From: Chloroflexota bacterium
GTDB taxonomy: Bacteria > Chloroflexota > Limnocylindria > QHBO01
Direction of reading: 5' to 3'
DNA length: 64,000 nt
Assembly (NCBI GenBank): GCA_040902225.1
Contig: JBBDXT010000007.1
Span: 382,346 to 446,345, forward strand
In this document: piece by piece, positions 1 through 64,000 of the stretch
Layout: every line of letters starts with the position of its first letter
Numbering within the stretch: position 1 is the first letter of the stretch
The notes under the pieces: model-generated
What the model was told of the DNA's origin: nothing
Databases searched by the model: none
What the model saw: the letters and a program-made list of their open reading frames with translations, nothing else
Made by a program: the position numbers and the translations under genes

Positions 1-2651
1 GATAGCTGCTCGGCGCGCGCGGGATCTCCGGTCAGCCATAGCAGCTTCATCGAGAGGCTGTGGTACCACTGCGCTCGCGCGGCCGGCCGCTCGATCTTCT
101 CCAGCATCGGCAGCGAGGGTTCCAGGGCGGCCAGCGCCCCTTCCGGATCGTCCTCCATCATGTACAGGTCGCTGAGGGTGTCTGCGACCACCGTCATCAG
201 GTTTGGATCGCCCAGCCGCTCGGCGATGCGCTCCGCCTCGTGCGCAGCATCCAGCCGCGGCTGCATCGGCCCAGAGACCTCTTCCACCAGCCGCCGCCGG
301 TTCAGGATCATTGCGGCATCGGCAGCCAGGAGCCAGGCGCGCTCACGCTCATCCGTCGCCGCCTCCAGGCCCTCGCGGATGAGTCCCTGGATGACGTCGA
401 AGTCCGGCTCCTTGACGAATGCCCCGCCGCGGTGTGCGGCCATGCCTGCCGCGTGACGGGCGAGAGCGGCTACGCGGCTCCGATCCGCCGGGTCCTTTCG
501 CGCGATCTCGAGCGCGGACATGGATGCGACGAGCATCGCGTCGCCGTGGAATGCCGTTTCATGATCCCGCGCGATTTGCTCGAGCGCATCGAGACGCTCC
601 GTGTCGCTGGTGGCCAGCTCCAGTGCCTGCTCGTGCAGCTCCACGGCGCGCTCGACTGCGAACCGATGCCGGGCCGCGCGGCCGGCCGCAAGGAGCGCTG
701 CCAGCGCGTGCCGGCGTACAACCTCTCGCCCATCCGCATCGTCCATCCAAGCCAGGTCGGCCCCGTCGCCACGGATCGCCGCCCAGTAGTGAGAGGCGAT
801 CAGCTCGGCGAACTCATCGGTGCGGTCGCTGACCAGCTCGGCGATCCACTCGGCGACGGCAGCGTGGGCTCGGGCGCGCCTGGCCTTGGGCAGGGTGCCG
901 TATGCGACGTCACGGGTCAGCGCGTGCTTGAACAGGTACTCGGTCTGCCCGGCGAGGGTAGTGGTGGGTCGAACCAGGATCAGCCCCTTTCGTTCGAGCC
1001 CCCCCAGTGACGACTCGAGGTCCGTGCCTCCGACCGCGCCCTCCAGCGCGGCTGCCCAGAAGATGCGGCCCACGACGGCAGCCTCCTGCAGCACTCGTCG
1101 CTCCTCCGGCTGAAGCGCGTCGATCCGGGCGCCCAGCAGCGCCTGCACGCTGTCCGGGATCTTCACTTCACCGATGGTCTGGGTCGCGCGCCACCGCTCG
1201 CCGTCCCGTTCCAGAGCTCCCTCGTCGATCAGCCGCTGCAGGATCTCCTCCACGAAGAACGGATTGCCATCGGCCTTGGCGACGATCTCGGCTTGGAGCC
1301 CATCAGGCAGCTCCGCCACCGCCAGCAGGCGGTCGACGAGGTCGTTGCTCTGGTTGTCGGTCAGCGGGCGAAGCGAGATCGCAACCGCGTCCTGGCCGCC
1401 GGGTCCGAACCCCGGATGCTGGTCGGCGAACTCCGGTCGCGCGGTGGCCACGATCAGGAGCGGCCCTTCGGTACGCCGCGCGATCTGGGCCAGCATCTCG
1501 ACCGCCGGCTCGCCCGCCCAGTGCAGGTCTTCGATGACCCAGATCGCCGGGCCGGCGGCGGCATAGGCGGTCGCGAAGCGCGGCCAGGCACGCGCCAGGT
1601 CCTCCGCGCTCGCCGGGCCGGCGGCCGCCTCGGGCGTTTCGTCGAGTCGAATTCCCACCGTCGTGGCCAATGCCGCGGTCGTCATCTGTGCATCCTCGGG
1701 TGCGAGCCCCAGCGGCTCCAGGATCTCGGCCACCCCGCTCCGCAGCCGGTCCTTCACGACCTCGCTCGTCTCGTCGAGACCGATCTCGCAGGCGCCGCGC
1801 AGGATCTCGCCCAGCGCCCAGTAGGTGATGCCGTGCCCGGCGGAGAGGCATCGGCCGCGCAGGACCCGAATCCCGGAGTCGGAACCCTGCGCCGAGGCGA
1901 CGAACTCATTGGTGAGGCGGCTCTTCCCGATGCCGGCCAGTCCGTAGATCACGACCAGGCGAGGCTTTCCGCTCTCGATCGTCTCGTCCAGCAGGCCGGT
2001 GAGGGTGACGTGCTCGCGGTCGCGGCCGATCATGGGCGCAGAGAGTCCGCGCATCCCGCGCGGAGTTGCCTCCGCGAGCTCCTCGACCAGTCCGTAGACG
2101 CGCACGGCATCGGCCTTGCCCTTGAGCTCGAGCATCCTCGGCTCGCCGAAGCGGAACGCGCGCTGGGTCGCATTGAAGGTCCGCTCGCCGACCAGGATCT
2201 CACCGGGATCGGCCGCCGCCTCCAGCCGCTGCGCGGTGTTCACGGGGTCTCCAGCCACGAATCCCTGATCGGGTGCCGGACCGCCGGGGGCGATCACCTC
2301 ACCCGTGTTGACGCCGATCCTGACTCCCAGCGTGACCTGGTGCTGGCGCTCGAAATCGGCGTTCAGCTCCTCGAGTCGCTGACGCATCTCGAGTGCCGCA
2401 CGCAGCGCTCGCTCGGCATCGTCCTCGTGGACGACCGGGATTCCAAAGACCGCCATGACCGCATCGCCGATGTACTTCTCGACGGTGCCGCCCCACGACT
2501 CGATGATCGACGCCATGGCGGCGAAGTAAACGCCCAGCAGCGCTCGCAATCGTTCCGGATCGAGCTGCTCGCCGAGCGCCGTTGAGCCGATCACGTCGGC
2601 GAACAGGATGGTGACGACCTTGCGTTCCTCGCCGACGCCCCTGTCAGCCAT
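1..2651 (-). CDS. Class III adenylate/guanylate cyclase fused to AAA ATPase and TPR-like region (C-terminus beyond window)
   Basis: The reading frame is open from the ATG at 2651 to the window edge, so the C-terminus is missing. Residues about 10-190 form a class III nucleotide cyclase domain. Both metal-binding aspartates are visible (FADVIGST, D19; EKYIGDAVMAVFG, D63), as is the transition-state NTAQRLE motif, so the cyclase looks competent. A STAND/AAA ATPase follows with Walker A GLAGIGKS, then Ala/Leu/Glu-rich helical TPR-like sequence runs to the edge. Such proteins are thought to couple cyclic-nucleotide synthesis to ligand sensing; the signal is unknown. A -10 box (TAGACT) ends 6 nt before the ATG, so the mRNA is probably leaderless. 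The start lies inside a 44-bp sequence repeated at 5006-5049. Confidence 0.88.
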   Translation of the reverse strand, partial: MADRGVGEERKVVTILFADVIGSTALGEQLDPERLRALLGVYFAAMASIIESWGGTVEKYIGDAVMAVFGIPVVHEDDAERALRAALEMRQRLEELNADFERQHQVTLGVRIGVNTGEVIAPGGPAPDQGFVAGDPVNTAQRLEAAADPGEILVGERTFNATQRAFRFGEPRMLELKGKADAVRVYGLVEELAEATPRGMRGLSAPMIGRDREHVTLTGLLDETIESGKPRLVVIYGLAGIGKSRLTNEFVASAQGSDSGIRVLRGRCLSAGHGITYWALGEILRGACEIGLDETSEVVKDRLRSGVAEILEPLGLAPEDAQMTTAALATTVGIRLDETPEAAAGPASAEDLARAWPRFATAYAAAGPAIWVIEDLHWAGEPAVEMLAQIARRTEGPLLIVATARPEFADQHPGFGPGGQDAVAISLRPLTDNQSNDLVDRLLAVAELPDGLQAEIVAKADGNPFFVEEILQRLIDEGALERDGERWRATQTIGEVKIPDSVQALLGARIDALQPEERRVLQEAAVVGRIFWAAALEGAVGGTDLESSLGGLERKGLILVRPTTTLAGQTEYLFKHALTRDVAYGTLPKARRARAHAAVAEWIAELVSDRTDEFAELIASHYWAAIRGDGADLAWMDDADGREVVRRHALAALLAAGRAARHRFAVERAVELHEQALELATSDTERLDALEQIARDHETAFHGDAMLVASMSALEIARKDPADRSRVAALARHAAGMAAHRGGAFVKEPDFDVIQGLIREGLEAATDERERAWLLAADAAMILNRRRLVEEVSGPMQPRLDAAHEAERIAERLGDPNLMTVVADTLSDLYMMEDDPEGALAALEPSLPMLEKIERPAARAQWYHSLSMKLLWLTGDPARAEQL

Positions 2652-2674
2652 GGACGGAGTCTAGGGCGTCGCGG
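2631..2674. repeat. 44-bp direct repeat, copy 1 (cyclase promoter/start module)
   Basis: This copy matches 5006-5049 at 43 of 44 positions; the difference is A at 2654 versus G at 5029. Read on the minus strand it contains the TAGACT -10 box, the ATG and the first seven codons of the cyclase gene. The match stops abruptly on both sides. The two copies flank the ECF sigma/kelch gene pair. Confidence 0.9.
2652..2663 (-). promoter_or_regulatory. Leaderless promoter of the cyclase gene
   Basis: On the minus strand a TAGACT -10 element (2663-2658) is separated from the ATG by six bases. Transcription would begin at or next to the start codon. No Shine-Dalgarno sequence is present. Confidence 0.55.
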
Positions 2675-3002
2675 AAGCGCTGGGTACAGGCGAGGCCTGC
2701 GGATCCCCGACCCTGCACGGGTGCATTTACACCGAGCGTACGTAACAACCAACAAGGCTTGAAGCGAAGACCCTTCTCTGCCGTGGCTTACGCCAGGTGC
2801 ACGTGGCGACCAAGAACGGCCCAATTTGCGTCCCAGCAGGCCCCCGTCGACGGGGAACTTGGCCGTTATGCACGGTGGATGTAAATGGAAGTTCGTATGG
2901 AGTCACCAAGCCAGGTGCAACGCCAGATGGAACCAATTTGCGGCGGCGGCGCCCATACGAAGCGAAGGCGGTCCGCTTGGTCGCCAGCCTAGGGTGAGCA
3001 GC
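2664..3002. promoter_or_regulatory. Divergent control region between cyclase and ECF sigma genes
   Basis: This is about 340 bp without a convincing gene. It holds an imperfect inverted pair: CATTTACACCGAGCGTACG at about 2721 and its related complement around 2867-2890. It also contains a GGGAACTT sequence near 2852 that resembles an ECF -35 element. Promoters for the sigma gene, possibly autoregulated, should lie here, but I cannot define one with certainty. An AGGGTG ribosome-binding sequence precedes the ATG at 3003. Confidence 0.4.
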
Positions 3003-3563
3003 ATGCAGAGCGATCTGGTGGTACGCGCATCAGCCGGCGACCACGCCGCGTTCTCCCAGCTGGCAGGCGCGTCGATCGGTGGGCTCTACCGCATCGCGCA
3101 TCTGATCCTGCGGGATGGCGACCTTGCGAACGACGCTGTCCAGAACGCGCTGATCGCTGCCTGGCAGGACATCCGAGGGCTTCGCGACCCCAATCGCTTC
3201 GATGCCTGGCTGCACCGACTGACGGTGCGTGCCTGCTACAAGGTGGCACGCACACAGCGGCATCGCGCCTCCAGAGAGGTTGAGCTGATGCCGATGCACG
3301 AGTTGCCATCGGGGGACGATGACCAGCGCCTGCTGGCGGTTCGCGATCAGCTCGAGCGCGGCTTCCGGCGCCTCTCGGCGGAGGAGCGATCCGTGCTCGT
3401 GCTGCATTACTACCTCGACCTGCCGCTGGCGGAGGCTGCGGACATCATGGGTATTCCACTCGGCACCATGAAGTCTCGACTTAACCGTGCAACACACGCA
3501 CTTCGGGCTGCGCTCGATGCTCAGGAACGGGCATCGGTGGTCTCGAATGGAGGCATCGCATGA
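3003..3563 (+). CDS. ECF-family RNA polymerase sigma factor
   Basis: This 186-residue protein has the usual length of an ECF sigma factor. Region 2 is at about residues 10-80 (LYRIAHLILRDGDLANDAVQ, then AWQDIRGLRDPNRFDAWLHR). Region 4 is at about 115-170, with the helix-turn-helix core LPLAEAADIMGIPLGTMKSR. I chose the ATG at 3003 because AGGGTG lies six bases upstream and homologous sequence begins there; a longer in-frame extension from 2826 looks non-coding. The stop overlaps the next start (ATGA), so it is translationally coupled to the membrane kelch protein, which probably controls it. Confidence 0.9.
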   Translation: MQSDLVVRASAGDHAAFSQLAGASIGGLYRIAHLILRDGDLANDAVQNALIAAWQDIRGLRDPNRFDAWLHRLTVRACYKVARTQRHRASREVELMPMHELPSGDDDQRLLAVRDQLERGFRRLSAEERSVLVLHYYLDLPLAEAADIMGIPLGTMKSRLNRATHALRAALDAQERASVVSNGGIA

Positions 3564-4897
3564 CCAGTGACCGCCAGTTCGAGGCGCTGCTTCGGTCCTG
3601 GTTCGATGAGTCCGCGCCGTCTGGCAATCCACGTGACCTGCTGGAATCGGTCGTGACCGCGACGGGGGGCACCCGCCCCCGTGCTGCATGGCTGGTGCGC
3701 CTGCGTGGTGAGCCGATGCCCGAGACTGACCGCTCCCGCCTGAACCGGTCCGTGCCTCTCGCTATCGCCGCGACAGGCCTAGTTGTCGCGGTGCTGGTCG
3801 CCATCGGCCTCGTGCTGCGATCCACCAATGTCGGCCCTCCGCCGGTGCCCACCGGCACGCCGCAGCCCACGTCGCATGCCGCTGCGTGGACCGCCGCGGC
3901 CAGCATGCTCACCCAGCACTACGGCCACACGGCAACGCTCCTCGCGGATGGGAGGGTCCTCGTGGCGGGCGGCCTCATCGGGCAGACTGGTATCGCCTCC
4001 GCTGAGCTGTACGACCCGAGGAACGGGACATGGACCGCGACGAGGGACATGCTCACGCCGCGCTTCTTCGCCACCGCCACGCTGTTGCGCAACGGCAGGG
4101 TGCTGGTGTCGGCCGGGACCTATGACCAGACCTCCGCTGAGCTGTACGACCCCAGCACCGGCACGTGGACCGCCACCGGAAGCATGGCGACGCCACGCCA
4201 GCTTCACACCGCCACGCTGCTTTCCGATGGCAGGGTGCTTGTGGTGGGGGGAACCGTCGGTGACTACAGCGGCGTCACGGCGACCGCCGAGCTATACGAC
4301 CCGACCTCCGGGCTATGGAACGCCACGGGAAGCATGGCGACTGACCGTTGGCTGCACACAGCCACACTGCTGCCCGATGGCACGGTGCTGGTGGCTGGAG
4401 GTCGTACCTACAACCCGAATGCGAGCACCCCGGACCTCCGCAGCGTGGACAGCGCGGAACTGTACGACCCGCGCACGGGATCATGGACCGAAACCACGAG
4501 CATGGCCGTTCCGCGCTCGGCCCACGACGCGACGCCGTTGGCCGATGGCACGGTGCTCGTGACAGGCACCGACAACACCGCCACGACGCTTCCGGTAGAG
4601 CTGTACGACCCGCGCAGCGGATCCTGGACCCTAGTCGGGAGCGCCAATTTCGCTGGATACCCCGACAGTGCCACGCTGCTGGATGACGGCACCGTGCTGC
4701 TCGTTTCCTTCGGCCATGAGGGGGCCTGGGTCTACTACCCGAGCAGCGGATCCTGGACTGCCACCGCCACCGCGAGCATCGCAGTCGGACTCGCCGCCAC
4801 AGCCACGTTGTTGGCGGATGGCACAGTGCTCGTGGCGGGCGGCGACCCGCCTGGCGACGGGGTCTCCGCCTCGCTGTACCACCCGGGCAGCCCCTAG
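3560..4897 (+). CDS. Single-pass membrane protein with kelch-type beta-propeller; candidate anti-sigma/sensor
   Basis: This 445-residue protein has three parts: a cytoplasmic segment of about 65 residues, one transmembrane helix (about residues 66-86), and an exported domain of roughly seven kelch-like repeats. Each repeat shows LLxDGRVLVAGG, then AELYDPxxGxW and a small-residue turn. The gene overlaps the ECF sigma gene by 4 bp. ECF genes are commonly followed by a membrane anti-sigma factor, so the N-terminal segment may bind the sigma factor while the propeller senses an extracytoplasmic ligand or polysaccharide. No zinc-binding HxxxCxxC anti-sigma motif is visible, so the anti-sigma role is inference. 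The kelch assignment is secure. Confidence 0.8.
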   Translation: MTSDRQFEALLRSWFDESAPSGNPRDLLESVVTATGGTRPRAAWLVRLRGEPMPETDRSRLNRSVPLAIAATGLVVAVLVAIGLVLRSTNVGPPPVPTGTPQPTSHAAAWTAAASMLTQHYGHTATLLADGRVLVAGGLIGQTGIASAELYDPRNGTWTATRDMLTPRFFATATLLRNGRVLVSAGTYDQTSAELYDPSTGTWTATGSMATPRQLHTATLLSDGRVLVVGGTVGDYSGVTATAELYDPTSGLWNATGSMATDRWLHTATLLPDGTVLVAGGRTYNPNASTPDLRSVDSAELYDPRTGSWTETTSMAVPRSAHDATPLADGTVLVTGTDNTATTLPVELYDPRSGSWTLVGSANFAGYPDSATLLDDGTVLLVSFGHEGAWVYYPSSGSWTATATASIAVGLAATATLLADGTVLVAGGDPPGDGVSASLYHPGSP

Positions 4898-4951
4898 CCA
4901 GGAGGCATTTCCCTGTACGCCGCGGCGGCTGACGATAGGTGACGAGCTCCG

Positions 4952-5026
4952 TCATCCACCACGGAGGCCCGCTATGGCGCTGGCGAAGGGCTCGGGGCGA
5001 CGGAGGCCGACGCCCCTGTCAGCCAT
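4952..5026 (-). CDS. 24-residue micro-ORF in displaced copy of the cyclase start
   Basis: The second copy of the 44-bp repeat carries the same TAGACT-N6-ATG arrangement. Its ATG at 5026 opens a short frame that begins MADRGVG, as in the cyclase, then diverges and stops at 4952. It is probably a by-product of the duplication rather than a functional peptide. It could produce a leaderless transcript antisense to the end of the kelch gene. Confidence 0.25.
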   Translation of the reverse strand: MADRGVGLRRPEPFASAIAGLRGG

Positions 5027-5049
5027 GGGCGGAGTCTAGGGCGTCGCGG
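5006..5049. repeat. 44-bp direct repeat, copy 2
   Basis: This near-perfect copy of 2631-2674 lies 109 bp beyond the kelch stop codon. It carries an intact minus-strand -10 box and the first seven cyclase codons, but no cyclase gene follows. It marks the right boundary of the ECF/kelch segment. Confidence 0.9.
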
Positions 5050-5050
5050 G

Positions 5051-5457
5051 TCAGGGCGGCGATGGTTCCGAGGGTGGCTCGCGTCCGCCATCCAGCAGCG
5101 TGCGGTTACCCAGAGGCTCTGCCAGGAGGACCTTCACTGGCGTGCCGGGTCCGAGCGGACAGGTCTGGGCGCCGCTCAGGGGTCGAACTCGCATGGTGAC
5201 GGTGACCGTCGCAGCTTCAGAGTTGACGACCGGGGGCGCCATGCGGCCGATGATCAGCGTTCCGCCATTGCAGGCTCTCTCCAGACCAGGATGTTCAGCT
5301 CGGTCGTCCCGGGCGGCGGTGCGGCGAAGGCTGGATCGAGCGCCCAGGTAGCTGGGCCATATCCAGAGGGCGGTGGTGTGGTCGCTGGGTTTGGGACCAG
5401 AAGCGAGCATCCGCTGAGAAGCACGCCCAGAACGACGAGCAGCGCACGAAGAGCCAC
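5051..5457 (-). pseudogene. Small lipoprotein gene interrupted by a single-base frameshift
   Basis: From the ATG at 5457 the frame encodes a lipoprotein signal peptide (LLVVLGVLLSGC lipobox, Cys17) and continues to ELNILVW, then stops at 5254. Another frame continues directly with RACNGGTLIIGRMAPPVV and on to LLAEPLGNRTLLDGG, ending at 5051. Adding one G near 5282-5290 (TGGAGAG to TGGGAGAG on the minus strand) joins them into one protein of about 135 residues. This is either a real inactivating deletion or a sequence error. The function is unknown; the protein would be a lipid-anchored envelope protein. It lies 2 bp downstream of the 104-residue membrane-protein gene. Confidence 0.7.
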
Positions 5458-5459
5458 CG

Positions 5460-5774
5460 CTACGGCGAGGGGCTGGCCACAGCCGACGCCGAGGGAGATG
5501 CCCCAGCGAACTCGCTTGCCGCCGCCGACGCAGATGCGCTCCCCGAGGCGCTCGGCTCAGCCGAGAAGCTCGGGAGCGGGGCCGGGGTGGGCGACGGGAA
5601 GAGGGTCGTCGGCACATTCGCGAAGGAGAGGGCGAAGATCAGGACGAAGATGACGAGCACGATCAGCACCCACGGGCGCGCAAGGGCGTCGGTTCGGGGC
5701 GGCAGAGAGCCCCGGTAGCCGGGAGCCGGCGTCTCCTCGCCGCGCGTCGGTCCGCCGCGCCTCTGGTCGGTCAT
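5460..5774 (-). CDS. Small single-pass membrane protein with Ser/Ala/Pro-rich tail
   Basis: This 104-residue protein has a charged N-terminus (MTDQRRGGPTRGEE), one transmembrane helix (WVLIVLVIFVLIFALSF, about residues 36-53) and a low-complexity Ser/Ala/Pro tail. No domain is recognisable. I placed the start at the ATG at 5774 because the upstream extension is composition-biased and overlaps the transporter gene. It sits between the MFS fusion gene and the broken lipoprotein gene on the same strand. Confidence 0.6.
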   Translation of the reverse strand: MTDQRRGGPTRGEETPAPGYRGSLPPRTDALARPWVLIVLVIFVLIFALSFANVPTTLFPSPTPAPLPSFSAEPSASGSASASAAASEFAGASPSASAVASPSP

Positions 5775-5829
5775 GCCTCTCCCATCACCAAGGCCGCCGG
5801 TCCGGCGGGCGGGCGAAGGGTAGCAACTT

Positions 5830-7758
5830 CTATCGGGCGCCGCGCATGGCGGGGACCAGCAACCCACCCAGCCCGGCCACGGCAATCAGGCCGCCGCCGA
5901 GCATCAGCACCGTCGCCGCCCCGACCACCCCGGCCAGGTAGCCAGCCGCCCCCATCGAGATCGCCATCGCCCCAAAGGTGAGCGCCTGCCGGCTCGAGAC
6001 GACACGGCCGAAGAGCCGCTGCGGAGTCAGCTCCTGGAAGAGGGTGATGGTCGGCACCAGGTACAGCATGTTCGCGACGCCGATGGCGAAGAAGAGCGCG
6101 ATCGCCACCTGCGTGCTGGTGGTCAACCCGGCCCCGACCATCGCCAATCCCAGGCCGATGAAGCCTGCGATCGTCATCGGCCCCTTGGGGGCATGCGGAG
6201 CGAACCAGCCGATCGCCACGCCGCCGACGACGCTGCCCAGCCCCAGCGACGCCATCAGCCAGCCGTAGTTCTCCGGGAAGGGGAGGAAGCCCTGGTCCAG
6301 CACGTCCTTGGCGTAGATCAGGCTGCAGACGATCTCGGCGCCGAAGGCGAGCTGCGCCACCGTGCTCACCACCGTGTTGGCCAGCAGCTCTGCCTTGTGG
6401 GTCAGGAAGCGCCAGCCCTCGGCCATCTCGCGCCAGATGGCGCGGGCGCTGAACGGCTCGGTGGGCAGCTTCTCGGGCGGCACCGCCATGCCCCAGATCA
6501 GGATGGCGCTCACCAGGTAGGTCGCCGAGTCGAGCACGAACGCCGCACCGATCAGTCCGGCCAGCCCGGCCACTATGGCGGCCGCCACCGGGTAGCCGAG
6601 CAGGTCGGCGAGCGTCTCGTTGATGCTCGATGCGGAGTTGGCGGTGACAAGCTGCTCGTCGTCGACGATGAGCGGCACGATCGCCGTCTTGGCCGGCCGG
6701 AAGAGCAGCCCCACCGTGGCGACCGCTAGGGCGATCAGGTAGACGAGCGCGATGTGCACGTTGATCAGGAGGGGCACGAGCAGGACGAGCCCGGCGCGCA
6801 CCAGGTCGCAGGCAATCATGGTCGTGCGGCGGTCCCAACGGTCGACCAGGGCGCCGGCGAGCGGGCCGAGGAACACGTTCGGCACAGCGGTGGCCGCGAA
6901 CACGACCCCCACGTCCAGCGGCGTCCCTTGCTGGAGGACGAGCACGCCGATGGCGACCTGGTGCACGCGGTCGCCGAAGAAGCTGACCAGCTGCCCCATC
7001 CATAGCAGGCTGAAGTTGCGGTTGCGGACGAGGGCGAGGTACGGGGACTGCGCTCGCTCTCTCGGGATCGCGACCACAGCGCCGCCGGCACCCGCGGCGG
7101 CAAGGGCGGGCATGCTTCCGACCGACTGTGCCTGCCCACCAGGGAAGGGCGACGCGTTGGCAAACGGGTCGCCGGGTCGCAGCCCCAACGTATAGGCAGC
7201 CCGCAGCGGTGCGTTGGGGCGGGTCATGGAGTAGACGATCGCCCAGAAGATGCCCACCGCCAGCAGCGTGTCACCGATGCTGACCACGTCGCGAATGACC
7301 GGCAGCGGGATCGGCACCACGTCGCCGAAGATCCCGCCCTGCCGCACGAAGTCGGCCACGCTGTTCGTGGTCAGCAGGAAATGGAACGGATCGTTGGCCA
7401 GCGCATCGGGGGTGAAGCCGGCGGCGTAGAAGGCTGCCGCCCAGATCGGCATCTGGCCTCCGTTGAGGACGACCGCCAGCGTATTGAGGGCAATCCCGAC
7501 CGCGGCGATCTGGAGCCCCGGCACCCGCCAGTTGCCCCACAGCCAGACGAAGATCAGCCCGTAGCTGGCGATGAAGGCCGCACCCAGCGGCAGATCCACG
7601 CCGATGTCGCCCTGGCGCAGCAGCCCGGCGCCGAAGCGCATGGCCAGCGCCAGGCCCAGGACCCAGATCCAGCGCAGCCGCAGATCGGCGAGACGGGGGA
7701 GCCCTCCGCCGGCCAGCGCGCCGACTACCAGGGCCAGGACGATGGTGCTAAGAAACAT
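5830..7758 (-). CDS. DUF5317 domain fused to MFS_3-type major facilitator transporter
   Basis: This 642-residue membrane protein starts at the ATG at 7758, overlapping the HD-GYP gene by 11 bp. Residues about 1-190 match DUF5317-type membrane domains (GGQMPIWAAAF and several hydrophobic helices). From about residue 230 an MFS transporter follows: NFSLLWMGQLVSFFGDRVHQ opens helix 1, and LAGALVDRWDRRTTM is the loop 2-3 signature. The MFS half resembles the EntS/macrolide-efflux group, so export of a small molecule is likely, but the substrate is unknown. The two domains usually occur as separate proteins. Translational coupling to the c-di-GMP enzyme suggests related control. Confidence 0.8.
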   Translation of the reverse strand: MFLSTIVLALVVGALAGGGLPRLADLRLRWIWVLGLALAMRFGAGLLRQGDIGVDLPLGAAFIASYGLIFVWLWGNWRVPGLQIAAVGIALNTLAVVLNGGQMPIWAAAFYAAGFTPDALANDPFHFLLTTNSVADFVRQGGIFGDVVPIPLPVIRDVVSIGDTLLAVGIFWAIVYSMTRPNAPLRAAYTLGLRPGDPFANASPFPGGQAQSVGSMPALAAAGAGGAVVAIPRERAQSPYLALVRNRNFSLLWMGQLVSFFGDRVHQVAIGVLVLQQGTPLDVGVVFAATAVPNVFLGPLAGALVDRWDRRTTMIACDLVRAGLVLLVPLLINVHIALVYLIALAVATVGLLFRPAKTAIVPLIVDDEQLVTANSASSINETLADLLGYPVAAAIVAGLAGLIGAAFVLDSATYLVSAILIWGMAVPPEKLPTEPFSARAIWREMAEGWRFLTHKAELLANTVVSTVAQLAFGAEIVCSLIYAKDVLDQGFLPFPENYGWLMASLGLGSVVGGVAIGWFAPHAPKGPMTIAGFIGLGLAMVGAGLTTSTQVAIALFFAIGVANMLYLVPTITLFQELTPQRLFGRVVSSRQALTFGAMAISMGAAGYLAGVVGAATVLMLGGGLIAVAGLGGLLVPAMRGAR

Positions 7759-9136
7759 CGTCAGAGGCGAGTGCTCGCCTCGACGGTGATGTTCCTCCCT
7801 CGGGGGCTGCCGGGGCCGATGGCGTGCCGGCATGCAGCATGGTGGGCAGCTCGTCCGGGGCCTCCGGCCTGCGATCCAGGATCTCGCGATCGAGGCCGAT
7901 CAGGACCGGCACGATCTCGGGGTCGAACTGGATGCCGGAGTACTTCTGCAGCTCGCCGATGGCGATCTCGTGGCTGAGCGGCGTCTTGCGGTACGGGCGG
8001 GCGGAGGTCATCGCCTCGTAGGCATCGGCCACCCCCAGGATCCTGGCGCCCAGCGGGATGTCGAGCGCCTCGACGCCCGCCGGGTAGCCTGAGCCGTTGA
8101 ACCACTCGTGGTGGGTCAGGATCAGGGGGGCCTCTTTCACCAGCTGGTGCGCCGGCGCGACGATCTCCGCCCCAATGGTCGGATGCTGGTTCATGAGGAA
8201 CCGCTCCTCCTTGTCGAGCGGGCCTTCCTTTAGCAGGATGTTGTCCCGGACTCCGATCTTGCCCACGTCATGGAGTAGCCCGGCCCATTTGATCGTTTCG
8301 ATATCCGTCTCGGGCAGGCCCATGACCCGGCACATGGCCTCCGCGATGCGGCTCACCCGGTTGGAGTGGCCTCGCGTGTACTTGTCGCGCGCGTCCACAG
8401 CGTTGGCCAGGGCCCCGATCGTCTGCTCGAACAGCTCGCGCGTCTCGACGTAGCGGTGGTACGCCAGGCGCGTAGTGAAGAGGGGGACGACGAAGAGTGC
8501 CGTCGCCCACCATCCCACGCCGTTGGGGAGGGCGAAGATCTGGGCCATGAGCCATGCGAGCGGGACTAGGCCCACAAGGTTGAGAGAAATTGCCCGAATG
8601 TCCTGAGCCCACACAGTGCGGACTGGGGTGCCAGTTCTGGCACTCACCGCCAGGACCGCGAGCGCTCCATTCGCGATGTAGTAGATACCGCTGCCGAGGA
8701 GGAGGCCGAGGAACGCGACGAGCTCCGCCATAGGAATCGGCAATGTACCGGACACCGAACGGATGAGCTCATAGACAGATCCGCCGAGCACAACAGAAGC
8801 GACAATCGCCGAGTGGTTGAAGAGAGTTCCATACCACGGAACCTCGCCGCGGAGTTCACGGGAATCGGTGGTGCCTATCGCCGCGACAATTGCTCCGGCA
8901 AATGGACCCCCGAGCACGACCGACGCGATAAGGGGTGCAGCCGACACCGAAACGACAGTCCCCTGCGGAAGGCGGACTGGTAACGCTCCGCTTGCCAATG
9001 TGAGAATCACCCAGAAGGCGACGCCCCCGATCCCATGGATCTCCGGTCGGAGAGGGAACGAAAAAGCAGCCGCCGCGACAGTGACTGCCGCGGCGGCTGA
9101 GGTTGCTAGGATCAGGCTACGGACGCGCGTATTCAC
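7748..9136 (-). CDS. Membrane-anchored HD-GYP domain protein (putative c-di-GMP phosphodiesterase)
   Basis: This 462-residue protein has five to seven transmembrane helices in residues 1-225 and a cytoplasmic HD-GYP domain at about 235-420. H257 (GHSNRVS), the H289-D290 pair (GLLHDVGKIG) and the HHEWFNGSGYP motif at 342-352 are present, so the metal site looks intact. HD-GYP enzymes hydrolyse cyclic di-GMP to pGpG or GMP. The membrane region is probably a sensor; it is not a standard named MASE domain that I recognise. The start is a GTG with a TAGGGT -10 box nine bases upstream. The tail after about residue 430 is disordered. Confidence 0.87.
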   Translation of the reverse strand: MNTRVRSLILATSAAAAVTVAAAAFSFPLRPEIHGIGGVAFWVILTLASGALPVRLPQGTVVSVSAAPLIASVVLGGPFAGAIVAAIGTTDSRELRGEVPWYGTLFNHSAIVASVVLGGSVYELIRSVSGTLPIPMAELVAFLGLLLGSGIYYIANGALAVLAVSARTGTPVRTVWAQDIRAISLNLVGLVPLAWLMAQIFALPNGVGWWATALFVVPLFTTRLAYHRYVETRELFEQTIGALANAVDARDKYTRGHSNRVSRIAEAMCRVMGLPETDIETIKWAGLLHDVGKIGVRDNILLKEGPLDKEERFLMNQHPTIGAEIVAPAHQLVKEAPLILTHHEWFNGSGYPAGVEALDIPLGARILGVADAYEAMTSARPYRKTPLSHEIAIGELQKYSGIQFDPEIVPVLIGLDREILDRRPEAPDELPTMLHAGTPSAPAAPEGGTSPSRRALASDDVS

Positions 9137-9186
9137 CGGAACGTCACCCTAGCGGGGTGAGGCGCCGGAGTCTACCACCCGAACGC

Positions 9187-9285
9187 TTACCAACCCTTGA
9201 AGCTTGCTCCCCCGGCGATTGCCAAGGTAACCAATCCTCCAAGGGTGGTCAGCATTGCAACAAGGCGCCGAATTGACGCATTCAT
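9187..9285 (-). CDS. 32-residue hydrophobic peptide
   Basis: The frame begins ATG at 9285, six bases after a clear AGGGAG ribosome-binding site, and encodes MNASIRRLVAMLTTLGG then LVTLAIAGGASFKGW. It has a basic N-terminus, one hydrophobic stretch and an Ala-Gly-Gly-Ala-Ser junction like a signal-peptide cleavage site, leaving a short aromatic C-terminus. A perfect 8-bp hairpin lies just upstream. It sits 50 bp before the HD-GYP gene on the same strand. It may be a small membrane or signalling peptide; no homologue is known to me. Confidence 0.45.
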   Translation of the reverse strand: MNASIRRLVAMLTTLGGLVTLAIAGGASFKGW

Positions 9286-9297
9286 GCCTGACTCCCT

Positions 9298-9317
9298 GGG
9301 CTGGTTATTACCAGCCC
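9298..9317 (-). promoter_or_regulatory. Perfect 8-bp hairpin upstream of the small peptide gene
   Basis: GGGCTGGT and ACCAGCCC pair around a four-base loop. On the minus strand it ends beside the ribosome-binding site of the 32-residue peptide. It could be an operator, a translational control hairpin, or a weak terminator for the large regulator gene upstream. Confidence 0.45.
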
Positions 9318-9586
9318 TTGATCACTTTTCGAGCCATCAGAAGGTGCCCTCTTCCGTGACGATACGAACACAACCGACACAATCCGGTTAACGGAACGGT
9401 CGGTTGCACTACATGCTCCCCGACGACCTAAGTGCCCACATTCAGTCGCCGGATCGAAGCACCCACGCGGTTCGGCCTTGTACCGTGCCCCCCACGAGTA
9501 CTAGACCCGGGGGTACTTTAGTCCCACTATGAGCATGAAGTCAAGCCTTTTCGGGTTTTCCACGGCTACTGTCAAATAGAAGTGGA
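9318..9586. other. Intergenic region, relatively AT-rich
   Basis: The stretch holds no convincing gene. Its base composition is more AT-rich than its neighbours. GTACTAGACCCGGGGGTAC near 9496-9515 contains a short GTAC/CCCGGG palindromic core. It is the likely location of promoters for the peptide/HD-GYP genes. Confidence 0.35.
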
Positions 9587-12500
9587 CTATGTTCCCGGAG
9601 ATACCCAACCTGCCAGCCTGGCGGCAAGTTCCCCTGACGGGCCTTCATCGAGGTCATCCTTAAGTCGCTTCGCAAATCGGAGGACAGCTGCTCGGGCGGC
9701 CGCTCGTCGACCAGACGCGTCTAACTGCCTAGCCATTGCTAGCTGCGCCTCTTCGTCGTACGGATCCAACTCCAAAAGCGCGCACGCCGCTCGGACTGCC
9801 GTGTCGGCGCTGGTATTCCCGCTTCCGATAGCTATCGGAAGCAGAACGCCTCGAACCTCGGCGTGGACGGCTGTGCGCAGGCGCGTTGCCCAATCCTCGT
9901 AACGCAGCTCAGCGAGGAACTCGCCCCGGACCATATCAACGAGCGCCGTGATTCGATCTGCCCGGCCGGCGGATTCGTTGCGGAGCTCTAGGGCGATTCG
10001 TCGGAACTGATCGAGGTCGGTAACCGTATGTGCCGGGTTCAGTTGCAGAGCGTCCACGGTGCTGAGCACGTATTGCGGACTCTCTCCATCTCGAAATGAC
10101 GGATCAAGCACTCGCCGGAGCTGGAATACTGCTTGATTGAGACTGTTGACGGCCGAGGCCGGATCGGACTCGGGCCACAGGATGTCCAATGCCATCTCGC
10201 GGGTTAACGTCGATCGGTAGTTCGCTACTAAGAGCGCAAGGAGTGCTCGCATCCGGCGTTTCTCGATCCTGGTTGTCTGACCAAGCCAGGACCCGCGGTG
10301 GACAACGATTGCCCCAAATGAACGAATGTGGAGCGAGGTTGCATGCTTGCTGACGAGGGCTCGTCGGAGTTCGCTAATGTCATGCCCGGTGGTCTGACGC
10401 AGGCTTGCAGCTGTCTCGACTGTGCCGTGGCGTGCCAGAAAAGCGACGACAGCGTCGCGGGTTTCGCCAGTCAGGGAGTCAACCAAAGCAGCGAGTGTTT
10501 CTCGCCAGCCAGCGGGGTCCGCTTCGGCAAACGAAACCATTGCCTCGACGCCTCCGTCTTGCCGGGCGATCCACGCGGCGTGTGAGACATAGCGACGTAG
10601 CCACCACCTTAGATGTCGGAGGACGCCCGCAGTTCTCGCCCGCGTAATGGCAAGTGTCGAGATCTGGCGCGCCCGGGAGCCTGCATGCTCCAAAGCGAAC
10701 ACGCCAAGTTTAACGAGACCGACCGTGGTGAGGAGGGCCGCTCCACGCCGTTCCCACTCTTCAAGCACCCGCATTTCATCGAGGCATTGCCCTCGACATT
10801 CCGCGGAGACGTGGGCGCCAATTGCTCTTGCTGGGGCTGTAACCGGAGCTTGTCGAGGATCCGACGTCCCAGCCGCGAGTTTCTCCATGGCGTCGCGAAT
10901 CTCCAGCGGGTCGGCAGCGCCGAGGTACAACGATTCAATTAGGAGACCGGAACCGATTTCTGCCGTCGCGCCAAGCGCTGCGGGATCCGCCAGAACATGA
11001 CGTAGAACGTTCGCGGACTCTTCGAACCGACCCTGATGACTTAATACCGCCGCCATGCCGTATTGGGCTTCTGCCTGGGGGCGGGCCCAGGGCAGCGTGC
11101 TGGTGACCCCGGTCTTTGCCAGGAGCTCGGCCCGGACCGGGTCGTCTCGGTAGAGGAGAGACTGCACGAGCTCGGAATTGTCAGCGAACGGACTCGCCGG
11201 CAAGTCCGACCAGAATCGAGTCGCTTGCTCCAAGCTCTGGATACTCCCATCCAGGTCTCCAATCTGGCGTAATAGCATCCCGTGGTTATGCAAAGCAATT
11301 GCTGCGAAATGCTCCAGTCCCCGCGATTTGGCCTCAATCGCAATCCGTCGGCATTCATGCGCAACGGCCTGCAGCGACCCACTCATCCACGTCGACGTAA
11401 TCGCGAGGTTGCCGTTCAAACGTAGTCGCGTGGCAAACGCATCCGGTGGCGCCAGCTTCAGACCTAAAACGGCCTGCTCGGCAGCACCCTCGACCTGGCC
11501 CATGTTGCTCATCACGGTGCTCGTCTTCAGGCAAGCGAGTGCCTCCATTCGAGGGTCGCCCTTCTTGGCGAAGAACGAGCGCGCACGGCTGAGGGCGACG
11601 AGGGCGTTGTCCCAGTCGCCCCGGATGCCGCATGCCTCGCCATAGAGCAGGGAGAGGCGCGCGTTGTCGCGGATGGCCTTCGCGGGGAGCTGCTGCAGCC
11701 ATTCGTCGACGAGACCGAGACGGCCCTCGGAGACGACATCCTCGCCGTATCGCGCGATGAGCCGCGCCGCCTGCGGCGTAAGGCCGGCCTTCAGATAGTG
11801 ATGAATTGCCTGCGGCCACTGCTCATGCGTTTCGAAATAGGAGGCAGCGTGGATGTGAAGGCCGGTGACCTCGCCGTCGGAGCGTTCGGAGATGAGGCGA
11901 TGCTCCAGGAAATCTCTGAAGAGCCCGTGGTATCGATAGCGGGCTTCGGCCGCATCGAGGCGGTTGGTGAAGAGCCCGCGCTGCTCCAGGTCAGAGAGGA
12001 TCCCGGCGCCGTCGTGGACGCGGGCGAGCCGCTCTGCCAGCTCGGCGTTGATCTGCTGGAGGATCGACGTCGACAGCAAGAAGTTGCGGACCTGCTCCGT
12101 TTGCTGGTCCAGAACCTCTTCCGCGAGGAAGGCGAAGAGATCGCTGTCGGTCGTGGCGGTGATCGAATTGATGAATGCGCGTCGTTCTTCCGGCGTCTTC
12201 CGCTCGCGGAGCGACACCTCGACGAGCTGGAGGCTGGCCGCCCACCCTTCCGTCCTGCGCTCGAGCTCGACCAGCTCGGTCGGGTCGAGAGGGTCGTTGT
12301 AGATGTCGCGGAAGAGGTCGTCGATCTCACGGTCCGTGAAGCGAAGCGCATCGGTCCGGATACCGGCATAGCCACCATGGGTCTTGAATCGGGCGAATTG
12401 CAGTTGGGGTCGCGCTCGCGAGAGGAAGACGAAGCGGCAGGTCGGTGGAGCATCGCGCAGGATCTGGTTCCAGAGCCCACGCACTTCCGTGACCGATGAC

Positions 12501-13036
12501 ACCGCCTGCCAGTCATCGATGATGAAGGTGCACGGCTCTGTCAGTCGCTCGTACATCTCGGCCAGGAGGTATGCCGCGACCCCGGGCCGGGACGACCCCG
12601 GTCCGCCGAGCTGCTGCAACATGGAATGCGCCCGATGACCGAAGCCGGAGTGCCGCTGACTGATGGCCTCGATCAGATAGCTGATGTGCAGTGACCAGTC
12701 GCGGTCGTTCCGGTCGAGCTTGTACCAGTAGATCGGGAAGTCGACCTCGCGCTCCCATTGCCACAGGAGGGTGGTCTTGCCATAGCCCGCGTCCGCCGCG
12801 ACCACGATCGCCCGGCAGTTCGCGTTATCGCTCAGCCACGACAGAAGCCGAGGTCGTCGCAGAGTTGGGGTCACGTAATGAGGCGGCGTGACCTTGTTGT
12901 GGATCAGCGGGTAGACGTACTGGATGTCCGACAATCGGGTCGGCCGCCTCCGATTCGGGCGTATGGACGACGACGGACCCCGGCGGACGCGCCCCCCGCG
13001 ACCCCGGCCGTTTCCGGCGAGGGTACCCGGTGTCAA
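9587..13036 (-). CDS. MalT-like STAND ATPase transcriptional regulator with C-terminal winged-helix/BTAD domain
   Basis: This 1149-residue regulator has a P-loop near residues 82-90 (ADAGYGKTTLL), a Walker B-like FIIDDW and a MalT-type winged helix (RYRYHGLFRDFLEHR). A long TPR region runs from about 400 to 850. The C-terminus (about 880-1149) is an OmpR/SARP-type winged helix (RRMRALLALLVANY, then LTREMALDILWPES) followed by a bacterial transcriptional activation domain (LDPYDEEAQLAMARQLDASG). MalT proteins normally end in a LuxR helix-turn-helix; here a SARP module replaces it. The inducer and targets are unknown. The first 35 residues are Arg/Gly-rich, so a TTG at 12934 is a possible alternative start. 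Confidence 0.85.
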   Translation of the reverse strand: MTPGTLAGNGRGRGGRVRRGPSSSIRPNRRRPTRLSDIQYVYPLIHNKVTPPHYVTPTLRRPRLLSWLSDNANCRAIVVAADAGYGKTTLLWQWEREVDFPIYWYKLDRNDRDWSLHISYLIEAISQRHSGFGHRAHSMLQQLGGPGSSRPGVAAYLLAEMYERLTEPCTFIIDDWQAVSSVTEVRGLWNQILRDAPPTCRFVFLSRARPQLQFARFKTHGGYAGIRTDALRFTDREIDDLFRDIYNDPLDPTELVELERRTEGWAASLQLVEVSLRERKTPEERRAFINSITATTDSDLFAFLAEEVLDQQTEQVRNFLLSTSILQQINAELAERLARVHDGAGILSDLEQRGLFTNRLDAAEARYRYHGLFRDFLEHRLISERSDGEVTGLHIHAASYFETHEQWPQAIHHYLKAGLTPQAARLIARYGEDVVSEGRLGLVDEWLQQLPAKAIRDNARLSLLYGEACGIRGDWDNALVALSRARSFFAKKGDPRMEALACLKTSTVMSNMGQVEGAAEQAVLGLKLAPPDAFATRLRLNGNLAITSTWMSGSLQAVAHECRRIAIEAKSRGLEHFAAIALHNHGMLLRQIGDLDGSIQSLEQATRFWSDLPASPFADNSELVQSLLYRDDPVRAELLAKTGVTSTLPWARPQAEAQYGMAAVLSHQGRFEESANVLRHVLADPAALGATAEIGSGLLIESLYLGAADPLEIRDAMEKLAAGTSDPRQAPVTAPARAIGAHVSAECRGQCLDEMRVLEEWERRGAALLTTVGLVKLGVFALEHAGSRARQISTLAITRARTAGVLRHLRWWLRRYVSHAAWIARQDGGVEAMVSFAEADPAGWRETLAALVDSLTGETRDAVVAFLARHGTVETAASLRQTTGHDISELRRALVSKHATSLHIRSFGAIVVHRGSWLGQTTRIEKRRMRALLALLVANYRSTLTREMALDILWPESDPASAVNSLNQAVFQLRRVLDPSFRDGESPQYVLSTVDALQLNPAHTVTDLDQFRRIALELRNESAGRADRITALVDMVRGEFLAELRYEDWATRLRTAVHAEVRGVLLPIAIGSGNTSADTAVRAACALLELDPYDEEAQLAMARQLDASGRRAAARAAVLRFAKRLKDDLDEGPSGELAARLAGWVSPGT

Positions 13037-13081
13037 TTATCAGCGTATTACTGGCCGATGGTCTAGAGTCGGAACCGAGAT

Positions 13082-13603
13082 ATGCGCGCCTTCATCGGTC
13101 TAGGGGGAAACCAGCCGGGCACGGGCGCGGCGCTTGTCAGCGCGGCGGCGGAGCTGGGCATGATCGGCCAGGTGATCCGGGCCTCGAGCCTGTACCAGTC
13201 GGCAGCGCGAGACCTGTTCGACCAGCCCGATTTCACCAATGCGGCCGTTGAGCTGCAGACCGAGCTCGAGCCGGTCGACCTCCTCTTCGCGCTGAAGCGC
13301 CTGGAGGTGACGCTGGGGCGCGACCCGCAGGGGATCCGCTTTGGCCCGCGGTTAATCGACCTGGACATTCTCTCCTTCGACGGCCACTGCGTGGAGGATG
13401 CCGAGCTGGAGCTGATCGTCCCGCACCCGCGCCTAGTGGAGCGCCGCTTCGCCCTGGAGCCGCTGGCCGAGCTTGATCCCGGTCTGCGCCCCTGGCGCGA
13501 CTGCTCGGACCTGCGCGTGGACGTGACGGTGGCGGACCTGCTGCCAAGCGTCGCGGACCAAGAAGTTCAGCTGATCGGCGGGCCGGACTGGGCGGACCGC
13601 TAG
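13082..13603 (+). CDS. folK: 2-amino-4-hydroxy-6-hydroxymethyldihydropteridine diphosphokinase
   Basis: This 173-residue HPPK transfers pyrophosphate from ATP to 6-hydroxymethyl-7,8-dihydropterin in folate synthesis. The N-terminal IGLGGNQPG, the central GRDPQGIRFGPRLIDLDIL signature carrying the magnesium-binding aspartates, and VPHPRLVERRFAL are all present. Length is normal. The start ATG follows a TAGAGT box by 12 bases. No other folate gene adjoins it. It ends one base before the convergent glpX stop codon. Confidence 0.95.
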   Translation: MRAFIGLGGNQPGTGAALVSAAAELGMIGQVIRASSLYQSAARDLFDQPDFTNAAVELQTELEPVDLLFALKRLEVTLGRDPQGIRFGPRLIDLDILSFDGHCVEDAELELIVPHPRLVERRFALEPLAELDPGLRPWRDCSDLRVDVTVADLLPSVADQEVQLIGGPDWADR

Positions 13604-13604
13604 C

Positions 13605-14582
13605 CTAGAGGCGAACCCGCGGGGGCTGCTGCGGGTCCCACATGTGGACCGTATCGATGAAGCGCACGACGCCGCGCGAGTGACTCATCAGCAGCGAGTG
13701 GGTCCGCGCCCCGCCACCGAAGAAGCGGACGCCGCGCAGCAGCTCGCCATCGGTGACGCCGGTGGCGGCGAAGACGACATTCTCGCCGGGGGCCAGGTCA
13801 TCGGTCTTGTAGATGCGGTCCGTGTCGTCCACGTCCACGCCCATGATGCGTGCACGTTCCTTCTCCTCGTCGGAGCGCCAGCGGAACTGGGCCTGGATCT
13901 CGCCGCCCAGGCACTTGAGGGCAGCCGCGGTCAGCACGCCCTCAGGTGCGCCGCCGGTCCCCATCACCGCGTGCACGCCGGTGCCGGAGACCGCCACCGA
14001 GATGCCCGCTGTCAGGTCGCCATCCGAGATCAGCTTGATCCGCGCCCCGGTGGCACGGACCTCCTCGATCAGGTCCTTGTGGCGTTCGCGGTCGAGGATC
14101 ACGACGGTGATGTCGAACGGCGCTCGCCCCAGCCGCTCGGCAATGGTGGCGATGATCACCGAAGCCGGGTCGTTGATCGAGACGTGGCCCGCCACCTGCG
14201 GTCCGACCACCAGCTTGCGCAGGTAGGTGTCCGGGGCGTGCATCAGACCGCCTGGCTCGGCGGCCGCCAGGACCACGGTGGCGTTCGGGGAGCCGGTGGC
14301 GACCAGGTTGGTCCCTTCCAGCGGGTCGACCGCGATGTCAACCGAGGTTGCCGCATCCGGGTTGCCGACCTGCTCACCGATGTACAGCATCGGGGCCATG
14401 TCGCGCTCGCCCTCGCCGATGACGATGGTGCCGCTGATCTCCGCCTCTTCCATGGCGTTGCGCATCGCTTCGACGGCGGCGTGGTCGGCGCCCGTCCGGT
14501 CGCCACGCCCCATGAGGCGGGATGCCGCGATGGCGCCGGCCTCGGTGGCCGCGACCGCCTCGACGCCGATGAGCTTCTCCAT
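13605..14582 (-). CDS. glpX: Class II fructose-1,6-bisphosphatase
   Basis: This 325-residue enzyme hydrolyses fructose-1,6-bisphosphate to fructose-6-phosphate in gluconeogenesis. Metal-binding signatures are IGEGERDMAPML (residues 55-66) and VDPLEGTN (85-92), with TGGAPEGVL further on. It covers the whole family. A GATAAT -10 box ends seven bases before the ATG, suggesting a leaderless mRNA. It is monocistronic and converges with folK. Confidence 0.95.
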   Translation of the reverse strand: MEKLIGVEAVAATEAGAIAASRLMGRGDRTGADHAAVEAMRNAMEEAEISGTIVIGEGERDMAPMLYIGEQVGNPDAATSVDIAVDPLEGTNLVATGSPNATVVLAAAEPGGLMHAPDTYLRKLVVGPQVAGHVSINDPASVIIATIAERLGRAPFDITVVILDRERHKDLIEEVRATGARIKLISDGDLTAGISVAVSGTGVHAVMGTGGAPEGVLTAAALKCLGGEIQAQFRWRSDEEKERARIMGVDVDDTDRIYKTDDLAPGENVVFAATGVTDGELLRGVRFFGGGARTHSLLMSHSRGVVRFIDTVHMWDPQQPPRVRL

Positions 14583-14682
14583 TGGGCGGATTATCGGGGG
14601 CTGGCCGCAGGAAGGCCAGAGCGCGTGAGGAAGGGGTTCGGGTGGAGGGTGGTCTCCAGGCTGCCCTCCGCCCGGCTATCGG

Positions 14683-15018
14683 TTAGGCCAGGCGATCCCA
14701 CGCGGTCAACGGGAGCAGCGCGGCCAGTGCCGCCAGCACCACCGGAATGAGGATGCCCCATGGTGCGTTGCCCACTGCCCCCTGAAGCACAGCCGCTACA
14801 GCGAGGAACAAAAGGAACCCACCCAAGCAGGCCGAGACAACAGCAGTGACACGCGACGGCCTGCGCCGCAGGCGATAGCCGATCCAACCCGCCGAAATGC
14901 CAAGTGCCGCGGCCATGAACAGGACGGCGGCTCTGGGCTCCTGCAGCTCGCCCGCGAATGTCAACAGCAGGACCATCGCGAGAACGAACCAAGAGCCAGC
15001 CGAAACGCGCGTGTTCAC
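14683..15018 (-). CDS. Small integral membrane protein, function unknown
   Basis: This 111-residue protein has three to four hydrophobic helices (FVLAMVLLLTF; AVLFMAAALGISAGWIGY; CLGGFLLFLAVAAVL; ILIPVVLAALAALLPL) and an Arg-rich loop between helices 2 and 3. No family is recognised. The start is a GTG with a TATAGT -10 box seven bases upstream. It lies between glpX and purH with its own apparent promoter. Confidence 0.6.
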   Translation of the reverse strand: MNTRVSAGSWFVLAMVLLLTFAGELQEPRAAVLFMAAALGISAGWIGYRLRRRPSRVTAVVSACLGGFLLFLAVAAVLQGAVGNAPWGILIPVVLAALAALLPLTAWDRLA

Positions 15019-15055
15019 GCCGTGGACTATACGGCGGCTGTTCGCAGCGTCGCGA

Positions 15056-16600
15056 TCAGTGCTTGAAGTGGCGGCGTCCGGTGAAGACCATCGCCATGTG
15101 GTGGCGATCGGCGACCTCGATCGCCATCTCGTCGCGGATGCTGCCGCCCGGCTGGATGATCGCCGTCACCCCTGCCTGCGCCGCGATCTGGATTCCATCG
15201 GGGAAGGGGAAGTAGGCGTCCGAGGCCATCACCGAGAGGGGCGCCCGCTCGCCGGCCTTGCGCAGCGCGACCTCGACTGACACCACCCGCGAAGGCTGGC
15301 CCGCCCCCATCCCGATCAGGGCATGCCGCTTGGCGAGCACGATTGCGTTGCTCTTTACGTGCCGGACGGCACGCCAGGCGAAGAGGAGGTCGGTCAGCTC
15401 GTCGAGGGTGGGGCGCCGCTGGGTCACGACCTGGAGCTTGTTGCGATCCTCCTCCAGGTTGTCGAAGGTCTGCACCAGCAGACCGCCGCCGATCCGCTTG
15501 AAGTCGAAGTTGCCGATCCCCAGCTCCGGGCCGTCGGCATCGGTCTGGGGCACCTCGATGATCTCGAAGCCCTTCTTGGTGCGCAGGATCTCGAGCGCCT
15601 CGGGCGTGTAGCCGGGCGCCACGATCGCCTCGAAGAAGCCGGGCCGGATCGCCCGGGCGGCCGTGTCGTCCACCACCCGGTTGGCGCCGATGATCCCGCC
15701 GTACGCGGAGACACTGTCCCCCTCGAGCGCAAGTCGGAACGCCTCGGCCAGGTCCACGACGCTCGCCAGCCCGCAGGGATTGCCGTGCTTGACGATGCAG
15801 ACGGTGGGGGTCTTGAAGTCGCTGGCGATCTGCCACGCAGCATCGAGGTCGAGCAGGTTGTTGAAGGAGAGGTCCTTGCCGGCGATCTGCCGCGCTCGGC
15901 TGATGGAGGTGCGGCGCTGGTTCGGATCGGCATAGAAGGCGCCCAGCTGATGCGGGTTCTCGCCGTAGCGCAGATCGGCCTTCTTCTCGACCACCAGCGT
16001 CAGCCGGCTGGGGAAGAGGGTGCCTGCCTGGGCATTCAGGTAGGAGGCGATCTGGGCGTCGTACGCGGCGGTAAGCGCGAACGCCTCGGCCGCCAGCTTC
16101 TGACGCGTCTCGGGGCTGACCGTGCCGTGCGAGCGGATGTCGCGCAGGACCGATGCGTACTGGGTCGGGTCCGACACGGCCGCGACACCCGGGAAGTTCT
16201 TGGCGGCGGCTCGCAGGAGGGCAACGCCGCCGATGTCGATCTTCTCGAGGGCCTGGTCGAGGGTCGTGCTCGGGTCCGTGACCGCCTCGCCGAACGGATA
16301 CAGGTTGACGACGACCACATCGATCTGCTCGATGCCGTGCTCGGCGAGCTGGGCCAGGTGGTCGGGCTGGTCGCGACGCGCCAGGAGGCCGGCGAAGATC
16401 TTGGGGTGCAGCGTCTTGACCCGGCCGCCGAGGATCTCCGGCGAATCGGTGAGGTCGCTGACCGGCCCCACCTCGATTCCGCTCTCGGCAAGGTGCGCGC
16501 GGGTCCCATCGGTGGCAAAGCACTCGATCCCGGCCTCCGTCAGCCCGCGGGCAAGCTCAACAATGCCTTCGCGGTCCGAGACGGAGAGGAGAGCGCGCAA
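15056..16600 (-). CDS. purH: Bifunctional AICAR transformylase/IMP cyclohydrolase
   Basis: This 514-residue enzyme catalyses the last two steps of de novo purine synthesis. The N-terminal MGS-like IMP cyclohydrolase domain shows LLSVSDREGIVELA and GGRVKTLHPKIFAGLLARR. The transformylase domain shows the catalytic KHGNPCG motif and the C-terminal VTAIIQPGGSIRDE with GRRHFKH at the end. Length matches the family. A TATACT -10 at 16650-16655 places the transcript start about 45 bases upstream of the ATG. No other pur gene adjoins it. Confidence 0.96.
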   Translation of the reverse strand: MRALLSVSDREGIVELARGLTEAGIECFATDGTRAHLAESGIEVGPVSDLTDSPEILGGRVKTLHPKIFAGLLARRDQPDHLAQLAEHGIEQIDVVVVNLYPFGEAVTDPSTTLDQALEKIDIGGVALLRAAAKNFPGVAAVSDPTQYASVLRDIRSHGTVSPETRQKLAAEAFALTAAYDAQIASYLNAQAGTLFPSRLTLVVEKKADLRYGENPHQLGAFYADPNQRRTSISRARQIAGKDLSFNNLLDLDAAWQIASDFKTPTVCIVKHGNPCGLASVVDLAEAFRLALEGDSVSAYGGIIGANRVVDDTAARAIRPGFFEAIVAPGYTPEALEILRTKKGFEIIEVPQTDADGPELGIGNFDFKRIGGGLLVQTFDNLEEDRNKLQVVTQRRPTLDELTDLLFAWRAVRHVKSNAIVLAKRHALIGMGAGQPSRVVSVEVALRKAGERAPLSVMASDAYFPFPDGIQIAAQAGVTAIIQPGGSIRDEMAIEVADRHHMAMVFTGRRHFKH

Positions 16601-16673
16601 CGGGCGACCTCGATGCGGGGACGTTGCGTGGTTCAGAAGCGGTTCCGCAAGTATAGCCGCGGGACAGGCAGTT

Positions 16674-18605
16674 CTAGGCTTCCGGTGGTTGAGGAGCCTC
16701 GTCGAGCGTCGTTCCGCCCGCCGAGAGGCTGATCAGGGCGACCGGCACGGCCACGACCGCGATGGCGAGGTAGGCCAGGAAGACGCTCCAGTTCTCGAGG
16801 TAGATCGCCAGTCCGACGATCACGGCGGTCGGGAGCAGGACGGCAGCGATCATCCAGGCAATCGCCAGGGCGCTCCATTCCACGGCCGGGCGACGCCCGA
16901 AGAAGGCCGCCTCATCGGCACCGATCACGATGTCCCAGCCCTTCATCGTCAGCCACCACAGCACCAGGCCGATGATGGCGACCAACCCAGCCGCCACGAA
17001 GCCGTTGACGACGGCGGGCCAGCCGGCGAACCAGTCGGGGAGTGGCAGGGAGTCGACCCAGCCCAGGATGGCGGCGCCCCATTCGGGGAGGTGATTGCGT
17101 ATGCCCCACAGCGTCGTGGCCAGGGCGACCAGGAAGAGGACGCGGCCGGCCAGCAGCATCGTCACCCGGCGTCCGCGGACCTTCGCCGCCTCCCGCAACT
17201 GCGGTGGGATTCCGTCCGTGATCCCAATGGGGCTGGGCGGGGCGAGGCCTGCCGCGGCGAAGGCGACCGCGCTGACGAACACGGTTCGGTTGCTCCAGTA
17301 GATGGCGTGGTCGAGCAGCGTGCTCCCCACGTTGCGGATCTTGTACGACTCGACCCCCTTCGGCAGCTTGTCCAGCAGCTGCCCGTTCGGCGCCGGGTCG
17401 GCCGATGCCCACAGGTCCAGCCAGCGGAAGCCGGGCATCGCCTTCTGCACGGCCTTGATCTCGCCCTGGATCTCCTCTTCGCCGGCGCGGTCATTGCGTC
17501 TCGCCATGCGGACGAGGAGCACCTGCACCACCAGCACGCCCAGCAGGGCACCCCCGAACCAGGCCAGCGGGGTCTGGGCGTGGGAGACGATCTCGCCCAG
17601 GTCGAACTTGCTGGTGATGACCTCGGCCAGGACGCCCGCACCGTTGTAGCCGGCCACCACCAGCAGGACCGTGGTCAGCGTCGCCAGCCCGAAGAAGGTC
17701 AGCTTTCGGCGCCCGGGGGCCGTCTGCACGAGGTAGAGGGACTTCAGCTTGCGGAATGCCTGCCCAAAGCTGAGGAAGAGATCGATCCGAGCTCGCTTGT
17801 CGGGGTCCCGCTCGGCGTTGCGCCGGATGGCGTGCCAGGACACCGCACTGCCCTGTGAGTGGGCGAGGACGATGACCCGGTCGCACAGTCGATCCATCTC
17901 GACGATGTCGGTGCGCACCTGCTCGGCCATGGCCGCGAATCGCACCGGGCTGCGCACCAAAATCAGCAGGTCGCCGAAGCTGCCCGTCAGGTTCTTGGCG
18001 ATCGCGCGGACGAGGTCCGTGAGGGCAGGGATCGGGATCAGGCTGAAGATCAGCAGCGCCAGGAGGACGGGCGTCACGGCCGATGCCACGATCGCCGCCA
18101 CGAGGGTGATGAAGAATGCCGCGATGGCGTTGAGGACACGCCGCAGCAGGCCCGGGTTCGGCGGAGCGGCGCTTCTGAACCGGTTCTCGAGGCCCGCCCG
18201 CTGGGAGGCGATCAGCCACGGGCCGGCGGAGAAGGCCCAGGTCACCAGCTCGAAAAAGGTCGCCTGCCGGAAGGTGGTGGCCCACCACGATTCGGCGAGC
18301 CGCCACTTCTGCTTGGCAGGCGGCGTTTTGGTCTCATCGCCGATGGTGACCGAGACGTGCGCCTGGCCGCCGATCGGGTGGTCCGGCTCTCCGCCCAGCA
18401 CCTGGCCACCCGAGCGGAGCGTCGCGTCCCGGATCTTGAAGACGGACTTCTCCACCGGCGCCAGCCACTTGCGCAGCCACTCGGTGAGCGCGTCGCCCAT
18501 ATCGGTGACACTGTCGCCCTGGACCTGCTCGCCCATGCCATGGACGAAGAGGATGCCGACGGCGTATGGCTTCTTGGGGGTGCCATTTGCCTGCTCGGGA
18601 TCCAT
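16674..18605 (-). CDS. Polytopic membrane protein with alpha/beta-hydrolase-like motifs
   Basis: This 643-residue protein begins with a hydrolase-like strand and oxyanion motif (ILFVHGMGEQ, residues 18-27). It carries a nucleophile-elbow-like VLAHSQGSAVSW with S250. These soluble elements are interrupted by a helical pair at about 155-195. Further transmembrane segments follow at about 300-370 and 440-630. An esterase or lipase facing the cytoplasm is plausible, but I cannot assign the catalytic acid and histidine or a substrate. A small frame-preserving Asp/Glu-rich tail ends the protein. It is divergent from the M28 peptidase. Confidence 0.6.
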   Translation of the reverse strand: MDPEQANGTPKKPYAVGILFVHGMGEQVQGDSVTDMGDALTEWLRKWLAPVEKSVFKIRDATLRSGGQVLGGEPDHPIGGQAHVSVTIGDETKTPPAKQKWRLAESWWATTFRQATFFELVTWAFSAGPWLIASQRAGLENRFRSAAPPNPGLLRRVLNAIAAFFITLVAAIVASAVTPVLLALLIFSLIPIPALTDLVRAIAKNLTGSFGDLLILVRSPVRFAAMAEQVRTDIVEMDRLCDRVIVLAHSQGSAVSWHAIRRNAERDPDKRARIDLFLSFGQAFRKLKSLYLVQTAPGRRKLTFFGLATLTTVLLVVAGYNGAGVLAEVITSKFDLGEIVSHAQTPLAWFGGALLGVLVVQVLLVRMARRNDRAGEEEIQGEIKAVQKAMPGFRWLDLWASADPAPNGQLLDKLPKGVESYKIRNVGSTLLDHAIYWSNRTVFVSAVAFAAAGLAPPSPIGITDGIPPQLREAAKVRGRRVTMLLAGRVLFLVALATTLWGIRNHLPEWGAAILGWVDSLPLPDWFAGWPAVVNGFVAAGLVAIIGLVLWWLTMKGWDIVIGADEAAFFGRRPAVEWSALAIAWMIAAVLLPTAVIVGLAIYLENWSVFLAYLAIAVVAVPVALISLSAGGTTLDEAPQPPEA

Positions 18606-18698
18606 GGGATGTGCCCTCCGTCACAACCATATGGCGAGGCCAGTGTTGGGCCGATGGTACGCGCGGACGCAAGGCCGGCACCGGGCTAGGCTGTCCCG

Positions 18699-19742
18699 GT
18701 GCTGGGCACCAACGAGCCGACCTACGCCGATCCATCCCCCGAGCTCCTCGCCGCGGCTGCGGGGCTCCGGTCGGACGTGTCGCCGGACCGCCTGCGTGCC
18801 CTCGTCGAGTCGATCCCCGGTCCGCGCAGCCGGCTGCACGCCCCGGCTGCGATGGAACAGGCCGATGCCCTGATCACCGCAGCCTGGCGCACGGCAGGGT
18901 GGACCGTCGAGCGGCAAGAGCTCGACCTTCACGGCGAGTGGGGCGTCAGGGATGAGCCAGCCAGCAGCAAGCCGGGGAAGCGCATCACGTGCTACCCGGA
19001 GCTTCGCGGGGCCAACCTGATCGCGACCCTGGCCGGAGGCGAGACCGACGCCGTCGTGGTCGTCGCCCACCACGACACCGTCTGGAACTCGCCGGGCGCC
19101 GACGACAACGCAGCGGGCGTCGTCATCCTCATGGAGGTCGCTCGGCTGCTGGCCTCGGACACACTGCGACGGACCGTCGTCCTCGCCGCGCCCGATTTCG
19201 AGGAGATCGGCCTCATCGGCTCGCGCGAGCTGGTCCGGCTGCTGCTCGAGCGCCACCGCGTGCGTGCGGCGATTGTCTTCGACCCGATCGGCTACATGGA
19301 CCCGCGGCCGAACGCGCAGCACATCCCGCGGGGCGTCGGGCTGCTCTACCCGCAGCAGCTGGAGCGGCTGCGCGCCCGTGACAATGCGGGCGACGGGGTC
19401 GTGGCGATCCATCGCCGGCGATCGACTGCGCTGGTTCGGGTGTGGGCCGAATGCGCCGCGGCGTCAGTCGGCCGCGACCGGGTGGTGATGCTCCGCGATC
19501 CGTGCGACCTGCCGATTATCGGTCCGCTGCTCAACCTCGTCCCACTGGCGCGCAACTTCTCGCGCAGCGACCATCGGCGCTTCTGGGATGCTCGTCTGCC
19601 GGCGATCCAGGTCACGAACACCGCCAACTTCCGCAATCCGCACTACCACCGAGCCAGCGACAGGCCGGCGACGCTGGATTACGAGACGCTGGCCGACGTC
19701 ACGGTCGCGACGGTGCTCGCCGTCCGACGCCTCGCCGGCTGA
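18699..19742 (+). CDS. M28-family zinc metallopeptidase (aminopeptidase-like)
   Basis: This 347-residue protein contains the dizinc ligands of M28 enzymes: AHHDTVWNSPGADDNAAG, then the general-base motif FEEIG, SDHRRFW and a late HYHRASD. It should release N-terminal amino acids from peptides. No signal peptide is seen, so it is probably cytoplasmic. The start is a GTG six bases after a TAGGCT -10 box, implying leaderless transcription. A small membrane protein gene follows 37 bp downstream with its own -10 box. Confidence 0.87.
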   Translation: MLGTNEPTYADPSPELLAAAAGLRSDVSPDRLRALVESIPGPRSRLHAPAAMEQADALITAAWRTAGWTVERQELDLHGEWGVRDEPASSKPGKRITCYPELRGANLIATLAGGETDAVVVVAHHDTVWNSPGADDNAAGVVILMEVARLLASDTLRRTVVLAAPDFEEIGLIGSRELVRLLLERHRVRAAIVFDPIGYMDPRPNAQHIPRGVGLLYPQQLERLRARDNAGDGVVAIHRRRSTALVRVWAECAAASVGRDRVVMLRDPCDLPIIGPLLNLVPLARNFSRSDHRRFWDARLPAIQVTNTANFRNPHYHRASDRPATLDYETLADVTVATVLAVRRLAG

Positions 19743-19779
19743 ATCGGCGGCGCGGGCTGACTGCTAGACTCCGCGGCCG

Positions 19780-20196
19780 ATGAGCACGCTCTTCGACCCG
19801 TTCAGCCCGATCAACTTCGGCGACCTCTTCACGACGATGTGGGTTGGCGCATTTGTGATCCTGGCCGGCGCGGTCGTCGTATACAACGCCGCTCAGCGCA
19901 TGTACCGTCGCTACCCGGCCATCCTGTCGCTCCACGAATGGATCTTCTGGTCGATCTTCGGGACCTGGCTGGTGGTGCCGCTGCTGGTCGTCATCAATGT
20001 GCCGCTCGCGCTCCTGCTCCTGCTCGTGCTGCCGGGACTCGCGGTCGCGATCTACGCCGCTTTCGTGAAGTTCCCGCCGATCATCGAGGCAGCCAACGTC
20101 GAGATCCGACGCCGGCGATTTGTCCCTCCACCGCGGCGCGAGGTGCGCGACCGCGCCAGGCCGACCCCCGCCGGACGCCGCCGCCGCCACCGCTAG
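19780..20196 (+). CDS. Small membrane protein with basic tail, function unknown
   Basis: This 138-residue protein has two to three hydrophobic segments (TTMWVGAFVILAGAVVVY; WIFWSIFGTWLVVPLLVVI; ALLLLLVLPGLAVAIY) and an Arg/Pro-rich cytoplasmic tail. No family is recognised. A TAGACT -10 box precedes the ATG by nine bases. Confidence 0.6.
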   Translation: MSTLFDPFSPINFGDLFTTMWVGAFVILAGAVVVYNAAQRMYRRYPAILSLHEWIFWSIFGTWLVVPLLVVINVPLALLLLLVLPGLAVAIYAAFVKFPPIIEAANVEIRRRRFVPPPRREVRDRARPTPAGRRRRHR

Positions 20197-20250
20197 GCCG
20201 GACGCCCGAAGGGTCGGACTCCGCGCCCGGGTTTTGTGTCAGCCTTGCTC

Positions 20251-20298
20251 GTGCGGCCGTGCGGCCGTGCGGCCGTGCAGTCGTGCGGCCGTGCTGCA
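20251..20298. repeat. 8-bp tandem repeat (GTGCGGCC), six units
   Basis: Consecutive units read GTGCGGCC three times, then the variants GTGCAGTC, GTGCGGCC and GTGCTGCA. It lies between the convergent membrane-protein gene and arsM. It is a likely slippage-prone locus with no coding role. Confidence 0.85.
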
Positions 20299-20348
20299 CG
20301 AAGCGGCGTGACGCGGTCGCGCCTCGGTCCCGCCCGGCTTTGGCACGC

Positions 20349-21173
20349 TCAGCAGCAGCCTGATCCGCACCCGCAGCCACTCGCCGCGATCGGGAGTTCG
20401 GCCGCGGCCAGCTCCTGCCCGGGCAGGGATGCGCCCTCGGGTTTCGTCGCCCGGATGATGGCCGAGTGCATCCCGTCGGCGACGGGGTGGGTCGGCGTGA
20501 CGGAGACATCGGTCAGGCCGATCTCGCGCAAGCCCGCCGCGAACTCGCCGAACGAGAGCGCCCCGGCGATGCAGCCCACGTAGGACCCGCGCTCGGCCCG
20601 TTGCTCCGGGCTGAGCGTCTCGTCGGCGACGATGTCGCTGATGCCGATCCGCCCGCCGGGCCGCAGCACGCGGGCGATCTCGCGAAAGACCGATGGCTTG
20701 TCGGCCGCCAGGTTGACGACGCAGTTGCTGATCACCACGTCGATGTTCTCGGCTGGGAGCGGGATCGCCTCGATCTGGCCCTTCAGGAACTCGACATTCT
20801 CCGCGCCAGCCTCGGCGGCGTTGCGCTGGGCGAGGGTCAGCATCTCGTCGGTCATGTCCAGGCCGAAGGCTCGGCCGGTGGGACCCACGCGCCTGGCGGA
20901 GAGGAGGACGTCGATGCCGCCGCCCGAACCCAGGTCGAGCACGCGCTCACCCGGATGCAGGTCCGCCACGGCGATCGGGTTGCCGCAGCCCAGTGACGCC
21001 ATCACGGCCGCGCTGGGCAGCTCCTCTCGCTCGAGGGCGGTGTACAGGTCCGGCCCGACGCTTCCATTGGTGCAGCAGGCGTCCCCACAGCAGGCGCTCT
21101 CGCCCTGGGCCAGCACCTGGAGCGCTGACTGCGCGTAGCGCTCGCGCACGGTGTCGTGAATCCGGTCGGTCAT
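20349..21173 (-). CDS. arsM: Arsenite S-adenosylmethionine methyltransferase
   Basis: This 274-residue SAM-dependent enzyme methylates As(III). The SAM-binding motif is VLDLGSGGGIDVL. Thiol ligands are present: a CC-x3-CC cluster at 28-34, LGCGNP at 63, and ISNCVVNL near 150. The C-terminal tail SGCGCGSGCC adds further cysteines, as in many ArsM proteins. It is downstream of arsR by 27 bp on the same strand and is probably co-transcribed and induced by arsenite. No arsB or arsC gene is nearby. Confidence 0.93.
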   Translation of the reverse strand: MTDRIHDTVRERYAQSALQVLAQGESACCGDACCTNGSVGPDLYTALEREELPSAAVMASLGCGNPIAVADLHPGERVLDLGSGGGIDVLLSARRVGPTGRAFGLDMTDEMLTLAQRNAAEAGAENVEFLKGQIEAIPLPAENIDVVISNCVVNLAADKPSVFREIARVLRPGGRIGISDIVADETLSPEQRAERGSYVGCIAGALSFGEFAAGLREIGLTDVSVTPTHPVADGMHSAIIRATKPEGASLPGQELAAAELPIAASGCGCGSGCC

Positions 21174-21200
21174 CGGGTTCTCCTTCGGAGGCGGTTGGGT

Positions 21201-21494
21201 CTAGGCGAGCGGGACGAGCCCGGCCAGGGTGGCGCCGATGCCACTCCAGCGGCGCGCGAAGTCAGGCGCAAGGTCGTAGTAGATGTAGGTGCCGCGACGC
21301 TCGGTGGTGACCACGCCGGCCTCGCGCAGGACCTTCAGGTGGTGGCTGACGGTCGGCTGGCTGACGTCGCAGCACTCGGTGAAGTCGCAGGCGCACACCG
21401 ATCCGGGGGAGGCGGCCAGCTGCCGCAGGATCGAGAGGCGCACGGGGTCGGCGATCGCCTGGAGGAGCTCGACGTCGGGATCTGCTGATTTCAC
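21201..21494 (-). CDS. arsR: ArsR-family arsenic-responsive repressor
   Basis: This 97-residue winged-helix repressor has the recognition helix VSQPTVSHHLKVLREAG and a beta-wing RRGTYIYYDL. Cysteines in CACDFTECCD resemble the As(III)-binding sites of ArsR proteins. I place the start at the GTG at 21494: TATAAT ends six bases upstream and the operator palindrome covers the frame further upstream, so the longer ATG frame from 21551 would run through the promoter. It probably represses itself and arsM and is released by arsenite. Confidence 0.9.
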   Translation of the reverse strand: MKSADPDVELLQAIADPVRLSILRQLAASPGSVCACDFTECCDVSQPTVSHHLKVLREAGVVTTERRGTYIYYDLAPDFARRWSGIGATLAGLVPLA

Positions 21495-21500
21495 GCTGCC

Positions 21501-21524
21501 ATTATATAGACAGCTGTCAATATA
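21501..21524 (-). promoter_or_regulatory. arsR promoter and ArsR operator palindrome
   Basis: TATAAT (minus strand, 21506-21501) is six bases from the GTG start, so the mRNA should be leaderless. A 22-bp palindrome centred on GACAGCTGTC (21503-21524, ten of eleven base pairs matching) overlaps it. Its position fits the autorepression expected of ArsR. No good -35 box is seen at normal spacing. Confidence 0.7.
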
Positions 21525-21613
21525 TGGGGAGTGACGGGGTCCTTTCGCCACGCCATTGCCGCATACTTGCCGACAGGTTGCACCCTGACCTGTTCGAGCA
21601 CAGAGAGGAAGAC

Positions 21614-21706
21614 ATGAGCACTCCGGAGATCATCATCGCCGTCATCGTCATCGTCGTGCTCGGGGGCGCCCTGGCCCTCTGGTCCAGTCGACGACAGAAG
21701 CCGTAG
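21614..21706 (+). CDS. 30-residue single-pass membrane peptide
   Basis: The ATG follows AGAGGAAG at good spacing. The peptide MSTPEIIIAVIVIVVLGG then ALALWSSRRQKP is one transmembrane helix with a basic C-terminal end. It lies on the plus strand, divergent from arsR, and overlaps the end of the minus-strand remnant at 21648-21812. Function unknown. Confidence 0.55.
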   Translation: MSTPEIIIAVIVIVVLGGALALWSSRRQKP

Positions 21707-21812
21707 CCGTCGGAGGTTCCCAATCGGGCCGGGCCACCGGCTGGAAATAGATTGTCAGCAGCTGGCCGGCGAACCGGCCGATGAGCCCGAACAGGGTCGC
21801 CAGGATCGCCAT
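21648..21812 (-). pseudogene. Remnant of a corA-coupled membrane protein gene
   Basis: One base after the corA stop codon an ATG opens MAILATLFGLIGRFAGQLLT, which reads like the N-terminus of a larger membrane protein. After about 22 residues the composition changes to Pro/Arg-rich sequence and the frame stops at 54 residues. The break point falls where the 30-residue peptide gene begins on the other strand. A deletion that removed most of a second cistron is the simplest reading. Confidence 0.4.
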
Positions 21813-21813
21813 C

Positions 21814-22773
21814 TCAGATCCAGCGCCGGAATCGGGCGACGCCCAGGACGAGCACCGCCAGTCCGAGCATGGTGGCCGCCACCAGCCAGAAGTGGTCCGG
21901 GTCGTCGAAGAACGCCAGCTTGAAGTTCATGCCCATCACGCCGGCCACCACCACGGCCGGCAGGAGGACGGCCGAGAGGATGGTCAGCGCCTTCATCACC
22001 TCACCCGAACGCTGGGTGAGGCGGCCAAGGTAGATATCCGAGGAGCCGACCAGCAGCTCGCGGGCGCGTTCGACCCCGGCGATCGTTCGCTCGAGACGAT
22101 CGACCAGGCCGGGCCAGGGCTGCCCGAGCTCATCGTGCAGCTCGAAGTCAGGCCGCGAGAGGGGCCCGAAGGTCTCGCGCTGCGGTACGAGGATGCGGCG
22201 CAGCGTCGCCGCCCGGCGCCTGAGCGCAACGACCCGCTCGAGGAACCCGGCGCGGTCCTTTCCCCGCAGAGCGATCTCGTCGAGCTTGTCCACCTCTGAC
22301 TCGATCTCCTCGACCTGTCGTCGGAAGGAGCCGAGCATCGTGTCAACCAGGCCGCCCATGAAGGATCCGGCGTCCAGCGTGCCCAGGGCCGCCTCATCGG
22401 CGACGTGGGATTCGAACTCGTTCAGCGCCGACACAGGCCGCTCGTGGGCCGTCACGATGAAGTTGCGCCCGGCGACGAGATCGACCGCAGCCGGCTTCTC
22501 GCCGTCGTCGCCCGCCTCGAGGGAGAGGACGGTGAGCAGGATCGCGTCGGGTGCGCGGACGAGCCGCGCCCCTCCGTTTAGCGCCGCCAGGGCGGACATG
22601 ATCGGCTGAGGAAAGGCGAACGCCTGCCGGATCAGCTCGAAGTCTTCCGCGACGGGCCGTTCAACGTCAACCCAGAGGAGCTTGTCGTCGCTCAACTCCT
22701 GAACGGCACGGGAGCTGAGACGGATATCGCGGTCTTCACCGCGTGCGTCGTAGAGGCGCGCACGGATTCCCAT
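21814..22773 (-). CDS. corA: CorA-family magnesium/divalent-cation channel
   Basis: This protein of about 319 residues has a cytoplasmic alpha/beta and long helical domain, then two transmembrane helices with the family GMN selectivity motif (VMGMNFKLAFF). The loop after GMN (DDPDHFW) lacks the usual MPEL but keeps acidic residues. I chose the ATG at 22773 (MGIRARLYDARGEDRD) because the upstream extension is Cys/Arg-rich and unlike the family. It lies 83 bp downstream of clpB on the same strand. A truncated cistron follows. Confidence 0.88.
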   Translation of the reverse strand: MGIRARLYDARGEDRDIRLSSRAVQELSDDKLLWVDVERPVAEDFELIRQAFAFPQPIMSALAALNGGARLVRAPDAILLTVLSLEAGDDGEKPAAVDLVAGRNFIVTAHERPVSALNEFESHVADEAALGTLDAGSFMGGLVDTMLGSFRRQVEEIESEVDKLDEIALRGKDRAGFLERVVALRRRAATLRRILVPQRETFGPLSRPDFELHDELGQPWPGLVDRLERTIAGVERARELLVGSSDIYLGRLTQRSGEVMKALTILSAVLLPAVVVAGVMGMNFKLAFFDDPDHFWLVAATMLGLAVLVLGVARFRRWI

Positions 22774-22856
22774 CCTTGAGAGGATCGCCGCCCGCGCCTG
22801 CCAACCACCGCAGCACGACGCCCGCGGTGCGTTGCAAGTGGCTTGCACGGACGTCG

Positions 22857-25487
22857 CTAGGCGGTAACTGGCTCCGGCAGGGGCTCTACCGCGACCCTCT
22901 CGAAGACAAGCGAACCTTCGCGGACGTCGATCCGGACCGTGTCGCCGGGTGCGAACTCCCCGGCAAGAAGCTGCCTGGCGAGCGGGTTCTCGATCGAGCG
23001 CTGGATGGCGCGGCGCAGCGGCCGAGCGCCGTAGTGCGGGTCGTAGCCTTCACGCGCCACGTGGGCGCGGGCGGCATCGGTCACCTCGAGCGAGATGCGG
23101 GACTCACCGAGACGGCGCTCAACCCCTTCGAGCAGCAGGCCCACGATCTCCTGCAGCTGCGCCTCCCCGAGCGGCTGGAAGACGATGATCTCGTCGATCC
23201 GGTTCAGGAATTCCGGGCGGAAATGGTCGCGCAGGCTGGTGCGCACCTGCTCGGCGGCCGCGGCGAAGGCATCGGGCCCCGACTCGGCAGCCTCGATCAG
23301 CTGAGCCGAGCCGATGTTGCTGGTCATGATCACGACCGTGTTGCGGAAGCTGACGGTCCGGCCCTGGGAATCCGTCAGGCGACCGTCGTCGAGCAACTGG
23401 AGGAGGATGTTGAAGACGTCCGGATGCGCCTTCTCGATCTCGTCGAACAGGACGACCTGGTAGGGCCGACGCCGCACCGCCTCGGTCAGCTGCCCGCCCT
23501 CCTCGTAGCCGACGTAGCCGGGCGGTGCCCCGACCAGGCGCGAGACGGCGAACTTCTCCATGTACTCGCTCATGTCGATCCGCACCATGGCGCTCTCGTC
23601 GTCGAACAGGAACTCGGCCAGCGCCCGAGCCAGCTCGGTCTTGCCGACCCCGGTGGGGCCCAGGAAGATGAATGAGCCGATCGGCCGCTTGGGGTCCTTG
23701 AGACCGGCGCGGGCACGGCGGATGGCGTCGCTGATGGCGATGACCGCCTCGTCCTGCCCGATCAGCCGCTCGTGCAGCCGCTCCTCCATGTGCAGCAGCT
23801 TCTCGGTCTCGCCCTCCACCAGGCGGCTGACCGGGATGCCGGTCCAGCGGCTCACCACCTGGGCGATGTCGTCGGCGTCGACCTCCTCCTTGAGCAGCAG
23901 CGAGCCCGATGACTTCAGCTCGTGCAGGCGCTGCTCCTGCTCCGCGAGTTGCTGTGTGAGCTCGGTGGCACGGCCATATTTGAGCTCGGCTGCGCGCGCG
24001 TAGTCGGCGGCGCGCTCGGCCGCCTCGATCTCCGGGGTGAGCTTCTCGAGCTGCTCGCGCGTCTCGCGGATGGCGGCCACCACCACCTTCTCGCGCTCCC
24101 AGGCGGCCTTCATCGCATCGCCCCGTTCGCGCAGATCGGCCAGCTCCTTCTCCAGCGCCTCCAGGCGTGCCTTCGAGGCGCTGTCCTTCTCCTTGCGCAG
24201 CGCCTCGCGCTCGATCTCCAGCTGCATTCGGCGCCGATCGACCTCGTCCAGCTCGGCCGGCATGGAGTCCATCTCCATCCGCAGCCGGGAGGCCGCCTCG
24301 TCGACCAGGTCGATCGCCTTGTCGGGCAGGAAGCGCTCGCTGATGTACCGATCCGAGAGGACGGCGGCTGCGACGAGCGCCGAGTCGGTGATGCGCACCC
24401 CGTGATGCACCTCGTACCGCTCGCGCAGGCCCCGCAGGATGCTGATGGTGTCCTCCACCGATGGCTGGTCGACGATGATCGGCTGGAAGCGGCGCTCCAG
24501 GGCGGCATCCTTCTCGATGTTCTTGCGGTACTCATCGAGCGTCGTCGCCCCGATGGCGTGCAGCTCGCCGCGCGCCAGCATCGGCTTCAGCATGTTGGCG
24601 GCATCCATCGCGCCCTCGGCGGCCCCTGCCCCCACGACGGTGTGCAGCTCGTCGATGAACAGGATGATCTGACCCTCTGCGACGGCGACCTCCTTGAGGA
24701 CCGCCTTGAGCCGCTCCTCGAACTCGCCGCGGTACTTTGCGCCGGCCACCATGGCGCCCAGGTCCAGCGCCACCACCCGCTTGTCGCGCAACCCCTCGGG
24801 TACGTCGCCGCGCACGATTCGCTGGGCGAGGCCCTCGGCGATCGCCGTCTTGCCGACCCCTGGCTCGCCAATGAGGACCGGGTTGTTCTTGGTGCGGCGG
24901 CTGAGCACCTGGATGACCCGGCGGATCTCCTCGTCACGGCCGATCACCGGGTCGAGCAGGCCTTTACGAGCCGCCTCGGTCAGGTCGCGGCCGTACTTTT
25001 CCAGGGCCTCGTAGGTAGCCTCTGGATTCTCGCTGGTCACTCGCTGGTTGCCTCGAATGCTGGTCAGCGCCTCAAGGACCGATGCGGCCTCGACGCCCAG
25101 CCCGCGGAGCAGCTGCTGGGCCGAGTTGCCGGCGGCATCCTCGATGATGGACAGCAGCAGGTGTTCCGTCGAGACGTATTCGTCGTGCATCCGCTCCGCC
25201 AGCGGATGGGCCGCGGAGAGGATGCGCCGCGCGTCGTTGCCCAGCGTGAGCTGAGCGGTGCCGCTTACCTTGGGCAGCTTGGCGAGCTCGTTGCGAACGG
25301 CGTCGGCGACGGCTGGCGGTTCCTTTCCCATCCGCTCGATGACCGCGGCGACAACGCCGTCCGGCTGGTCGACCAGCGAGAGCAGCAGATGGAGGGCGGT
25401 CAGCTCGGGGTGTCCCTCGCCCTCCGCCAGCTGCTGTGCGGCGGCGATCGCCTCGGTGGCACGCGTGGTGAATCGCTCGGTGCGCAT
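22857..25487 (-). CDS. clpB: ATP-dependent disaggregase ClpB
   Basis: This 876-residue Hsp100 chaperone, working with DnaK/DnaJ, extracts polypeptides from aggregates. It has the N-domain (1-145), AAA-1 with Walker A GEPGVGKT at 207-214, the coiled-coil middle domain (about 400-530, Glu/Lys/Arg-rich), and AAA-2 with GPTGVGKT near 610. No IGF-type ClpP-binding loop is evident. A GGAAGGAAAGG ribosome-binding site lies inside the end of dnaJ; the dnaJ stop overlaps the ATG by one base (TAATG). It is the last chaperone cistron of the hspR operon. Confidence 0.96.
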
Positions 25488-26488
25488 TACTGCACCTTTC
25501 CTTCCTGTCGGGGATCGGCCTGTGGGTGCTTGCCGAGCACCTTCGCCAGCTCGTCGCGAGCCTCCTCGTCAAGTGTTGGCAGCACGACCCTGGTCCTGAC
25601 CACGAGGTCGCCCTTCCCGGAGCCGCTGCGCTTTGGGAGGCCGCGGCCGGGAATATGAATCTCCTGTCCGTTCTGGGTGTTGGGTCGAACCCGGAGCTTG
25701 ACGCTGCCGGCGGGGGTCGGGACCGGCGCCTCAGCGCCAAGCATGGCCTCGGCCAGCGTCAACGGCAGCTCGGTGACGAGGTCGGCGCCGCGTCGCTCGA
25801 ACCGGGGGTCAGGCTTGATGCGGACCGTGATCACCACGTCGCCGGCAGGCCCGCCGTCGGGTGGCTTGAGGGCGCCTCGCAGGCGGATCTTCGCGCCGTC
25901 GCTCACGCCTGCGGGGATTCTTGCCTGCAATCGGCGCCCGTCGACGCTCACCATGCGCTCGGCGCCGCTGGCGACCTCGGCCAGGGTCACCTCTGCGGTG
26001 GCATGCGCCTCCGGCGGCCGGCCGACCGCTCGGGGGGCCGCGGTGCCCCGGTCGCCGAACTCGAAGACCTGATCGAATCCGCCGGGCGTGGAGCGACCCG
26101 CGCCGAACGGCGAGCTCTCGCCGCCAAAGAAGGCGCGGAAGAAGTCGCTGAAGCCGCCCAGGTCCTCCGCGTTGACGCGGCGCGTCTCCCAGCGGACGCC
26201 ACCCGGCGCCCCGCCGAAGCCGGCCCAGTCGGTCGCGCCACCGGGGAAGCCGGCGTTGTCGTAGGCCTGCCAGTTGGCTCCCAGCTCGTCGTATCGGCGG
26301 CGCTGCTCGGGGTCGGACAGGACGGCGTTCGCCTCGTTCGCCTCCTTGAAGCGACGCTCGGCGTCGGCATCGCCAGGGTTCTTGTCGGGATGGAGCTCGC
26401 GTGCCAGACGGCGGTAGGCCTTCTTGATCTCAGCCTGCGTCGCCGTCTTCGGCACGCCAAGGACGGCGTAGTAGTCCTTGTACTCCAT
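25487..26488 (-). CDS. cbpA: DnaJ/CbpA-type co-chaperone
   Basis: This 333-residue protein has an N-terminal J domain with HPD at 33-35, a Gly/Phe-rich linker (about 70-150) and a C-terminal substrate-binding domain. It lacks the CxxCxGxG zinc-finger repeats of DnaJ type I, so it is CbpA-like. It stimulates DnaK ATPase. It sits between lon and clpB and overlaps clpB by one base. Confidence 0.92.
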
Positions 26489-26517
26489 CTCCGACCGGGT
26501 GCCCTACCGTCTCCCGA

Positions 26518-29019
26518 TCAGACGCCGCCCACCGGGGGCTGCTCGGTCGGGACGTCCGGCGTTCCCGGCACCGGCAGCTCGGGGGTCGGCGCCTTGCGAC
26601 GCGGTGCCCGAGTCTTGGGTGGGGTGACGCGCTGCTGCCGAGCAGCCCGTTCTGCCTTGATGCGCGAGGCCGGTCGCGGCGCACTGATCAGCGCCTCGGC
26701 CAGCACCTCGTCCATCGTCTCCACCGGGACCAGGCGCAGCTGGGTGCGGACCTCCTCCGGCACGTCGATCAGATCCTTCTCGTTCCGCTTCGGGATGAGG
26801 ACCGTCTTGACGCCGGCCAGATGGGCCGCCAGCAGCTTGCTCTTCAGCCCGCCGATCGGGAGCACCCGCCCACGCAGCGTGATCTCGCCGGTCATCGCCA
26901 GGTCGCGGCGCACGGGTCGCCCCGTGAGCAGCGAGGCCATGGCGGTGGCCATCGTCACTCCGGCGGACGGACCGTCCTTGGGAGTGGCGCCGGCCGGCAC
27001 GTGGATGTGCAGCGTCTGCTTCTCGAAGACGGCGGGGTCGATCCCCAGCTCCTTCGTCCGCGCCCGGATGTACGACATCCCGGCTCGTGCCGACTCCTTC
27101 ATCACGTCGCCGAGCTGTCCGGTCAGGATGAACTCGTCCTTGCCCTCCATCTTGGTGGCCTCGACCTGGACGATGTCGCCGCCGGCGTCGCTCACCACCA
27201 GCCCGGTCGCCATTCCGACCTGGTCCTCGGCGTCGAGCTCGCCGTAGTCGAAGCGGGCGGGGCCCAGGTACGTCTCCAGGTCCTCGGGCTTGACGACCAC
27301 CTTGACCTTTGCGTCGGCCGCCACCTTTCGGGCAACCTTCCGCGCGACATTGGCGATCTCGCGCTCCATGTTGCGCACGCCCGCCTCATGGGTGAAGGCC
27401 TGGATCAGGCGCACGAGCGCGTCCTCGCTGAACTCCAGCTGCCCGGCGGTGAGCCCGTGGTTCTCGAGCTGCTTGGGCATCAGGAAGCGCTGCGCAATGC
27501 GAAGCCGCTCGAGTTGCGTGTAGCCGGGCAGCTGGATGATCTCCATCCGGTCCCGCAGGGCCGGGGGAATGGTGTCCACCATGTTGGCGGTGGCGATGAA
27601 CAGGACGCGCGACAGGTCGAACGGCACCTCCAGGTAGTTGTCCTGGAACGTGTTGTTCTGCTCCGGGTCAAGCACCTCCAGCAGCGCCGATGACGGATCG
27701 CCGCGGAAGTCCATTCCCACCTTGTCGATCTCGTCGAGCATGAAGACCGGATTCGCGGACCCCGCCGTCTTGATGCTCTGGATGACCCGTCCGGGGAGCG
27801 CGCCGATATAGGTGCGTCGGTGCCCGCGGATCTCTGCCTCGTCGTGGATGCCGCCGAGGCTCATGCGCACGAACTTGCGGCCCATCGCCCGGGCGATGCT
27901 CTTGCCCAGGCTTGTCTTGCCCACCCCGGGCGGGCCGACGAAGAGCAGGATCGGTGAGCGGATCTTGTCGGCGAGCTTGCGCACGGCCATGTATTCGAGA
28001 ATCCGCTCCTTAGGCTTCTCCAGTCCGTAGTGGTCCTCGTTGAGGACCTTCTCCGACTCGTCGAGATCCAGGTTGTCATCGGTCTGGACGCCCCATGGCA
28101 GGCTCACCAGCCAGTCGACGTAGGTGCGGATGACGCCCTGCTCGGGGGAGGCGCTGGGGATCCGGTTGAGCCGGTCGACCTCCTTGAGCGCCTTCTCCTT
28201 GACATCGGTCGGCATGGCCGATTCCTCGACCTTGGTCTTCAGCTCGCCCGCCTCGGCGACCGCGGGGTCGTCCTCGCCGAGCTCCTTCTGGATCGCCTTG
28301 AGCTGCTCGCGCAGGATGTACTCGCGCTGGGTCTTGTCCATCTCGGACTTGACCTCGCTCTGGATGCGACCCTTCAGCTCGAGCACCTCGATCTGCTTGG
28401 CCAGGAATTGTCCGACCATGCGCAGCCGCTCGGCGACGTCGATCGTCTCCAGCAGCTGCTGGCGCGCCTCGGTGGTCATGTCGGGGCTGTAGGCGACCAT
28501 GTCGGCCAGCAGCCCGCCGTCGGAAATATTGCGCGCGGCGACCGCGACCTCGGGCGGCACCGATGCCCCTGAGCTCACGTACTGCTCGATCTGCCCCTGG
28601 ACCGATGCCATCAGGGCCTCGACCTCCACGCTCTTCTCCTGGTCGTCCTCGATCAGCTCGACGCGAGCCTCGAGGTGCGGATCGGTCTGCACCAGGTCGA
28701 GCAGGCGGATCCGCTTCTGCCCCTGCACGATGGCCCGGATGGTCCCGTCCTGGAGACGGATCACCTGGGCGATCTTGGCCAGGGTGCCGATGGAGTAGAG
28801 CTCGTCGACCGAGCTGACCTCTTCGGTCTCGTTGCTGCGTTGGGTGATGAGTGCCACTGGCTGCGAGGTGCGGACCGCGCGGTCGAGCGCCTTGACGCTC
28901 CGGTCGCGGCCGACCTGCAGCGGGACGATCATCTCCGGGAAGATCACCGTGTCGCGCAGGGCGACGAGTGGGAGCACCTGGATCTGCTCGACCTCGGGCT
29001 CGGCGTTCTTGTCATCCAT
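26518..29019 (-). CDS. lon: ATP-dependent protease Lon
   Basis: This 833-residue LonA protease has the N-terminal substrate domain (1-200), coiled-coil segment, AAA module (Walker A GPPGVGKT, 362-369) and protease domain with the Ser-Lys dyad: S685 in PKDGPSAGV and K728 in [10 protein letters not shown]. The last 40 residues form a basic/Pro-rich tail beyond the usual end. It degrades misfolded and regulatory proteins. It begins 4 bp after hspR and 29 bp before dnaJ, placing it under HspR control. Confidence 0.97.
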
Positions 29020-29022
29020 GGT

Positions 29023-29376
29023 TCAGCTTCGTGTCCCTTCAGTCGAGGCGCTCACCGGCTCCGGCGCGTCCTCCTCGACGTATCGCTCGACATCGTCTCC
29101 ATCGAACAGGTCATAGACGCGGATCTTGCCCAGCGCCTCGAGCTGAAGGATGACCTTGACGCCCGCCAGGTTGACCCCCTGGCGTCGGGTGAGGAAGCGG
29201 ATGATACGCACCCGCCTGATATCGGCCTCCGAATAGAGCCGGAGGTTATTGCGGCGTTGTGGGCAGAGGAGGCCCTCCTCCTCATAGATCCGAAGCGTGC
29301 GCGGATGCACCTGGGCCAGTTCGGCCGCGATGCTGATGAAGTACCGCGGACGCAGCGGGTCGCGGAGTGAGCTCAT
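29023..29376 (-). CDS. hspR: HspR-like MerR-family heat-shock repressor
   Basis: This 117-residue protein has the HspR form of a MerR helix-turn-helix: YFISIAAELAQVHPRTLRIY, then EEGLLCPQRRNNLRLYSEAD. The C-terminal part is a short helical segment (VNLAGVKVILQLEAL) and acidic tail. HspR in other bacteria represses chaperone operons and is itself stabilised by DnaK. Here it heads hspR-lon-dnaJ-clpB. Confidence 0.93.
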   Translation of the reverse strand: MSSLRDPLRPRYFISIAAELAQVHPRTLRIYEEEGLLCPQRRNNLRLYSEADIRRVRIIRFLTRRQGVNLAGVKVILQLEALGKIRVYDLFDGDDVERYVEEDAPEPVSASTEGTRS

Positions 29377-29414
29377 AAACCCTGCATAGTCAATGGAATT
29401 GCAAACGTGGCGAT

Positions 29415-29450
29415 ACCCTAAGGTCTATCAATGGCGTTGTCAATAGACCT
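29415..29450 (-). promoter_or_regulatory. Promoter and inverted-repeat operator of the hspR-lon-dnaJ-clpB operon
   Basis: On the minus strand TTGACA (29443-29438) and TAGGGT (29420-29415) are separated by exactly 17 bp. The 8-bp inverted arms AGGTCTAT (29421-29428) and ATAGACCT (29443-29450) embrace the spacer and the -35 box. This is a plausible HspR operator, although it does not match the classical HAIR sequence. Confidence 0.7.
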
Positions 29451-29525
29451 ACGGGAATTGGGGTAGGGCCATTCCTGGGCGGGCTCGGCTGGAACTCGCG
29501 CCGCCGGCGCTGGGCGCGGCGCCGC

Positions 29526-30185
29526 TTACTCCCCGATCAGCAGGCTGCGGAGCTCCGCCTCGTGCTCGGCCGAGGTGACGGCCAGCAGCTTGTCGCCGGC
29601 CCGCAGCGTGGTGTCCGGGCGGACGATGATGGCGTGCTCATCACGGACCAATACCGCCACCGAGCTCCCCTCGGGCAGCTCGAGGTCACGCAGCACCTTG
29701 CCGATCACCGGTGAGCTGGAATCCAGCTGCGCCTCGACGATCTGCACTTCGCCCCCCTCCAGCTCGGCGAGATGCAGGAGATCGTGGATGGGGATCTCGT
29801 GCTCGATCAGGGCAAGGATGCTGCGCGTAGGGCTGACGGTGTCGTCGATCGCCAGGCGCCGGAAGAGCGCCTCGTTCGTGGGGTTGTTGACCCGGGCGAT
29901 GGCGCGCGGCACGTTGAACTTCATCTTGGCCACCTGGCAGGCGACGAGGTTGTCCTCGTCGTCGCCGGTCACGGCGGCCACAACATCCGCGCGTGCCATC
30001 CCGGCCTCGGCCTGGTAGCGCCCCTCGCAGCCGTCATTCGGGACCACGATGCTGCCGAGCTCGTCGGCGATGGTGCGCGCGCGCGCGGCGTCCTTCTCGA
30101 TCATGACCACCTCGTGCCCGGCGGCCAGCAGCTCCTTGGTCAGGTAGTAGCCGACGTTCCCGCCGCCGATCACGACTACGTACAT
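29526..30185 (-). CDS. TrkA/KtrA-like potassium-channel regulatory protein (RCK_N + RCK_C)
   Basis: This 219-residue cytoplasmic subunit has a Rossmann NAD/ATP-binding domain (YVVVIGGGNVGYYLTKEL) and a C-terminal RCK_C domain (VIGKVLRDLELPEGSSVAVL). It gates Trk/Ktr potassium uptake. I chose the ATG at 30185 because the Rossmann strand starts there and the upstream sequence is Arg/Pro-rich. It lies one base after a second TrkA gene. The channel subunit is not in the window. Confidence 0.9.
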   Translation of the reverse strand: MYVVVIGGGNVGYYLTKELLAAGHEVVMIEKDAARARTIADELGSIVVPNDGCEGRYQAEAGMARADVVAAVTGDDEDNLVACQVAKMKFNVPRAIARVNNPTNEALFRRLAIDDTVSPTRSILALIEHEIPIHDLLHLAELEGGEVQIVEAQLDSSSPVIGKVLRDLELPEGSSVAVLVRDEHAIIVRPDTTLRAGDKLLAVTSAEHEAELRSLLIGE

Positions 30186-30186
30186 G

Positions 30187-30738
30187 TCAGCCAGCCTCGT
30201 CGCCGACCGCGGCTTCGTCGCCGGTCGCGGCTCCCTCGATCGCGGCCTCGGCCTTGGCCGCAGCCCGGGAACCGGCTGGCGGTAAGCCCTGTCGCGGCTC
30301 GGCCGTCGGCGGCTCCACCGCCCCGTTGGTCGCATCTGCCCCCTTTGTTGCGGCCACGACCAGCGCGTCGGCGAGGATCACGGTGCGGCACATCGTCTCG
30401 AGACCAAGCGTGCGGTAGGCCTCGGCACGCAGCGGGTCGTTGATCTTGGCGATCACGCGGGGGATGCCGAAGATGTGCTTCCCCAGCTGGGCCGCCATGG
30501 CGTTCCGGTTGTCACCCTCGCTCAGTGCCATGAGCAGGTCCGCGAGATCGGCTCCGGCACCGCGCAGGATGTCCTCGTCGCTGCCGCTGCCCCGCACCGT
30601 GACGCCGCCGAAGGTGCTCGGCAGCCGGTTGAAGGCGCGCTGGTCGACGTCGATCACGGTCACGTGGTCGCCGCGCTGGTCGAGCTCGGCGGCGGTGCGA
30701 GCGCCGACCCGCCCGCAGCCGATGATGATCACCCTCAT
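30187..30738 (-). CDS. TrkA_N-only potassium-transport regulator with disordered tail
   Basis: This 183-residue protein has the Rossmann domain (VIIIGCGRVGARTAAEL, DVDQRAFNRLP), then an Ala/Gly-rich low-complexity tail from about residue 140. The RCK_C ligand-binding domain is absent. It probably pairs with the neighbouring full-length TrkA. It overlaps the UspA gene by 4 bp (ATGA). Confidence 0.85.
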   Translation of the reverse strand: MRVIIIGCGRVGARTAAELDQRGDHVTVIDVDQRAFNRLPSTFGGVTVRGSGSDEDILRGAGADLADLLMALSEGDNRNAMAAQLGKHIFGIPRVIAKINDPLRAEAYRTLGLETMCRTVILADALVVAATKGADATNGAVEPPTAEPRQGLPPAGSRAAAKAEAAIEGAATGDEAAVGDEAG

Positions 30739-31217
30739 GGCGTGTGCGCCAGCTCCTCCGTCTCGGCTCGAAGGCACCAGACCGGCGCCGTCGAGTTGCG
30801 CATGACGTACGGGACCGTCCGCCCAGCGTCCCATCCACCGCCGAAGCGTCGCTTATAGCGTAGTCCCATCACGATGAGGTCAACGTGTCGCTCAACGGCG
30901 TCGTCCACGATCGCGGCGCCGGCGGCCCGTGCCTGGGCGATTCCAGTCTCGACCTGCACCTCGTGCTCCGCCAGGAAGGCTTCGCCCTGGCCCAGCGCCT
31001 CGTCCGCAAAGGCGACCGCGGCCGGGTCCTGCGCGTCGAGCTGCCGTTCGAACGGGATCTCGATCACGTGCAGCAGGAAGGCCCGGCCGGCGGTACCGGC
31101 GAGCAGGATCGCGGTGAGGCGCAGCGCCGCGTCGTCCGCCTCGGTGCCGGCGAGCGGCACCAGGATGCGGTCGAAGGTGAGCAGGGCGGGACGCTTCTCG
31201 CGTCGGCCGAAGATCAT
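30735..31217 (-). CDS. Universal stress protein UspA family
   Basis: This 160-residue protein has the UspA fold: ILVPLAGTEADDAALRL opens it and VDLIVMGLRYKRRFGGG is the nucleotide-loop region, though the usual GxxGxxxxxxxxGS motif is degenerate. It leads a three-gene unit with two TrkA proteins, which suggests nucleotide-dependent control of potassium uptake. A TAGGAT box lies nine bases upstream of the ATG. Confidence 0.82.
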   Translation of the reverse strand: MIFGRREKRPALLTFDRILVPLAGTEADDAALRLTAILLAGTAGRAFLLHVIEIPFERQLDAQDPAAVAFADEALGQGEAFLAEHEVQVETGIAQARAAGAAIVDDAVERHVDLIVMGLRYKRRFGGGWDAGRTVPYVMRNSTAPVWCLRAETEELAHTP

Positions 31218-31249
31218 GCCACCGATATCCTACGGCGCGTCGACACCGG

Positions 31250-31972
31250 TCAGCGACCGATTGCCAGCCGCTCGACGAGCCAGCGAGGCAGGCTCGCCTC
31301 GCGCATCAGGCGCTGCGTCAGCGCAATGTCGTAGCGGACCCGATGAAACTCGGCCATGCCCGCCTCGGTGTCGAGGATCAGGTACGACGCCTCGGGGTTC
31401 CCGTCGCGCGGCTGTCCAACGCTCCCAGGATTGATCAGGTCACGGCGCGCGTCGAGGGCGATGGGCGACGAGGCCGTGGCCGGGATCACCGTGATATGGA
31501 TTCCATCGGCTCGATAGATGACCGGCAGATGGGTGTGGCCGAAGAGGCACCGGCGGGTCTCGAACGCGCCGAGGTTGGCCGCTGCGATGGCCGCGTCGGT
31601 GATGTACTCCCAGATCGGTTCGCGTGGCGATCCATGGACCGCCGTAAGCTCGCCGTCGCGACGCACCTCCGGCAGCGCGGCGAGGTAGGCGCGCGCATTC
31701 TCGTCGAGGACGGAGGTGGTCCACTTGATGGCGGCGGCGGCATCCGGGTTGAACCATGATGCATCGACCGTGCCGATCGCCGCGCCGTCGTGATTGCCCG
31801 TCACCGCCCGCGCGCCGAGCTCCTGCAGGCGGCGGATCACCTCGTTCGGCTGCGGCCCGTACCCGACGATGTCGCCGAGCACCCAGAGCTCGTCGTACGA
31901 GCCCAGCTCGTCGCAGACGGCGTCGAGGGCGGCGAGATTGGCGTGGATGTCCGACAGGACAGCGAGGCGCAT
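31250..31972 (-). CDS. Calcineurin-like metallophosphoesterase (YfcE/MJ0936-like)
   Basis: This 240-residue enzyme has the family metal ligands in order: LSDIHANL, LGDIVGYGP, GNHD, AVHGSP and FGHTHLP. Such enzymes hydrolyse phosphodiesters or phosphoproteins; the substrate is unknown. A TATACT -10 box lies nine bases upstream of the ATG. Confidence 0.9.
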   Translation of the reverse strand: MRLAVLSDIHANLAALDAVCDELGSYDELWVLGDIVGYGPQPNEVIRRLQELGARAVTGNHDGAAIGTVDASWFNPDAAAAIKWTTSVLDENARAYLAALPEVRRDGELTAVHGSPREPIWEYITDAAIAAANLGAFETRRCLFGHTHLPVIYRADGIHITVIPATASSPIALDARRDLINPGSVGQPRDGNPEASYLILDTEAGMAEFHRVRYDIALTQRLMREASLPRWLVERLAIGR

Positions 31973-31994
31973 GGGGCTCGGAGTATACCGAGGG

Positions 31995-32795
31995 TCAGCC
32001 GAGCGGCCGGCGGCCAGGCTCTCCGGGTCGGCGAGGGAAACGAGCCTCCGTGGCGCGCTCCTTCGGCACGATCACGAACCGATGTCCGCCGAGCGCCCTC
32101 ACGCCAGGATCGGCGATGCGGAGCCGGCCGCCGCCGAGCTGGCGGCTGGCGTCTTGTCCGCGGCTGACCTCCTCGTCGGCCTCGGAGAGTGGGCCCTTCC
32201 ACGCCACCAGCGAGCCCCCGATGGCCAGCAGCGGCAGGGCGAGCTCGGCCAGCACCGGCAGGGCGGCGCAGGCCCGGGCCGTGACCATTCCGTAGCGTTC
32301 CCGGTGGGCAGCACTGCGCCCGAGCGCCTCCGCGCGATCCGCGATGACAGCCACGTTCGCAAGGTTCAGTGCATCGGCGAACTCCGCCAGGATGGCTGCC
32401 TTCTTGCCAACCGAGTCAACCATCGTCCAGCGCAGCTCGGGCCGCGCCATGGCGAGCGGCAATGCGGGGAGCCCGCCGCCCGAGCCAAGGTCGATCGCTT
32501 CGCTCGGTGCGATACGGTCGATCTCCGGCACGGCGGCGAGTGAGTCGAGCAGGTGCAGGCGCGCCACCTCACCGGGCGACGTGACCCTGGTCAGGTTGAG
32601 CCGGCGGTTGGCGGCAAGGAGCAATCCCACGAAGCGCTCAGCTGCGTCGAGAAAGCCCGGGGGCAGGGTGCCCGCGATCGCCGGCACGTCGGCGAGCAGC
32701 TCTTCGAGTGCGTGTCGCGCCTCGGCTGCCTCGTCCTGATCGATGGTGGGCAAACGAAAATGCCTCTCCGGTGGCGTTTCAGTCTTCCCGGCCAC
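31995..32795 (-). CDS. rsmG: 16S rRNA (guanine-527-N7)-methyltransferase RsmG
   Basis: This 266-residue SAM-dependent methyltransferase shows the RsmG signatures NLTRVTSPGEVARLHLLDSL, then IDLGSGGGLPALPLA, and DRAEALGR. It modifies G527 of 16S rRNA. The start is GTG at 32795. The first 25 residues are an extension. In many genomes it adjoins dnaA or parAB; here those genes are not visible, but two DnaA-box-like sites lie just upstream. Confidence 0.92.
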   Translation of the reverse strand: MAGKTETPPERHFRLPTIDQDEAAEARHALEELLADVPAIAGTLPPGFLDAAERFVGLLLAANRRLNLTRVTSPGEVARLHLLDSLAAVPEIDRIAPSEAIDLGSGGGLPALPLAMARPELRWTMVDSVGKKAAILAEFADALNLANVAVIADRAEALGRSAAHRERYGMVTARACAALPVLAELALPLLAIGGSLVAWKGPLSEADEEVSRGQDASRQLGGGRLRIADPGVRALGGHRFVIVPKERATEARFPRRPGEPGRRPLG

Positions 32796-32910
32796 GAGCG
32801 GTTGTCGGCCGGCTTTCGCATCGGCCCCGCGGGTGCCCGGTTACCGTACTCGGCCGCCGGGGAAGCAGGACGACTAGCGTACCAACCTGCGCCGGTGCGG
32901 GCAACCGGAG

Positions 32911-32951
32911 TTATCCACCAATCACCGCGGCGGGAGCCGACCTGTGGATAA
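32911..32951. promoter_or_regulatory. Two inverted DnaA-box-like sequences
   Basis: TTATCCACC at 32911-32919 differs from the DnaA box by one base, and TGTGGATAA at 32943-32951 is a perfect box on the other strand. They lie 116-156 bp from the rsmG start. This is a possible DnaA-regulated promoter; two boxes are too few to call an origin. Confidence 0.5.
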
Positions 32952-33016
32952 GTCGCCGGGCTATACTCGCCTTCGATGACGCCAGGGGCCCGGCGGGCAG
33001 GTACGATCGGGGACCA

Positions 33017-33409
33017 GTGGCGGCGACGCTGACCACCGGCGCGCCGCGCTTCGCTCACCAGAGCGAGGCGGAACTGGCTCGGATCCTCGACTTCTACGGT
33101 GTCGCATGGCGGTACGAACCCGACCTCTTTCCCATCTCCTGGAACGCCGACGGCGTGGTGGTCGAGTCCTTCGCCCCGGACTTCTACCTGCCGGAGATCG
33201 ACATCTACCTGGAGCTGACGACTCTGAAGCAGACCCTGGTGCGCAAGAAGAACCGCAAGCTGCGCTGGCTGCGCCAGCTTTACCCCGAGGTCCGCGTGAA
33301 GCTGTTCTACGCTCGTGACTTCCGGGCGCTGATGGTCAAGTACGGTCGGCTGGACTTCCTGGCCGACGTAGCTGCCATGAACGGGAATGGCCCGCTGAAC
33401 GGACGTTGA
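33017..33409 (+). CDS. Small protein with PD-(D/E)XK-like core, function unknown
   Basis: This 130-residue protein reads FAPDFYLPEIDIYLELTTL, a beta-hairpin pattern like PD-(D/E)XK nucleases (D55, E66), but the catalytic lysine position is Thr68. A basic helix (RKKNRKLRWLRQLYP) follows. It is conserved-looking but its activity is doubtful. The GTG start at 33017 follows a TACGAT box by nine bases. Its stop codon overlaps the hpt ATG by one base, so the two are co-translated. Confidence 0.65.
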   Translation: MAATLTTGAPRFAHQSEAELARILDFYGVAWRYEPDLFPISWNADGVVVESFAPDFYLPEIDIYLELTTLKQTLVRKKNRKLRWLRQLYPEVRVKLFYARDFRALMVKYGRLDFLADVAAMNGNGPLNGR

Positions 33410-33960
33410 TGCACGCCGACGTCGAAGAGGTGCTGCTGAGCGGGGAGGAGGTCCAGACGCGCGTGGCGGAACTCGGGGCCCAGCTCGCGGCAGACTATGA
33501 AGGCCGGGAACCGGTCCTGGTGAGCGTCCTGAAAGGCTCGATCATCTTTCTCGCGGACCTGGTGCGCGCGATGCCGATCCCGCTCTCCATCGACCTGATG
33601 GAGGTGAGCAGCTACGGGACCTCCACCGAGTCGAGCGGCCAGGTGCGCATCCTGAAGGACCTCTCCACCTCCATCGAGGGGCGGGAGGTGATCGTGGTCG
33701 AGGACATCATCGACACCGGCCTGACCCTGAACTACCTGTTGCGCTACCTGCACGACAAGGGCCCCGCATCGATCCGCATCTGCTGCCTGCTCGACAAGCC
33801 GGCGCGCCGGCTGGCGCCGATCGAGATCGACTACCGCGGCTTCACCATCGCAGATCGCTTCGTGATCGGCTACGGCCTCGACTACGGCGAGCGCTACCGC
33901 AACCTCCCGTACATCGGCGTCCTGCGCCCATCGGTCTACAGCGCCGCCCCTCCGGCGTAG
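33409..33960 (+). CDS. hpt: Hypoxanthine phosphoribosyltransferase
   Basis: This 183-residue enzyme salvages hypoxanthine or guanine with PRPP. The PRPP loop VIVVEDIIDTGLTLNYLL, the SVLKGSIIFLADLVR segment and the C-terminal FVIGYGLDYGERYRNLPYIG are typical. I chose the ATG at 33409 (TGATG overlap with the upstream gene) rather than the TTG at 33406. It is downstream of the PD-(D/E)XK-like gene. Confidence 0.95.
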   Translation: MHADVEEVLLSGEEVQTRVAELGAQLAADYEGREPVLVSVLKGSIIFLADLVRAMPIPLSIDLMEVSSYGTSTESSGQVRILKDLSTSIEGREVIVVEDIIDTGLTLNYLLRYLHDKGPASIRICCLLDKPARRLAPIEIDYRGFTIADRFVIGYGLDYGERYRNLPYIGVLRPSVYSAAPPA

Positions 33961-33965
33961 CCCGC

Positions 33966-34397
33966 ATGCCCACCCCAGCGGGCGGCCGCTACCGTGTCCC
34001 AATCCTGCTCGGCAGCGTGCTGATGGTGGCCGCCGGCTTCCTGACCTGGTGGCAGGCCGGCGGCGAGAGCGTCGAGGGGGTGCCGATCCCGCCGAGCGCC
34101 GGGATCGGGCTCGAGGGGCCAGGGATCGTGGTCTACGGAGCCGCGCTGGCGACCCTGGTGCTGCTCGACATCGGCTACATGCGTGGCCGCTGGGGCTTCA
34201 TCCTGGATGGGCCGTGGGTCTACCTCGCGATCGGCCTGGTCGCGGCGGCGGCGCTCGCGTATCGAATCTGGGAGCTGTGGTCGGTGGGATTCCTCCCGTT
34301 GCCGCAACGCTCGCCGGGACTGGCCGCTGCGGCGGTCGGGATCGGCCTGGTCCTGTACGGGGCGGGCCGGGGATTCGGCGCCCGGCGCCCGGCCTAG
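33966..34397 (+). CDS. Integral membrane protein, function unknown
   Basis: This 143-residue protein has four hydrophobic helices (VPILLGSVLMVAAGFLTWW; GIVVYGAALATLVLLDIGY; WVYLAIGLVAAAALAY; LAAAAVGIGLVLYGAG). No family is recognised. It follows hpt by 5 bp, so it is probably co-transcribed. Its stop codon lies in the first unit of a 16-bp tandem duplication. Confidence 0.65.
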   Translation: MPTPAGGRYRVPILLGSVLMVAAGFLTWWQAGGESVEGVPIPPSAGIGLEGPGIVVYGAALATLVLLDIGYMRGRWGFILDGPWVYLAIGLVAAAALAYRIWELWSVGFLPLPQRSPGLAAAAVGIGLVLYGAGRGFGARRPA

Positions 34398-34416
34398 CGA
34401 GCGCCCGGCCTAGCGA
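34385..34416. repeat. 16-bp perfect tandem duplication at convergent gene ends
   Basis: GCGCCCGGCCTAGCGA occurs twice in direct succession. Each unit contains CTAG. The first CTAG ends the plus-strand membrane gene; the second ends the minus-strand small gene. Confidence 0.9.
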
Positions 34417-34556
34417 GCGCTCGGCAGGAGCAGCGGGCTGATCAGGATCCAGCCGACGATGACTGCCAGCAGGAGGCCGCCCAGGATCAACATCGGCCGC
34501 AGGTCCGGCCGGTAGTCGCGCGGCGAGCGGCGGGGCGGAGGCGCGTCGCCGGACAT
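34410..34556 (-). CDS. 48-residue single-pass membrane protein
   Basis: The ATG at 34556 opens MSGDAPPPRRSPRDYRPDLR followed by one transmembrane helix (MLILGGLLLAVIVGWILI) and a short tail. The Pro/Arg-rich N-terminus should be cytoplasmic. It starts 8 bp after the livF stop codon, so it is probably the last cistron of the liv operon or a small stand-alone membrane protein. Confidence 0.6.
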   Translation of the reverse strand: MSGDAPPPRRSPRDYRPDLRPMLILGGLLLAVIVGWILISPLLLPSAR

Positions 34557-34564
34557 CGGCTTGG

Positions 34565-35278
34565 CTAGATCTCGCCCAGGTAGGCCTGTCGCACTTGCTC
34601 ATTGGCCGCCAGGTTGGCAGCCGTATCGGAGAGGATGATCTGGCCGCTCTGCAGCACATACCCGCGGCTCGCCACGTTGAGGGCCATGAGCGCGTTCTGC
34701 TCCACCAGCAGGATCGAGGTGCCCTGCGCGTGGATGCTGCTGATCGTGTCGAAGATGCTCTCCACCAGCGTCGGAGCCAGGCCCATCGACGGCTCATCGA
34801 GCAGCAGCACCTTCGGGCTGACCATCAGGGCACGCCCGATCGCGAGCATCTGCTGCTCCCCGCCGCTCAGCGTCCCGCCGGTCTGGCTGCGCCGTTCCTT
34901 CAGGCGCGGAAACATGTCGTAGGCGCGGTTGATGCCGTCGCGCACGTCGGCCTCGTTGGTCAGGGTAAAGCCGCCCATTCGCAGATTCTCGTCAACCGTC
35001 AGGCGGGCAAAGGTCCGGCGACCCTCGGGAACCTGGACCACGCCTCGCTCAACGATGTGATGGGGCTGAACCTTGCCGAGGTCCTCGCCCGCGAGCTTCA
35101 CACTGCCGGATCGCGGTCGCACCAGGCCGCTGATGCAGTTGAGCGTCGTCGTCTTGCCGGCGCCGTTCGCCCCGATCAGGGTGACGATCTCCCCGTCGCC
35201 GACGGAAAGCGAGACCTCGCGCAGGGCGTGGATGTTCCCGTAGAACGCGTTGATCTCATGAACTTCCAGGAGGGCCAT
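34565..35278 (-). CDS. livF: Branched-chain amino-acid ABC transporter ATPase LivF
   Basis: This 237-residue ATPase has Walker A LIGANGAGKTTTLN, signature LSGGEQQMLAIGRAL and Walker B VLLLDEPSMGLAP. VPEGRRTFARLTV is characteristic of LivF rather than LivG. I chose the ATG at 35278, which overlaps the livG stop (ATGA). It energises uptake with LivG/H/M/K. Confidence 0.95.
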   Translation of the reverse strand: MALLEVHEINAFYGNIHALREVSLSVGDGEIVTLIGANGAGKTTTLNCISGLVRPRSGSVKLAGEDLGKVQPHHIVERGVVQVPEGRRTFARLTVDENLRMGGFTLTNEADVRDGINRAYDMFPRLKERRSQTGGTLSGGEQQMLAIGRALMVSPKVLLLDEPSMGLAPTLVESIFDTISSIHAQGTSILLVEQNALMALNVASRGYVLQSGQIILSDTAANLAANEQVRQAYLGEI

Positions 35279-36102
35279 CAAGCTTCCGAGCCCGCAACTT
35301 CGTTGGCCGCCGCCCCCGGGACCGTGGCACCGGCCTGTGCCGCCCCCCGTCCCAGGTACGCCTCGATGACGCGGGGGTTGGTCTGGATCTCGCGCGGCGT
35401 TCCCTCGGCGATCTTCTCGCCGTAGTCCAGGACCGTTATCCGCTCGGAGATGCCCATCACCACCCGCATCTCGTGCTCGATCAGGAGAATCGTGATCCCC
35501 AGCTCGTCGCGCAACCGGCGGATGAATTCGGTCATCTTGCGGGTTTCGGCCGGATTCATGCCGGCGGTGGGCTCGTCGAGCAACAGCAGGCGCGGCTGGG
35601 TGCTCAGGGCCCTGGCGATCTCTAACCGTCGCTGGTCGCCGTACGGGAGCTCGCTGGCCTGGCTCCTCCCGTGCCCGCGGATGCCGACGAAATGGAGAAG
35701 GCGAAGGGCCTCCTCGTGGGCCTTCTCTTCCTCGAGGCGCACGGCCGGCGTCCTCAGGACCGCCCCGATCCATCCCGATTCCAGGAAGTGATGCTGGCCG
35801 ACCAGGACGTTTTCAATCGCCGACATGCCGGCGAAGAGCCGGATGTTCTGGTACGTGCGAGCGATGCCCAGCCGAGAGATCTGGTCGCGTCGGAGCTTGT
35901 CGATCGACTGCCCCTCGAACTGGATCTCCCCTTCATCAATGCGGTACCAGCCGGCGATGCAGTTGAAGAGGGTCGTCTTGCCCGCTCCGTTCGGCCCGAT
36001 CACGCTCACGATCGCCCGCTCTTCGATCTCGAGGTCGAGGTCGCGGACGGCGACGAGTCCTCCGAAACGCTTTGTGACGCCCTTGGCGACCAGCTGCGGC
36101 AT
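35278..36102 (-). CDS. livG: Branched-chain amino-acid ABC transporter ATPase LivG
   Basis: This 274-residue ATPase has Walker A VIGPNGAGKTTLFNCI, a Q-loop region GIARTYQNIRLF, Walker B LLLLDEPTAGMNP and the H-loop LIEHEM. The signature motif is ASELPYGDQRRLEIARAL, with a YGDQ variant common in LivG. The last 25 residues are an Ala-rich tail. It overlaps livF by 4 bp and follows livM by 11 bp. Confidence 0.95.
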   Translation of the reverse strand: MPQLVAKGVTKRFGGLVAVRDLDLEIEERAIVSVIGPNGAGKTTLFNCIAGWYRIDEGEIQFEGQSIDKLRRDQISRLGIARTYQNIRLFAGMSAIENVLVGQHHFLESGWIGAVLRTPAVRLEEEKAHEEALRLLHFVGIRGHGRSQASELPYGDQRRLEIARALSTQPRLLLLDEPTAGMNPAETRKMTEFIRRLRDELGITILLIEHEMRVVMGISERITVLDYGEKIAEGTPREIQTNPRVIEAYLGRGAAQAGATVPGAAANEVAGSEA

Positions 36103-36113
36103 GGCCCGTCTCC

Positions 36114-37823
36114 CTAGCTGCTCTCGGTCGGCGCAGCAACCACCGTATCCGCGCCGAGCTCGGAGCTTTCGAGATGCACCTCACGGGCCGCGAACCTGGT
36201 CGGCATCAGCCCCTCGGGCCGATACAGCATCATCAGGATCAGGGCGGCACCGTAGAACAGGAACCGATACTCGGAGAACTCGCGGAACAGCTCTGGCACC
36301 CCGATCAGGAAGATCGCGCCGAGCACCGCGCCCGGGATGCTGCCCATGCCGCCCACCACCACGATGGCGACCACGTTGATGGAGACGAAGAGCTGGATGC
36401 TGCTCGAGAAGATCGAGCCCACCAGTGAGCTGAAGATGCCGCCACCCAGGCCGGCGAATCCGGCCCCCAGCACGTAGGCGAGGATCTTGGTCTGCACCAG
36501 GTTCACCCCCAGCGCCTCCGCCACGTCCTCGTCCTCACGGATGCTGAGCCAGGCACGCCCGATTCGCGAGCCGCGCAGCCGCCAGGCAACGAACGCGATC
36601 AGGACGGCACAGGCGATGGCGATGTAGTAGATCTGGGCCGGCCCGGCTAAGAAATGCGTCGGCTCCACGTCGATCGGCTTGGGGATGTTGAGGATTCCTC
36701 GCGGGCCACCCAGCCATGGCTTCAGGACATCGGAGCCCGCCAGGATGCGGATGATCTCGCCGAAGCCAAGCGTTGCGATGGCCAGGTAGTCGCCCCGAAT
36801 GCCCAGGATCGGCAGGCCAAGGATGGCGCCAAAGACCATGGCAAAGAGCACGGCGAAGGGGATCGCCGCCCAGAATGGCCAATCGGCAAGGCCGAACTCG
36901 GCCGTCGAGGTCAGCAGGCCGACGGTGTAGGCCCCGACCGCGAAGAAGGCCACGAACCCCAGGTCGAGCAGCCCGGCCAGGCCCAGCGTGATGTTCAGGC
37001 CCAGACCCATCAGCACGTACAGCGCGACAAGGGCGACCACCTGGGCCACGAACGGGCCGAGCGCCTGGGGAAGGACGAGCACGGCGATGGCGGCCATCGC
37101 GAGAAGCGGCCAGGTCACCAATCGTTGCTGTGCCGGCGCCATCGCTTTCACCCGATCTCGCACCCGCGTGTAGAAGAGCAGCTCGCCCCCGCCAACGAAC
37201 AAAACCACCGTCACGATCGCGCCGACGATGGTCAGGCCGAGCGGTGCGAAGAGCAGCCGACCCAGCCCGGCGAGCGGGGTGGAGAGCATCGCGGTTCGGA
37301 GGATCCCGGCGAAGAGTCCTGCCAACAGCAGGGTCAGCACGAACGTCGTCAGCGGACGGCGGGAAGCTATTGGCAGTTTCGCGCCAACGCTCCCCGCGGC
37401 GCCCAGCACCGCCCCGATGACGATCGCAATCCAGCTGCCCGCAAGCCCGTTTCCGAACGTCAGGATCTCGTACAGCGCGGGAGAGGCGTTGAGGAAGGCC
37501 GCCCGCACGTTGATCAGCTCGCCCAGGATCACGAGGGCGGTCAGCCCGGCCCCGGCAATCGACCCGGCGAGCGCACCCGGCAGCACCGTCAGGCGGCCTC
37601 GCACCTCGGACGTCCGCGCGGCCATCAGCCCGGTCCACAGCAGCGCAAGCACGATCGCGGTCTGGCCGAGCGAAATGACGTCCTTGATCAGGGGTCGCGC
37701 GTGGAAGACCGGGACGATGCCGACGAGGCAAAGGAAGATCGCGACGGCCGCACCGATCAGCCCGACCCGGATCACCGCTCTCCACGGCACCTCGGCGAAT
37801 CCAACGCTCGCGTCCTGCATCAT
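36114..37823 (-). CDS. livM: Branched-chain amino-acid ABC transporter permease LivM with extended N-terminus
   Basis: The C-terminal part (about residues 270-560) is a standard LivM permease: LGLNITLGLAGLLDLGFVAF, and GIRGDYLAIATLGFGEI with RAWLSIREDEDVAEALGVN as the coupling loop. The N-terminal 260 residues add about six hydrophobic helices not found in typical 300-450-residue LivM proteins. I used the ATG pair at 37823/37820, just after the livH stop. It forms the channel with LivH. Confidence 0.9.
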   Translation of the reverse strand: MMQDASVGFAEVPWRAVIRVGLIGAAVAIFLCLVGIVPVFHARPLIKDVISLGQTAIVLALLWTGLMAARTSEVRGRLTVLPGALAGSIAGAGLTALVILGELINVRAAFLNASPALYEILTFGNGLAGSWIAIVIGAVLGAAGSVGAKLPIASRRPLTTFVLTLLLAGLFAGILRTAMLSTPLAGLGRLLFAPLGLTIVGAIVTVVLFVGGGELLFYTRVRDRVKAMAPAQQRLVTWPLLAMAAIAVLVLPQALGPFVAQVVALVALYVLMGLGLNITLGLAGLLDLGFVAFFAVGAYTVGLLTSTAEFGLADWPFWAAIPFAVLFAMVFGAILGLPILGIRGDYLAIATLGFGEIIRILAGSDVLKPWLGGPRGILNIPKPIDVEPTHFLAGPAQIYYIAIACAVLIAFVAWRLRGSRIGRAWLSIREDEDVAEALGVNLVQTKILAYVLGAGFAGLGGGIFSSLVGSIFSSSIQLFVSINVVAIVVVGGMGSIPGAVLGAIFLIGVPELFREFSEYRFLFYGAALILMMLYRPEGLMPTRFAAREVHLESSELGADTVVAAPTESS

Positions 37824-37827
37824 CGGG

Positions 37828-38907
37828 TCAGGCTCGGTGCGCGACGCGTTCGCCCAGGATCCCCGACGGACGGAAGATGAGCACCAGGACCAGCATGGTG
37901 AAGGCAATCACATCCCTGAGCTGGTTGGGCGACGGGACGCCGAGACCACTAAGGAACAGCGTTGGGCCGACCCCCTCGACCTGGCCGAGGAAGATTCCGC
38001 CAAGCATGGCGCCGGGGATGTTTCCGATCCCGCCGAGCACCGCCGCGGTGAATGCCTTGATGCCGGGCACGAATCCGGTGAAGAAGTAAACCTGGCGGAA
38101 GATCAGGCCGTACAGCACACCGGCCGCCCCCGCCATGGCGGCCCCGATCGCAAACGTCATCACGATGGCCCGGTTGACGTCGATCCCCATCAATGCGGCG
38201 GTCGCCTTGTCCTCGGAGACAGCCCGGATTGCGGTGCCGGCCCTCGTCCGCTGTGTGAAGAAGAAAAGGCCGGCCATCATGACCAACGCGGACACGATGA
38301 CGAGCACGTCGATCCACTTCATGCGGAACCCCTCCAGGCCCAAGGGCACCTGCGCATCGAGGATGCTCACCGTCGGGTACGCATAGATGCCGGGTCCGAA
38401 GAACCCGCGAAACATGTACTGGAGGAAGAATGACGCCCCGATGGCGCTGATCAGCGGCACCAGGCGGGGGGCGTTCCGGAGCGGTCGATAGGCGATCCGC
38501 TCCACCAGCAGGGCGAGCGTCACCGAGACCACCATGGCCCCGGCCAGCATGACCACGACCGAGATGATGGAAGTCAGGGGGTTGAGGTTCAGGAAACCGA
38601 TGCCGGCCAGCAACGTGGCAACGAAGTAGCCGCCGAAGGTGCCGGCCATGAAGATCTCGCCGTGCGCAAAGTTGATCAGTCGCAGGATGCCGTAGACCAT
38701 CGTGTAGCCGAGGGCGATGAGCGCGTAGATGCTGCCCACCACCACGCCGCTCACGACGAGGGCGAGCCAGGTCTCTGCGGAGTGCCGCCCGCTCCCGATC
38801 GTCAGGGCCGAACCCACGACGACGAGGAGAACGACGCCGATGCGGAATCCCCACAGGACGCCCGCGATGGCGCCGTCCATGATCCGCTCGATGACCCTGG
38901 CGTACAT
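37828..38907 (-). CDS. livH: Branched-chain amino-acid ABC transporter permease LivH
   Basis: This 359-residue permease shows VVVGSIYALIALGYTMVYGI and LINFAHGEIFMAGTFGGYF, then RTRAGTAIRAVSEDKATAAL as the coupling loop. Residues 1-45 add an extra helix before the canonical start. It is followed by livM with a 4-bp gap and preceded by livK with a hairpin between them. Confidence 0.94.
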   Translation of the reverse strand: MYARVIERIMDGAIAGVLWGFRIGVVLLVVVGSALTIGSGRHSAETWLALVVSGVVVGSIYALIALGYTMVYGILRLINFAHGEIFMAGTFGGYFVATLLAGIGFLNLNPLTSIISVVVMLAGAMVVSVTLALLVERIAYRPLRNAPRLVPLISAIGASFFLQYMFRGFFGPGIYAYPTVSILDAQVPLGLEGFRMKWIDVLVIVSALVMMAGLFFFTQRTRAGTAIRAVSEDKATAALMGIDVNRAIVMTFAIGAAMAGAAGVLYGLIFRQVYFFTGFVPGIKAFTAAVLGGIGNIPGAMLGGIFLGQVEGVGPTLFLSGLGVPSPNQLRDVIAFTMLVLVLIFRPSGILGERVAHRA

Positions 38908-38944
38908 GTGGATCTGGCAACCTCAAGGAGAGCAGTTGACAAAT

Positions 38945-38979
38945 CGGAGGACGAGCCGGGTTGCCCCGGCCCGTCCTCG
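38945..38979 (-). terminator. Stem-loop between livK and livH (attenuator-like)
   Basis: GAGGACG-A-GCCGGG pairs with CCCGGC-C-CGTCCTC around a short loop, giving a 13-bp stem with one mismatch. Only a weak T-rich run follows on the minus strand. Partial termination here would make more LivK binding protein than membrane components. Confidence 0.6.
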
Positions 38980-39015
38980 AGTCGCTTTCAGGTGAGTTGG
39001 GAAGTCCCCGTGGAG

Positions 39016-40344
39016 CTACTTCGTATAGAAGTCCGGCTCCGGCGCCCAGATGGGTGCCTCGGGCGGCCAAACAGGCGGCGTCTGGACCTCTCGCTCGGTG
39101 ACTTCGTAGACAGCGAGGATGGGCGCGCCGCAGTCGCCAGAGGCGTTGCAGTTGAGCGGGCCGGTCAGGCCCTCGACGCCCGTGCTTGCGTACAGCGCGT
39201 CGCGGTACGCAGTTCTGGGGATGAAGGTCGCCCCGTCAGCCCCGACCACAGCCACCTTCTCGAGCGCTGCGAACACGAGTGTCGCCGCGTCATAGGCGTG
39301 TGCGTGGAAGATGCTGAGCGGCTCGCCGCCGTACGCCGCGCGGTGCTTCGCCAGGAAGTCCTGGTAGGCAGCCGTGAACTGCGACGTGTCAGGGCTCGAG
39401 ATCAGCTGCCCAACTGCTGCAGGGCCAGCGGCCTTGATGTAGTCGGGGGAGAAGGTCCCGTCTGCGGACATCAGGACGACGTCCTCGAGGCCGGGGGTGT
39501 CCTTCGCCTGGTCAGTGAGGAACCCGGCTCCGGCAATGAAGACCGGGAAGAAGATCGCGTCCGGCGGGTCTGCGGCGATCGCAGTGAGCACAGCGCTCAT
39601 GTCCGTATCCGTCTTGGCGATGGCCTGGCTTCCGTCGGTGGTGATCGTACCGCCCAGCTCCTCGAAGTGGGTCCTCGCGACCTCCGCCAGCGCCTCCGCG
39701 TAGCCGCTGCCGTCGTGGACGGTCGCAAGCTTCGTGAGGCCGAGCTCGTTGTACAGGTACTCAGCCACCATCCTGCCCTGGAAGTAGTCGCTGTGGGCGG
39801 TGCGCAGGAAGGCCGCGTACTCTTCGGGCCGATCCGGGACAGTCAGCCCGGCGCGGGTTGCCGACGACGAGACCGTGGTCATGCCGGCGTCGAACAGGGT
39901 CTGCATGCCGCCGAGCGACTCGTCGGTGCAGTTCGGGCCGATGAGTCCGGCAATGGTGGTGTCAGCGGCCAGCTTCTGGGCCGCGGTCGCGCCACCCTCC
40001 GGGGTGCACAGGCCGTCCTCGGTGGTGAACTGGATGTCATGGCCGAGCAGCGTATTGTCGATATCGGCGATAGCGATCTCCACGCCGCGCTTGGAGTCTT
40101 CGCCGAGGGTGGCATCCGCGCCCGACAGGACTCCCCAGTACACGATATGGAGCGGCTCGCCGCTCGGGATCTCAACGCAGCCCAGCTCATCGGCTGCGCA
40201 GACCGCGGCCGCGTCGAGGCTCGCCGCAGCGCTTTCCGCAGCGCTTTCGGCAGTGCTCTCCCCGGGGCTGCTGGCGGGTTGACACGCCGCAAGAACGAGG
40301 AGCATGCCCGTCAGGACAGCGCTCCATCGGAAGGTATTTCGCAT
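39016..40344 (-). CDS. livK: Branched-chain amino-acid-type substrate-binding lipoprotein LivK
   Basis: This 442-residue protein has a lipoprotein signal (LLVLAACQPA lipobox) and a Ser/Ala/Glu linker. The periplasmic-binding domain of the Leu/Ile/Val family follows (VYWGVLSGADATLGEDSKRG, then GLIGPNCTDESLGGM and TVHDGSGYAEALAE). Two cysteine pairs probably form disulfides. I chose the ATG at 40344 because GGAGG lies eight bases upstream. It heads the liv gene cluster; the true ligand could be other amino acids or aromatic compounds. Confidence 0.9.
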   Translation of the reverse strand: MRNTFRWSAVLTGMLLVLAACQPASSPGESTAESAAESAAASLDAAAVCAADELGCVEIPSGEPLHIVYWGVLSGADATLGEDSKRGVEIAIADIDNTLLGHDIQFTTEDGLCTPEGGATAAQKLAADTTIAGLIGPNCTDESLGGMQTLFDAGMTTVSSSATRAGLTVPDRPEEYAAFLRTAHSDYFQGRMVAEYLYNELGLTKLATVHDGSGYAEALAEVARTHFEELGGTITTDGSQAIAKTDTDMSAVLTAIAADPPDAIFFPVFIAGAGFLTDQAKDTPGLEDVVLMSADGTFSPDYIKAAGPAAVGQLISSPDTSQFTAAYQDFLAKHRAAYGGEPLSIFHAHAYDAATLVFAALEKVAVVGADGATFIPRTAYRDALYASTGVEGLTGPLNCNASGDCGAPILAVYEVTEREVQTPPVWPPEAPIWAPEPDFYTK

Positions 40345-40406
40345 CCAGTGATCCTCCAATTGCTCGGGTAGGCGCGAGCACGCCGGCTCAGTAAAGAGTG
40401 GGGCGC

Positions 40407-40436
40407 ATCATAAGGGCGCTCTTCGCTGCAGCGCAA
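40407..40436 (-). promoter_or_regulatory. Probable livK promoter
   Basis: On the minus strand TTGCGC (40436-40431) and TATGAT (40412-40407) are separated by 18 bp, about 60 bp upstream of the livK start. Confidence 0.5.
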
Positions 40437-40531
40437 GAGGCCCGTGCTCAGAGTGCTCCCAGGGTGGCGTGGTATGCTTCCTTGGGTACGTCTGCAGCCC
40501 ACGCGCTGCGTTTCGCTCCCGAGAGGCTCCC

Positions 40532-41002
40532 GTGGAGTATCACGTCCGCAGCGCCCGCCTGACCGATGTCGACGCCGCGATCCGCATCCTGATGCGCGAT
40601 CCGGCCGATCCCGACCAGCAGCGCCAGGACACCGATCGGCTTCGCAACCTGCTCTTCGTTCCGTCGGCCACCGTGGTCGTCGCCGAGGCAGAGCGCCGGG
40701 TGATCGGCATCGGGGTCCTCTCGATCCGGCCCTCGGTCCGCTCGGGTCCGTTCATCGGCGTCATCGATGAGCTCGGAGTGGCCACCGAAACGGGTCGGTC
40801 GGGGAGCGCCGCGCCGGCCGCAGACGCCGCGCAGCTCAAGGGGTTGGGTGACTCGATTCTCGAGCACCTGGTCACCTCGGCGCGCAATAAGGGTTGTACG
40901 CGCGTGGATGTCACCGATCCTCTCGCCACCGCCGAGCCGGCGCTGCTGAAGCGCGCCGGGTTCGCGAGACGAGGGGCGCTGCTGAGCCGCGCCGCCGGCT
41001 GA
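40532..41002 (+). CDS. GNAT-family N-acetyltransferase
   Basis: This 156-residue protein has a GNAT pattern: VRSARLTDVDAAIRIL opens it, VVVAEAERRVIGIGVL is the central sheet and LLKRAGFARRGALL the final helix-strand. The acetyl-CoA loop is poorly conserved and a Ser/Ala-rich insert lies at about 90-105. The acceptor is unknown. The GTG start has GAGAGG upstream. It diverges from livK. Confidence 0.7.
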   Translation: MEYHVRSARLTDVDAAIRILMRDPADPDQQRQDTDRLRNLLFVPSATVVVAEAERRVIGIGVLSIRPSVRSGPFIGVIDELGVATETGRSGSAAPAADAAQLKGLGDSILEHLVTSARNKGCTRVDVTDPLATAEPALLKRAGFARRGALLSRAAG

Positions 41003-41080
41003 TTCGTTCAGACGGGGCGCGCCGTGGCCGGGACCCCGCAGCGTCAACCGCATCGGAATCGAAACCTAGGAGAAGCTCAC

Positions 41081-42445
41081 TTGAGCAAGAACGTGGCCGT
41101 CTTCGTTGACGTTGCCAACCTTTACTACTCAGCCCGTGGCCTGGAGGTCGACGTCGATTACGTCGCGCTCCTCAAAGCGGCCACCAAGGGGCGCGACCTG
41201 ATTCGCGCCTACGCCTACTCCGGGCTCGACCCGGAAAACGAAAACCAGCGCAAGTTCATCGACTTCCTGGGCAAGAACGACTACAAGGTCGTTCACAAGG
41301 ACATCCGCAAGTTCGGAGATGGCCGCGTCAAGGCCAACCTGGACATCGAGCTGGTGGTCGATCTCTTCCGCCTCGCCGATCGTATGGATATCGCGGTGAT
41401 CGTGTCGGGTGACGGCGACTTCGCTCCCGCCATCCGCGCGCTGCAGGACAAGGGTGTCCGCTGCGAGGTGATCAGCTTCCGGCCAAACACCAGCTCGGAT
41501 CTGATCGCCGTTGCCGACGAGTTCATCGACATCATGAAGATCATCGGCATCGGGCGCGGCAAGGATGCCGACAAGGCCAGCAAGGTGATGAGCGCCCCGC
41601 CGATGCCCGCCAAGGAGGTCGTCCCCGAGTTCGGGTTCCGCGAGGCGCCCGCCGCGGTGGCAGCTGCCGCCCTGGCGGCGATCCGCGAAGGCGGCGCCAA
41701 GCCCGCACCTCGTGGTCGCGGGCGTGGTGGCGCGCGCTCCGAGCCGGTCAGTGTCGAGGTCATGGCGCCGGGAAATGAGGAACCCCCCGCGGCCGCGACG
41801 GCGGCCGAGCCGGCCGCTGATGGTGCCACCGGCGAGGCTCGCCGGCGCCGGCGCCGCCGTGGAGGTCGGGGACGCGGCCGCGGTCGCGGGCGAACTGATG
41901 AGGCGGCCGCCGAGGTGACGGGCTCATCCCCAGCCGCCGATGCGCCGATCGGCTGGACCGAGCTTGATGACATCTCGCAGGTCGGCGCGGCCGACACTGA
42001 CGAGGCGCGCGAGTACTCCTTCGAGGAGGCCGATGCCGCGACACTGGCCGAGCTTGGCCTGACCCCCTCCGATGAGGTGGCAGCAGCTCCCGCTTCGGAG
42101 GCTCCCGCCGCACAACCCGCCAGGGCGAGGCGTGGCCGCAAGCCGGTCGAGGCACCAGCTGAGCCCGAGCCGGTCGAGGCTCCCAAGCCGAGACGCGGCC
42201 GCGCTCGACCGGCCGCTGCCGCGAAGGCGCCGTCCGAGGACGCCGCGGTCAGCGCCACGCCCAAGCCACGAGGCCGGACCGCGAAAGCAAAGAGCGGCGA
42301 CGCTGCAGAGCCAACCTCGCCAAAGCCCCGAAGCAGGTCCCGCGCCAAGCCAGCCGCCGAGCCGGCATCCGTTGAAGAGTCCGCGGAGGGCGCCGAAGAG
42401 GGCATCTGGCAGCGGTTCCGCGGCGCCAGGTCCAAGGCTCCCTAG
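41081..42445 (+). CDS. NYN-domain (PIN-like) ribonuclease with long Arg/Ala/Pro-rich tail
   Basis: The first 170 residues form a NYN/LabA-type domain with acidic clusters FVDVANLYYS, DIELVVDLFRLAD and IVSGDGDFAPAIR. From about 210 to the end (455 residues) the sequence is disordered, with RRRRRRGGRGRGRGRG near 265 and several RGRKP/RGRARP repeats. Such tails bind RNA, as in RNase E-like and Lsr2-like proteins. The start is TTG at 41081 after AGGAGA. An RNA-processing role is inferred. Confidence 0.82.
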   Translation: MSKNVAVFVDVANLYYSARGLEVDVDYVALLKAATKGRDLIRAYAYSGLDPENENQRKFIDFLGKNDYKVVHKDIRKFGDGRVKANLDIELVVDLFRLADRMDIAVIVSGDGDFAPAIRALQDKGVRCEVISFRPNTSSDLIAVADEFIDIMKIIGIGRGKDADKASKVMSAPPMPAKEVVPEFGFREAPAAVAAAALAAIREGGAKPAPRGRGRGGARSEPVSVEVMAPGNEEPPAAATAAEPAADGATGEARRRRRRRGGRGRGRGRGRTDEAAAEVTGSSPAADAPIGWTELDDISQVGAADTDEAREYSFEEADAATLAELGLTPSDEVAAAPASEAPAAQPARARRGRKPVEAPAEPEPVEAPKPRRGRARPAAAAKAPSEDAAVSATPKPRGRTAKAKSGDAAEPTSPKPRSRSRAKPAAEPASVEESAEGAEEGIWQRFRGARSKAP

Positions 42446-42459
42446 CTCCCCGGACGCAG

Positions 42460-42485
42460 AGAGACCGGCTCGCGGGCCGGTCTCT
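42460..42485. terminator. Bidirectional hairpin between convergent genes
   Basis: AGAGACCGGC and GCCGGTCTCT form a 10-bp perfect stem with a six-base loop. It lies between the NYN gene and the YtxH-like gene. No T-tract is present on either side, so termination strength is uncertain. Confidence 0.6.
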
Positions 42486-42513
42486 GGCGGAGATGTCCGA
42501 TTGAGCTTGGGGT

Positions 42514-43257
42514 CTACTCCACCTCGTCGATGGTCGTCGGCCGCGGGGTTCGCTTGCGGGCCGCCGTGGGCGGTGTGACCTTCGGGGGCTCGACCGCTTC
42601 GATGAGCGGCTCGTCGATCGGTTCGCCGTTCGTCTCGCCGATCCCCTCCGGGCGCTGGAAGATCGGAACCCACTCGCCCGCCGACGCGGCCGCGTCGCGG
42701 GCGCGGGTCGCAACCTCGCGAGCGCCGGTGGAAGCGACCTCCCGAGCGCGGGTCGCCGCATCCTTGGCGGTGACGGCCAATTCATCGCGCATCTGACGGC
42801 CCGCCTTCGGGGCGGTCAGGATGGCCGCGATGAGGCCTGCCGCTGCCCCGAGCAGGAGGCCGCCGAAGAATGATCCCCAGTGGCGTCGCTCGCGGCGGGC
42901 GCGAAGGCCCATCCGTACCGCGGCGTCATCGATCAGCTCACGCGCCACCGGGACCGCGGCGCCGGCCGCGCCGAGCGCGACGGTGCGCTTGTTCCACAGC
43001 TGGTTGAGGCCGGGAAGCATCTCCTGTCGCCAGGCGCGGCTGCCCCAGCGCAGGGCATCGCGACCCGCGCGTGCGGCATCGCGACGGATCGGTTCGGCGT
43101 CGCGCCAGCTGGTGGCTGCGCGCTCAGAAGCCAACTCTGCGGCTTCGCCGATGGCCGCCACGAGGGCACGGCCGCGCTTCGTTACGTTGTCCTGGATCTT
43201 CGGGTCGAACAATCGCTCGACCATCGACCTGGCATTGGTCGTTACCTGATCGGCCAT
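42514..43257 (-). CDS. YtxH-like membrane-associated protein
   Basis: This 247-residue protein has Ala/Arg-rich helices, a Gly-rich membrane segment (FFGGLLLGAAAGLIAAIL, about residues 125-142) followed by TAPKAGRQMRDEL, the YtxH signature, then amphipathic repeats (AREVAS, ARDAAAS). YtxH proteins are stress-related and of unknown activity. I chose the ATG at 43257 because AAGGAG lies nine bases upstream. Confidence 0.75.
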   Translation of the reverse strand: MADQVTTNARSMVERLFDPKIQDNVTKRGRALVAAIGEAAELASERAATSWRDAEPIRRDAARAGRDALRWGSRAWRQEMLPGLNQLWNKRTVALGAAGAAVPVARELIDDAAVRMGLRARRERRHWGSFFGGLLLGAAAGLIAAILTAPKAGRQMRDELAVTAKDAATRAREVASTGAREVATRARDAAASAGEWVPIFQRPEGIGETNGEPIDEPLIEAVEPPKVTPPTAARKRTPRPTTIDEVE

Positions 43258-43479
43258 GGCTGACATCTCCTTGGTTCTCAGGTTGGGGGCGAGCCCCAAG
43301 TATCGCATCAATCCCCGGATGGCGCCCCGCCGGCCGCCTGACGGTGCGGCGGATCCGGTTGCCGGCCGGCCGCCAGCGCGCGTGCCCGAGCGGTTCGGCG
43401 GGGCCACGGCATCCTGGCGACCGGGGGCTGATCGGCTCCTTACCAGGGGCTTACCGGCTGCCCTGCCTATACTCCGGCG

Positions 43480-44592
43480 ATGACTGAAATGGCCTCCGCG
43501 GCAGGGTTTCGCAGCCTTGGGCAGGCGACCTCGCGCACCATCGTTCAGCGATCGGCGGCCCGTGGTCGCCTGCAGCGCACGCTCCTGGTCCACGGCCCCG
43601 CCGGCAGCGGCAAGGGTGCGTTCGTCGACGACCTGCTGGCGCTGCTCCTCTGCCAGTCGGTCGACGGGGAGCGGCCCTGCAACGCCTGTCCGGGTTGCCG
43701 CCAGGCGCGGGCCCGGACCCATCCGGACCTCGTGATCGGATCGCCGGAGCGGTGGCGGGACGATCGATCCACCGGCGAGAGCATTGTCGCGGCGGCGCGC
43801 AGCTGGCTGGCCGACAGCGCCGGTGCGCCGATCGTCGGTGAGCGACGCGTCATCCTGGTCGAGGGTGTCGATCGGGCCAACGAGCAGACCCAGAACGCGC
43901 TGCTGAAAGCGCTCGAGGAGCCGACCAGCCGGCACATGTTCGTCCTGGTGGCCGACGAGCCGGCGCGGGTCCTGCCCACCATCCGATCACGGAGCCAGGC
44001 GCTGCGGGTCGGGGCCGTGCCGCGTGCCGAGCTGGTCGCATGGCTCGTCGATCGCGAGCGCCTGCCCGCCGACCAGGCCGATGCGCTGGCACGCATCGCG
44101 GACGGCATGCCTGGCACGGCGATCGGCTTTGCCCGCGCCCCTCGGCTGGTGGATTGGCGAAATCGAACGCAGCGCGAGCTGCTGGACCTGCTGAGACGGG
44201 GCCGGGCGGATCGCTTCGGCTCCGTCCGCGATCTGCTGGAGGATGCCGCGCGCATCGGCATCGAGCAACCCACCGAGAACGACGTGCAGGTGGTCGAGGA
44301 GGGTGCCCGCCCGACCGGCGGCGCGCAACGCGAAGCCGCGCTTCTCGTCGTCGAAGCGTGGCTCGGCCTCACGCGCGACCTCGCCGTTGCCGCCGCGGGC
44401 AGACCGCAGATGGCAGCAGCGATCGCGCTCGATCGCGATCAGCCAGGGCTCGCGGAGCAGATCGGCCAGACCGCGATCCACGACTTCATCGAGCTGCTCC
44501 AGCGAATCCGCGACGGCCTGCGCCAGAACGCTGCGCCCCGCCTGGCACTCGAGGTGGCAATGCTCGCCTGGCCGACGCTGGCGCCTCGGTGA
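43480..44592 (+). CDS. holB: DNA polymerase III delta-prime subunit
   Basis: This 370-residue clamp-loader subunit has a P-loop (LLVHGPAGSGKGAF), a zinc-binding module (CNACPGC) and VEGVDRANEQTQNALLKALEEP, the sensor/SRC-like region (TIRSRSQALRVG). Walker A ends GKG rather than GKT, as in delta-prime subunits that do not hydrolyse ATP. A TATACT -10 box sits six bases before the ATG (leaderless). It overlaps acyP. Confidence 0.92.
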   Translation: MTEMASAAGFRSLGQATSRTIVQRSAARGRLQRTLLVHGPAGSGKGAFVDDLLALLLCQSVDGERPCNACPGCRQARARTHPDLVIGSPERWRDDRSTGESIVAAARSWLADSAGAPIVGERRVILVEGVDRANEQTQNALLKALEEPTSRHMFVLVADEPARVLPTIRSRSQALRVGAVPRAELVAWLVDRERLPADQADALARIADGMPGTAIGFARAPRLVDWRNRTQRELLDLLRRGRADRFGSVRDLLEDAARIGIEQPTENDVQVVEEGARPTGGAQREAALLVVEAWLGLTRDLAVAAAGRPQMAAAIALDRDQPGLAEQIGQTAIHDFIELLQRIRDGLRQNAAPRLALEVAMLAWPTLAPR

Positions 44593-44891
44593 GTGGCGCG
44601 TCTGCGGGGGACCTGGAGCGCCTCTCCGCGACCATCGTCGGAAGGGTGCAGGGCGTTGGATTTCGCTGGTGGGTACGCTCGGCCGCGGACCGCATGGGCC
44701 TGACCGGCTGGGTCATGAACGGTGCCGACGAGCGATCGGTGGAGCTGGTTGCCGAGGGACCCGCGGCGTCGCTCGATCAGTTTGAACGGCTCTTGCGCGA
44801 GGGACCTCCGGGTGCGGCGGTCGATCGGGTGGAGGCCATTCGCTCCCCGGCGTCCGGCAGCTACGGCCGCTTTCAGATCACCCGGCCGTGA
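44589..44891 (+). CDS. acyP: Acylphosphatase
   Basis: This 100-residue enzyme hydrolyses acyl phosphates. The signature GRVQGVGFRWWVRSAADRMG carries the catalytic arginine, and LTGWVMNGADERSVELVAEG the catalytic asparagine. The start GTG overlaps the holB stop (GTGA), and the stop overlaps the next GTG in the same way, so three genes are translationally coupled. Confidence 0.94.
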   Translation: MSGASAGDLERLSATIVGRVQGVGFRWWVRSAADRMGLTGWVMNGADERSVELVAEGPAASLDQFERLLREGPPGAAVDRVEAIRSPASGSYGRFQITRP

Positions 44892-45235
44892 ACTGGCGCG
44901 CGCTTGGCTGCGGCACGCTGGCCATCGTGCTCTTCCTGGCGGTCGCGCTGTGGGGCATGTCGAAGGCATTCGACCGTCTCGAGGGCTGCCCGGCCAGGCT
45001 GCAATGGGGCGACCGTGTCTACCTGTCGAGCGGGTCTCCACGCCCAGAGCCGATCTTCGCCGAGGGTTCGCCGATAGAGCTCGGCTCAACCTTCATCGGG
45101 CTGACCACCCGCCGGGTGTGGGGTCCGCCGGGCAGCGCGCCATCGCAATCGGCAACGGACCGGCCGAGTCGCATCTTCCTCGACTGCGACGACGGCAGCG
45201 TCCTGCTCTTCGCCGCCGAGAGCGCCGCGCCCTAG
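44888..45235 (+). CDS. Membrane-anchored exported protein, function unknown
   Basis: This 115-residue protein has an N-terminal transmembrane helix (LAIVLFLAVALWGMSKAF) followed by an exported domain with two cysteines (EGCPARLQWG and LDCDDG). No family is recognised. GTGA overlap links it to acyP. It shares a 4-bp stop overlap with the convergent dGTPase gene. Confidence 0.6.
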   Translation: MNWRALGCGTLAIVLFLAVALWGMSKAFDRLEGCPARLQWGDRVYLSSGSPRPEPIFAEGSPIELGSTFIGLTTRRVWGPPGSAPSQSATDRPSRIFLDCDDGSVLLFAAESAAP

Positions 45236-46227
45236 TCGGACTGTCCCATCTGCTGGTGGGCGGCCAGCGCGTAGCGGTCGGTCATGCCGGCAACGTAGTC
45301 GGCGACCTGGGTGATGAGGGGAGCATCCGCCTCCCGATAGGTGGCCGGGATCTGATCGGGATGCGCCAGGTGGTGGTCGACCAGCGCGCGCAGGGTGTCG
45401 ATCGCGACCCGCTGCTCGCGGAGCAGGGACGGCGCGAGGTAGACCTGCTCGAACATGAACGCGCGCAGGTCGTGCATCACGGTCAGGGTCTCATCATCCA
45501 TCCGCACCTCCCCCACCCGCAGCGAATGCTCGAAAACCGCATCGATCATCTCGCCGACCCAGACTCGTCCCGGCTCTCCGAAGCGCGCCATGACGGCGGG
45601 CGGGAAGGAGTTGGCCGCCAGGACGCCCGCCCGGATGGCGTCGAGCGCATCGTGGGTGAGGTACGCGATGCGGTCCGCGTAGCGGACGCAGAGTGCCTCC
45701 TGCGTCGACGGCGGCGGGTCGATCTTCCAGGAATGGGCCCGGATTCCGTCCCGCACCTCCCAGGTCAGGTTGAGGTCCTCGAGCACCTCGTAGACCCGCA
45801 CGCTCTGTGCGGCGTGGTGCCAGCCGTCGGGTGGGAAGTACTGCGACAACGCCTCCTCGCCGGTGTGACCGAACGGGGTGTGACCGACGTCGTGGCCCAG
45901 TGCGATCGCCTCGGCCAGCGGCTCGTTGAGGGAGAGGCCGGCGGCCAGCGCGCGAGCGATCTGCGCCACCTGCAGGGTATGGGTCAGGCGGGTGACGAAG
46001 TGATCGCCCTCTGGGTTCAGGTAGACCTGCGTCTTGTGCTTCAGGCGCCGGAACGCCTTCGAGTAGATGATCCGGTCACGGTCGCGCTCGTACGCCGTGC
46101 GGAACCGATCGGGCTCTTCGGGGCGCACCCGGCCACGGCTCCGCGTGGATCGCGATGCCGGGGCGGAGAGGCGTTCTTCCTCCTCCTCCTCGCGCGCGTG
46201 CCGGTCACGCCGGATCAGGCCTGGCAT
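45232..46227 (-). CDS. dGTP triphosphohydrolase-like HD-domain protein
   Basis: This 331-residue protein belongs to the dGTPase-like family. It shows RTAYERDRDRIIYSKAFRRL, then HFVTRLTHTLQVAQIARALA, and the HD pair with GHDVGHTPFGHTGEE. It hydrolyses dNTPs to nucleosides and triphosphate or acts as a regulatory homologue. The N-terminus has a Glu run (EEEEEE). It starts about 30 bp downstream of the tRNA-Arg gene on the same strand. Confidence 0.92.
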   Translation of the reverse strand: MPGLIRRDRHAREEEEEERLSAPASRSTRSRGRVRPEEPDRFRTAYERDRDRIIYSKAFRRLKHKTQVYLNPEGDHFVTRLTHTLQVAQIARALAAGLSLNEPLAEAIALGHDVGHTPFGHTGEEALSQYFPPDGWHHAAQSVRVYEVLEDLNLTWEVRDGIRAHSWKIDPPPSTQEALCVRYADRIAYLTHDALDAIRAGVLAANSFPPAVMARFGEPGRVWVGEMIDAVFEHSLRVGEVRMDDETLTVMHDLRAFMFEQVYLAPSLLREQRVAIDTLRALVDHHLAHPDQIPATYREADAPLITQVADYVAGMTDRYALAAHQQMGQSD

Positions 46228-46257
46228 GAACCGATGATGACCGATGAGGGAGGGAAC

Positions 46258-46333
46258 TGGCGCGCCGGACAGGATTCGAACCTGCGACCTTCGGCTCCGG
46301 AGGCCGACGCTCTATCCACTGAGCTACCGGCGC
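46258..46333 (-). tRNA. tRNA-Arg (anticodon CCG)
   Basis: The minus strand folds as a complete cloverleaf: acceptor stem GCGCCGG/CCGGCGC, D-arm GCTC/GAGC, anticodon stem TCGGC/GCCGA with loop CTCCGGA (anticodon CCG, codon CGG), and a T-arm with GTTCGAATC. The CCA end is encoded. Confidence 0.95.
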
Positions 46334-46359
46334 GCGAGGGGAGGCGAGTCTACCGGAAA

Positions 46360-46504
46360 GGAGAAGGCCCCTCCGAAGAGGGGCCTTCCGTTGCTGCCGG
46401 ATTCGCTAACCGCAAGGGCATCTTTCACGAGCGGTTTCCCGCTCTACCCTTACCCAAACCTACCCATGGCCTTGCGATCAGTGGTGAATCGCTGTGCGAA
46501 CAGC
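46360..46504 (-). ncRNA. Candidate small structured RNA
   Basis: The gap between the cyclophilin gene and tRNA-Arg has no reading frame of note. On the minus strand a TTGACC-N18-TATCCT promoter (46540-46511) would start a transcript near 46504. The RNA contains GAGCGG-GAAA-CCGCTC (GNRA-capped hairpin) nested in AAGGG...CCCTT, and ends at the UUCG hairpin at 46364-46387. It does not match the common riboswitches, SRP RNA, tmRNA or 6S RNA that I can recognise. Confidence 0.35.
46364..46387 (-). terminator. Strong hairpin with UUCG tetraloop
   Basis: AAGGCCCCTC and GAGGGGCCTT form a perfect 10-bp stem. Read on the minus strand the loop is UUCG closed by C-G, an extra-stable tetraloop. It separates transcripts from the cyclophilin side from tRNA-Arg. 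Confidence 0.8.
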
Positions 46505-46599
46505 CCCGAAAGGATACGCCCCAGGTCGGGTATGGGTCAATGGTTGGGGGCTAAGAATCGTTTACATTCCATAGCGCTTTTGAGGCCGATTCGCCCCAT

Positions 46600-47277
46600 T
46601 CAGGGCCCGGCATCGACGGTGACGGACTCGATGATCACCGGCTCCAGCGGTACTCCCTCATTGGGACTGTTAACGGACACCACCCCGATCGCGTCGATGA
46701 CGTCGATCCCGTCCGTGACCTTGCCGATCACGCTGTAGTAGGGGCGCAGCTGGGCCACCAGGCTGGCGAGGTCGATGAAGAACTGGCTGCCGTTCGTATC
46801 GGTGCCGCCCGTGATCTCGCCCGTGACGGGGTCGTACTGCATGGCGTTCGCCATCGCTACGGTGTATCGGTCGTAGGGCTGGTTAGGGTCTGGAAGCTCG
46901 ACTTCGAACTGGTATCCAGGGCCGCCGCTGCCGAGCCCTTGGAACGGGCCGCGGTCAGTCCGTGTCTGTGGGTCGCCGGCCTGGGCGACGAAGCCGGCGA
47001 TGACCCGATGAAATGTGATGTCGGCATAGAAGCCACACCGCGCGAGCCCCACGAAGTTGGCGGTGGCAATCGGAGCCGAGCTTGCGTCAAGCTCGATCGT
47101 GAACGACCCGAGGTTGGTCTCGACCACCGCACGTCGGGCGTTGGCCAGCGTGGTGGCGGCCTCGGCAGCAGTCGGGGCCGAGGTTGGGCACGGAGTCGGG
47201 CTCGCCAGCGGCGAGCTGCACGCGACCACGGCGAGGGCAAGGATCGCACCTGGCCAGAGGTGCACGGCACCCATCAT
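46600..47277 (-). CDS. Cyclophilin-type peptidyl-prolyl isomerase, lipoprotein
   Basis: This 225-residue protein has a lipoprotein signal (LALAVVACSS) and a cyclophilin domain from about residue 50 (NFVGLARCGFYADITFHRVI, then QAGDP and TNGSQFFIDLA). It catalyses Xaa-Pro isomerisation outside the membrane. The second catalytic loop differs from CypA, with TxxNGSQFF kept. It overlaps the upstream hydrolase by 4 bp (ATGA). Confidence 0.9.
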   Translation of the reverse strand: MMGAVHLWPGAILALAVVACSSPLASPTPCPTSAPTAAEAATTLANARRAVVETNLGSFTIELDASSAPIATANFVGLARCGFYADITFHRVIAGFVAQAGDPQTRTDRGPFQGLGSGGPGYQFEVELPDPNQPYDRYTVAMANAMQYDPVTGEITGGTDTNGSQFFIDLASLVAQLRPYYSVIGKVTDGIDVIDAIGVVSVNSPNEGVPLEPVIIESVTVDAGP

Positions 47278-48311
47278 TTCGCGTGCAGCGAGCGATCCAG
47301 GAAGCCGAGCACCCAGCCGGCGTACTCGGACGAGCAGGTATCGATCGATCCGCCGTGCTCCGCCTTCGGGCAGGTCTTGAGCTCGACGCGAGCCCCTTCA
47401 CCGGGCGCTGCCCTCTTCAAGTCGGCCGCATCGGCCGGGCTGGCGGCACCGTCGTCGCCGGCTGCCACGATCAGCACCGGCCGGTCGCCGATCTGCTCGA
47501 TCGCCTGGATGGGATCGGCGACACTCAGGTCCTGGCCGGTCCGCAGCAGCCCGCCGAGCAGGATCGACCACGCCCCCGGCAGTGCCAGCGGGAGGCCCCT
47601 GCTCTCGAGCCGTGCCTGCAGCGCATCGACCAGCGTCGCGTGCGTGGAGTCGAGGATCACGGCCGCCACGCGCTCGTCGATGGCGGCCTCGTCGATGGCG
47701 GCTGCGCCGCCCATCGAGACTCCCAGGACGGCGATCGACTGCGGGGACTTGGCTCGCTCCAGCCAGTCGACGATCGCGCGGAGATCGAGAACCTCGTACA
47801 CGCCCATGGTGGTGAGGTCACCGGCGCTCTGCCCGTGATTGCGGAAGTCGAACATCACGAGGTTGTAGTCCGCATGCAGCGGCTCCGCCCAGCTGAGCAT
47901 CTCGTTCTTGGACTTGCCATTGGCGTGAGCGAGCACGACCGTCGCGGCGGCAGCACCCTGGTTGCCGGCGGGGATGTACCAGCCGGCGAGCCGTGTCCCG
48001 TCGCTGGCCGTCAGATCGGCCCCTGCCCCTTCCCCGGGTTGCGGGCAGTCCGTACGGTCCGCGAATGCGTCGAGCTCCTGATCGGAGGCGAGGTCGTAGT
48101 TGATCGCCTCGTATGCCCAGCCGAACGCCGATGCAGGGGTGCGGCAGTCGCCAGCGCGCGCGTGCGCGGCGAACGCCTGCGAGCCGTCGTAGCCGATGTA
48201 GGCCAGGTATCCCACCAGCACCACGAGGGAAATTGCCATCACGAAGGAGACCCACCGCCAGATGGTGGTGCGGCGCGCCAGGCGAGGGTCTTGCGGCGGC
48301 TCGTACGGCAC
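47274..48311 (-). CDS. Membrane-anchored alpha/beta hydrolase
   Basis: This 345-residue protein has one N-terminal helix (WVSFVMAISLVVLVGYLAYI) and an exported hydrolase domain: VVLAHANGKSKNEM (oxyanion HANG), nucleophile elbow LGVSMGGAAAI, then AAGDDGAASPADA (acid) and KAEHGGSID (histidine). It is an esterase or peptidase of the BAAT/DLH type; the substrate is unknown. The GTG at 48311 follows a TATACT box by seven bases. It is coupled to the cyclophilin gene. Confidence 0.82.
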   Translation of the reverse strand: MPYEPPQDPRLARRTTIWRWVSFVMAISLVVLVGYLAYIGYDGSQAFAAHARAGDCRTPASAFGWAYEAINYDLASDQELDAFADRTDCPQPGEGAGADLTASDGTRLAGWYIPAGNQGAAAATVVLAHANGKSKNEMLSWAEPLHADYNLVMFDFRNHGQSAGDLTTMGVYEVLDLRAIVDWLERAKSPQSIAVLGVSMGGAAAIDEAAIDERVAAVILDSTHATLVDALQARLESRGLPLALPGAWSILLGGLLRTGQDLSVADPIQAIEQIGDRPVLIVAAGDDGAASPADAADLKRAAPGEGARVELKTCPKAEHGGSIDTCSSEYAGWVLGFLDRSLHAK

Positions 48312-48365
48312 TCGGCCGAGTATACGGTGGTGCCCCACGGACGCCTCCCCTACAATCCGGGACCC

Positions 48366-48857
48366 GTGGTTAGTCCGAAGGTCACCAGGCCCGCCACCAG
48401 GACCGCAGTGCCGAGGCACCGCGGCCACGCTCTGGCGCCCGAGCATCTTGGCGAGCGCGGAGCGGCCGCGGCCCTGGCCACAGCGATCGGTGGCATGGCG
48501 ATCTTCATCGCCGCCGTGGCCATGACGGTCGGCGGTTTGACCCTCCCCAGCCGGTGGGCCGGCGCCGATCCGCCGCCAAACGTCGGCCAGCTCGGGTTGG
48601 GCCAGGTGGTGGGTGGCATCGGCCTGCTCGTCCTCGGCGTCCTCATGGTTGGCAGCTCGCTCGCTCTCCTGAGCGGGCTCCCGCGCAGCAGGCCATTCGC
48701 AGTCAGCACCTCGGCGATCAGCGCGGTGCTGGCTCTCGCCGGCTTCGTGCTCCTGATGGCCCCCACCCGTCGCGATCTGGTGCTCCTCGCCGCCCTGGGC
48801 GTGGCCGTCGTTACCTTCGGGGGCGCGGCCCTCATCCTGGCGCGGCTGCGGCGCTAG
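48366..48857 (+). CDS. Four-helix membrane protein, function unknown
   Basis: This 163-residue protein has a basic N-terminus of about 40 residues and four hydrophobic segments (IGGMAIFIAAVAMTVGGL; VVGGIGLLVLGVLMVGSSLA; VLALAGFVLLMAP; LAALGVAVVTFGGAALIL). A TACAAT -10 box precedes the GTG by nine bases. It diverges from the hydrolase gene. The next gene encodes a similar protein. Confidence 0.6.
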   Translation: MVSPKVTRPATRTAVPRHRGHALAPEHLGERGAAAALATAIGGMAIFIAAVAMTVGGLTLPSRWAGADPPPNVGQLGLGQVVGGIGLLVLGVLMVGSSLALLSGLPRSRPFAVSTSAISAVLALAGFVLLMAPTRRDLVLLAALGVAVVTFGGAALILARLRR

Positions 48858-48874
48858 CTCCTCGGTCGGCGCGA

Positions 48875-49324
48875 ATGGGGCGCCCATCCGGGCTTGTCGC
48901 GGCGATCCTCGTGGCGGCCGGAGTCGTGCTGGTCCTTGGGGGCGCCGCGGCGGTCGCCGTCGGCCTCTTCAACCCTGGCCTGATCAGCTCGCAGCTGCCA
49001 CCTGAAGCGGCGGTCGATGCGCCGGCCGTCGGTGGTGCCGCCGTCGCCCTGGGCATTGCCACCGCCCTGCTCGGAGTCGTGCACATCGGGACCGCGCTGG
49101 CGCTGCGGGTTGGGATCGGAATTGCCGCCACCACCGCGGTGGTGCTGTCCGCGACGATGGCCATCCTCTCCCTCGTATTCGCGGTCGCGGCAGTGGTGAG
49201 CATCGCGTCCGGCGCCGCGCCCGCGATCTACATGGTGCCCGCCTCGGTTGGTCTCGGTGCCGGGGTGATCGGCTACTCGGTCGTCACAGTCGTCATCATC
49301 GGCGCCCGAGGGAAGCCGATCTGA
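48875..49324 (+). CDS. Four-helix membrane protein, function unknown
   Basis: This 149-residue protein has four hydrophobic Ala/Val/Gly-rich segments (AAILVAAGVVLVLGGAAAVAV; VALGIATALLGVVHIG; ATMAILSLVFAVAAVVSI; IGYSVVTVVIIGA). It starts 17 bp after its neighbour and is probably co-transcribed. No family is recognised. Confidence 0.6.
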   Translation: MGRPSGLVAAILVAAGVVLVLGGAAAVAVGLFNPGLISSQLPPEAAVDAPAVGGAAVALGIATALLGVVHIGTALALRVGIGIAATTAVVLSATMAILSLVFAVAAVVSIASGAAPAIYMVPASVGLGAGVIGYSVVTVVIIGARGKPI

Positions 49325-49340
49325 GGTCGGAAAGCGCCCC

Positions 49341-49349
49341 TGCTATACT
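49341..49349 (+). promoter_or_regulatory. Extended -10 promoter of tRNA-Asp
   Basis: TGCTATACT (TGN plus TATACT) lies 20 bp upstream of the tRNA. No strong -35 box is seen. Confidence 0.6.
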
Positions 49350-49368
49350 CCGCCACCGTCGCTCCCGC

Positions 49369-49445
49369 GGGCCCGTGGTGTAGCGGCCCAACATGCCAGC
49401 CTGTCACGCTGGAGATCGCCGGTTCGAATCCGGTCGGGCCCGCCA
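49369..49445 (+). tRNA. tRNA-Asp (anticodon GTC)
   Basis: Acceptor stem GGGCCCG/CGGGCCC, anticodon stem CCAGC/GCTGG with loop CTGTCAC (anticodon GTC), T-arm GCCGG-TTCGAAT-CCGGT, discriminator G and encoded CCA are all present. Confidence 0.96.
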
Positions 49446-49470
49446 CCAACCTCGGGAGGCGAGTTCCTGA

Positions 49471-50160
49471 CTACGCCGGGCCGGGGCTCGCGATGGCGAC
49501 GCAGCACTGCTCTGGGAGAGGGTCTGTCCGAGCCGCGGTCCATCGAGCGCCAAGCCCGCTGATCAGTCCCTCGATTAGGGCCAGGTTCATGCCGCACACC
49601 AGCGGGCGATGTTTGTCGACGAGTGTCTGAAACGGGCAATTCTCAAGCCGGATCTCGCCAGATCGCACGTGGGGTTGATAATCGCGCTCGGCCAGCGTTG
49701 CCAGCAGGAGGTCGCGCAATCGCTTCTTGGGCTTTCCTGCCTGACGAGCTGCTGAGCCGATGGCTTCGCCCATTTCGTGGGCCGCGTCGTTGAGCGCAAC
49801 CGGCGGCAGTTGAGTCTCCGTTTGCTCGATCGCCCTGGCGAAGAGCTCGGCCGCGACGTCGTATCGGCGTCCTGGGAGCGACACGGAGACACGGCGCCCC
49901 GCAGGCCGATACAGCTTGGATGTGCGTCCGGCGCCGGGTCCGGTGCGGCCCGACACACGTCGGTACTCGACTGCCAGCAGGTCGGCCGCAGCGAGCCGAT
50001 CCAAGTGGAACGCCGCCAGCGCGCGCGTTAACCCAAGCGCGGCAGCAGCCTCGTGCCGGCTGACAGCGCGGCCGGCGCTCACCACCCATTCGTACAGTGC
50101 GCCGCGGACCGGCTCGGCGAGGAGGGACACGGCCTCGACATCGGCCCGGGCGTTCGGCAT
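49471..50160 (-). CDS. SufR-like helix-turn-helix regulator with C-terminal cysteines
   Basis: This 229-residue regulator has a winged helix at 10-75 (AVSRHEAAAALGLTRALAAF). The C-terminal domain carries LENCPFQTLVDKHRPLVCGM and EQCCVAI, a cysteine pattern like the Fe-S ligands of SufR/ArsR-type sensors. It probably senses iron-sulfur status, NO or oxygen. A TAGAAT -10 box ten bases upstream of the ATG at 50160 favours this start over one at 50172, which lies inside the box. It is divergent from the truncated haemoglobin gene. Confidence 0.78.
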   Translation of the reverse strand: MPNARADVEAVSLLAEPVRGALYEWVVSAGRAVSRHEAAAALGLTRALAAFHLDRLAAADLLAVEYRRVSGRTGPGAGRTSKLYRPAGRRVSVSLPGRRYDVAAELFARAIEQTETQLPPVALNDAAHEMGEAIGSAARQAGKPKKRLRDLLLATLAERDYQPHVRSGEIRLENCPFQTLVDKHRPLVCGMNLALIEGLISGLGARWTAARTDPLPEQCCVAIASPGPA

Positions 50161-50200
50161 CGTGCGCGGCATTCTAAAGCAAGCACACGCTCGCCAAGCA

Positions 50201-50229
50201 TTGACGCCGCGCAATCGGCGCCGTATTAC
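50201..50229 (+). promoter_or_regulatory. Promoter of the truncated haemoglobin gene
   Basis: TTGACG (50201-50206) and TATTAC (50224-50229) are 17 bp apart, about 38 bp upstream of the ATG. The spacer includes GGCGCC. The divergent regulator could bind here. Confidence 0.65.
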
Positions 50230-50266
50230 TAACGTGCGCTACTGCTAGAAGCGCGTGGAGTGAAGC

Positions 50267-50719
50267 ATGAGGTACGGAATGATGGCCGAGGAAAGCCTGT
50301 ACGAGCGGCTGGGTGGCGTGTTCGCCATCGCGGCGGTGGTGGACCACTTCAGCGATGCGGTCGTGCAGAACCCGATTGTGGGCCAGCAATCGGAAAATCC
50401 CGAGCTCCGTGAATGGCACACGAATAACCTGGGTCGGCTGCCGGGCCTGAAATTCATGCGCACCCTCTGGGTCTGTGACGTTGCCGGTGGACCACAGAAA
50501 TTCGACGCCACGCGACCGGGGAGCACCCAGCTCGGCCTGGAGGAAGCGCACCGGAACCTTCGCATCTCGCCCGACGAGTTCGACGAGGTTGCCGCGGAGC
50601 TGGGACGCACGCTGGACTTCGTTGGGGTGCCGGAGCAAGAGAAGGGCGAAGTGCTGGCTGCGTTCGCGGCCCACAAGGCAGAGGTTACGGAGGGCTACCT
50701 GGCCGCAGCTGGGGCCTAG
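50267..50719 (+). CDS. Truncated haemoglobin (2-on-2 globin)
   Basis: This 150-residue globin begins SLYERLGGVFAIAAVVDHF, the classic trHb N-terminus, and has EEAHRNLRISPDEF in which H95 fits the proximal haem ligand. Such globins detoxify NO or deliver oxygen. The ATG follows GGAG by seven bases. It ends in a 4-bp stop overlap with the LOG gene. The divergent SufR-like gene probably regulates it. Confidence 0.88.
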   Translation: MRYGMMAEESLYERLGGVFAIAAVVDHFSDAVVQNPIVGQQSENPELREWHTNNLGRLPGLKFMRTLWVCDVAGGPQKFDATRPGSTQLGLEEAHRNLRISPDEFDEVAAELGRTLDFVGVPEQEKGEVLAAFAAHKAEVTEGYLAAAGA

Positions 50720-51504
50720 GGATTCCCGCGCCCAGACCCCGCCATCTCCTCTCCGAGATCGGCAAGGTGCATCTCGTGGTGCGCCAGGATGACCTGCACC
50801 GCCTCGTCGACGTCGTCGGTGATGGTGAAGAGGGTGAGGTCCTCCGGGCTGATCTTGCCCTGGTCGAGCGGAGTGGCCTTCAGCCAGTCGAACAGCCCGC
50901 TCCAGTAGGTGGTCCCGAACAGGACCACCGGGAAGTGCTTCACCTTACCGGTCTGGATCAGGGTCAGCGCCTCGAAGAGCTCATCAAGGGTTCCAAAGCC
51001 GCCGGGGAAGATGCAGAACGCTTCCGCGTACTTCACGAACATCGTCTTGCGCACGAAGAAGTAGCGGAACTCCATCCCCAGCGTTACGAACTCGTTCAGC
51101 CCCTGCTCGAACGGCAGCTCGATATTGCAGCCGACCGATACGCCGCCCGTGTCACGGGCGCCGCGGTTCGCAGCCTCCATGATTCCCGGGCCACCGCCGG
51201 TGATGATCGCGTAGCCGTGCTTGGCCAGCTTCCTGGCGAGTGAGCGCGCCGTGCGATAGGAGGGGTCGCCGCGACCGATGCGTGCCGAGCCGAAGACGCT
51301 CACCGCCCGCCCGACGCCGGCGAGAGCATCGAAGCCCTCGACGAACTCACCCATGATGCGAAGTGCGCGCCAGGTGTCGGTCTTCAGGAACGAGGCGTCG
51401 GCGCCTTCCTGCTGGAGGAGCTGCTGGTCCTCGGTGGGCCGCTTCTCGGCGCCGCGCATGACCACTGCCCCGCTGCGATGCGCCTGGTTGCGCTTTGTTG
51501 CCAT
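50716..51504 (-). CDS. LOG-family nucleotide 5'-monophosphate nucleosidase
   Basis: This 262-residue protein has the LOG motifs GGGPGIMEAANRG and PGGFGTLDELFEAL (PGGxGTxxE). These enzymes release adenine from cytokinin or adenosine monophosphate. An N-terminal tail of about 65 residues precedes the Rossmann fold. I chose the ATG at 51504 because AGGAG lies six bases upstream. Confidence 0.88.
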   Translation of the reverse strand: MATKRNQAHRSGAVVMRGAEKRPTEDQQLLQQEGADASFLKTDTWRALRIMGEFVEGFDALAGVGRAVSVFGSARIGRGDPSYRTARSLARKLAKHGYAIITGGGPGIMEAANRGARDTGGVSVGCNIELPFEQGLNEFVTLGMEFRYFFVRKTMFVKYAEAFCIFPGGFGTLDELFEALTLIQTGKVKHFPVVLFGTTYWSGLFDWLKATPLDQGKISPEDLTLFTITDDVDEAVQVILAHHEMHLADLGEEMAGSGRGNP

Positions 51505-51660
51505 GACCATCTCCTGCTCGACAGGTCCAAAGTCGGATGGTAGGGTGAGCCGTCGTTCCATGCGGGTCGCGACCGTGCCCATCGCGGCAAGTGCGACAGC
51601 CGTTCGGTGGCTTTCGCCTCGGCGGGACCCGAGATCCAACCCGCTAGCGCGAGGATTCTA

Positions 51661-52317
51661 TTGCCGGACATCTTGGCCCGTGTCGCACTGCGAACCATCG
51701 TCTTTGCGGTGGTCATCGGCCTCATGGCTCCGTTGAGCGCCCGATCCGCGGCGCCTGCTACGGCGGATTCGTTGCGACTGCTCGCCGCCGCCGATCAGCC
51801 CTCCAGCCTGGCCGACCGCTCCACGCTCGGGACCCGCAACAGCTCCGCTTCGCTCTCACTCGCAACGGTGACGGAGCCGATCGGCACCGAGGATCTCGGC
51901 CTCAACGCAGCGCTGGCCACGCCGCCGAGCGCGCCGATGGAGGCGACCCTCTTCTCCCGCCCCGCCAAGAGCGTGGCGCCGAAGACCGTGGCGCCGAAGA
52001 CCGTTGCGGCCCCAGCCAGCGGCGACACGATCTCCGGCACGGCGACCTGGTACTGCTGCTCCCTCGGCTGGCGCGGCCAGGCCGTGGTGGCCCTGCCCGG
52101 GGCCCTTGGCGGTCATTACGACGCCCCGCCTGCGGCCCGATTCGTGACCGTCTGCGCCGACCGCTGCGCGGTGCTTCCCGTGGCGGACTACTGCGGTTGC
52201 CTGTGGGGCACCGCCAGCCAGAAGGTCGCTGACCTCTCGCCGGAGGCGTGGGCCGCGATCAGCGACAGCAGCCTCTCGCTTGGAGTGATCACCGTCACGG
52301 TCCACCTCGGCGGCTGA
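51661..52317 (+). CDS. Exported RlpA-like double-psi beta-barrel protein
   Basis: This 218-residue protein has an N-terminal hydrophobic signal (LRTIVFAVVIGLMAPLSARS). A low-complexity linker follows with VAPKT repeats, then a C-terminal RlpA/expansin-like barrel (ISGTATWYCCSLGWRGQ, then TVCADRCAVLPVADYCGC and DLSPEAWAAI). The catalytic Asp of RlpA lies in the ADYC region. Six cysteines suggest disulfides. It may bind or cut peptidoglycan. The TTG start follows GAGG. Confidence 0.72.
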   Translation: MPDILARVALRTIVFAVVIGLMAPLSARSAAPATADSLRLLAAADQPSSLADRSTLGTRNSSASLSLATVTEPIGTEDLGLNAALATPPSAPMEATLFSRPAKSVAPKTVAPKTVAAPASGDTISGTATWYCCSLGWRGQAVVALPGALGGHYDAPPAARFVTVCADRCAVLPVADYCGCLWGTASQKVADLSPEAWAAISDSSLSLGVITVTVHLGG

Positions 52318-52360
52318 GGTCCTTCTTCTCGCGGCCACGCGCCGCTGGTAGCATCCCGCG

Positions 52361-52804
52361 GTGCTGCGACCCCTTCGCATCGGGCACGTCGTACTCAAGG
52401 TGCGCGACCTGGACCGATCCCTGGCCTTCTACCGGGACCTGCTCGGCTTCAAGGTGGTCAGCGAGCTCAGCAACGTGATGATCTTCCTCGCGGCCGATGG
52501 GCAGAACCATCACGACCTCGCCCTGCTGCGCGTGGGCCAGCAGGCGGCCTCGCCGGTGCCCACTGCAGTCGGCCTCTATCACGTCGCGATCCAGCTCGCC
52601 GACTGGGAGGCAGTGCGCAGTGCCCATGCGGTGCTCACCGAACGCGGTCTGCTGCGAGGAGCCGTGGACCACGGGGTGAGCCGATCCCTGTACACGGCTG
52701 ACCCGGACGGCAACGAGATCGAGCTGTACTGCGATGCCCCGCGGTCGGAGTGGGAGGGGCGCATCGACGAGGTGATGACGGTCAAGCCGCTCGTCATCGA
52801 CTGA
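52361..52804 (+). CDS. VOC-superfamily (glyoxalase/dioxygenase-like) protein
   Basis: This 147-residue protein has paired beta-alpha-beta-beta-beta modules: HVVLKVRDLDRSLAFYRDLL and YHVAIQLADWEAVRSAH, with DPDGNEIELY at the end. Metal ligands His8-type, His and Glu are visible. It resembles catechol-2,3-dioxygenase-like single-domain proteins and a second copy at 56608. The GTG follows TAGCAT by six bases (leaderless). Confidence 0.82.
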   Translation: MLRPLRIGHVVLKVRDLDRSLAFYRDLLGFKVVSELSNVMIFLAADGQNHHDLALLRVGQQAASPVPTAVGLYHVAIQLADWEAVRSAHAVLTERGLLRGAVDHGVSRSLYTADPDGNEIELYCDAPRSEWEGRIDEVMTVKPLVID

Positions 52805-52864
52805 CGGGTCGTTGGCCCAATACGCGGCTGTGTGCGCTGGGTGCACATGCAGACCGGTGGCGCC

Positions 52865-53005
52865 TCAGCGCGCGAAGCTGAGGATCGCGAAGCCGGCGAC
52901 CAGGACGAAGGCAACGAAGATGATCACCAGGCGCGCGGCCCAGTTGACGCGACGGGTCGGCAGGGGCTGGTAGGGCCGGCCTCTGCGCTGTGAACGGCGG
53001 CTCAT
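52865..53005 (-). CDS. 46-residue single-pass membrane protein
   Basis: The ATG at 53005 opens MSRRSQRRGRPYQPLPTRR, followed by one helix (LVIIFVAFVLVAGFAILSF). It starts 4 bp after the preceding stop codon, so it is co-transcribed with the 153-residue gene. Confidence 0.6.
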   Translation of the reverse strand: MSRRSQRRGRPYQPLPTRRVNWAARLVIIFVAFVLVAGFAILSFAR

Positions 53006-53009
53006 CGGC

Positions 53010-53471
53010 TCACCGACCCCACTCGCGGCGGAGGAGGAACGGGGTGGTGAGGGCCTCGCGCGTCCCGACGCTGCGCAGTTGCTTGCGCACCCGCTTGAGC
53101 AGCTTGCCGTGGTAGGTGCCGTCGCCGTACGGCTCGTGCAGCCGGGCCACGTCCCAGTCGTGGGTGCCGGCAATGGCGGCGGGCGGGAGGTATCGGTCCA
53201 GGACGGCCTTCGCCTCGTCGATCGCGACGAAGCGCCGTGCGCGCGTCGTATTGTCGAGGAGGGTCAGCAGGTCGGCAAAGCTGGCATCGAGGTCGGTGAC
53301 GAGGGTGGAGAGCCGCTCCATTGTCCCGGGCATGCGCTCCTGCTTGAAGAGGCCGCCAAGGAGCGCCTTGCGGTCCTCGTCGCCCAGGGCGGAGAGCGCG
53401 TCACGCAGGGCCGGGACAGCCGCGGCTGGATCCGCCATCGGGACCTCGTACTCGTAGAGATGGACCATCAC
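53010..53471 (-). CDS. Conserved-looking helical protein, function unknown
   Basis: This 153-residue protein is helical with no signal peptide (LRDALSALGDEDRKALLGGL; ERLSTLVTDLDASFADLLTL). The C-terminal half has HDWDVARLHEPYGDGTYHG, a motif I do not recognise. ATGA overlap couples it to the DinB gene upstream. Confidence 0.55.
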   Translation of the reverse strand: MMVHLYEYEVPMADPAAAVPALRDALSALGDEDRKALLGGLFKQERMPGTMERLSTLVTDLDASFADLLTLLDNTTRARRFVAIDEAKAVLDRYLPPAAIAGTHDWDVARLHEPYGDGTYHGKLLKRVRKQLRSVGTREALTTPFLLRREWGR

Positions 53472-53947
53472 TGCCGCTGGTCCCCGAATTCGCCGAAGGT
53501 CCAGCCATCCATCGGCGGCGGCTCGATCCCGAGCTGGGTAAGAATGGTGGCCGCCTGGGACCGATGCTCGGTGGCGTGGTTGATGGCCTGCACCAGGACG
53601 ACCAAGGTGGGGACCTTGTCGTCGTCGATCTCGATGATGGCCTGAGGGTCGAGCCGTTCGGCGACCTCAGCCAGCTGATGCCCCGTGAAGCGCGTCCGCT
53701 CCAGGAGGAGGTCGATGCCCGGCCATGGCCCGGGAATCTCCCAGCGGACCGGCGGCTCCCAGCCGGTGAGCAGCTGCAGGTACCAACTCTCGGCGCGGAC
53801 GATGTGAATGAGCGTGTGGGCGAGCTCGCCGTAGGTGCCCTCGACCGACGTGGAGCGCTGCTCGTCCGTCAGGTCGCGGCACGCCTCGAGGAGACGCTCG
53901 TTCGCCCATCGGTTCTGCCGGAAGATCTCGGTGAGAGTGGTGGTCAT
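53468..53947 (-). CDS. DinB-family metal-dependent four-helix protein
   Basis: This 159-residue protein has the DinB_2 pattern: NRWANERLLEACRDLTDEQ, HTLIHIVRAESWYLQLL and NHATEHRSQAATILTQLG. The three histidines (H48-type, H at NHATEH) would bind a metal. It may be a thiol-linked hydrolase or transferase. A GATACT box precedes the ATG by eight bases. Confidence 0.85.
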   Translation of the reverse strand: MTTTLTEIFRQNRWANERLLEACRDLTDEQRSTSVEGTYGELAHTLIHIVRAESWYLQLLTGWEPPVRWEIPGPWPGIDLLLERTRFTGHQLAEVAERLDPQAIIEIDDDKVPTLVVLVQAINHATEHRSQAATILTQLGIEPPPMDGWTFGEFGDQRQ

Positions 53948-53992
53948 CGCCTGCGAGTATCGCCGCAAGGACCGACCGGTACAATCGGCCGC

Positions 53993-54775
53993 ATGTTGCT
54001 CGACGGCAAGAAGCTGCTCATCACCGGCGTTCTCACCGACGACAGCATCGCGTTCAGCATCGCGAAGGTCGCGCAGGAGGCCGGTGCCGAGGTGCTCCTC
54101 ACCGGGGTTGGGCGGGGGATGAGCCTGACCCAGCGCGTGGCAAGGAAGCTGCCGACCACACCCGACGTGCTCGAGTTGGACGTCAACAATCCCGAGCACA
54201 TCGAGGCGGTGAGCGACGAGCTCATGAAGCGCTGGGGCAAGGTCGACGGGGTGGTCCACGCCATCGGCTTCATGCCGAGCGACGGACTGGGCGGCAACTT
54301 CCTGAACACCCCCTGGGAGAGCGTGGCGTTCGGCTTTCAGACATCGGCCTATTCGCTGAAAGCGCTCAGCGTCGGCCTGCTTGAGCCGATGAAGGCGGCG
54401 GACGGCGCATCGGTCGTCAGCCTCACCTTCGACGGTCGCTTCGCCTGGCCGATCTACGACTGGATGGGGGTCGCCAAGGCGGGCCTCGAGGCCGTGACGC
54501 GCTACCTGGCGCGTGACCTGGGCGAGTTCGGCATCCGGGTCAACACCGTCTCGGCCGGACCGATTCGCACCATTGCCGGCAAGAGCATCCCCGGCTTCGA
54601 CCAGATCGCGGACACCTGGCTCAAGCGCGCCCCGCTGGGCTGGGACATGAACGATGCGACCGCGGTCGGCCAGATGGTCTGCTTCCTGCTCAGCGACTGG
54701 GCGGCGAAGACCTCAGGCGAGCTGATCCACGTGGACGGTGGCTACCACGCCATGGGGACCGATATCCGCCGCTAG
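53993..54775 (+). CDS. fabI: Enoyl-[acyl-carrier-protein] reductase (InhA/FabI type)
   Basis: This 260-residue NADH-dependent enzyme completes each fatty-acid elongation cycle. It shows LITGVLTDDSIAFSIAKVAQ (nucleotide loop) and the catalytic Y155-x6-K162 in IYDWMGVAKAGLEAV, with SAGPIRTIA. The sequence LTFDGRFAWPIYDWM resembles actinobacterial InhA. A TACAAT -10 box lies seven bases before the ATG (leaderless). Confidence 0.94.
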   Translation: MLLDGKKLLITGVLTDDSIAFSIAKVAQEAGAEVLLTGVGRGMSLTQRVARKLPTTPDVLELDVNNPEHIEAVSDELMKRWGKVDGVVHAIGFMPSDGLGGNFLNTPWESVAFGFQTSAYSLKALSVGLLEPMKAADGASVVSLTFDGRFAWPIYDWMGVAKAGLEAVTRYLARDLGEFGIRVNTVSAGPIRTIAGKSIPGFDQIADTWLKRAPLGWDMNDATAVGQMVCFLLSDWAAKTSGELIHVDGGYHAMGTDIRR

Positions 54776-55251
54776 CTCTCATAGAGGTCGGGATCCAGGA
54801 GCCAGGCCAGCTCACCGCCTCCAGGCTCGGGGACGCCGGGGAACTCGACGCAGGCGATGCCGCCCTTGCGCATCCGAACGGACGAGGCGCCGGTGAGCAG
54901 GTCGACGGCACCCGAGAGGTCCGGTTCGTGGCCGACGAACATGACGCGGCGACCATCCGGGTGGGCTGCCATGGCCCGCGCGAAGTCGGGCCAGTCAGCT
55001 CCGGGGCGGAGCCGGTCGTCGACGACCGGGGCGCCTGACATCTCGAGCCCGGCCATCACCAGCTCGGCGGTCTGCAGCGCACGTGACAGCGGTGAGGAGA
55101 GGACGACGTCCGGCCGGAGGTTCAGCCCGCGCCAGATGGGGGCAGCCGCCTTGAGTGCATCGACGCCTGCCTTGGTGAGCTGACGCTCGTCGTCGTCCGC
55201 AGCCGCCGAGTAGTGCCCGGCCTTGCCGTGGCGGACGAAATAGAGGATCAC
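54772..55251 (-). CDS. SixA-like histidine phosphatase
   Basis: This 159-residue phosphatase has the catalytic RHGKAGHY, SSPLSRALQTAELV and VGHEPDLS motifs of the SixA branch. It may dephosphorylate phosphohistidine proteins. The start is GTG at 55251. It follows hmgA by 13 bp on the same strand and shares a 4-bp stop overlap with fabI. Confidence 0.86.
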   Translation of the reverse strand: MILYFVRHGKAGHYSAAADDDERQLTKAGVDALKAAAPIWRGLNLRPDVVLSSPLSRALQTAELVMAGLEMSGAPVVDDRLRPGADWPDFARAMAAHPDGRRVMFVGHEPDLSGAVDLLTGASSVRMRKGGIACVEFPGVPEPGGGELAWLLDPDLYES

Positions 55252-55264
55252 TGGCCCGGCGCGT

Positions 55265-56494
55265 TCAGTCCGGGAAGGCTTCCGGGCCCCGATCGGCCAG
55301 CTCGGCGGCGTGAGCCTCGGCGTCGGCGGCGCTCGGGGGAAGCCACGAGAACGGGTAGCGCGGGTCGTCCAGCTCACCCGCCTGGCGCGTGAGGCGCAGC
55401 GGGTGGAAGGTGTCGATCATGACCGCCAGCTCCTCGGTCGCCTCCTTGCCGATGCTCGCCTCGACCGTCCCAGGATGCGGGCCATGCGGGATCCCGGCCG
55501 GGTGGACGGTGAACGAGCTGATCTCCACCCCGCGCCGGCTCATGAAGTTGCCGGCGACGTAGTAGATGACCTCGTCGCTGTTGATGTTGCTGTGGTTGTA
55601 CGGCGCGGGGATGGCGAGCGGGTGGTAGTCGAACTTGCGCGGCACGAAGGAGCAGACGACGAAATTGCGCGGCTGGAAGGTGAGGTGCACCGGCGGTGGC
55701 TGGTGGACGCGCCCGGTGATCGGCTCGAAGTCGGCGATGTTGAAGGCGTAGGGGTACAGATACCCGTCCCAGCCGACCAGGTCGAAGGGATGGAACGCGT
55801 AGTGGTAGGCGGTCAGCTTCCCGCCCTTCTTGACCTCGACCACGAAGTCGCCGGTCTCGTGGTGCGCCTCCATCTCGCCCGGGGGCCGGATGTCGCGCTC
55901 GCAGTAGGGTGCATGCTCGAGCATCTGCCCGTACTCGTTCCGGTACCGCTTCGGCGGCTCGATATGCGACGGGCACTCGAGCCATAGCATCCGCTGGTCG
56001 TCGCCACCGGGGAGGATGCGATAGGTGGTGCCGATGGGGATGACGAGATAGTCGCCCGGCCCGTAGTCGATCGGCCCGAAGACGGTCTCCAGGGCCCCAT
56101 GCCCCTCGTGGACGTAGAACATTTCGTCCATCTCGCCATTGCGGTAGAAGTGCTCCATGGCCGAGGCGGGACGCACGATGCCGAAGGTCACGTCGGCGTT
56201 GTAGAAGAGCGGAACGCGGCCGCTGACCGCGTCACCGGCGACCGCCAGGCCGGCCGAGTTGACCAGGTGGTGGCGGTGGGGTCCGGCCTCGTCATCGGTC
56301 CAGGGCTCGAGCGAAACATCCCGCACCTTCTCGATCCGGTTGGTCTGGGTCGGCGGCGTGTGGTGGTAGAGGAGGCTCGCCTTGCCGGAGAAGCCCTCCA
56401 CCCCGAACAGCTCCTCGGCGTACAGGCTGCCGTCAGGCTTGCGGAACTGGGTGTGGCGCTTGTGCGGCACCTGGCCGCGCTGGAGGTAGAACAC
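55265..56494 (-). CDS. hmgA: Homogentisate 1,2-dioxygenase
   Basis: This 409-residue cupin enzyme opens homogentisate to maleylacetoacetate. It shows FYNADVTFGIVRP, FYVHEGHGALET and YYVAGNFMSRRGVEISSFTV with HPAGIPHGPHPG, carrying the iron ligands. It is shorter than mammalian HGD at the N-terminus. The start is GTG at 56494 with a TAGAAT box nine bases upstream. sixA follows on the same strand. Confidence 0.93.
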   Translation of the reverse strand: MFYLQRGQVPHKRHTQFRKPDGSLYAEELFGVEGFSGKASLLYHHTPPTQTNRIEKVRDVSLEPWTDDEAGPHRHHLVNSAGLAVAGDAVSGRVPLFYNADVTFGIVRPASAMEHFYRNGEMDEMFYVHEGHGALETVFGPIDYGPGDYLVIPIGTTYRILPGGDDQRMLWLECPSHIEPPKRYRNEYGQMLEHAPYCERDIRPPGEMEAHHETGDFVVEVKKGGKLTAYHYAFHPFDLVGWDGYLYPYAFNIADFEPITGRVHQPPPVHLTFQPRNFVVCSFVPRKFDYHPLAIPAPYNHSNINSDEVIYYVAGNFMSRRGVEISSFTVHPAGIPHGPHPGTVEASIGKEATEELAVMIDTFHPLRLTRQAGELDDPRYPFSWLPPSAADAEAHAAELADRGPEAFPD

Positions 56495-56607
56495 GGTCCG
56501 GCCATTCTAGAGTCCGCGTGCCGCCATCGATCCGTTCGCGGGCTGCGGTAGACTCGTTGCCTCGGCAACTAGACCGATGCGGCCGCCGGGCCGGGGAGAC
56601 GACCTCC

Positions 56608-57093
56608 ATGTTCAACGTCACACGACTCAACCACGCCGTCCTCTGGGTCCGCGACGCGGATAAGGCGGCCGAGTTCTACCACCGCGTCTTCGGCTTCGAG
56701 GAGCTGGAGCGGCCGCAGGGCATGCGCGCCGCGTTCATGCGCTCGCCGAGCGGTGGCAATCACCACGACCTGGGTCTGTTCGAGGTGGGAGCCGCGGCCC
56801 CCCGCCCGCCGCGCGGCTCGGTGGGCCTCTACCACCTGGCCTGGGAGGTCGGGACGATCGAGGACCTCGCAGGTGCAGCAAAGGCACTTTCGGAGGCCGG
56901 GGCGCTCGGGGGTGCCAGCGACCACGGGGTGAGCAAGTCGCTCTACGGCCGCGACCCCGACGGCAACGAGTTCGAGATCATGTGGCAGGTTCCGCGCGAG
57001 GCGTGGGGCGAGTACGCCGACTCGGGGGTGGTGCTCCCACTCGACCTCGAGGCGGAGCTCGAGCGCTGGGGCACCAAGGGCGCCGTCCAGTAG
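56608..57093 (+). CDS. VOC-superfamily dioxygenase-like protein
   Basis: This 161-residue protein shows LNHAVLWVRDADKAAEFYH, NHHDLGLFEVG, YHLAWEVGTIEDLAGAA and DPDGNEFEIMW. It resembles the protein at 52361 and may act on an aromatic ring or glyoxal-type substrate. It is divergent from hmgA, so a link to aromatic catabolism is plausible. The ATG is at 56608 within a GACCTCC context; no strong ribosome-binding site. Confidence 0.8.
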   Translation: MFNVTRLNHAVLWVRDADKAAEFYHRVFGFEELERPQGMRAAFMRSPSGGNHHDLGLFEVGAAAPRPPRGSVGLYHLAWEVGTIEDLAGAAKALSEAGALGGASDHGVSKSLYGRDPDGNEFEIMWQVPREAWGEYADSGVVLPLDLEAELERWGTKGAVQ

Positions 57094-57121
57094 GAGAGCA
57101 TCGGTACACTCGCAAGCGTCC

Positions 57122-58198
57122 GTGTCCGACCTCGTTCCGGTCATCCATTCCGACGCGCACCTCGCCCACACCGGGCTGATCGAGCTCGCCAGCGGGGTCG
57201 AGATCCCCTGCTGGGAGTCGCCCGAGCGGGTGCTTGCCATCGAGGCCGCGCTTGCCGCTGATGGTGGGTACGCCTTCGACTCCCCCGATGGGCACGGGCG
57301 TGGACCCATCCTCGCGGTCCACGACGCCGACATGGTGGACGTCTTCGAGCATGCCTGGACCGATGCCCTGGCCGCGGGCGCGACCGACGGCTCGCGGGCA
57401 TGGCTGCCGGACACGTTCCTGCTGGATGCCTTTCGCGGCCCGATGCCGCCCAGCGAGCTGCCGGCCGGACGTCACCATCAGCTTGGCGCCTATCTCTTCG
57501 ACACCGCCACGCCGATCGTGGCGGGGACGTGGGGCGCAGCGCTGACCGCGGTCGACGTGGCGCTGAGCACCGCCGAGCGCGTGGTGGGTGGGGCCGCGCT
57601 GGCCTACGGCCTCTGCCGGCCGCCCGGACATCACGCCGCGCGGGGCATGCTGGGTGGCTACTGCTACTTCAACAATGCGGCGATCGTGGCCGACTGGCTG
57701 CGACGCGAGGGCGGCGCGCGGCGGGTGGCGATCCTGGACATCGACTATCACCACGGCAACGGCACGCAACAGATCTTCTGGGAGCGGGGCGATGTGCTGT
57801 ACCTCTCGCTCCACGCCGACCCGGCGCGCGCCTATCCCTACTTCTCGGGATACGCTGGCGAGGGTGGTGCCGGCGACGGTGCGCGCCTGACCCGCAACTG
57901 GCCACTCCCCGCGGGAACGGCGCTTGACGCCTATGCCGTGGCCCTGGCAGAGGCGCTGCAGATGATCGTCGCCTTCGCACCGGATGCGCCGCTCGTCATC
58001 TCGGCCGGATTCGACACTTTCGAGCGCGACCCGATCGGCGACCTGGCACTCCGCACCCCGGACTACGAGGAGATCGGGCGCCTGATCGCGGCCCTGGGGA
58101 TCCCGATGATCGCCCTGCAGGAGGGCGGCTACGCGCTCGATGCGCTGGGCGCCAACGCCGTCGCCCTGCTGTCCGGCCTGCGCGGCCCTCAGACCTAA
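57122..58198 (+). CDS. Histone deacetylase/acetylpolyamine amidohydrolase family protein
   Basis: This 358-residue zinc enzyme shows CRPPGHHAARGMLGGYCYFN, IDYHHGNGTQQIFW and SAGFDTFERDPIGDL, with all HDAC zinc ligands and catalytic histidines. The bacterial members deacetylate polyamines or acetoin-related substrates. The GTG start follows a TACACT box by 11 bases. Its stop overlaps the convergent dehydratase stop by 4 bp. Confidence 0.92.
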   Translation: MSDLVPVIHSDAHLAHTGLIELASGVEIPCWESPERVLAIEAALAADGGYAFDSPDGHGRGPILAVHDADMVDVFEHAWTDALAAGATDGSRAWLPDTFLLDAFRGPMPPSELPAGRHHQLGAYLFDTATPIVAGTWGAALTAVDVALSTAERVVGGAALAYGLCRPPGHHAARGMLGGYCYFNNAAIVADWLRREGGARRVAILDIDYHHGNGTQQIFWERGDVLYLSLHADPARAYPYFSGYAGEGGAGDGARLTRNWPLPAGTALDAYAVALAEALQMIVAFAPDAPLVISAGFDTFERDPIGDLALRTPDYEEIGRLIAALGIPMIALQEGGYALDALGANAVALLSGLRGPQT

Positions 58199-59619
58199 CC
58201 CCTGAGAATCTCCGCGAAGGCCGCCGTGTCGACGTTGCCGCCGCTGATGACGATCACGCGGTGGTCGTCGCCGTCCGGCTGAGGAGCAGCGCCCGAGAGG
58301 AGGGCCGCCATGCCGGCCGCGCCCGACGCCTCAACAACCAGGCGCGCTCGCGTCGCGAGCTGGCGCATCGCATCGGCCATCTGCTCCTCGCTGACGGTCA
58401 CGATCTCGTCCATGAAGCGCCGCAGGTGCAGGAAGGGGAGCCAGCCGAGATGCTCGACGCGCAGCCCATCGGCCATGGTGCGAGTGGTGAGCGAGCCGTC
58501 CCAGCGAACGATCTCGCCCGTGACCAACGACTCGCGGGCGTCCGCAGCCAGCTCCGGCTCGACCCCGATGACGCGGGCATTCGGCGCCAGCGCCTTGATG
58601 GCGGTGGCGATCCCGGCGGACAGGCCGCCACCACTCACCGGGATGAGAACGCTCGTCACCGCGGGCAGATCCTCCGCGATCTCCAGGCCGCAGGTGCCCT
58701 GCCCGGCGATGATCCGCCGATCGTCGTACGGCTCGATCATGACCCGCCCGTCCCGCGCGACCAGCTCCAGCGCGATGGCGTGTCGCTCCTCTCCCGTCCG
58801 CCCGGCGACCACGATCTCGGCGCCATCGCGTCGGACCCCGGCCACCTTCACCGGCGGGGCGTCCTCCGGCATCACGATGGTGGCGTGCGCACCGAGCAGT
58901 CGCGCGGCCCGCGCCACCGCCTGGGCGTGGTTGCCTGACGAGTAGGTGACGACGCCTCGCGACCGCTCCTCGTCGGTCAGCGAGGCGACCGCGTTGTAGG
59001 CGCCGCGCATCTTGAAGGCGCCGACGGGCTGCAGGCTCTCCGGCTTGAGCCAGGTGCGGTCGTCCCAGCGCAGCAGCGGGGTGTGCAGGGCCACTCCCCG
59101 GATCCGCTCGGCAGCTTGACGAATCTCGTCGACGGTCACCAGCTCAAGCCCGTCGAGCTGGTCAGCGTGCTCTTCGAGGTGCGACAGGACGAATCGTTCG
59201 ACGATCGCCCCCAGGCTCATCTCACCAACGGACGGGTGGAGGCCGCGCGCCTGCCACGCCTCCGGGGGCAGCCCCTGCAGCGTCGCGGATGCGTCGCCGA
59301 TCTGGGCCGTTACCCGGCGCAGCAACTCGGCCGGGTCGGTGCGCCGTTCCAACTCGATGGCAGCGATGCGGCCGGCATCGGCCTTGGTCCGCCCGAAGGG
59401 GATCGGCTCCGCTGCCCCGGCGGCACGCGCAGCGAGCAGCTTCCGGACCTGGTCGAGCCAGTAGCCGGGGAACTCGGCCAGGTGCGCCCACACCTGTCCC
59501 GCCTCCCAGCGCTCGGATGCACCCGGATCGGGATCGGTCAGGCCCGATGGCAGAGGGCGCGCCGCGTGCGCGACGAGCCGCCGCTCGACCCTGGCGAGCC
59601 GATCAGGGACGGGGTTCAT
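58195..59619 (-). CDS. DinB-like domain fused to threonine dehydratase-family PLP enzyme
   Basis: This 474-residue protein has a DinB-like four-helix domain at about 10-158 (WEAGQVWAHLAEFPGYWLDQ, ending VLSHLEEHADQLDGL). A fold-type II PLP enzyme follows from 160: VTVDEIRQAAERIRGVALHT, GAFKMRGAYNAVA with Schiff-base K203, SSGNHAQAVA and SGGGLSAGI. The second domain is typical of threonine dehydratase or serine racemase without an ACT regulatory domain. The two parts run in one frame with no stop. The ATG at 59619 overlaps the GNAT gene stop (ATGA). Confidence 0.88.
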   Translation of the reverse strand: MNPVPDRLARVERRLVAHAARPLPSGLTDPDPGASERWEAGQVWAHLAEFPGYWLDQVRKLLAARAAGAAEPIPFGRTKADAGRIAAIELERRTDPAELLRRVTAQIGDASATLQGLPPEAWQARGLHPSVGEMSLGAIVERFVLSHLEEHADQLDGLELVTVDEIRQAAERIRGVALHTPLLRWDDRTWLKPESLQPVGAFKMRGAYNAVASLTDEERSRGVVTYSSGNHAQAVARAARLLGAHATIVMPEDAPPVKVAGVRRDGAEIVVAGRTGEERHAIALELVARDGRVMIEPYDDRRIIAGQGTCGLEIAEDLPAVTSVLIPVSGGGLSAGIATAIKALAPNARVIGVEPELAADARESLVTGEIVRWDGSLTTRTMADGLRVEHLGWLPFLHLRRFMDEIVTVSEEQMADAMRQLATRARLVVEASGAAGMAALLSGAAPQPDGDDHRVIVISGGNVDTAAFAEILRG

Positions 59620-60154
59620 CGGTCCTTCGCCGCTCGTCGGACTCGGCCCCGCGTCAAGGTGTAGACGTCGATATCGTGCCACTTGCCCTTGTGGTACCAC
59701 GCCTCGCGCGACGTTCCCTCCTTGATGAAGCCGCACTCTCGGCAACGCGATGCGAGCCCACGTTGTCGACGTGGATCGTCAGATGGAGCCGGTTGATCGG
59801 CTGCGTGTCGAAGAGCCAGCCGGCAAACAGACCGAGAGCCTCGCTCGCGATGCCCTTTCCCCAGTCGGCGCGGTCGAAGACGCGATACCCGAGCTCCATG
59901 TCGGGGACATCGCCGTTCAGCTTGTTCCTGTCGACCGTGCCGACGAGCCGATCCTGCTGGTCGACCATCACGAGCACGCCCTCGCCATCCGACATGCGCC
60001 CGTCTTCCTCGAACCTGCGTCGGAATTTGATCAGTGAACCCCGTGACAGCGGATACCAGGGCCCACGTCCCTCGATATCCATCATCCGGCCGTACAGCTT
60101 CTCGACATCGGCTTCAGCGATCGGACGCAGAGATACGTTTGTCCCCTTGATCAC
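59616..60154 (-). pseudogene. GNAT (RimJ/RimL-type) acetyltransferase gene with a single-base frameshift
   Basis: From the GTG at 60154, preceded by AAAGGAGG, the frame encodes a RimJ/RimL-like acetyltransferase (VSLRPIAEADVEKLYGR, then DRADWGKGIASEAL, and NRLHLTIHVDNVGSHRVAE). It then goes out of frame at 59736-59740. In the next frame CGFIKEGTSREAWYHKGKWH continues the expected C-terminus to VYTLTRGR and stops at 59616 with an ATGA overlap with the downstream gene. One A is missing (GAGAAGTGC expected, GAGAGTGC seen). This is either a recent lesion or a sequence error. Confidence 0.8.
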
Positions 60155-60167
60155 ATTGTTGCCTCCT

Positions 60168-61169
60168 TTAGGGATGCGCAATGACAGGAGTCGCGAGCTT
60201 GCCAAGTCGTTCGACCGCAAGCGTCACCTGGTCGCCGGGCTCGAGCCAGCGCTTGAAGACCTCATCCTTGATCTCCAGCAGGCAGCCGGTGCCGACGGTG
60301 CCTGATCCGATCAGGTCGCCGGGTCGCAGCCGCACATCGGCGCTGGCACGCTCGATCATCTCGCCAAAGCCGAACTGCGCATCGGCCCAGCTGCCGCGCG
60401 AGAGTTCAACACCGTTCACCTCAGCGGTCATGGCCAGGTCATAGCCCTTCGCGTGCCGCGCATCTGCCAGCTCATCGGGGGTGACCAGCCAGGGTCCGAT
60501 GGACGACGCGAAGTCCTTTCCCTTTGCCGGACCGAGGCGGACCGTCGTCTCCTCGCGCTGCAGGTCGCGGGCGCTCCAATCGTTGAAGACCATGTATCCG
60601 CCGATCGCCTCCTCACCCCGCTCCGCGGAGAGGTCCTCGACAGGCGTGTCGATCAGCGCCGCCACCTCCAGCTCGTAGTCCAGCTCCTGCGACGCGGCGG
60701 GGCGCCAGACCGGATCTCCAGGGCCGCGAATCTCCGAGACGTTCGAAAAGTAAAAGATCGGGATCCGATACCAGGCCTCAGGCACCGTTCCCCCGCGGCG
60801 CTCCCACATGGTACGGACGTGACCCTCGAACGCGTAGAAGTCGCGCAGTGATGGAGGCTTCAGGATGGGTGGCCCGAACAGAAGGTCGATCGCGGCCAGC
60901 GTCGGCTGCTCGGCATCGGCCGACGCCTCAACGATCTCGCCCAGCGCTCCGACCCTCAGCCCGCGTCCCAGCAGGTCGTCCAGCGTCGTCAGCGGCTGCC
61001 GGAAGAGGGCTGAGTTGTGGGCCAGTCTCGGGTCGGCCGCCACCCGTGCGCGGCGCGCCGGCTCCAGGTCGAGCCAGTGTCCCGGGGCGTCTCCTGCGTC
61101 AAGGGCCGCTGCGATTCGCCAGGGAGTGCCGGCAGGGGCATCCGTCTCCCGGACGTGGGCAACCTTCAT
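60168..61169 (-). CDS. Fumarylacetoacetate hydrolase family protein
   Basis: This 333-residue enzyme has the FAH core YELEVAALIDTPVEDLSAER, GYMVFNDWSARDLQ and LRPGDLIGSGTVGTGCLLEI, with the metal-binding Glu/Asp set. It matches the C-terminal catalytic domain of FAH and probably cleaves fumarylacetoacetate, given hmgA and hppD nearby. A TAGACT box nine bases before the ATG suggests its own promoter. Confidence 0.9.
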   Translation of the reverse strand: MKVAHVRETDAPAGTPWRIAAALDAGDAPGHWLDLEPARRARVAADPRLAHNSALFRQPLTTLDDLLGRGLRVGALGEIVEASADAEQPTLAAIDLLFGPPILKPPSLRDFYAFEGHVRTMWERRGGTVPEAWYRIPIFYFSNVSEIRGPGDPVWRPAASQELDYELEVAALIDTPVEDLSAERGEEAIGGYMVFNDWSARDLQREETTVRLGPAKGKDFASSIGPWLVTPDELADARHAKGYDLAMTAEVNGVELSRGSWADAQFGFGEMIERASADVRLRPGDLIGSGTVGTGCLLEIKDEVFKRWLEPGDQVTLAVERLGKLATPVIAHP

Positions 61170-61246
61170 GGTCGGACGAGTCTACGAGGTCACGCATCCT
61201 CGGCGGCTCGGCGTGCGCTTCGTGTCGCGGGGCCGGCGGCCGCCGT

Positions 61247-61669
61247 TCAGCTTGGGATCGGCTCGCAACGGTCTTCGGCGAAGACCTCTACCGCGCGTAC
61301 TTGATCGTTCATCGCTCGGTTCCAGTCCGCGACCGGGACGAGTCCGGCGCATCGAAGCAGCTCGATCTCGCCGGACCCGAAGCTGTCGCGTCGTGCGTCA
61401 TGGGCGATCCGCACATCGCCAGGCCCCAGGACCGCATAGGTGCGCGTGATGGGATCGCCCTCGATGGTGGTGAGGCGGCTGACGAATGTTGCAGGGGTGC
61501 CGCGCTCGAACGCGTTGAGCAGGCATCGGCGCCCTTCCTGGTTGAGGTTGGTGCCCATCTGCTGATCCTCGGCTCCGCAGTCAATGCCGAGCGGCGACGG
61601 GGACGGAGCCCCGAATCCGCAGCCGGTCAGGAGCAACGTGGCGAGGATGAAGATGAGGGCGGCGCGCAT
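61247..61669 (-). CDS. Small lipoprotein, function unknown
   Basis: This 140-residue protein has a lipobox (LATLLLTGCGFG) and two disulfide-prone cysteines in the mature part (IDCGAED; CEPIPS). The central TRTYAVLGPGDVRIAHDARR is hydrophilic. It lies between the SnoaL-like and FAH genes on the same strand. No family is recognised with confidence. Confidence 0.65.
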   Translation of the reverse strand: MRAALIFILATLLLTGCGFGAPSPSPLGIDCGAEDQQMGTNLNQEGRRCLLNAFERGTPATFVSRLTTIEGDPITRTYAVLGPGDVRIAHDARRDSFGSGEIELLRCAGLVPVADWNRAMNDQVRAVEVFAEDRCEPIPS

Positions 61670-61708
61670 GAGCGGAGGACGCGTCCCGGTCGGTTTCCGT
61701 TCCGCTCC

Positions 61709-62104
61709 TCAGCCATCGACAAGTCGAAAGCCCGAGCAGAGCAGGTTCATCTTCTCGAACCCTGCCTCCCCGGGGGTGACGAAGGCGACCTGCTCCACGT
61801 CGTACCAGCCTTCTGGCTCGTGCTCGTGGATGTGGTAGCTGATGCGGACCCGATCGGCGATCTGTTCGACCCTGCCCTCCACCAGCTCGGTCACGTCCGC
61901 GTAGCCGAACCACTTCTGGATCTGATCCGCGGCAGCCTCGCCGCCGGTGAACTCGCGAAACGGGCGCTTCTCACTCGGCACCACGGCTCGGAACTCGGCG
62001 CCCGGTTCGAAGCAGGCCGCGACGCCATCCCAGTCATGCGCCACGATCGCCACGAACCGATGCCCGAGGTCGATGGTCGCGGTCAGTGGCTCGGTCTTCG
62101 CCAT
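61709..62104 (-). CDS. SnoaL-like/NTF2-fold protein
   Basis: This 131-residue protein has the NTF2 pattern: RFVAIVAHDWDGVAACFEP, then a cone-shaped sheet (VRISYHIHEHEPEGWYDVEQ, VAFVTPGEAGFEKMNLLCSG). Members are small isomerases, hydrolases or binding proteins. It follows hppD by 13 bp, so it may belong to the tyrosine unit. Confidence 0.75.
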   Translation of the reverse strand: MAKTEPLTATIDLGHRFVAIVAHDWDGVAACFEPGAEFRAVVPSEKRPFREFTGGEAAADQIQKWFGYADVTELVEGRVEQIADRVRISYHIHEHEPEGWYDVEQVAFVTPGEAGFEKMNLLCSGFRLVDG

Positions 62105-62117
62105 CCGGTCCACTCCC

Positions 62118-63251
62118 TCAGAGATTGCCCCGCTTCTCCTGCTCGCGCTCGATCGCCTCGAAGAGGGCCTTGAAGTTGCCCACCCCGAAGCCACGCGATC
62201 CGTGGCGCTCGATGATCTCGAAGAAGAAGGTCGGGCGGTCCTGCATGGGCTTCGTGAAGATCTGGAGCAAGTAGCCCTCCTCATCGCGGTCGGCCTCGAT
62301 CCCCAGCTCCTCGAGGAGATCCATCGGAATCCCGACGTCGCCGACGCGCTCCGGCAGCGCGGCGTAGTACTCGTGAGGCAGGCCAAGGAACTCCACTCCC
62401 CGTGAGCGAAGGGCACGCACCGTGCCGACGATGTCTTCGGTGCGCAGGGCGATGTGCTGGGTCCCGGCATCGAGGTAGTAGTCGAGGAATTCCTGGATCT
62501 GGCTCTTGCCCTTCCCCTCGGCCGGCTCGTTGATCGGGAACTTGATGCGGCCGTTGCCGGACTGCATCACCTTGCTCATCAGGGCGGAGTACTCGGTGTG
62601 GATCACCTTGTCGTCGTAATGGATCAGCTGGCTGAAGCCGAGCGCGTCGCGGTAAAAGTCGACGAATCGGTTCATGTCGCCCAGCGCCACGTTGCCGACG
62701 CAGTGGTCGACCTCGAGCAGCTGCTGCCCGGTGGCCGCGGCCCGCGGCCTGGTGAGGCGGTGGTAGCCGGGAGCGAATGCGCCGGTGTAGTCGCTGCGGT
62801 CGATGAAGGAGTGGAGGACCTCGCCGTAGGTGTGAATCGCCGATTGGCGCAGCACGCCCTTCTCCCCGGTGAGCTCGGTTGGCTCGAGCGCTGAGCGAGC
62901 GCCACGCGTCGTCGTCTCGCGCCAGGCCGACGACACGTCGTCGACCGCGAATGCGATGTCGTGCACCCCGTCGCCGTGGCGGCGGACATGCTCGGCCAGC
63001 TCCCCGGCCTCGGTCAGCGGGGCGGTGAAGACGAAGCGGATGTCGTTCTGCACCAGCACATAGCTGGCGCGGTCACGGACCCCCGTCTCGAGGCCGGCGT
63101 AGGCGACCGGGGTGAAGCCCCACAGGGCCCGATAGTAGGCCGCGGCCTGCTTGGCGTTCCCAACCCAGAACTCGACGTGGTCGATCCCCTTGAGCGGGAG
63201 GAAGTCGGCTGCCGCGTCCGCGGCGGCGGGACGGGCGAGGATATCGGTCAT
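62118..63251 (-). CDS. hppD: 4-hydroxyphenylpyruvate dioxygenase
   Basis: This 377-residue Fe(II) enzyme converts 4-hydroxyphenylpyruvate to homogentisate. The two VOC-like domains show IDHVEFWVGNAKQAAAYYR and VDHCVGNVALGDMNRFVDFY. The iron ligands are the His of LEVDHCVGN, the His of AGTQHIALRTEDI and the Glu of PTFFFEIIERHG; GFGVGNFKALFEAIE ends it. The ATG at 63251 overlaps the purine nucleoside phosphorylase stop. Confidence 0.96.
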   Translation of the reverse strand: MTDILARPAAADAAADFLPLKGIDHVEFWVGNAKQAAAYYRALWGFTPVAYAGLETGVRDRASYVLVQNDIRFVFTAPLTEAGELAEHVRRHGDGVHDIAFAVDDVSSAWRETTTRGARSALEPTELTGEKGVLRQSAIHTYGEVLHSFIDRSDYTGAFAPGYHRLTRPRAAATGQQLLEVDHCVGNVALGDMNRFVDFYRDALGFSQLIHYDDKVIHTEYSALMSKVMQSGNGRIKFPINEPAEGKGKSQIQEFLDYYLDAGTQHIALRTEDIVGTVRALRSRGVEFLGLPHEYYAALPERVGDVGIPMDLLEELGIEADRDEEGYLLQIFTKPMQDRPTFFFEIIERHGSRGFGVGNFKALFEAIEREQEKRGNL

Positions 63252-63985
63252 GGCCCCGATTGTAAGGCGGCTGTGAGCGCCACCTCGATCATGCGCTCGA
63301 CCGCCGCGTCGAGATCCTCGAGCGACATGTAGGTCTCCTCCGTTCCCTCCTCTTCGTTCAGCACGTCGCTGACGGTGAGCAGGCATGCGGCCTGCGCCCC
63401 GGCGCGCGCCGCCAGGTAGAAGAGGACCGACGCCTCCATCTCGAAGGCGAGCACCCCGCGCTCGCGCCACTTGCTGGCGTAGTCGGGATCGGTGTTGTAG
63501 AAGACGTCGACCGATGCCACCGGCCCGATGCGCACGGGGATCCCCGCCTGCTCGGCTGCATGCACGAGGGTGTGGGTCAGGGCGAAGTCGGCGGTCGGGG
63601 CGTATCGGTCCCTATGCAGATAGGTGTTGGTCGCACCGTCGGTCGGGCAGGCGGAGAGGGCAACCACGAGGTCCCCGGTGCGCAGTCCCGGCGCGATGCC
63701 GCCGCATGTCCCGACTCGGATCAGCTGCTTTGCACCCAGCCGCAGCAGCTCTTCGGCCACGATCGCGAATGATGGCGTTCCCATGCCCGACGTCTGGACA
63801 CTGACCGGGTGCCCCTGATACGTGCCTGTCCAGCCGTACAGCGCCCGGTGCTCGTTGACCTGCCGTGCCTGTTCGAGCCCGCCGTCGAAACGCTCCGCGA
63901 TCTTCCGAGCGCGGTTCGGATCGCCCGGCAGCAGCACCAGCGGCGCGTAATCGCCGGCCTCCGCGCGGAGGTGGATCTGTGGCAC
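63248..63985 (-). CDS. Purine nucleoside phosphorylase (DeoD/uridine phosphorylase family)
   Basis: This 245-residue enzyme shows LLPGDPNRARKIAERFDGG, SGMGTPSFAIVAEELLRLG, IRVGTCGGIAPGLRTGDLVV and FEMEASVLFYLAARAG, matching DeoD/Udp family signatures. It cleaves purine (or uridine) nucleosides with phosphate. The GTG start follows TACCCT by seven bases. Translational coupling to hppD is unexpected for a nucleoside enzyme. Confidence 0.92.
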   Translation of the reverse strand: MPQIHLRAEAGDYAPLVLLPGDPNRARKIAERFDGGLEQARQVNEHRALYGWTGTYQGHPVSVQTSGMGTPSFAIVAEELLRLGAKQLIRVGTCGGIAPGLRTGDLVVALSACPTDGATNTYLHRDRYAPTADFALTHTLVHAAEQAGIPVRIGPVASVDVFYNTDPDYASKWRERGVLAFEMEASVLFYLAARAGAQAACLLTVSDVLNEEEGTEETYMSLEDLDAAVERMIEVALTAALQSGP

Positions 63986-64000
63986 GCCCGATAGGGTAGC

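Follow-up and report, generated by a model that had tools for sequence, protein, structure and literature searches.

The window examined here, a 64-kb stretch (64,000 nucleotides) of a Chloroflexota bacterium genome, raises the question of how an ECF sigma gene and an adjoining kelch gene came to lie between two copies of the start of a cyclase gene. A gapless 44-bp direct repeat with sharp ends was identified at 2631-2674 and 5006-5049, the two copies agreeing at 43 of 44 bases and each holding, on the minus strand, TAGACT-N6-ATG plus seven cyclase codons (MADRGVG), exactly as a sequence-only reading had described. By a base-composition estimate for 64 kb, about 1.6e-13 such pairs would be expected by chance, and no exact repeat in the window is longer than the 23 bp contained in this pair. 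A search of the whole genome to which the window belongs (G000; 2.28 Mb, seven contigs, 99% complete) detected the full 44-mer at just these two sites, so that a dispersed repeat was ruled out. The features of the locus are the following, G002 being a genome of the same genus.

1-2651, minus strand: cyclase gene with an adenylate/guanylate cyclase domain and AAA_16 (Pfam Guanylate_cyc 2.6e-23, AAA_16 1e-22), running off the left window edge
2631-2674, minus strand: repeat copy 1, with the -10 box TAGACT, N6, ATG and the first cyclase codons; keeps the G002 base at the lone copy-to-copy mismatch
2675-5005, no strand: inserted segment of 2,331 bp, missing from the G002 empty site
2675-2918, no strand: left end of the insert, unique sequence of lower GC (60%) without a convincing match in relatives
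2929-2958, plus strand: putative autoregulated ECF promoter GGAACC-N16-GCCCATAC, conserved in front of the sigma gene of relatives
3003-3563, plus strand: ECF sigma factor (Sigma70_r2 5.9e-11, Sigma70_r4_2 1.1e-12)
3560-4897, plus strand: membrane protein with a kelch propeller (Kelch_6 1.1e-33), overlapping the sigma stop
4969-5004, plus strand: right-hand end of the insert, similar to the ancestral flank (G002 L041, around 7415-7444)
5006-5049, minus strand: repeat copy 2, a displaced promoter/start remnant joined to the ancestral flank
5050-5086, no strand: ancestral upstream flank of the cyclase, adjoining the single copy in G002; 5006-5086 is 88% identical there

The cyclase start codon (ATG, 2651-2649) lies inside copy 1, and the cyclase ORF continues from this left copy only, while the right copy opens a dead-end frame of 24 codons (MADRGVGLRRPEPFASAIAGLRGG, then stop) that ends near 4952 and stops short of the 3′-end of the kelch gene at 4897. 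Leaderless promoters have been defined by a TANNNT motif some 12 bp ahead of the start codon (PMC3160421), and TAGACT-N6-ATG matches this definition in both copies and in G002. Copy 1 is, as judged from this motif, the promoter and start retained by the cyclase gene, putatively leaderless, whose copy 2 most probably persists as an inert remnant. The sequence-only reading had raised the possibility that copy 2 drives antisense transcription into the kelch 3′-end.

An empty site was found in G002 (locus G002:C30), where the cyclase gene is 85% identical at the DNA level and 91% at its 5′-end. There, a single 44-bp copy is followed directly by the counterpart of 5050-5086, and beyond it lie genes for a small membrane protein and an MFS transporter (87%). 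Since the sequence that follows copy 2 follows the single copy in G002, the inserted segment corresponds to 2675-5005; the insertion, the 44-bp duplication and the empty site are all plain in this comparison. The sequence-only reading had predicted an empty site with a single 44-bp copy at the cyclase gene, and had held that the cassette was inserted beside that gene with the far copy displaced; both were borne out by the congener, and the search yielded neither a two-copy locus devoid of the sigma and kelch genes nor any dispersal of the 44-mer. A further difference was seen next to the site, i.e. 315 bp of the flank (window 5087-5401, part of a lipoprotein-like frame) are missing at the G002 empty site, and a 66% similar copy of most of this stretch sits elsewhere in G002 (C89).

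The syntenic locus was found in G002 only, so the polarity was determined without an outgroup and, for that reason, rests on shared differences and on the affinity of the cassette. No orthologous locus was found in G001 or G003, both of which are incomplete genomes and unusable as outgroups, and the other cyclase matches were apparent paralogues with different N-termini. The two copies have bases in common that differ from G002, and the duplication is therefore most simply younger than the split of G000 and G002. Conversely, the cassette and its two 44-mers could be ancestral to the genus and have been lost from G002 by recombination between the repeats, a deletion that would leave an identical single-copy site and that meets no contradiction from an outgroup with the locus, none having been found. 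We consider this history very unlikely, given that the copies share their differences from G002 and differ mutually by one base, and that the similarity pattern of the cassette conflicts with the relationships within the genus.

As to the cargo, Pfam places both sigma regions 2 and 4 in the 3003-3563 protein, and in the 3560-4897 protein a short conserved segment at the N-terminus and a kelch propeller at the C-terminus accompany a single predicted transmembrane stretch. The gene overlap, the conserved N-terminus and the membrane segment suggest that the kelch protein is probably the anti-sigma factor or sensor of the pair; no Pfam anti-sigma match was obtained in it. The GGAACC-N16-GCCCATAC element, with one match in the window versus 0 expected, also precedes the sigma gene in G009, G001, G002 and G017, which suggests a promoter function. 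Only G009 has the kelch domain too; in G001, G002 and G017 the shared N-terminus is followed by different C-terminal domains.

The sigma protein shares 88% identity with its counterpart in G009, a member of another genus, 84% with that in G001 and 73% with that in the congener G002. The other G009 proteins compared are mostly below 75% identical, and the G002 proteins near the locus about 86-98%. In G009, G001 and G002 the sigma relatives each reside in a different neighbourhood. Because the sigma protein is closer to G009 than to the congener, the sigma-kelch cassette was, on sequence grounds, most likely acquired horizontally, and its foreign affinity is well supported. Homology to other genomes starts around the 2929-2958 element and ends with the two genes. 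For the outer ends of the insert, 61 relatives yielded short, weak matches only, and the left end beyond the element had no convincing match among 177 genomes of the class.

Matters were different at the right end. Its 36 bp at 4969-5004 align with the ancestral flank of G002 at 28 of 30 bases plus a 6-nt gap, which is the best non-self match of this piece in the 1.79 Mb of sequence compared (P=2e-4 versus random genome pieces, an optimistic value as the match had been noticed before testing). The match ends one base before copy 2, with the flank-like sequence abutting it, and this end of the insert is probably flank-derived. If so, the joint runs from flank to cyclase start, an arrangement not expected from a clean insertion of foreign DNA that duplicated its target.

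As the best explanation, at a probability of roughly 0.5, we propose that a fragment of the order 44 bp of cyclase start, cassette, flank piece was integrated at the cyclase start. The DNA fragment would have carried the 44 bp of cyclase start, then the cassette and then a short piece of flank; its ends would have been joined illegitimately end to end, forming the joint 5005|5006 from flank to cyclase start; and the circularised fragment would have entered by a single crossover, the 44-bp repeats being the homology used, or alternatively the 44 bp would have been duplicated by an equivalent unequal exchange. Entry of such a circularised fragment before the single crossover may have been by transformation or another uptake route. 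This explanation is favoured by the single-copy site in G002, the bases shared by both copies, the foreign affinity of the sigma protein, the flank match at the right end and the similar anatomy of E. coli integrants (PMC3240628), and also by the Ku and ComEC genes of G000 and by a second insert of this genome, bounded by a duplicated gene 5′-end. What counts against it is that 44 bp is short for a RecA-dependent crossover and also below the lengths of published duplications, that the flank match spans 36 bp, and that the polarity lacks an outgroup. No donor allele, in which cyclase start, cassette and flank tail would follow one another, turned up in the sequences compared.

The second insert concerns another ECF sigma gene (C4:194924-195472), whose 5′-end and upstream region are duplicated around 1,504 bp; the duplication is mismatch-free over 180+43 bp, one of the copies having a 26-bp gap. 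Its copies (G000:C4:195307-197280) are the following.

L123 7308-7555: one copy of the duplicated sigma 5′-end
L123 9060-9281: the other copy

At this place G002 has one copy of the 5′-end, the rest of the sigma gene being gone, and a flank-derived end was sought at the duplicated locus with none found. In about 0.9 Mb of G000 surveyed, these were the only two cases recognised of a protein-gene 5′-end duplicated around an insert, and the remaining repeat pairs comprised tRNA half-sites, paralogue clusters, kelch repeats and short repeats. Three other repeats were recorded. A perfect 28-bp direct repeat occurs 6.2 kb apart (L122 7995-8022 and 14217-14244; G000:C4:164994 and 171216), with one copy some 270 bp ahead of an ECF sigma gene; it may be a shared promoter or operator. 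In G006, a 36-bp hairpin-like sequence stands on both sides of an ECF sigma gene (L134 6682-6717 and 8404-8439). Several near-identical gene segments at G000:C2:200-212 kb (L180 and following) encode (T)NVLYYGDNLDILRRYLPDA, resembling a DNA methyltransferase motif.

The second insert also bears on a direct illegitimate insertion through a staggered break or template switching, for which the 44 bp would be a long target-site duplication and the likeness of the right end to the flank a coincidence. Its duplicated 5′-end differs in length (about 222 bp), arguing for non-specific ends; moreover, both 44-bp copies match one host allele, non-coding bases included, and Ku is encoded in the genome. 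Such an insertion is possible, yet we regard it as rather unlikely, as it does not predict a right end matching the ancestral flank and 44 bp is long for a staggered break.

Whether the insert is itself a mobile element was examined through its genes, its ends and its repeats. No transposase was present among the insert genes, and no recombinase gene either, the insert containing the sigma and kelch genes only; integrases are encoded elsewhere in the genome, and elements moved in trans would lack a recombinase of their own. The repeat list of the window contained no terminal inverted repeat joining the ends of the insert. A transposon or insertion sequence was ruled out by the lack of a transposase and of terminal inverted repeats, together with a 44-bp duplication that is not of the short, fixed type. 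Comparison with the cassette of other genomes revealed no conserved ends in common, and no recombination site shared with other occupied sites emerged, the 44-mer being nowhere else in the genome and the arm of the tRNA cassettes described below being absent from the window.

Fragments of the 5′-half of tRNA-Arg(TCG) separate small cargo segments in arrays of three genomes of the family, i.e. G000 and two relatives.

G000:C4:346-358 kb: tRNA-Arg(TCG) array, fragments at L148 6201-6300, 9147-9252 and 14851-14956, tRNA at 18194-18269
L127: tRNA-Arg(TCG) array, fragments at 505-610, 3878-3948 and 5443-5518
L046: tRNA-Arg(TCG) array, fragments at 1526-1628, 3330-3428 and 6059-6174

Most of these fragments have a conserved upstream arm, and the displaced ones have a downstream arm (CGATGCGCTGTGGC..GAGCGTG) that is absent from the intact tRNA. 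A tyrosine recombinase is encoded in one array segment of G000, and one segment of G017 contains a sigma/anti-sigma pair and no recombinase. The arrays look like tRNA-targeted cassette accretion on the 5′ side. At another tRNA gene of G000, a 12-kb segment lies between 45-bp copies of the tRNA-Leu(TAG) 5′-half (L153 5511-5555 and 17549-17593; G000:C4:445511-457593). A tyrosine recombinase is encoded next to the intact tRNA, and the cargo includes kelch and beta-propeller genes.

The occurrence of recombinase-less sigma/anti-sigma cargo in the tRNA half-site arrays made a site-specific reading of the 44-mer worth testing, namely that it is an attachment site where a tyrosine recombinase acting in trans placed a recombinase-less cassette, in the manner of the tRNA 5′-half arrays of the same bacterial family. 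In line with this, the genome has tyrosine recombinases and tRNA half-site repeats of 41-45 bp, the G017 pair is lodged between such repeats, and the 44-mer has 7-bp inverted arms, which 5% of random 44-mers have as well. Set against these, the arm motif of the tRNA cassettes is missing from the window, the 44-mer resembles the tRNA-Arg half-site weakly (P about 0.02) and almost equally well in either orientation, no second locus in the genome uses the 44-mer, and both copies match the lineage-specific allele of the host. Neither the exact 44-mer core nor the tRNA half-site had a match in viral contigs, and the 44-mer was rejected as a site-specific att on the weak half-site likeness, the absent arm motif and this lack of a viral-contig match; we accordingly consider site-specific integration improbable. 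The broader proposal, that the 44-mer is an attachment site at the 5′-end of a protein gene where a tyrosine recombinase in trans moves small recombinase-less sigma/sensor cassettes and regenerates the promoter and start of the target, appears more doubtful still; if true, it would extend the tRNA 5′-half cassette system of this bacterial family to protein genes. The sequence-only reading had left the choice between a mobile-cassette footprint and a duplication. A duplication fits better, the footprint being disfavoured by the lack of a recombinase, of visible terminal inverted repeats, of conserved ends and of a known cassette arm, and by the flank-like right joint.

Most likely, then, a horizontally acquired pair was added by ordinary recombination, a further instance of a known process, and the locus does not look like a pointer to a new kind of system or a new mobile element. 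It offers a clean natural case of a complete sigma/sensor module added beside an unbroken gene, and a sister species shows the empty site; the cyclase gene was left unbroken because its promoter and start were duplicated in the process. Modules with interchangeable sensor domains could spread in this way among Chloroflexota without a dedicated mobile element.

In its cargo, the insert resembles the known combination of an ECF sigma factor with a membrane-bound anti-sigma partner, having overlapping genes behind a conserved GGAACC-type element, and is distinguished by an extracytoplasmic domain that is a kelch propeller here and is exchanged for other domains in relatives. With islands and cassettes at tRNA genes (Islander, PMC4383910; tycheposon-type) it has in common one regenerated and one displaced target copy, whereas the target here is a protein-gene start and there is neither a recombinase nor conserved site arms. 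Small variable segments of bacterial genomes have been attributed mainly to illegitimate recombination, 10-18% of them being flanked by direct repeats (PMC2884548); a small insertion without mobile-element genes is common to both, whereas the repeat here is long and contains a promoter and start codon, and the target gene is intact. When homology-facilitated illegitimate recombination was assayed in E. coli, part of the homologous locus was duplicated rather than deleted in 56 of 60 integrants, the duplications measuring 109-950 bp in the 14 integrants sequenced (PMC3240628). The authors' explanation was a single crossover of a circular molecule from which some of the homology was missing, probably after linearisation, degradation and re-circularisation (PMC3240628). 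The present locus differs from that assay in its 44 bp as against 109-950 bp, and in being a natural locus whose mechanism is inferred from sequence, and shares with it foreign DNA set between direct repeats of a portion of the target, one side of which would be an illegitimate joint here as well (PMC3240628).

Follow-up and report, generated by a model that had tools for sequence, protein, structure and literature searches.

A DinB-type domain fused to a serine racemase-like PLP enzyme is a candidate maleylacetoacetate isomerase in Chloroflexota

Introduction

The degradation of tyrosine through homogentisate requires a maleylacetoacetate isomerase, for which textbooks give MaiA, a glutathione-dependent glutathione S-transferase (GST). 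Mycothiol maleylpyruvate isomerase (MDMPI), whose N-terminal domain is the Pfam family MDMPI_N, works by a thiol mechanism, and its metal site has a Glu where the proteins described below have a third His. The available passages of one study place MDMPI in gentisate clusters (PMC6498646), and the part available of another gives three conserved metal-binding His as the rule of the DinB/STL superfamily (PMC10950700). For PLP enzymes of fold type II, excerpts of a review on serine racemases list residues S84, R135, E210, and D216 of the human enzyme and report that S84 and R135 are conserved also in threo-hydroxyaspartate dehydratases (PMC6424897).

Here we describe a chloroflexotal gene in which a DinB domain is fused to a PLP dehydratase, and we argue that the DinB half is a strong candidate for a maleylacetoacetate isomerase that is not a GST. 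The genomes concerned encode the dioxygenases and the hydrolase of the pathway, whereas a GST of this kind is missing from them, and if the DinB protein carries out the step, the gap is filled in three phyla.

Results

The window, a stretch of 64,000 nucleotides from a Chloroflexota contig (JBBDXT010000007.1), holds an uninterrupted minus-strand reading frame of 474 residues, from an ATG at 59619 to a stop ending at 58195 (Table 1). Pfam assigns the full protein (P0001; its genome is G000) a DinB_2 domain at residues 12-154 (35.9 bits, cut-off 24.8) and a PALP domain at residues 180-460 (248.8 bits). The gene is present once in the genome. Among 101 relatives searched (G-numbers), matches that span both domains in one frame, from residue 1, 5, or 7 to residue 472, 473, or 474, were found in G001, G002, and G003 (84-85% identity), G005 (76%), and G008 (63%). 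The six fused genomes belong to one family, and G000-G003 form one genus of it. When 400 genomes of the phylum were drawn, spanning matches over the whole query occurred, among the matches listed, only in G000, G001, and G002, with G003, G005, and G008 absent from the listed genomes of this draw. A scan of viral contigs with P0001 gave two pattern stretches and no relative. Conservation in six genomes rules out a frame or assembly artefact. The initial annotation is borne out in that a DinB-type domain of four helices is joined in frame to a PLP dehydratase; the domain has a His triad that resembles a metal site.

Since two other relatives (G013 and G015) carry the same genes adjacent with a stop between them, the fusion is a genuine, lineage-specific gene fusion. 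In these two genomes the genes are same-strand neighbours, the DinB TGA being followed by 18 bases and then by the dehydratase ATG in another frame. Separate genes with a stop, which the initial annotation had raised as an argument against the fusion, are thus seen, but in another arrangement and another genus, and they leave the fused lineage unaffected. In other family members that have both genes, DinB and dehydratase lie apart.

The junction of G000 reads QLDGLE-LVTVDEIR, and both the tail seen in separate DinB proteins and the start seen in separate dehydratases are missing from it. Pairwise dN/dS values among G000-G003 and G005 are 0.18-0.47 for the DinB part, 0.07-0.23 for the dehydratase part, and 0.01-0.27 for the 23-codon junction, which shows purifying selection on the junction. 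At the junction itself the fused genomes have no conserved in-frame start codon; the sole in-frame ATG after the junction that is common to all six fusions lies just past the PLP lysine, and an in-frame GTG at GVAL is common to five of the six. Because of this placement of the shared starts, it is unlikely that G002 or G005 makes a complete separate dehydratase free of DinB residues. In a tree of the dehydratase, the five g1/g3 fusions form one supported clade with G008 apart, and a topology holding all six together is rejected (AU p 0.017), so a second, independent fusion in G008 is possible; the DinB tree leaves a single origin possible.

Table 1. Features of the window that are discussed in the text.
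Feature	Coordinates	Strand	Basis or remark
Fused gene, DinB domain + PLP fold-type II dehydratase	58195..59619	-	474 aa, Pfam matches, relatives G001, G002, G003, G005, G008
DinB domain, aa 1-158, proposed maleylacetoacetate isomerase	59146..59619	-	DinB_2, MDMPI_N, AF2 model, structural matches
His46 codon, first of three invariant His (putative metal site)	59482..59484	-	invariant in 24- and 47-sequence sets
His147-x3-His151 codons, second and third invariant His	59167..59181	-	24- and 47-sequence sets; 1rxq His
PLP dehydratase, aa 160-474, serine racemase / threo-3-hydroxyaspartate dehydratase type	58198..59142	-	PALP, NF005454, 1v71, residues
GNAT acetyltransferase, between FAH and fusion	59654..60220	-	apparent frameshift near its end
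FAH-family hydrolase (PF01557)	60168..61169	-	directly upstream of DinB in related genomes
4-hydroxyphenylpyruvate dioxygenase (HPPD)	62118..63251	-	TIGR01263 417.7 vs cut-off 277; start codon inferred
Homogentisate 1,2-dioxygenase-like protein (HGD)	55265..56494	-	HgmA_N, weak
Histone-deacetylase-like protein, convergent neighbour of fusion	57122..58198	+	converges on the fused gene
Second, different DinB-family protein (PF05163), near enoyl-reductase-like gene	53468-53959	-	Pfam

The best NCBIfam model for the PLP half is NF005454, threo-3-hydroxyaspartate ammonia-lyase (311 bits, below the equivalog cut-off of 452), and the best PDB match is 1v71 (3.3e-65), which we take to be the S. pombe serine racemase. 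Text on the S. pombe enzyme in the accessible part of PMC6424897 also implies this identity. K203 of P0001 aligns to the PLP lysine, and A358 is also among the noted residues of this half. S228, R279, E354, and D360 have a spacing identical to that of the four human serine racemase residues, and the serine racemase / THA signature (re-face Ser, substrate Arg, and an E/D divalent metal site) is present. In the alignment shown, each of these four residues is retained in at least 24 of the 25 dehydratase rows, the exceptions coming from a G000 paralogue (L002); in the TdcB chain 2gn0, Ala occupies the place of S228. From these features the PLP half is closest to the serine racemase / threo-3-hydroxyaspartate dehydratase type, and its exact substrate is a prediction from this likeness. 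An IlvA-type enzyme minus its ACT domain is ruled out by the best matches to NF005454 and 1v71. Pfam gave no ACT match in P0001 at E 1, and the protein ends 14 residues beyond PALP. The idea of a dehydratase that "lacks its ACT domain" is therefore not supported, since an enzyme of this type needs none and its absence is no loss. Even for threonine dehydratases, the portion available of PMC3851459 treats forms with the catalytic domain only as ordinary and considers that the ancestral enzyme might have had the catalytic domain alone.

When the N-terminal 159 residues were searched in isolation, they matched both DinB_2 (40.2 bits, cut-off 24.8) and MDMPI_N (26.5 bits, cut-off 24.2), the latter not being among the matches of the full-length fusion at E 1. 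We assembled 47 DinB sequences, that of the window and 46 from the 59 loci described below; at E 0.01 the DinB profile is matched by 40 and MDMPI_N by 26 of them. No Pfam match to the MDMPI C-terminal domain was found in P0001 or in the 47 segments, all trimmed to the stretch that the DinB search had matched, and the open frames of the stand-alone orthologues are too short to hold that domain. AF2 models have a mean pLDDT of 94.1 for the DinB domain (24 sequences) and 93.4 for the full fusion. Structural comparison of the DinB model with VIA-align put YfiT (1rxq) on top with Z 16.2, with 2rd9 at Z 13.9 and the MDMPI structure 2nsf at Z 13.2, a value that is weak alone because the arrangement common to helical bundles can by itself give about 13; 2nsf is not among the matches listed in PDB profile searches with the domain. 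On the model, the domain is predicted to have the four-helix bundle fold of the DinB / YfiT (S-transferase-like) superfamily.

Fifteen positions are invariant in the 47 sequences: W38, A45, H46, A48, E49, W54, F75, G76, R77, R84, H128, G132, H147, H151, and Q154. In a weak profile alignment (E 0.22) the three His of the triad fall on His of YfiT (1rxq), and H46, H147, and H151 probably form a metal site. The invariant His and Arg residues are kept alike in fused and unfused DinB, and the conserved pattern looks like that of an enzyme.

The genomic surroundings of DinB point to homogentisate. We retrieved 30 DinB loci from among the 101 relatives, and in 28 of them an FAH, HGD, or HPPD gene adjoins DinB. 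FAH lies upstream of DinB in all 18 loci of family f1 (in the window with the GNAT gene between), and in this family the FAH and DinB genes overlap or abut. Among the 11 loci of family f3, HGD is the neighbour in two and a divergent HPPD in eight, with none in G077, and the single f2 locus has no homogentisate neighbour. DinB stands beside FAH also where the dehydratase is elsewhere: G012 has the pair on a contig without a dehydratase, and in G009 the dehydratase is on a different contig. A scan over species genomes, overlapping in genomes with the first set, gave 59 DinB loci, from Chloroflexota, Dormiibacterota, and Actinomycetota save L116. In 52 of the 59, the nearest FAH, HGD, or HPPD gene is within 1 kb (FAH upstream in 36, divergent HPPD in 11, HGD in three, FAH downstream in one, and HPPD upstream in one). 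The remaining seven (L117, L139, L147, L153, L154, L158, and L161) lack a homogentisate neighbour, among them L117 (CSP1-4), whose DinB is 60% identical. The dehydratase stands beside DinB in seven of the 59 loci, all on contigs of f1 genomes, and lies within the homogentisate neighbourhood in several genomes even where unfused. Across the 101 genomes, HGD and DinB occur together in 34, HGD only in two, DinB only in 22 (some of these genomes being incomplete), and neither in 43 (Fisher p 9e-10, uncorrected for kinship).

Some loci of these sets stand out on their own account. G007 (L089), 94% complete, has HGD, HPPD, and the dehydratase, with no detectable DinB orthologue. L116, titled Steroidobacteraceae, holds the G008 locus of family f1, and this MAG looks mislabelled or mixed. 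At L160:6001-6337 and L121:5726-6447 the DinB matches are split or doubled, possibly through a frameshift or tandem copies.

In the window itself, the FAH protein scores 63.8 bits with the fumarylacetoacetase model, far under the cut-off of 375.3, and the substrate there could for this reason differ. The GNAT gene between FAH and the fusion is found only in G000 among the six fused genomes. In this region (59617-60220, minus strand) its GNAT-like C-terminal stretch runs on in another frame, to a terminal TGA that overlaps the ATG of the fusion; the apparent frame shift may be an error or mark a pseudogene. The second DinB-family gene of the window, a rival for the isomerase, was not found at L071, L072, L079, L089, or L090, some of which may stop short.

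The maiA model TIGR01262 is matched by none of the 101 relatives and by nothing in the whole G000 genome, the fusion included. TIGR01262 and MshC were also searched in the genomes of 36 of the 59 loci; none of these DinB-bearing genomes has a TIGR01262 match above cut-off, and one has weak GST-like matches. The operon of Desertimonas flava (L126, Acidimicrobiia) encodes HPPD, an aminotransferase-DinB fusion, fumarylacetoacetase, and HGD, and that of an Ilumatobacter MAG (L133) encodes HPPD, DinB, fumarylacetoacetase, and HGD; the fumarylacetoacetases score 411 (L126) and 430 (L133), above the equivalog cut-off of 375.3. Since both operons hold HPPD, HGD, and a fumarylacetoacetase at equivalog level, the trans isomer is the product expected of the missing step. 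A Ca. Aeolococcus MAG has HPPD, HGD, an aminotransferase, FAH, and DinB in one operon. For the isomerase step, this leaves DinB as the single candidate that recurs. The D. flava fusion (L126:4861-6573, 570 aa) joins the same DinB domain to an aminotransferase and arose apart from the dehydratase fusion.

As for the thiol, BshC has no match in G000, which rules out bacillithiol there. A second CysRS-like protein of G000 (L085:8303-9562) scores 374 bits with the MshC model (cut-off 485) and 398 with the CysRS model, whereas the main CysRS scores 236 bits with MshC; similar CysRS pairs occur in other f1 genomes. A Mca-like amidase reaches 185 bits (cut-off 277) and the MshA candidates at most 140 bits (cut-off 462). 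Of the 36 other DinB-bearing genomes, Kitasatospora alone passes the MshC cut-off and 21 have an MshC-like match (E 1e-95). A mycothiol-like thiol is possible in these hosts.

Discussion

Gene context and family membership lead us to judge it probable that the DinB half is a maleylacetoacetate isomerase that depends on a metal and probably on a thiol, fused here to the next gene; the metal, the thiol, and the reaction are inferred from these two bases. DinB would convert maleylacetoacetate to fumarylacetoacetate in place of the glutathione-dependent MaiA of the homogentisate pathway. By analogy with maleylpyruvate isomerase, a metal-held thiol would add to the cis double bond, let rotation occur, and depart. 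The C-terminal PLP enzyme would act on hydroxy amino acids. In the lineage to which G000 and G005 belong, DinB lost its stop and the dehydratase its start, which placed the two enzymes on one polypeptide and joined two neighbouring genes of amino-acid catabolism. Weighing against the isomerase role are HGD without a detectable DinB in G007, DinB without a detected HGD in 22 genomes, the seven loci that lack a homogentisate neighbour, the missing MDMPI C-terminal domain, the sub-cut-off scores of the MshC-like and Mca-like proteins together with the lack of BshC, and the low fumarylacetoacetase score of the window FAH. Beyond this locus, we lean toward the view that the DinB proteins of the three phyla are GST-independent maleylacetoacetate isomerases of tyrosine degradation, repeatedly fused to PLP enzymes of amino-acid catabolism (the dehydratase in Chloroflexota, perhaps twice, and the aminotransferase in Desertimonas flava).

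The same neighbourhood could be read differently if DinB were a thiol S-transferase that detoxifies electrophiles arising in the pathway (benzoquinone acetate, maleylacetoacetate, and succinylacetone), with the FAH-family protein cleaving maleylacetoacetate directly. The distance of the window FAH from the fumarylacetoacetase equivalog and the presence of HGD without DinB in G007 speak for this reading, as does the placing of bacillithiol and mycothiol transferases among the DinB/STL proteins in the text available of PMC10950700. It is nonetheless unlikely, because an operon that has a fumarylacetoacetase at equivalog level but lacks MaiA still requires an isomerase, and coupling to FAH as tight as that of the overlapping or abutting f1 genes is not expected of a detoxifying enzyme. 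Far less credible is a DinB domain that regulates the dehydratase in the stead of an ACT domain, as the initial annotation had suggested; in its favour, both halves form one polypeptide in six genomes. Most DinB orthologues stand alone beside homogentisate genes, with the dehydratase next to them in only seven of 59 loci, and carry the same invariant His and Arg residues whether fused or not; the PLP family, moreover, functions without ACT (in part from the passages of PMC3851459). The alternative suggestion, a thiol-related step, was half right: its direction agrees with the isolated domain scoring above the MDMPI_N cut-off.

Compatible with the isomerase role is a neutral origin of the fusion, in which a small deletion joined unrelated catabolic enzymes with no channelling or new function. 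We regard this question as evenly balanced. The 18-base gap between separate neighbours in G013 and G015, and the unfused dehydratases still found in homogentisate neighbourhoods, fit such an event, but the fusion has been kept across two genera with its junction under constraint, and that of G008 may be independent. Any benefit of the fusion would be conjectural.

For the maleylacetoacetate isomerase that we favour, the DinB half is the interesting half of the protein, and the fusion serves as a natural pointer to a pathway and not to a new regulator. If true, the proposal assigns a substrate to one DinB family and offers a clean test of the host thiol. The open-access literature yielded no description of a DinB domain fused to a PLP dehydratase, in keeping with the first impression that no such protein had been described, and no paper linking homogentisate with DinB.

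Compared with described systems, MaiA, a zeta-class GST (TIGR01262), has the same proposed reaction and the same slot in the pathway, but it belongs to an unrelated family and is absent here. Serine racemase and threo-3-hydroxyaspartate ammonia-lyase share the S/R/E/D spacing and provide the best matches of the PLP half (NF005454 and 1v71), whereas P0001 falls below the equivalog cut-off and has an N-terminal DinB domain. The YfiT/DinB (S-transferase-like) proteins 1rxq and 2rd9 have the fold and the His triad columns of the DinB domain; unlike the DinB proteins described here, these entries are titled only putative metal-dependent hydrolases and have no pathway link. Finally, MDMPI (2nsf) shares the DinB-type N-terminal domain and offers an analogous proposed cis-trans isomerisation in a ring-cleavage pathway, but it has a C-terminal domain and belongs to the gentisate and not the homogentisate pathway.
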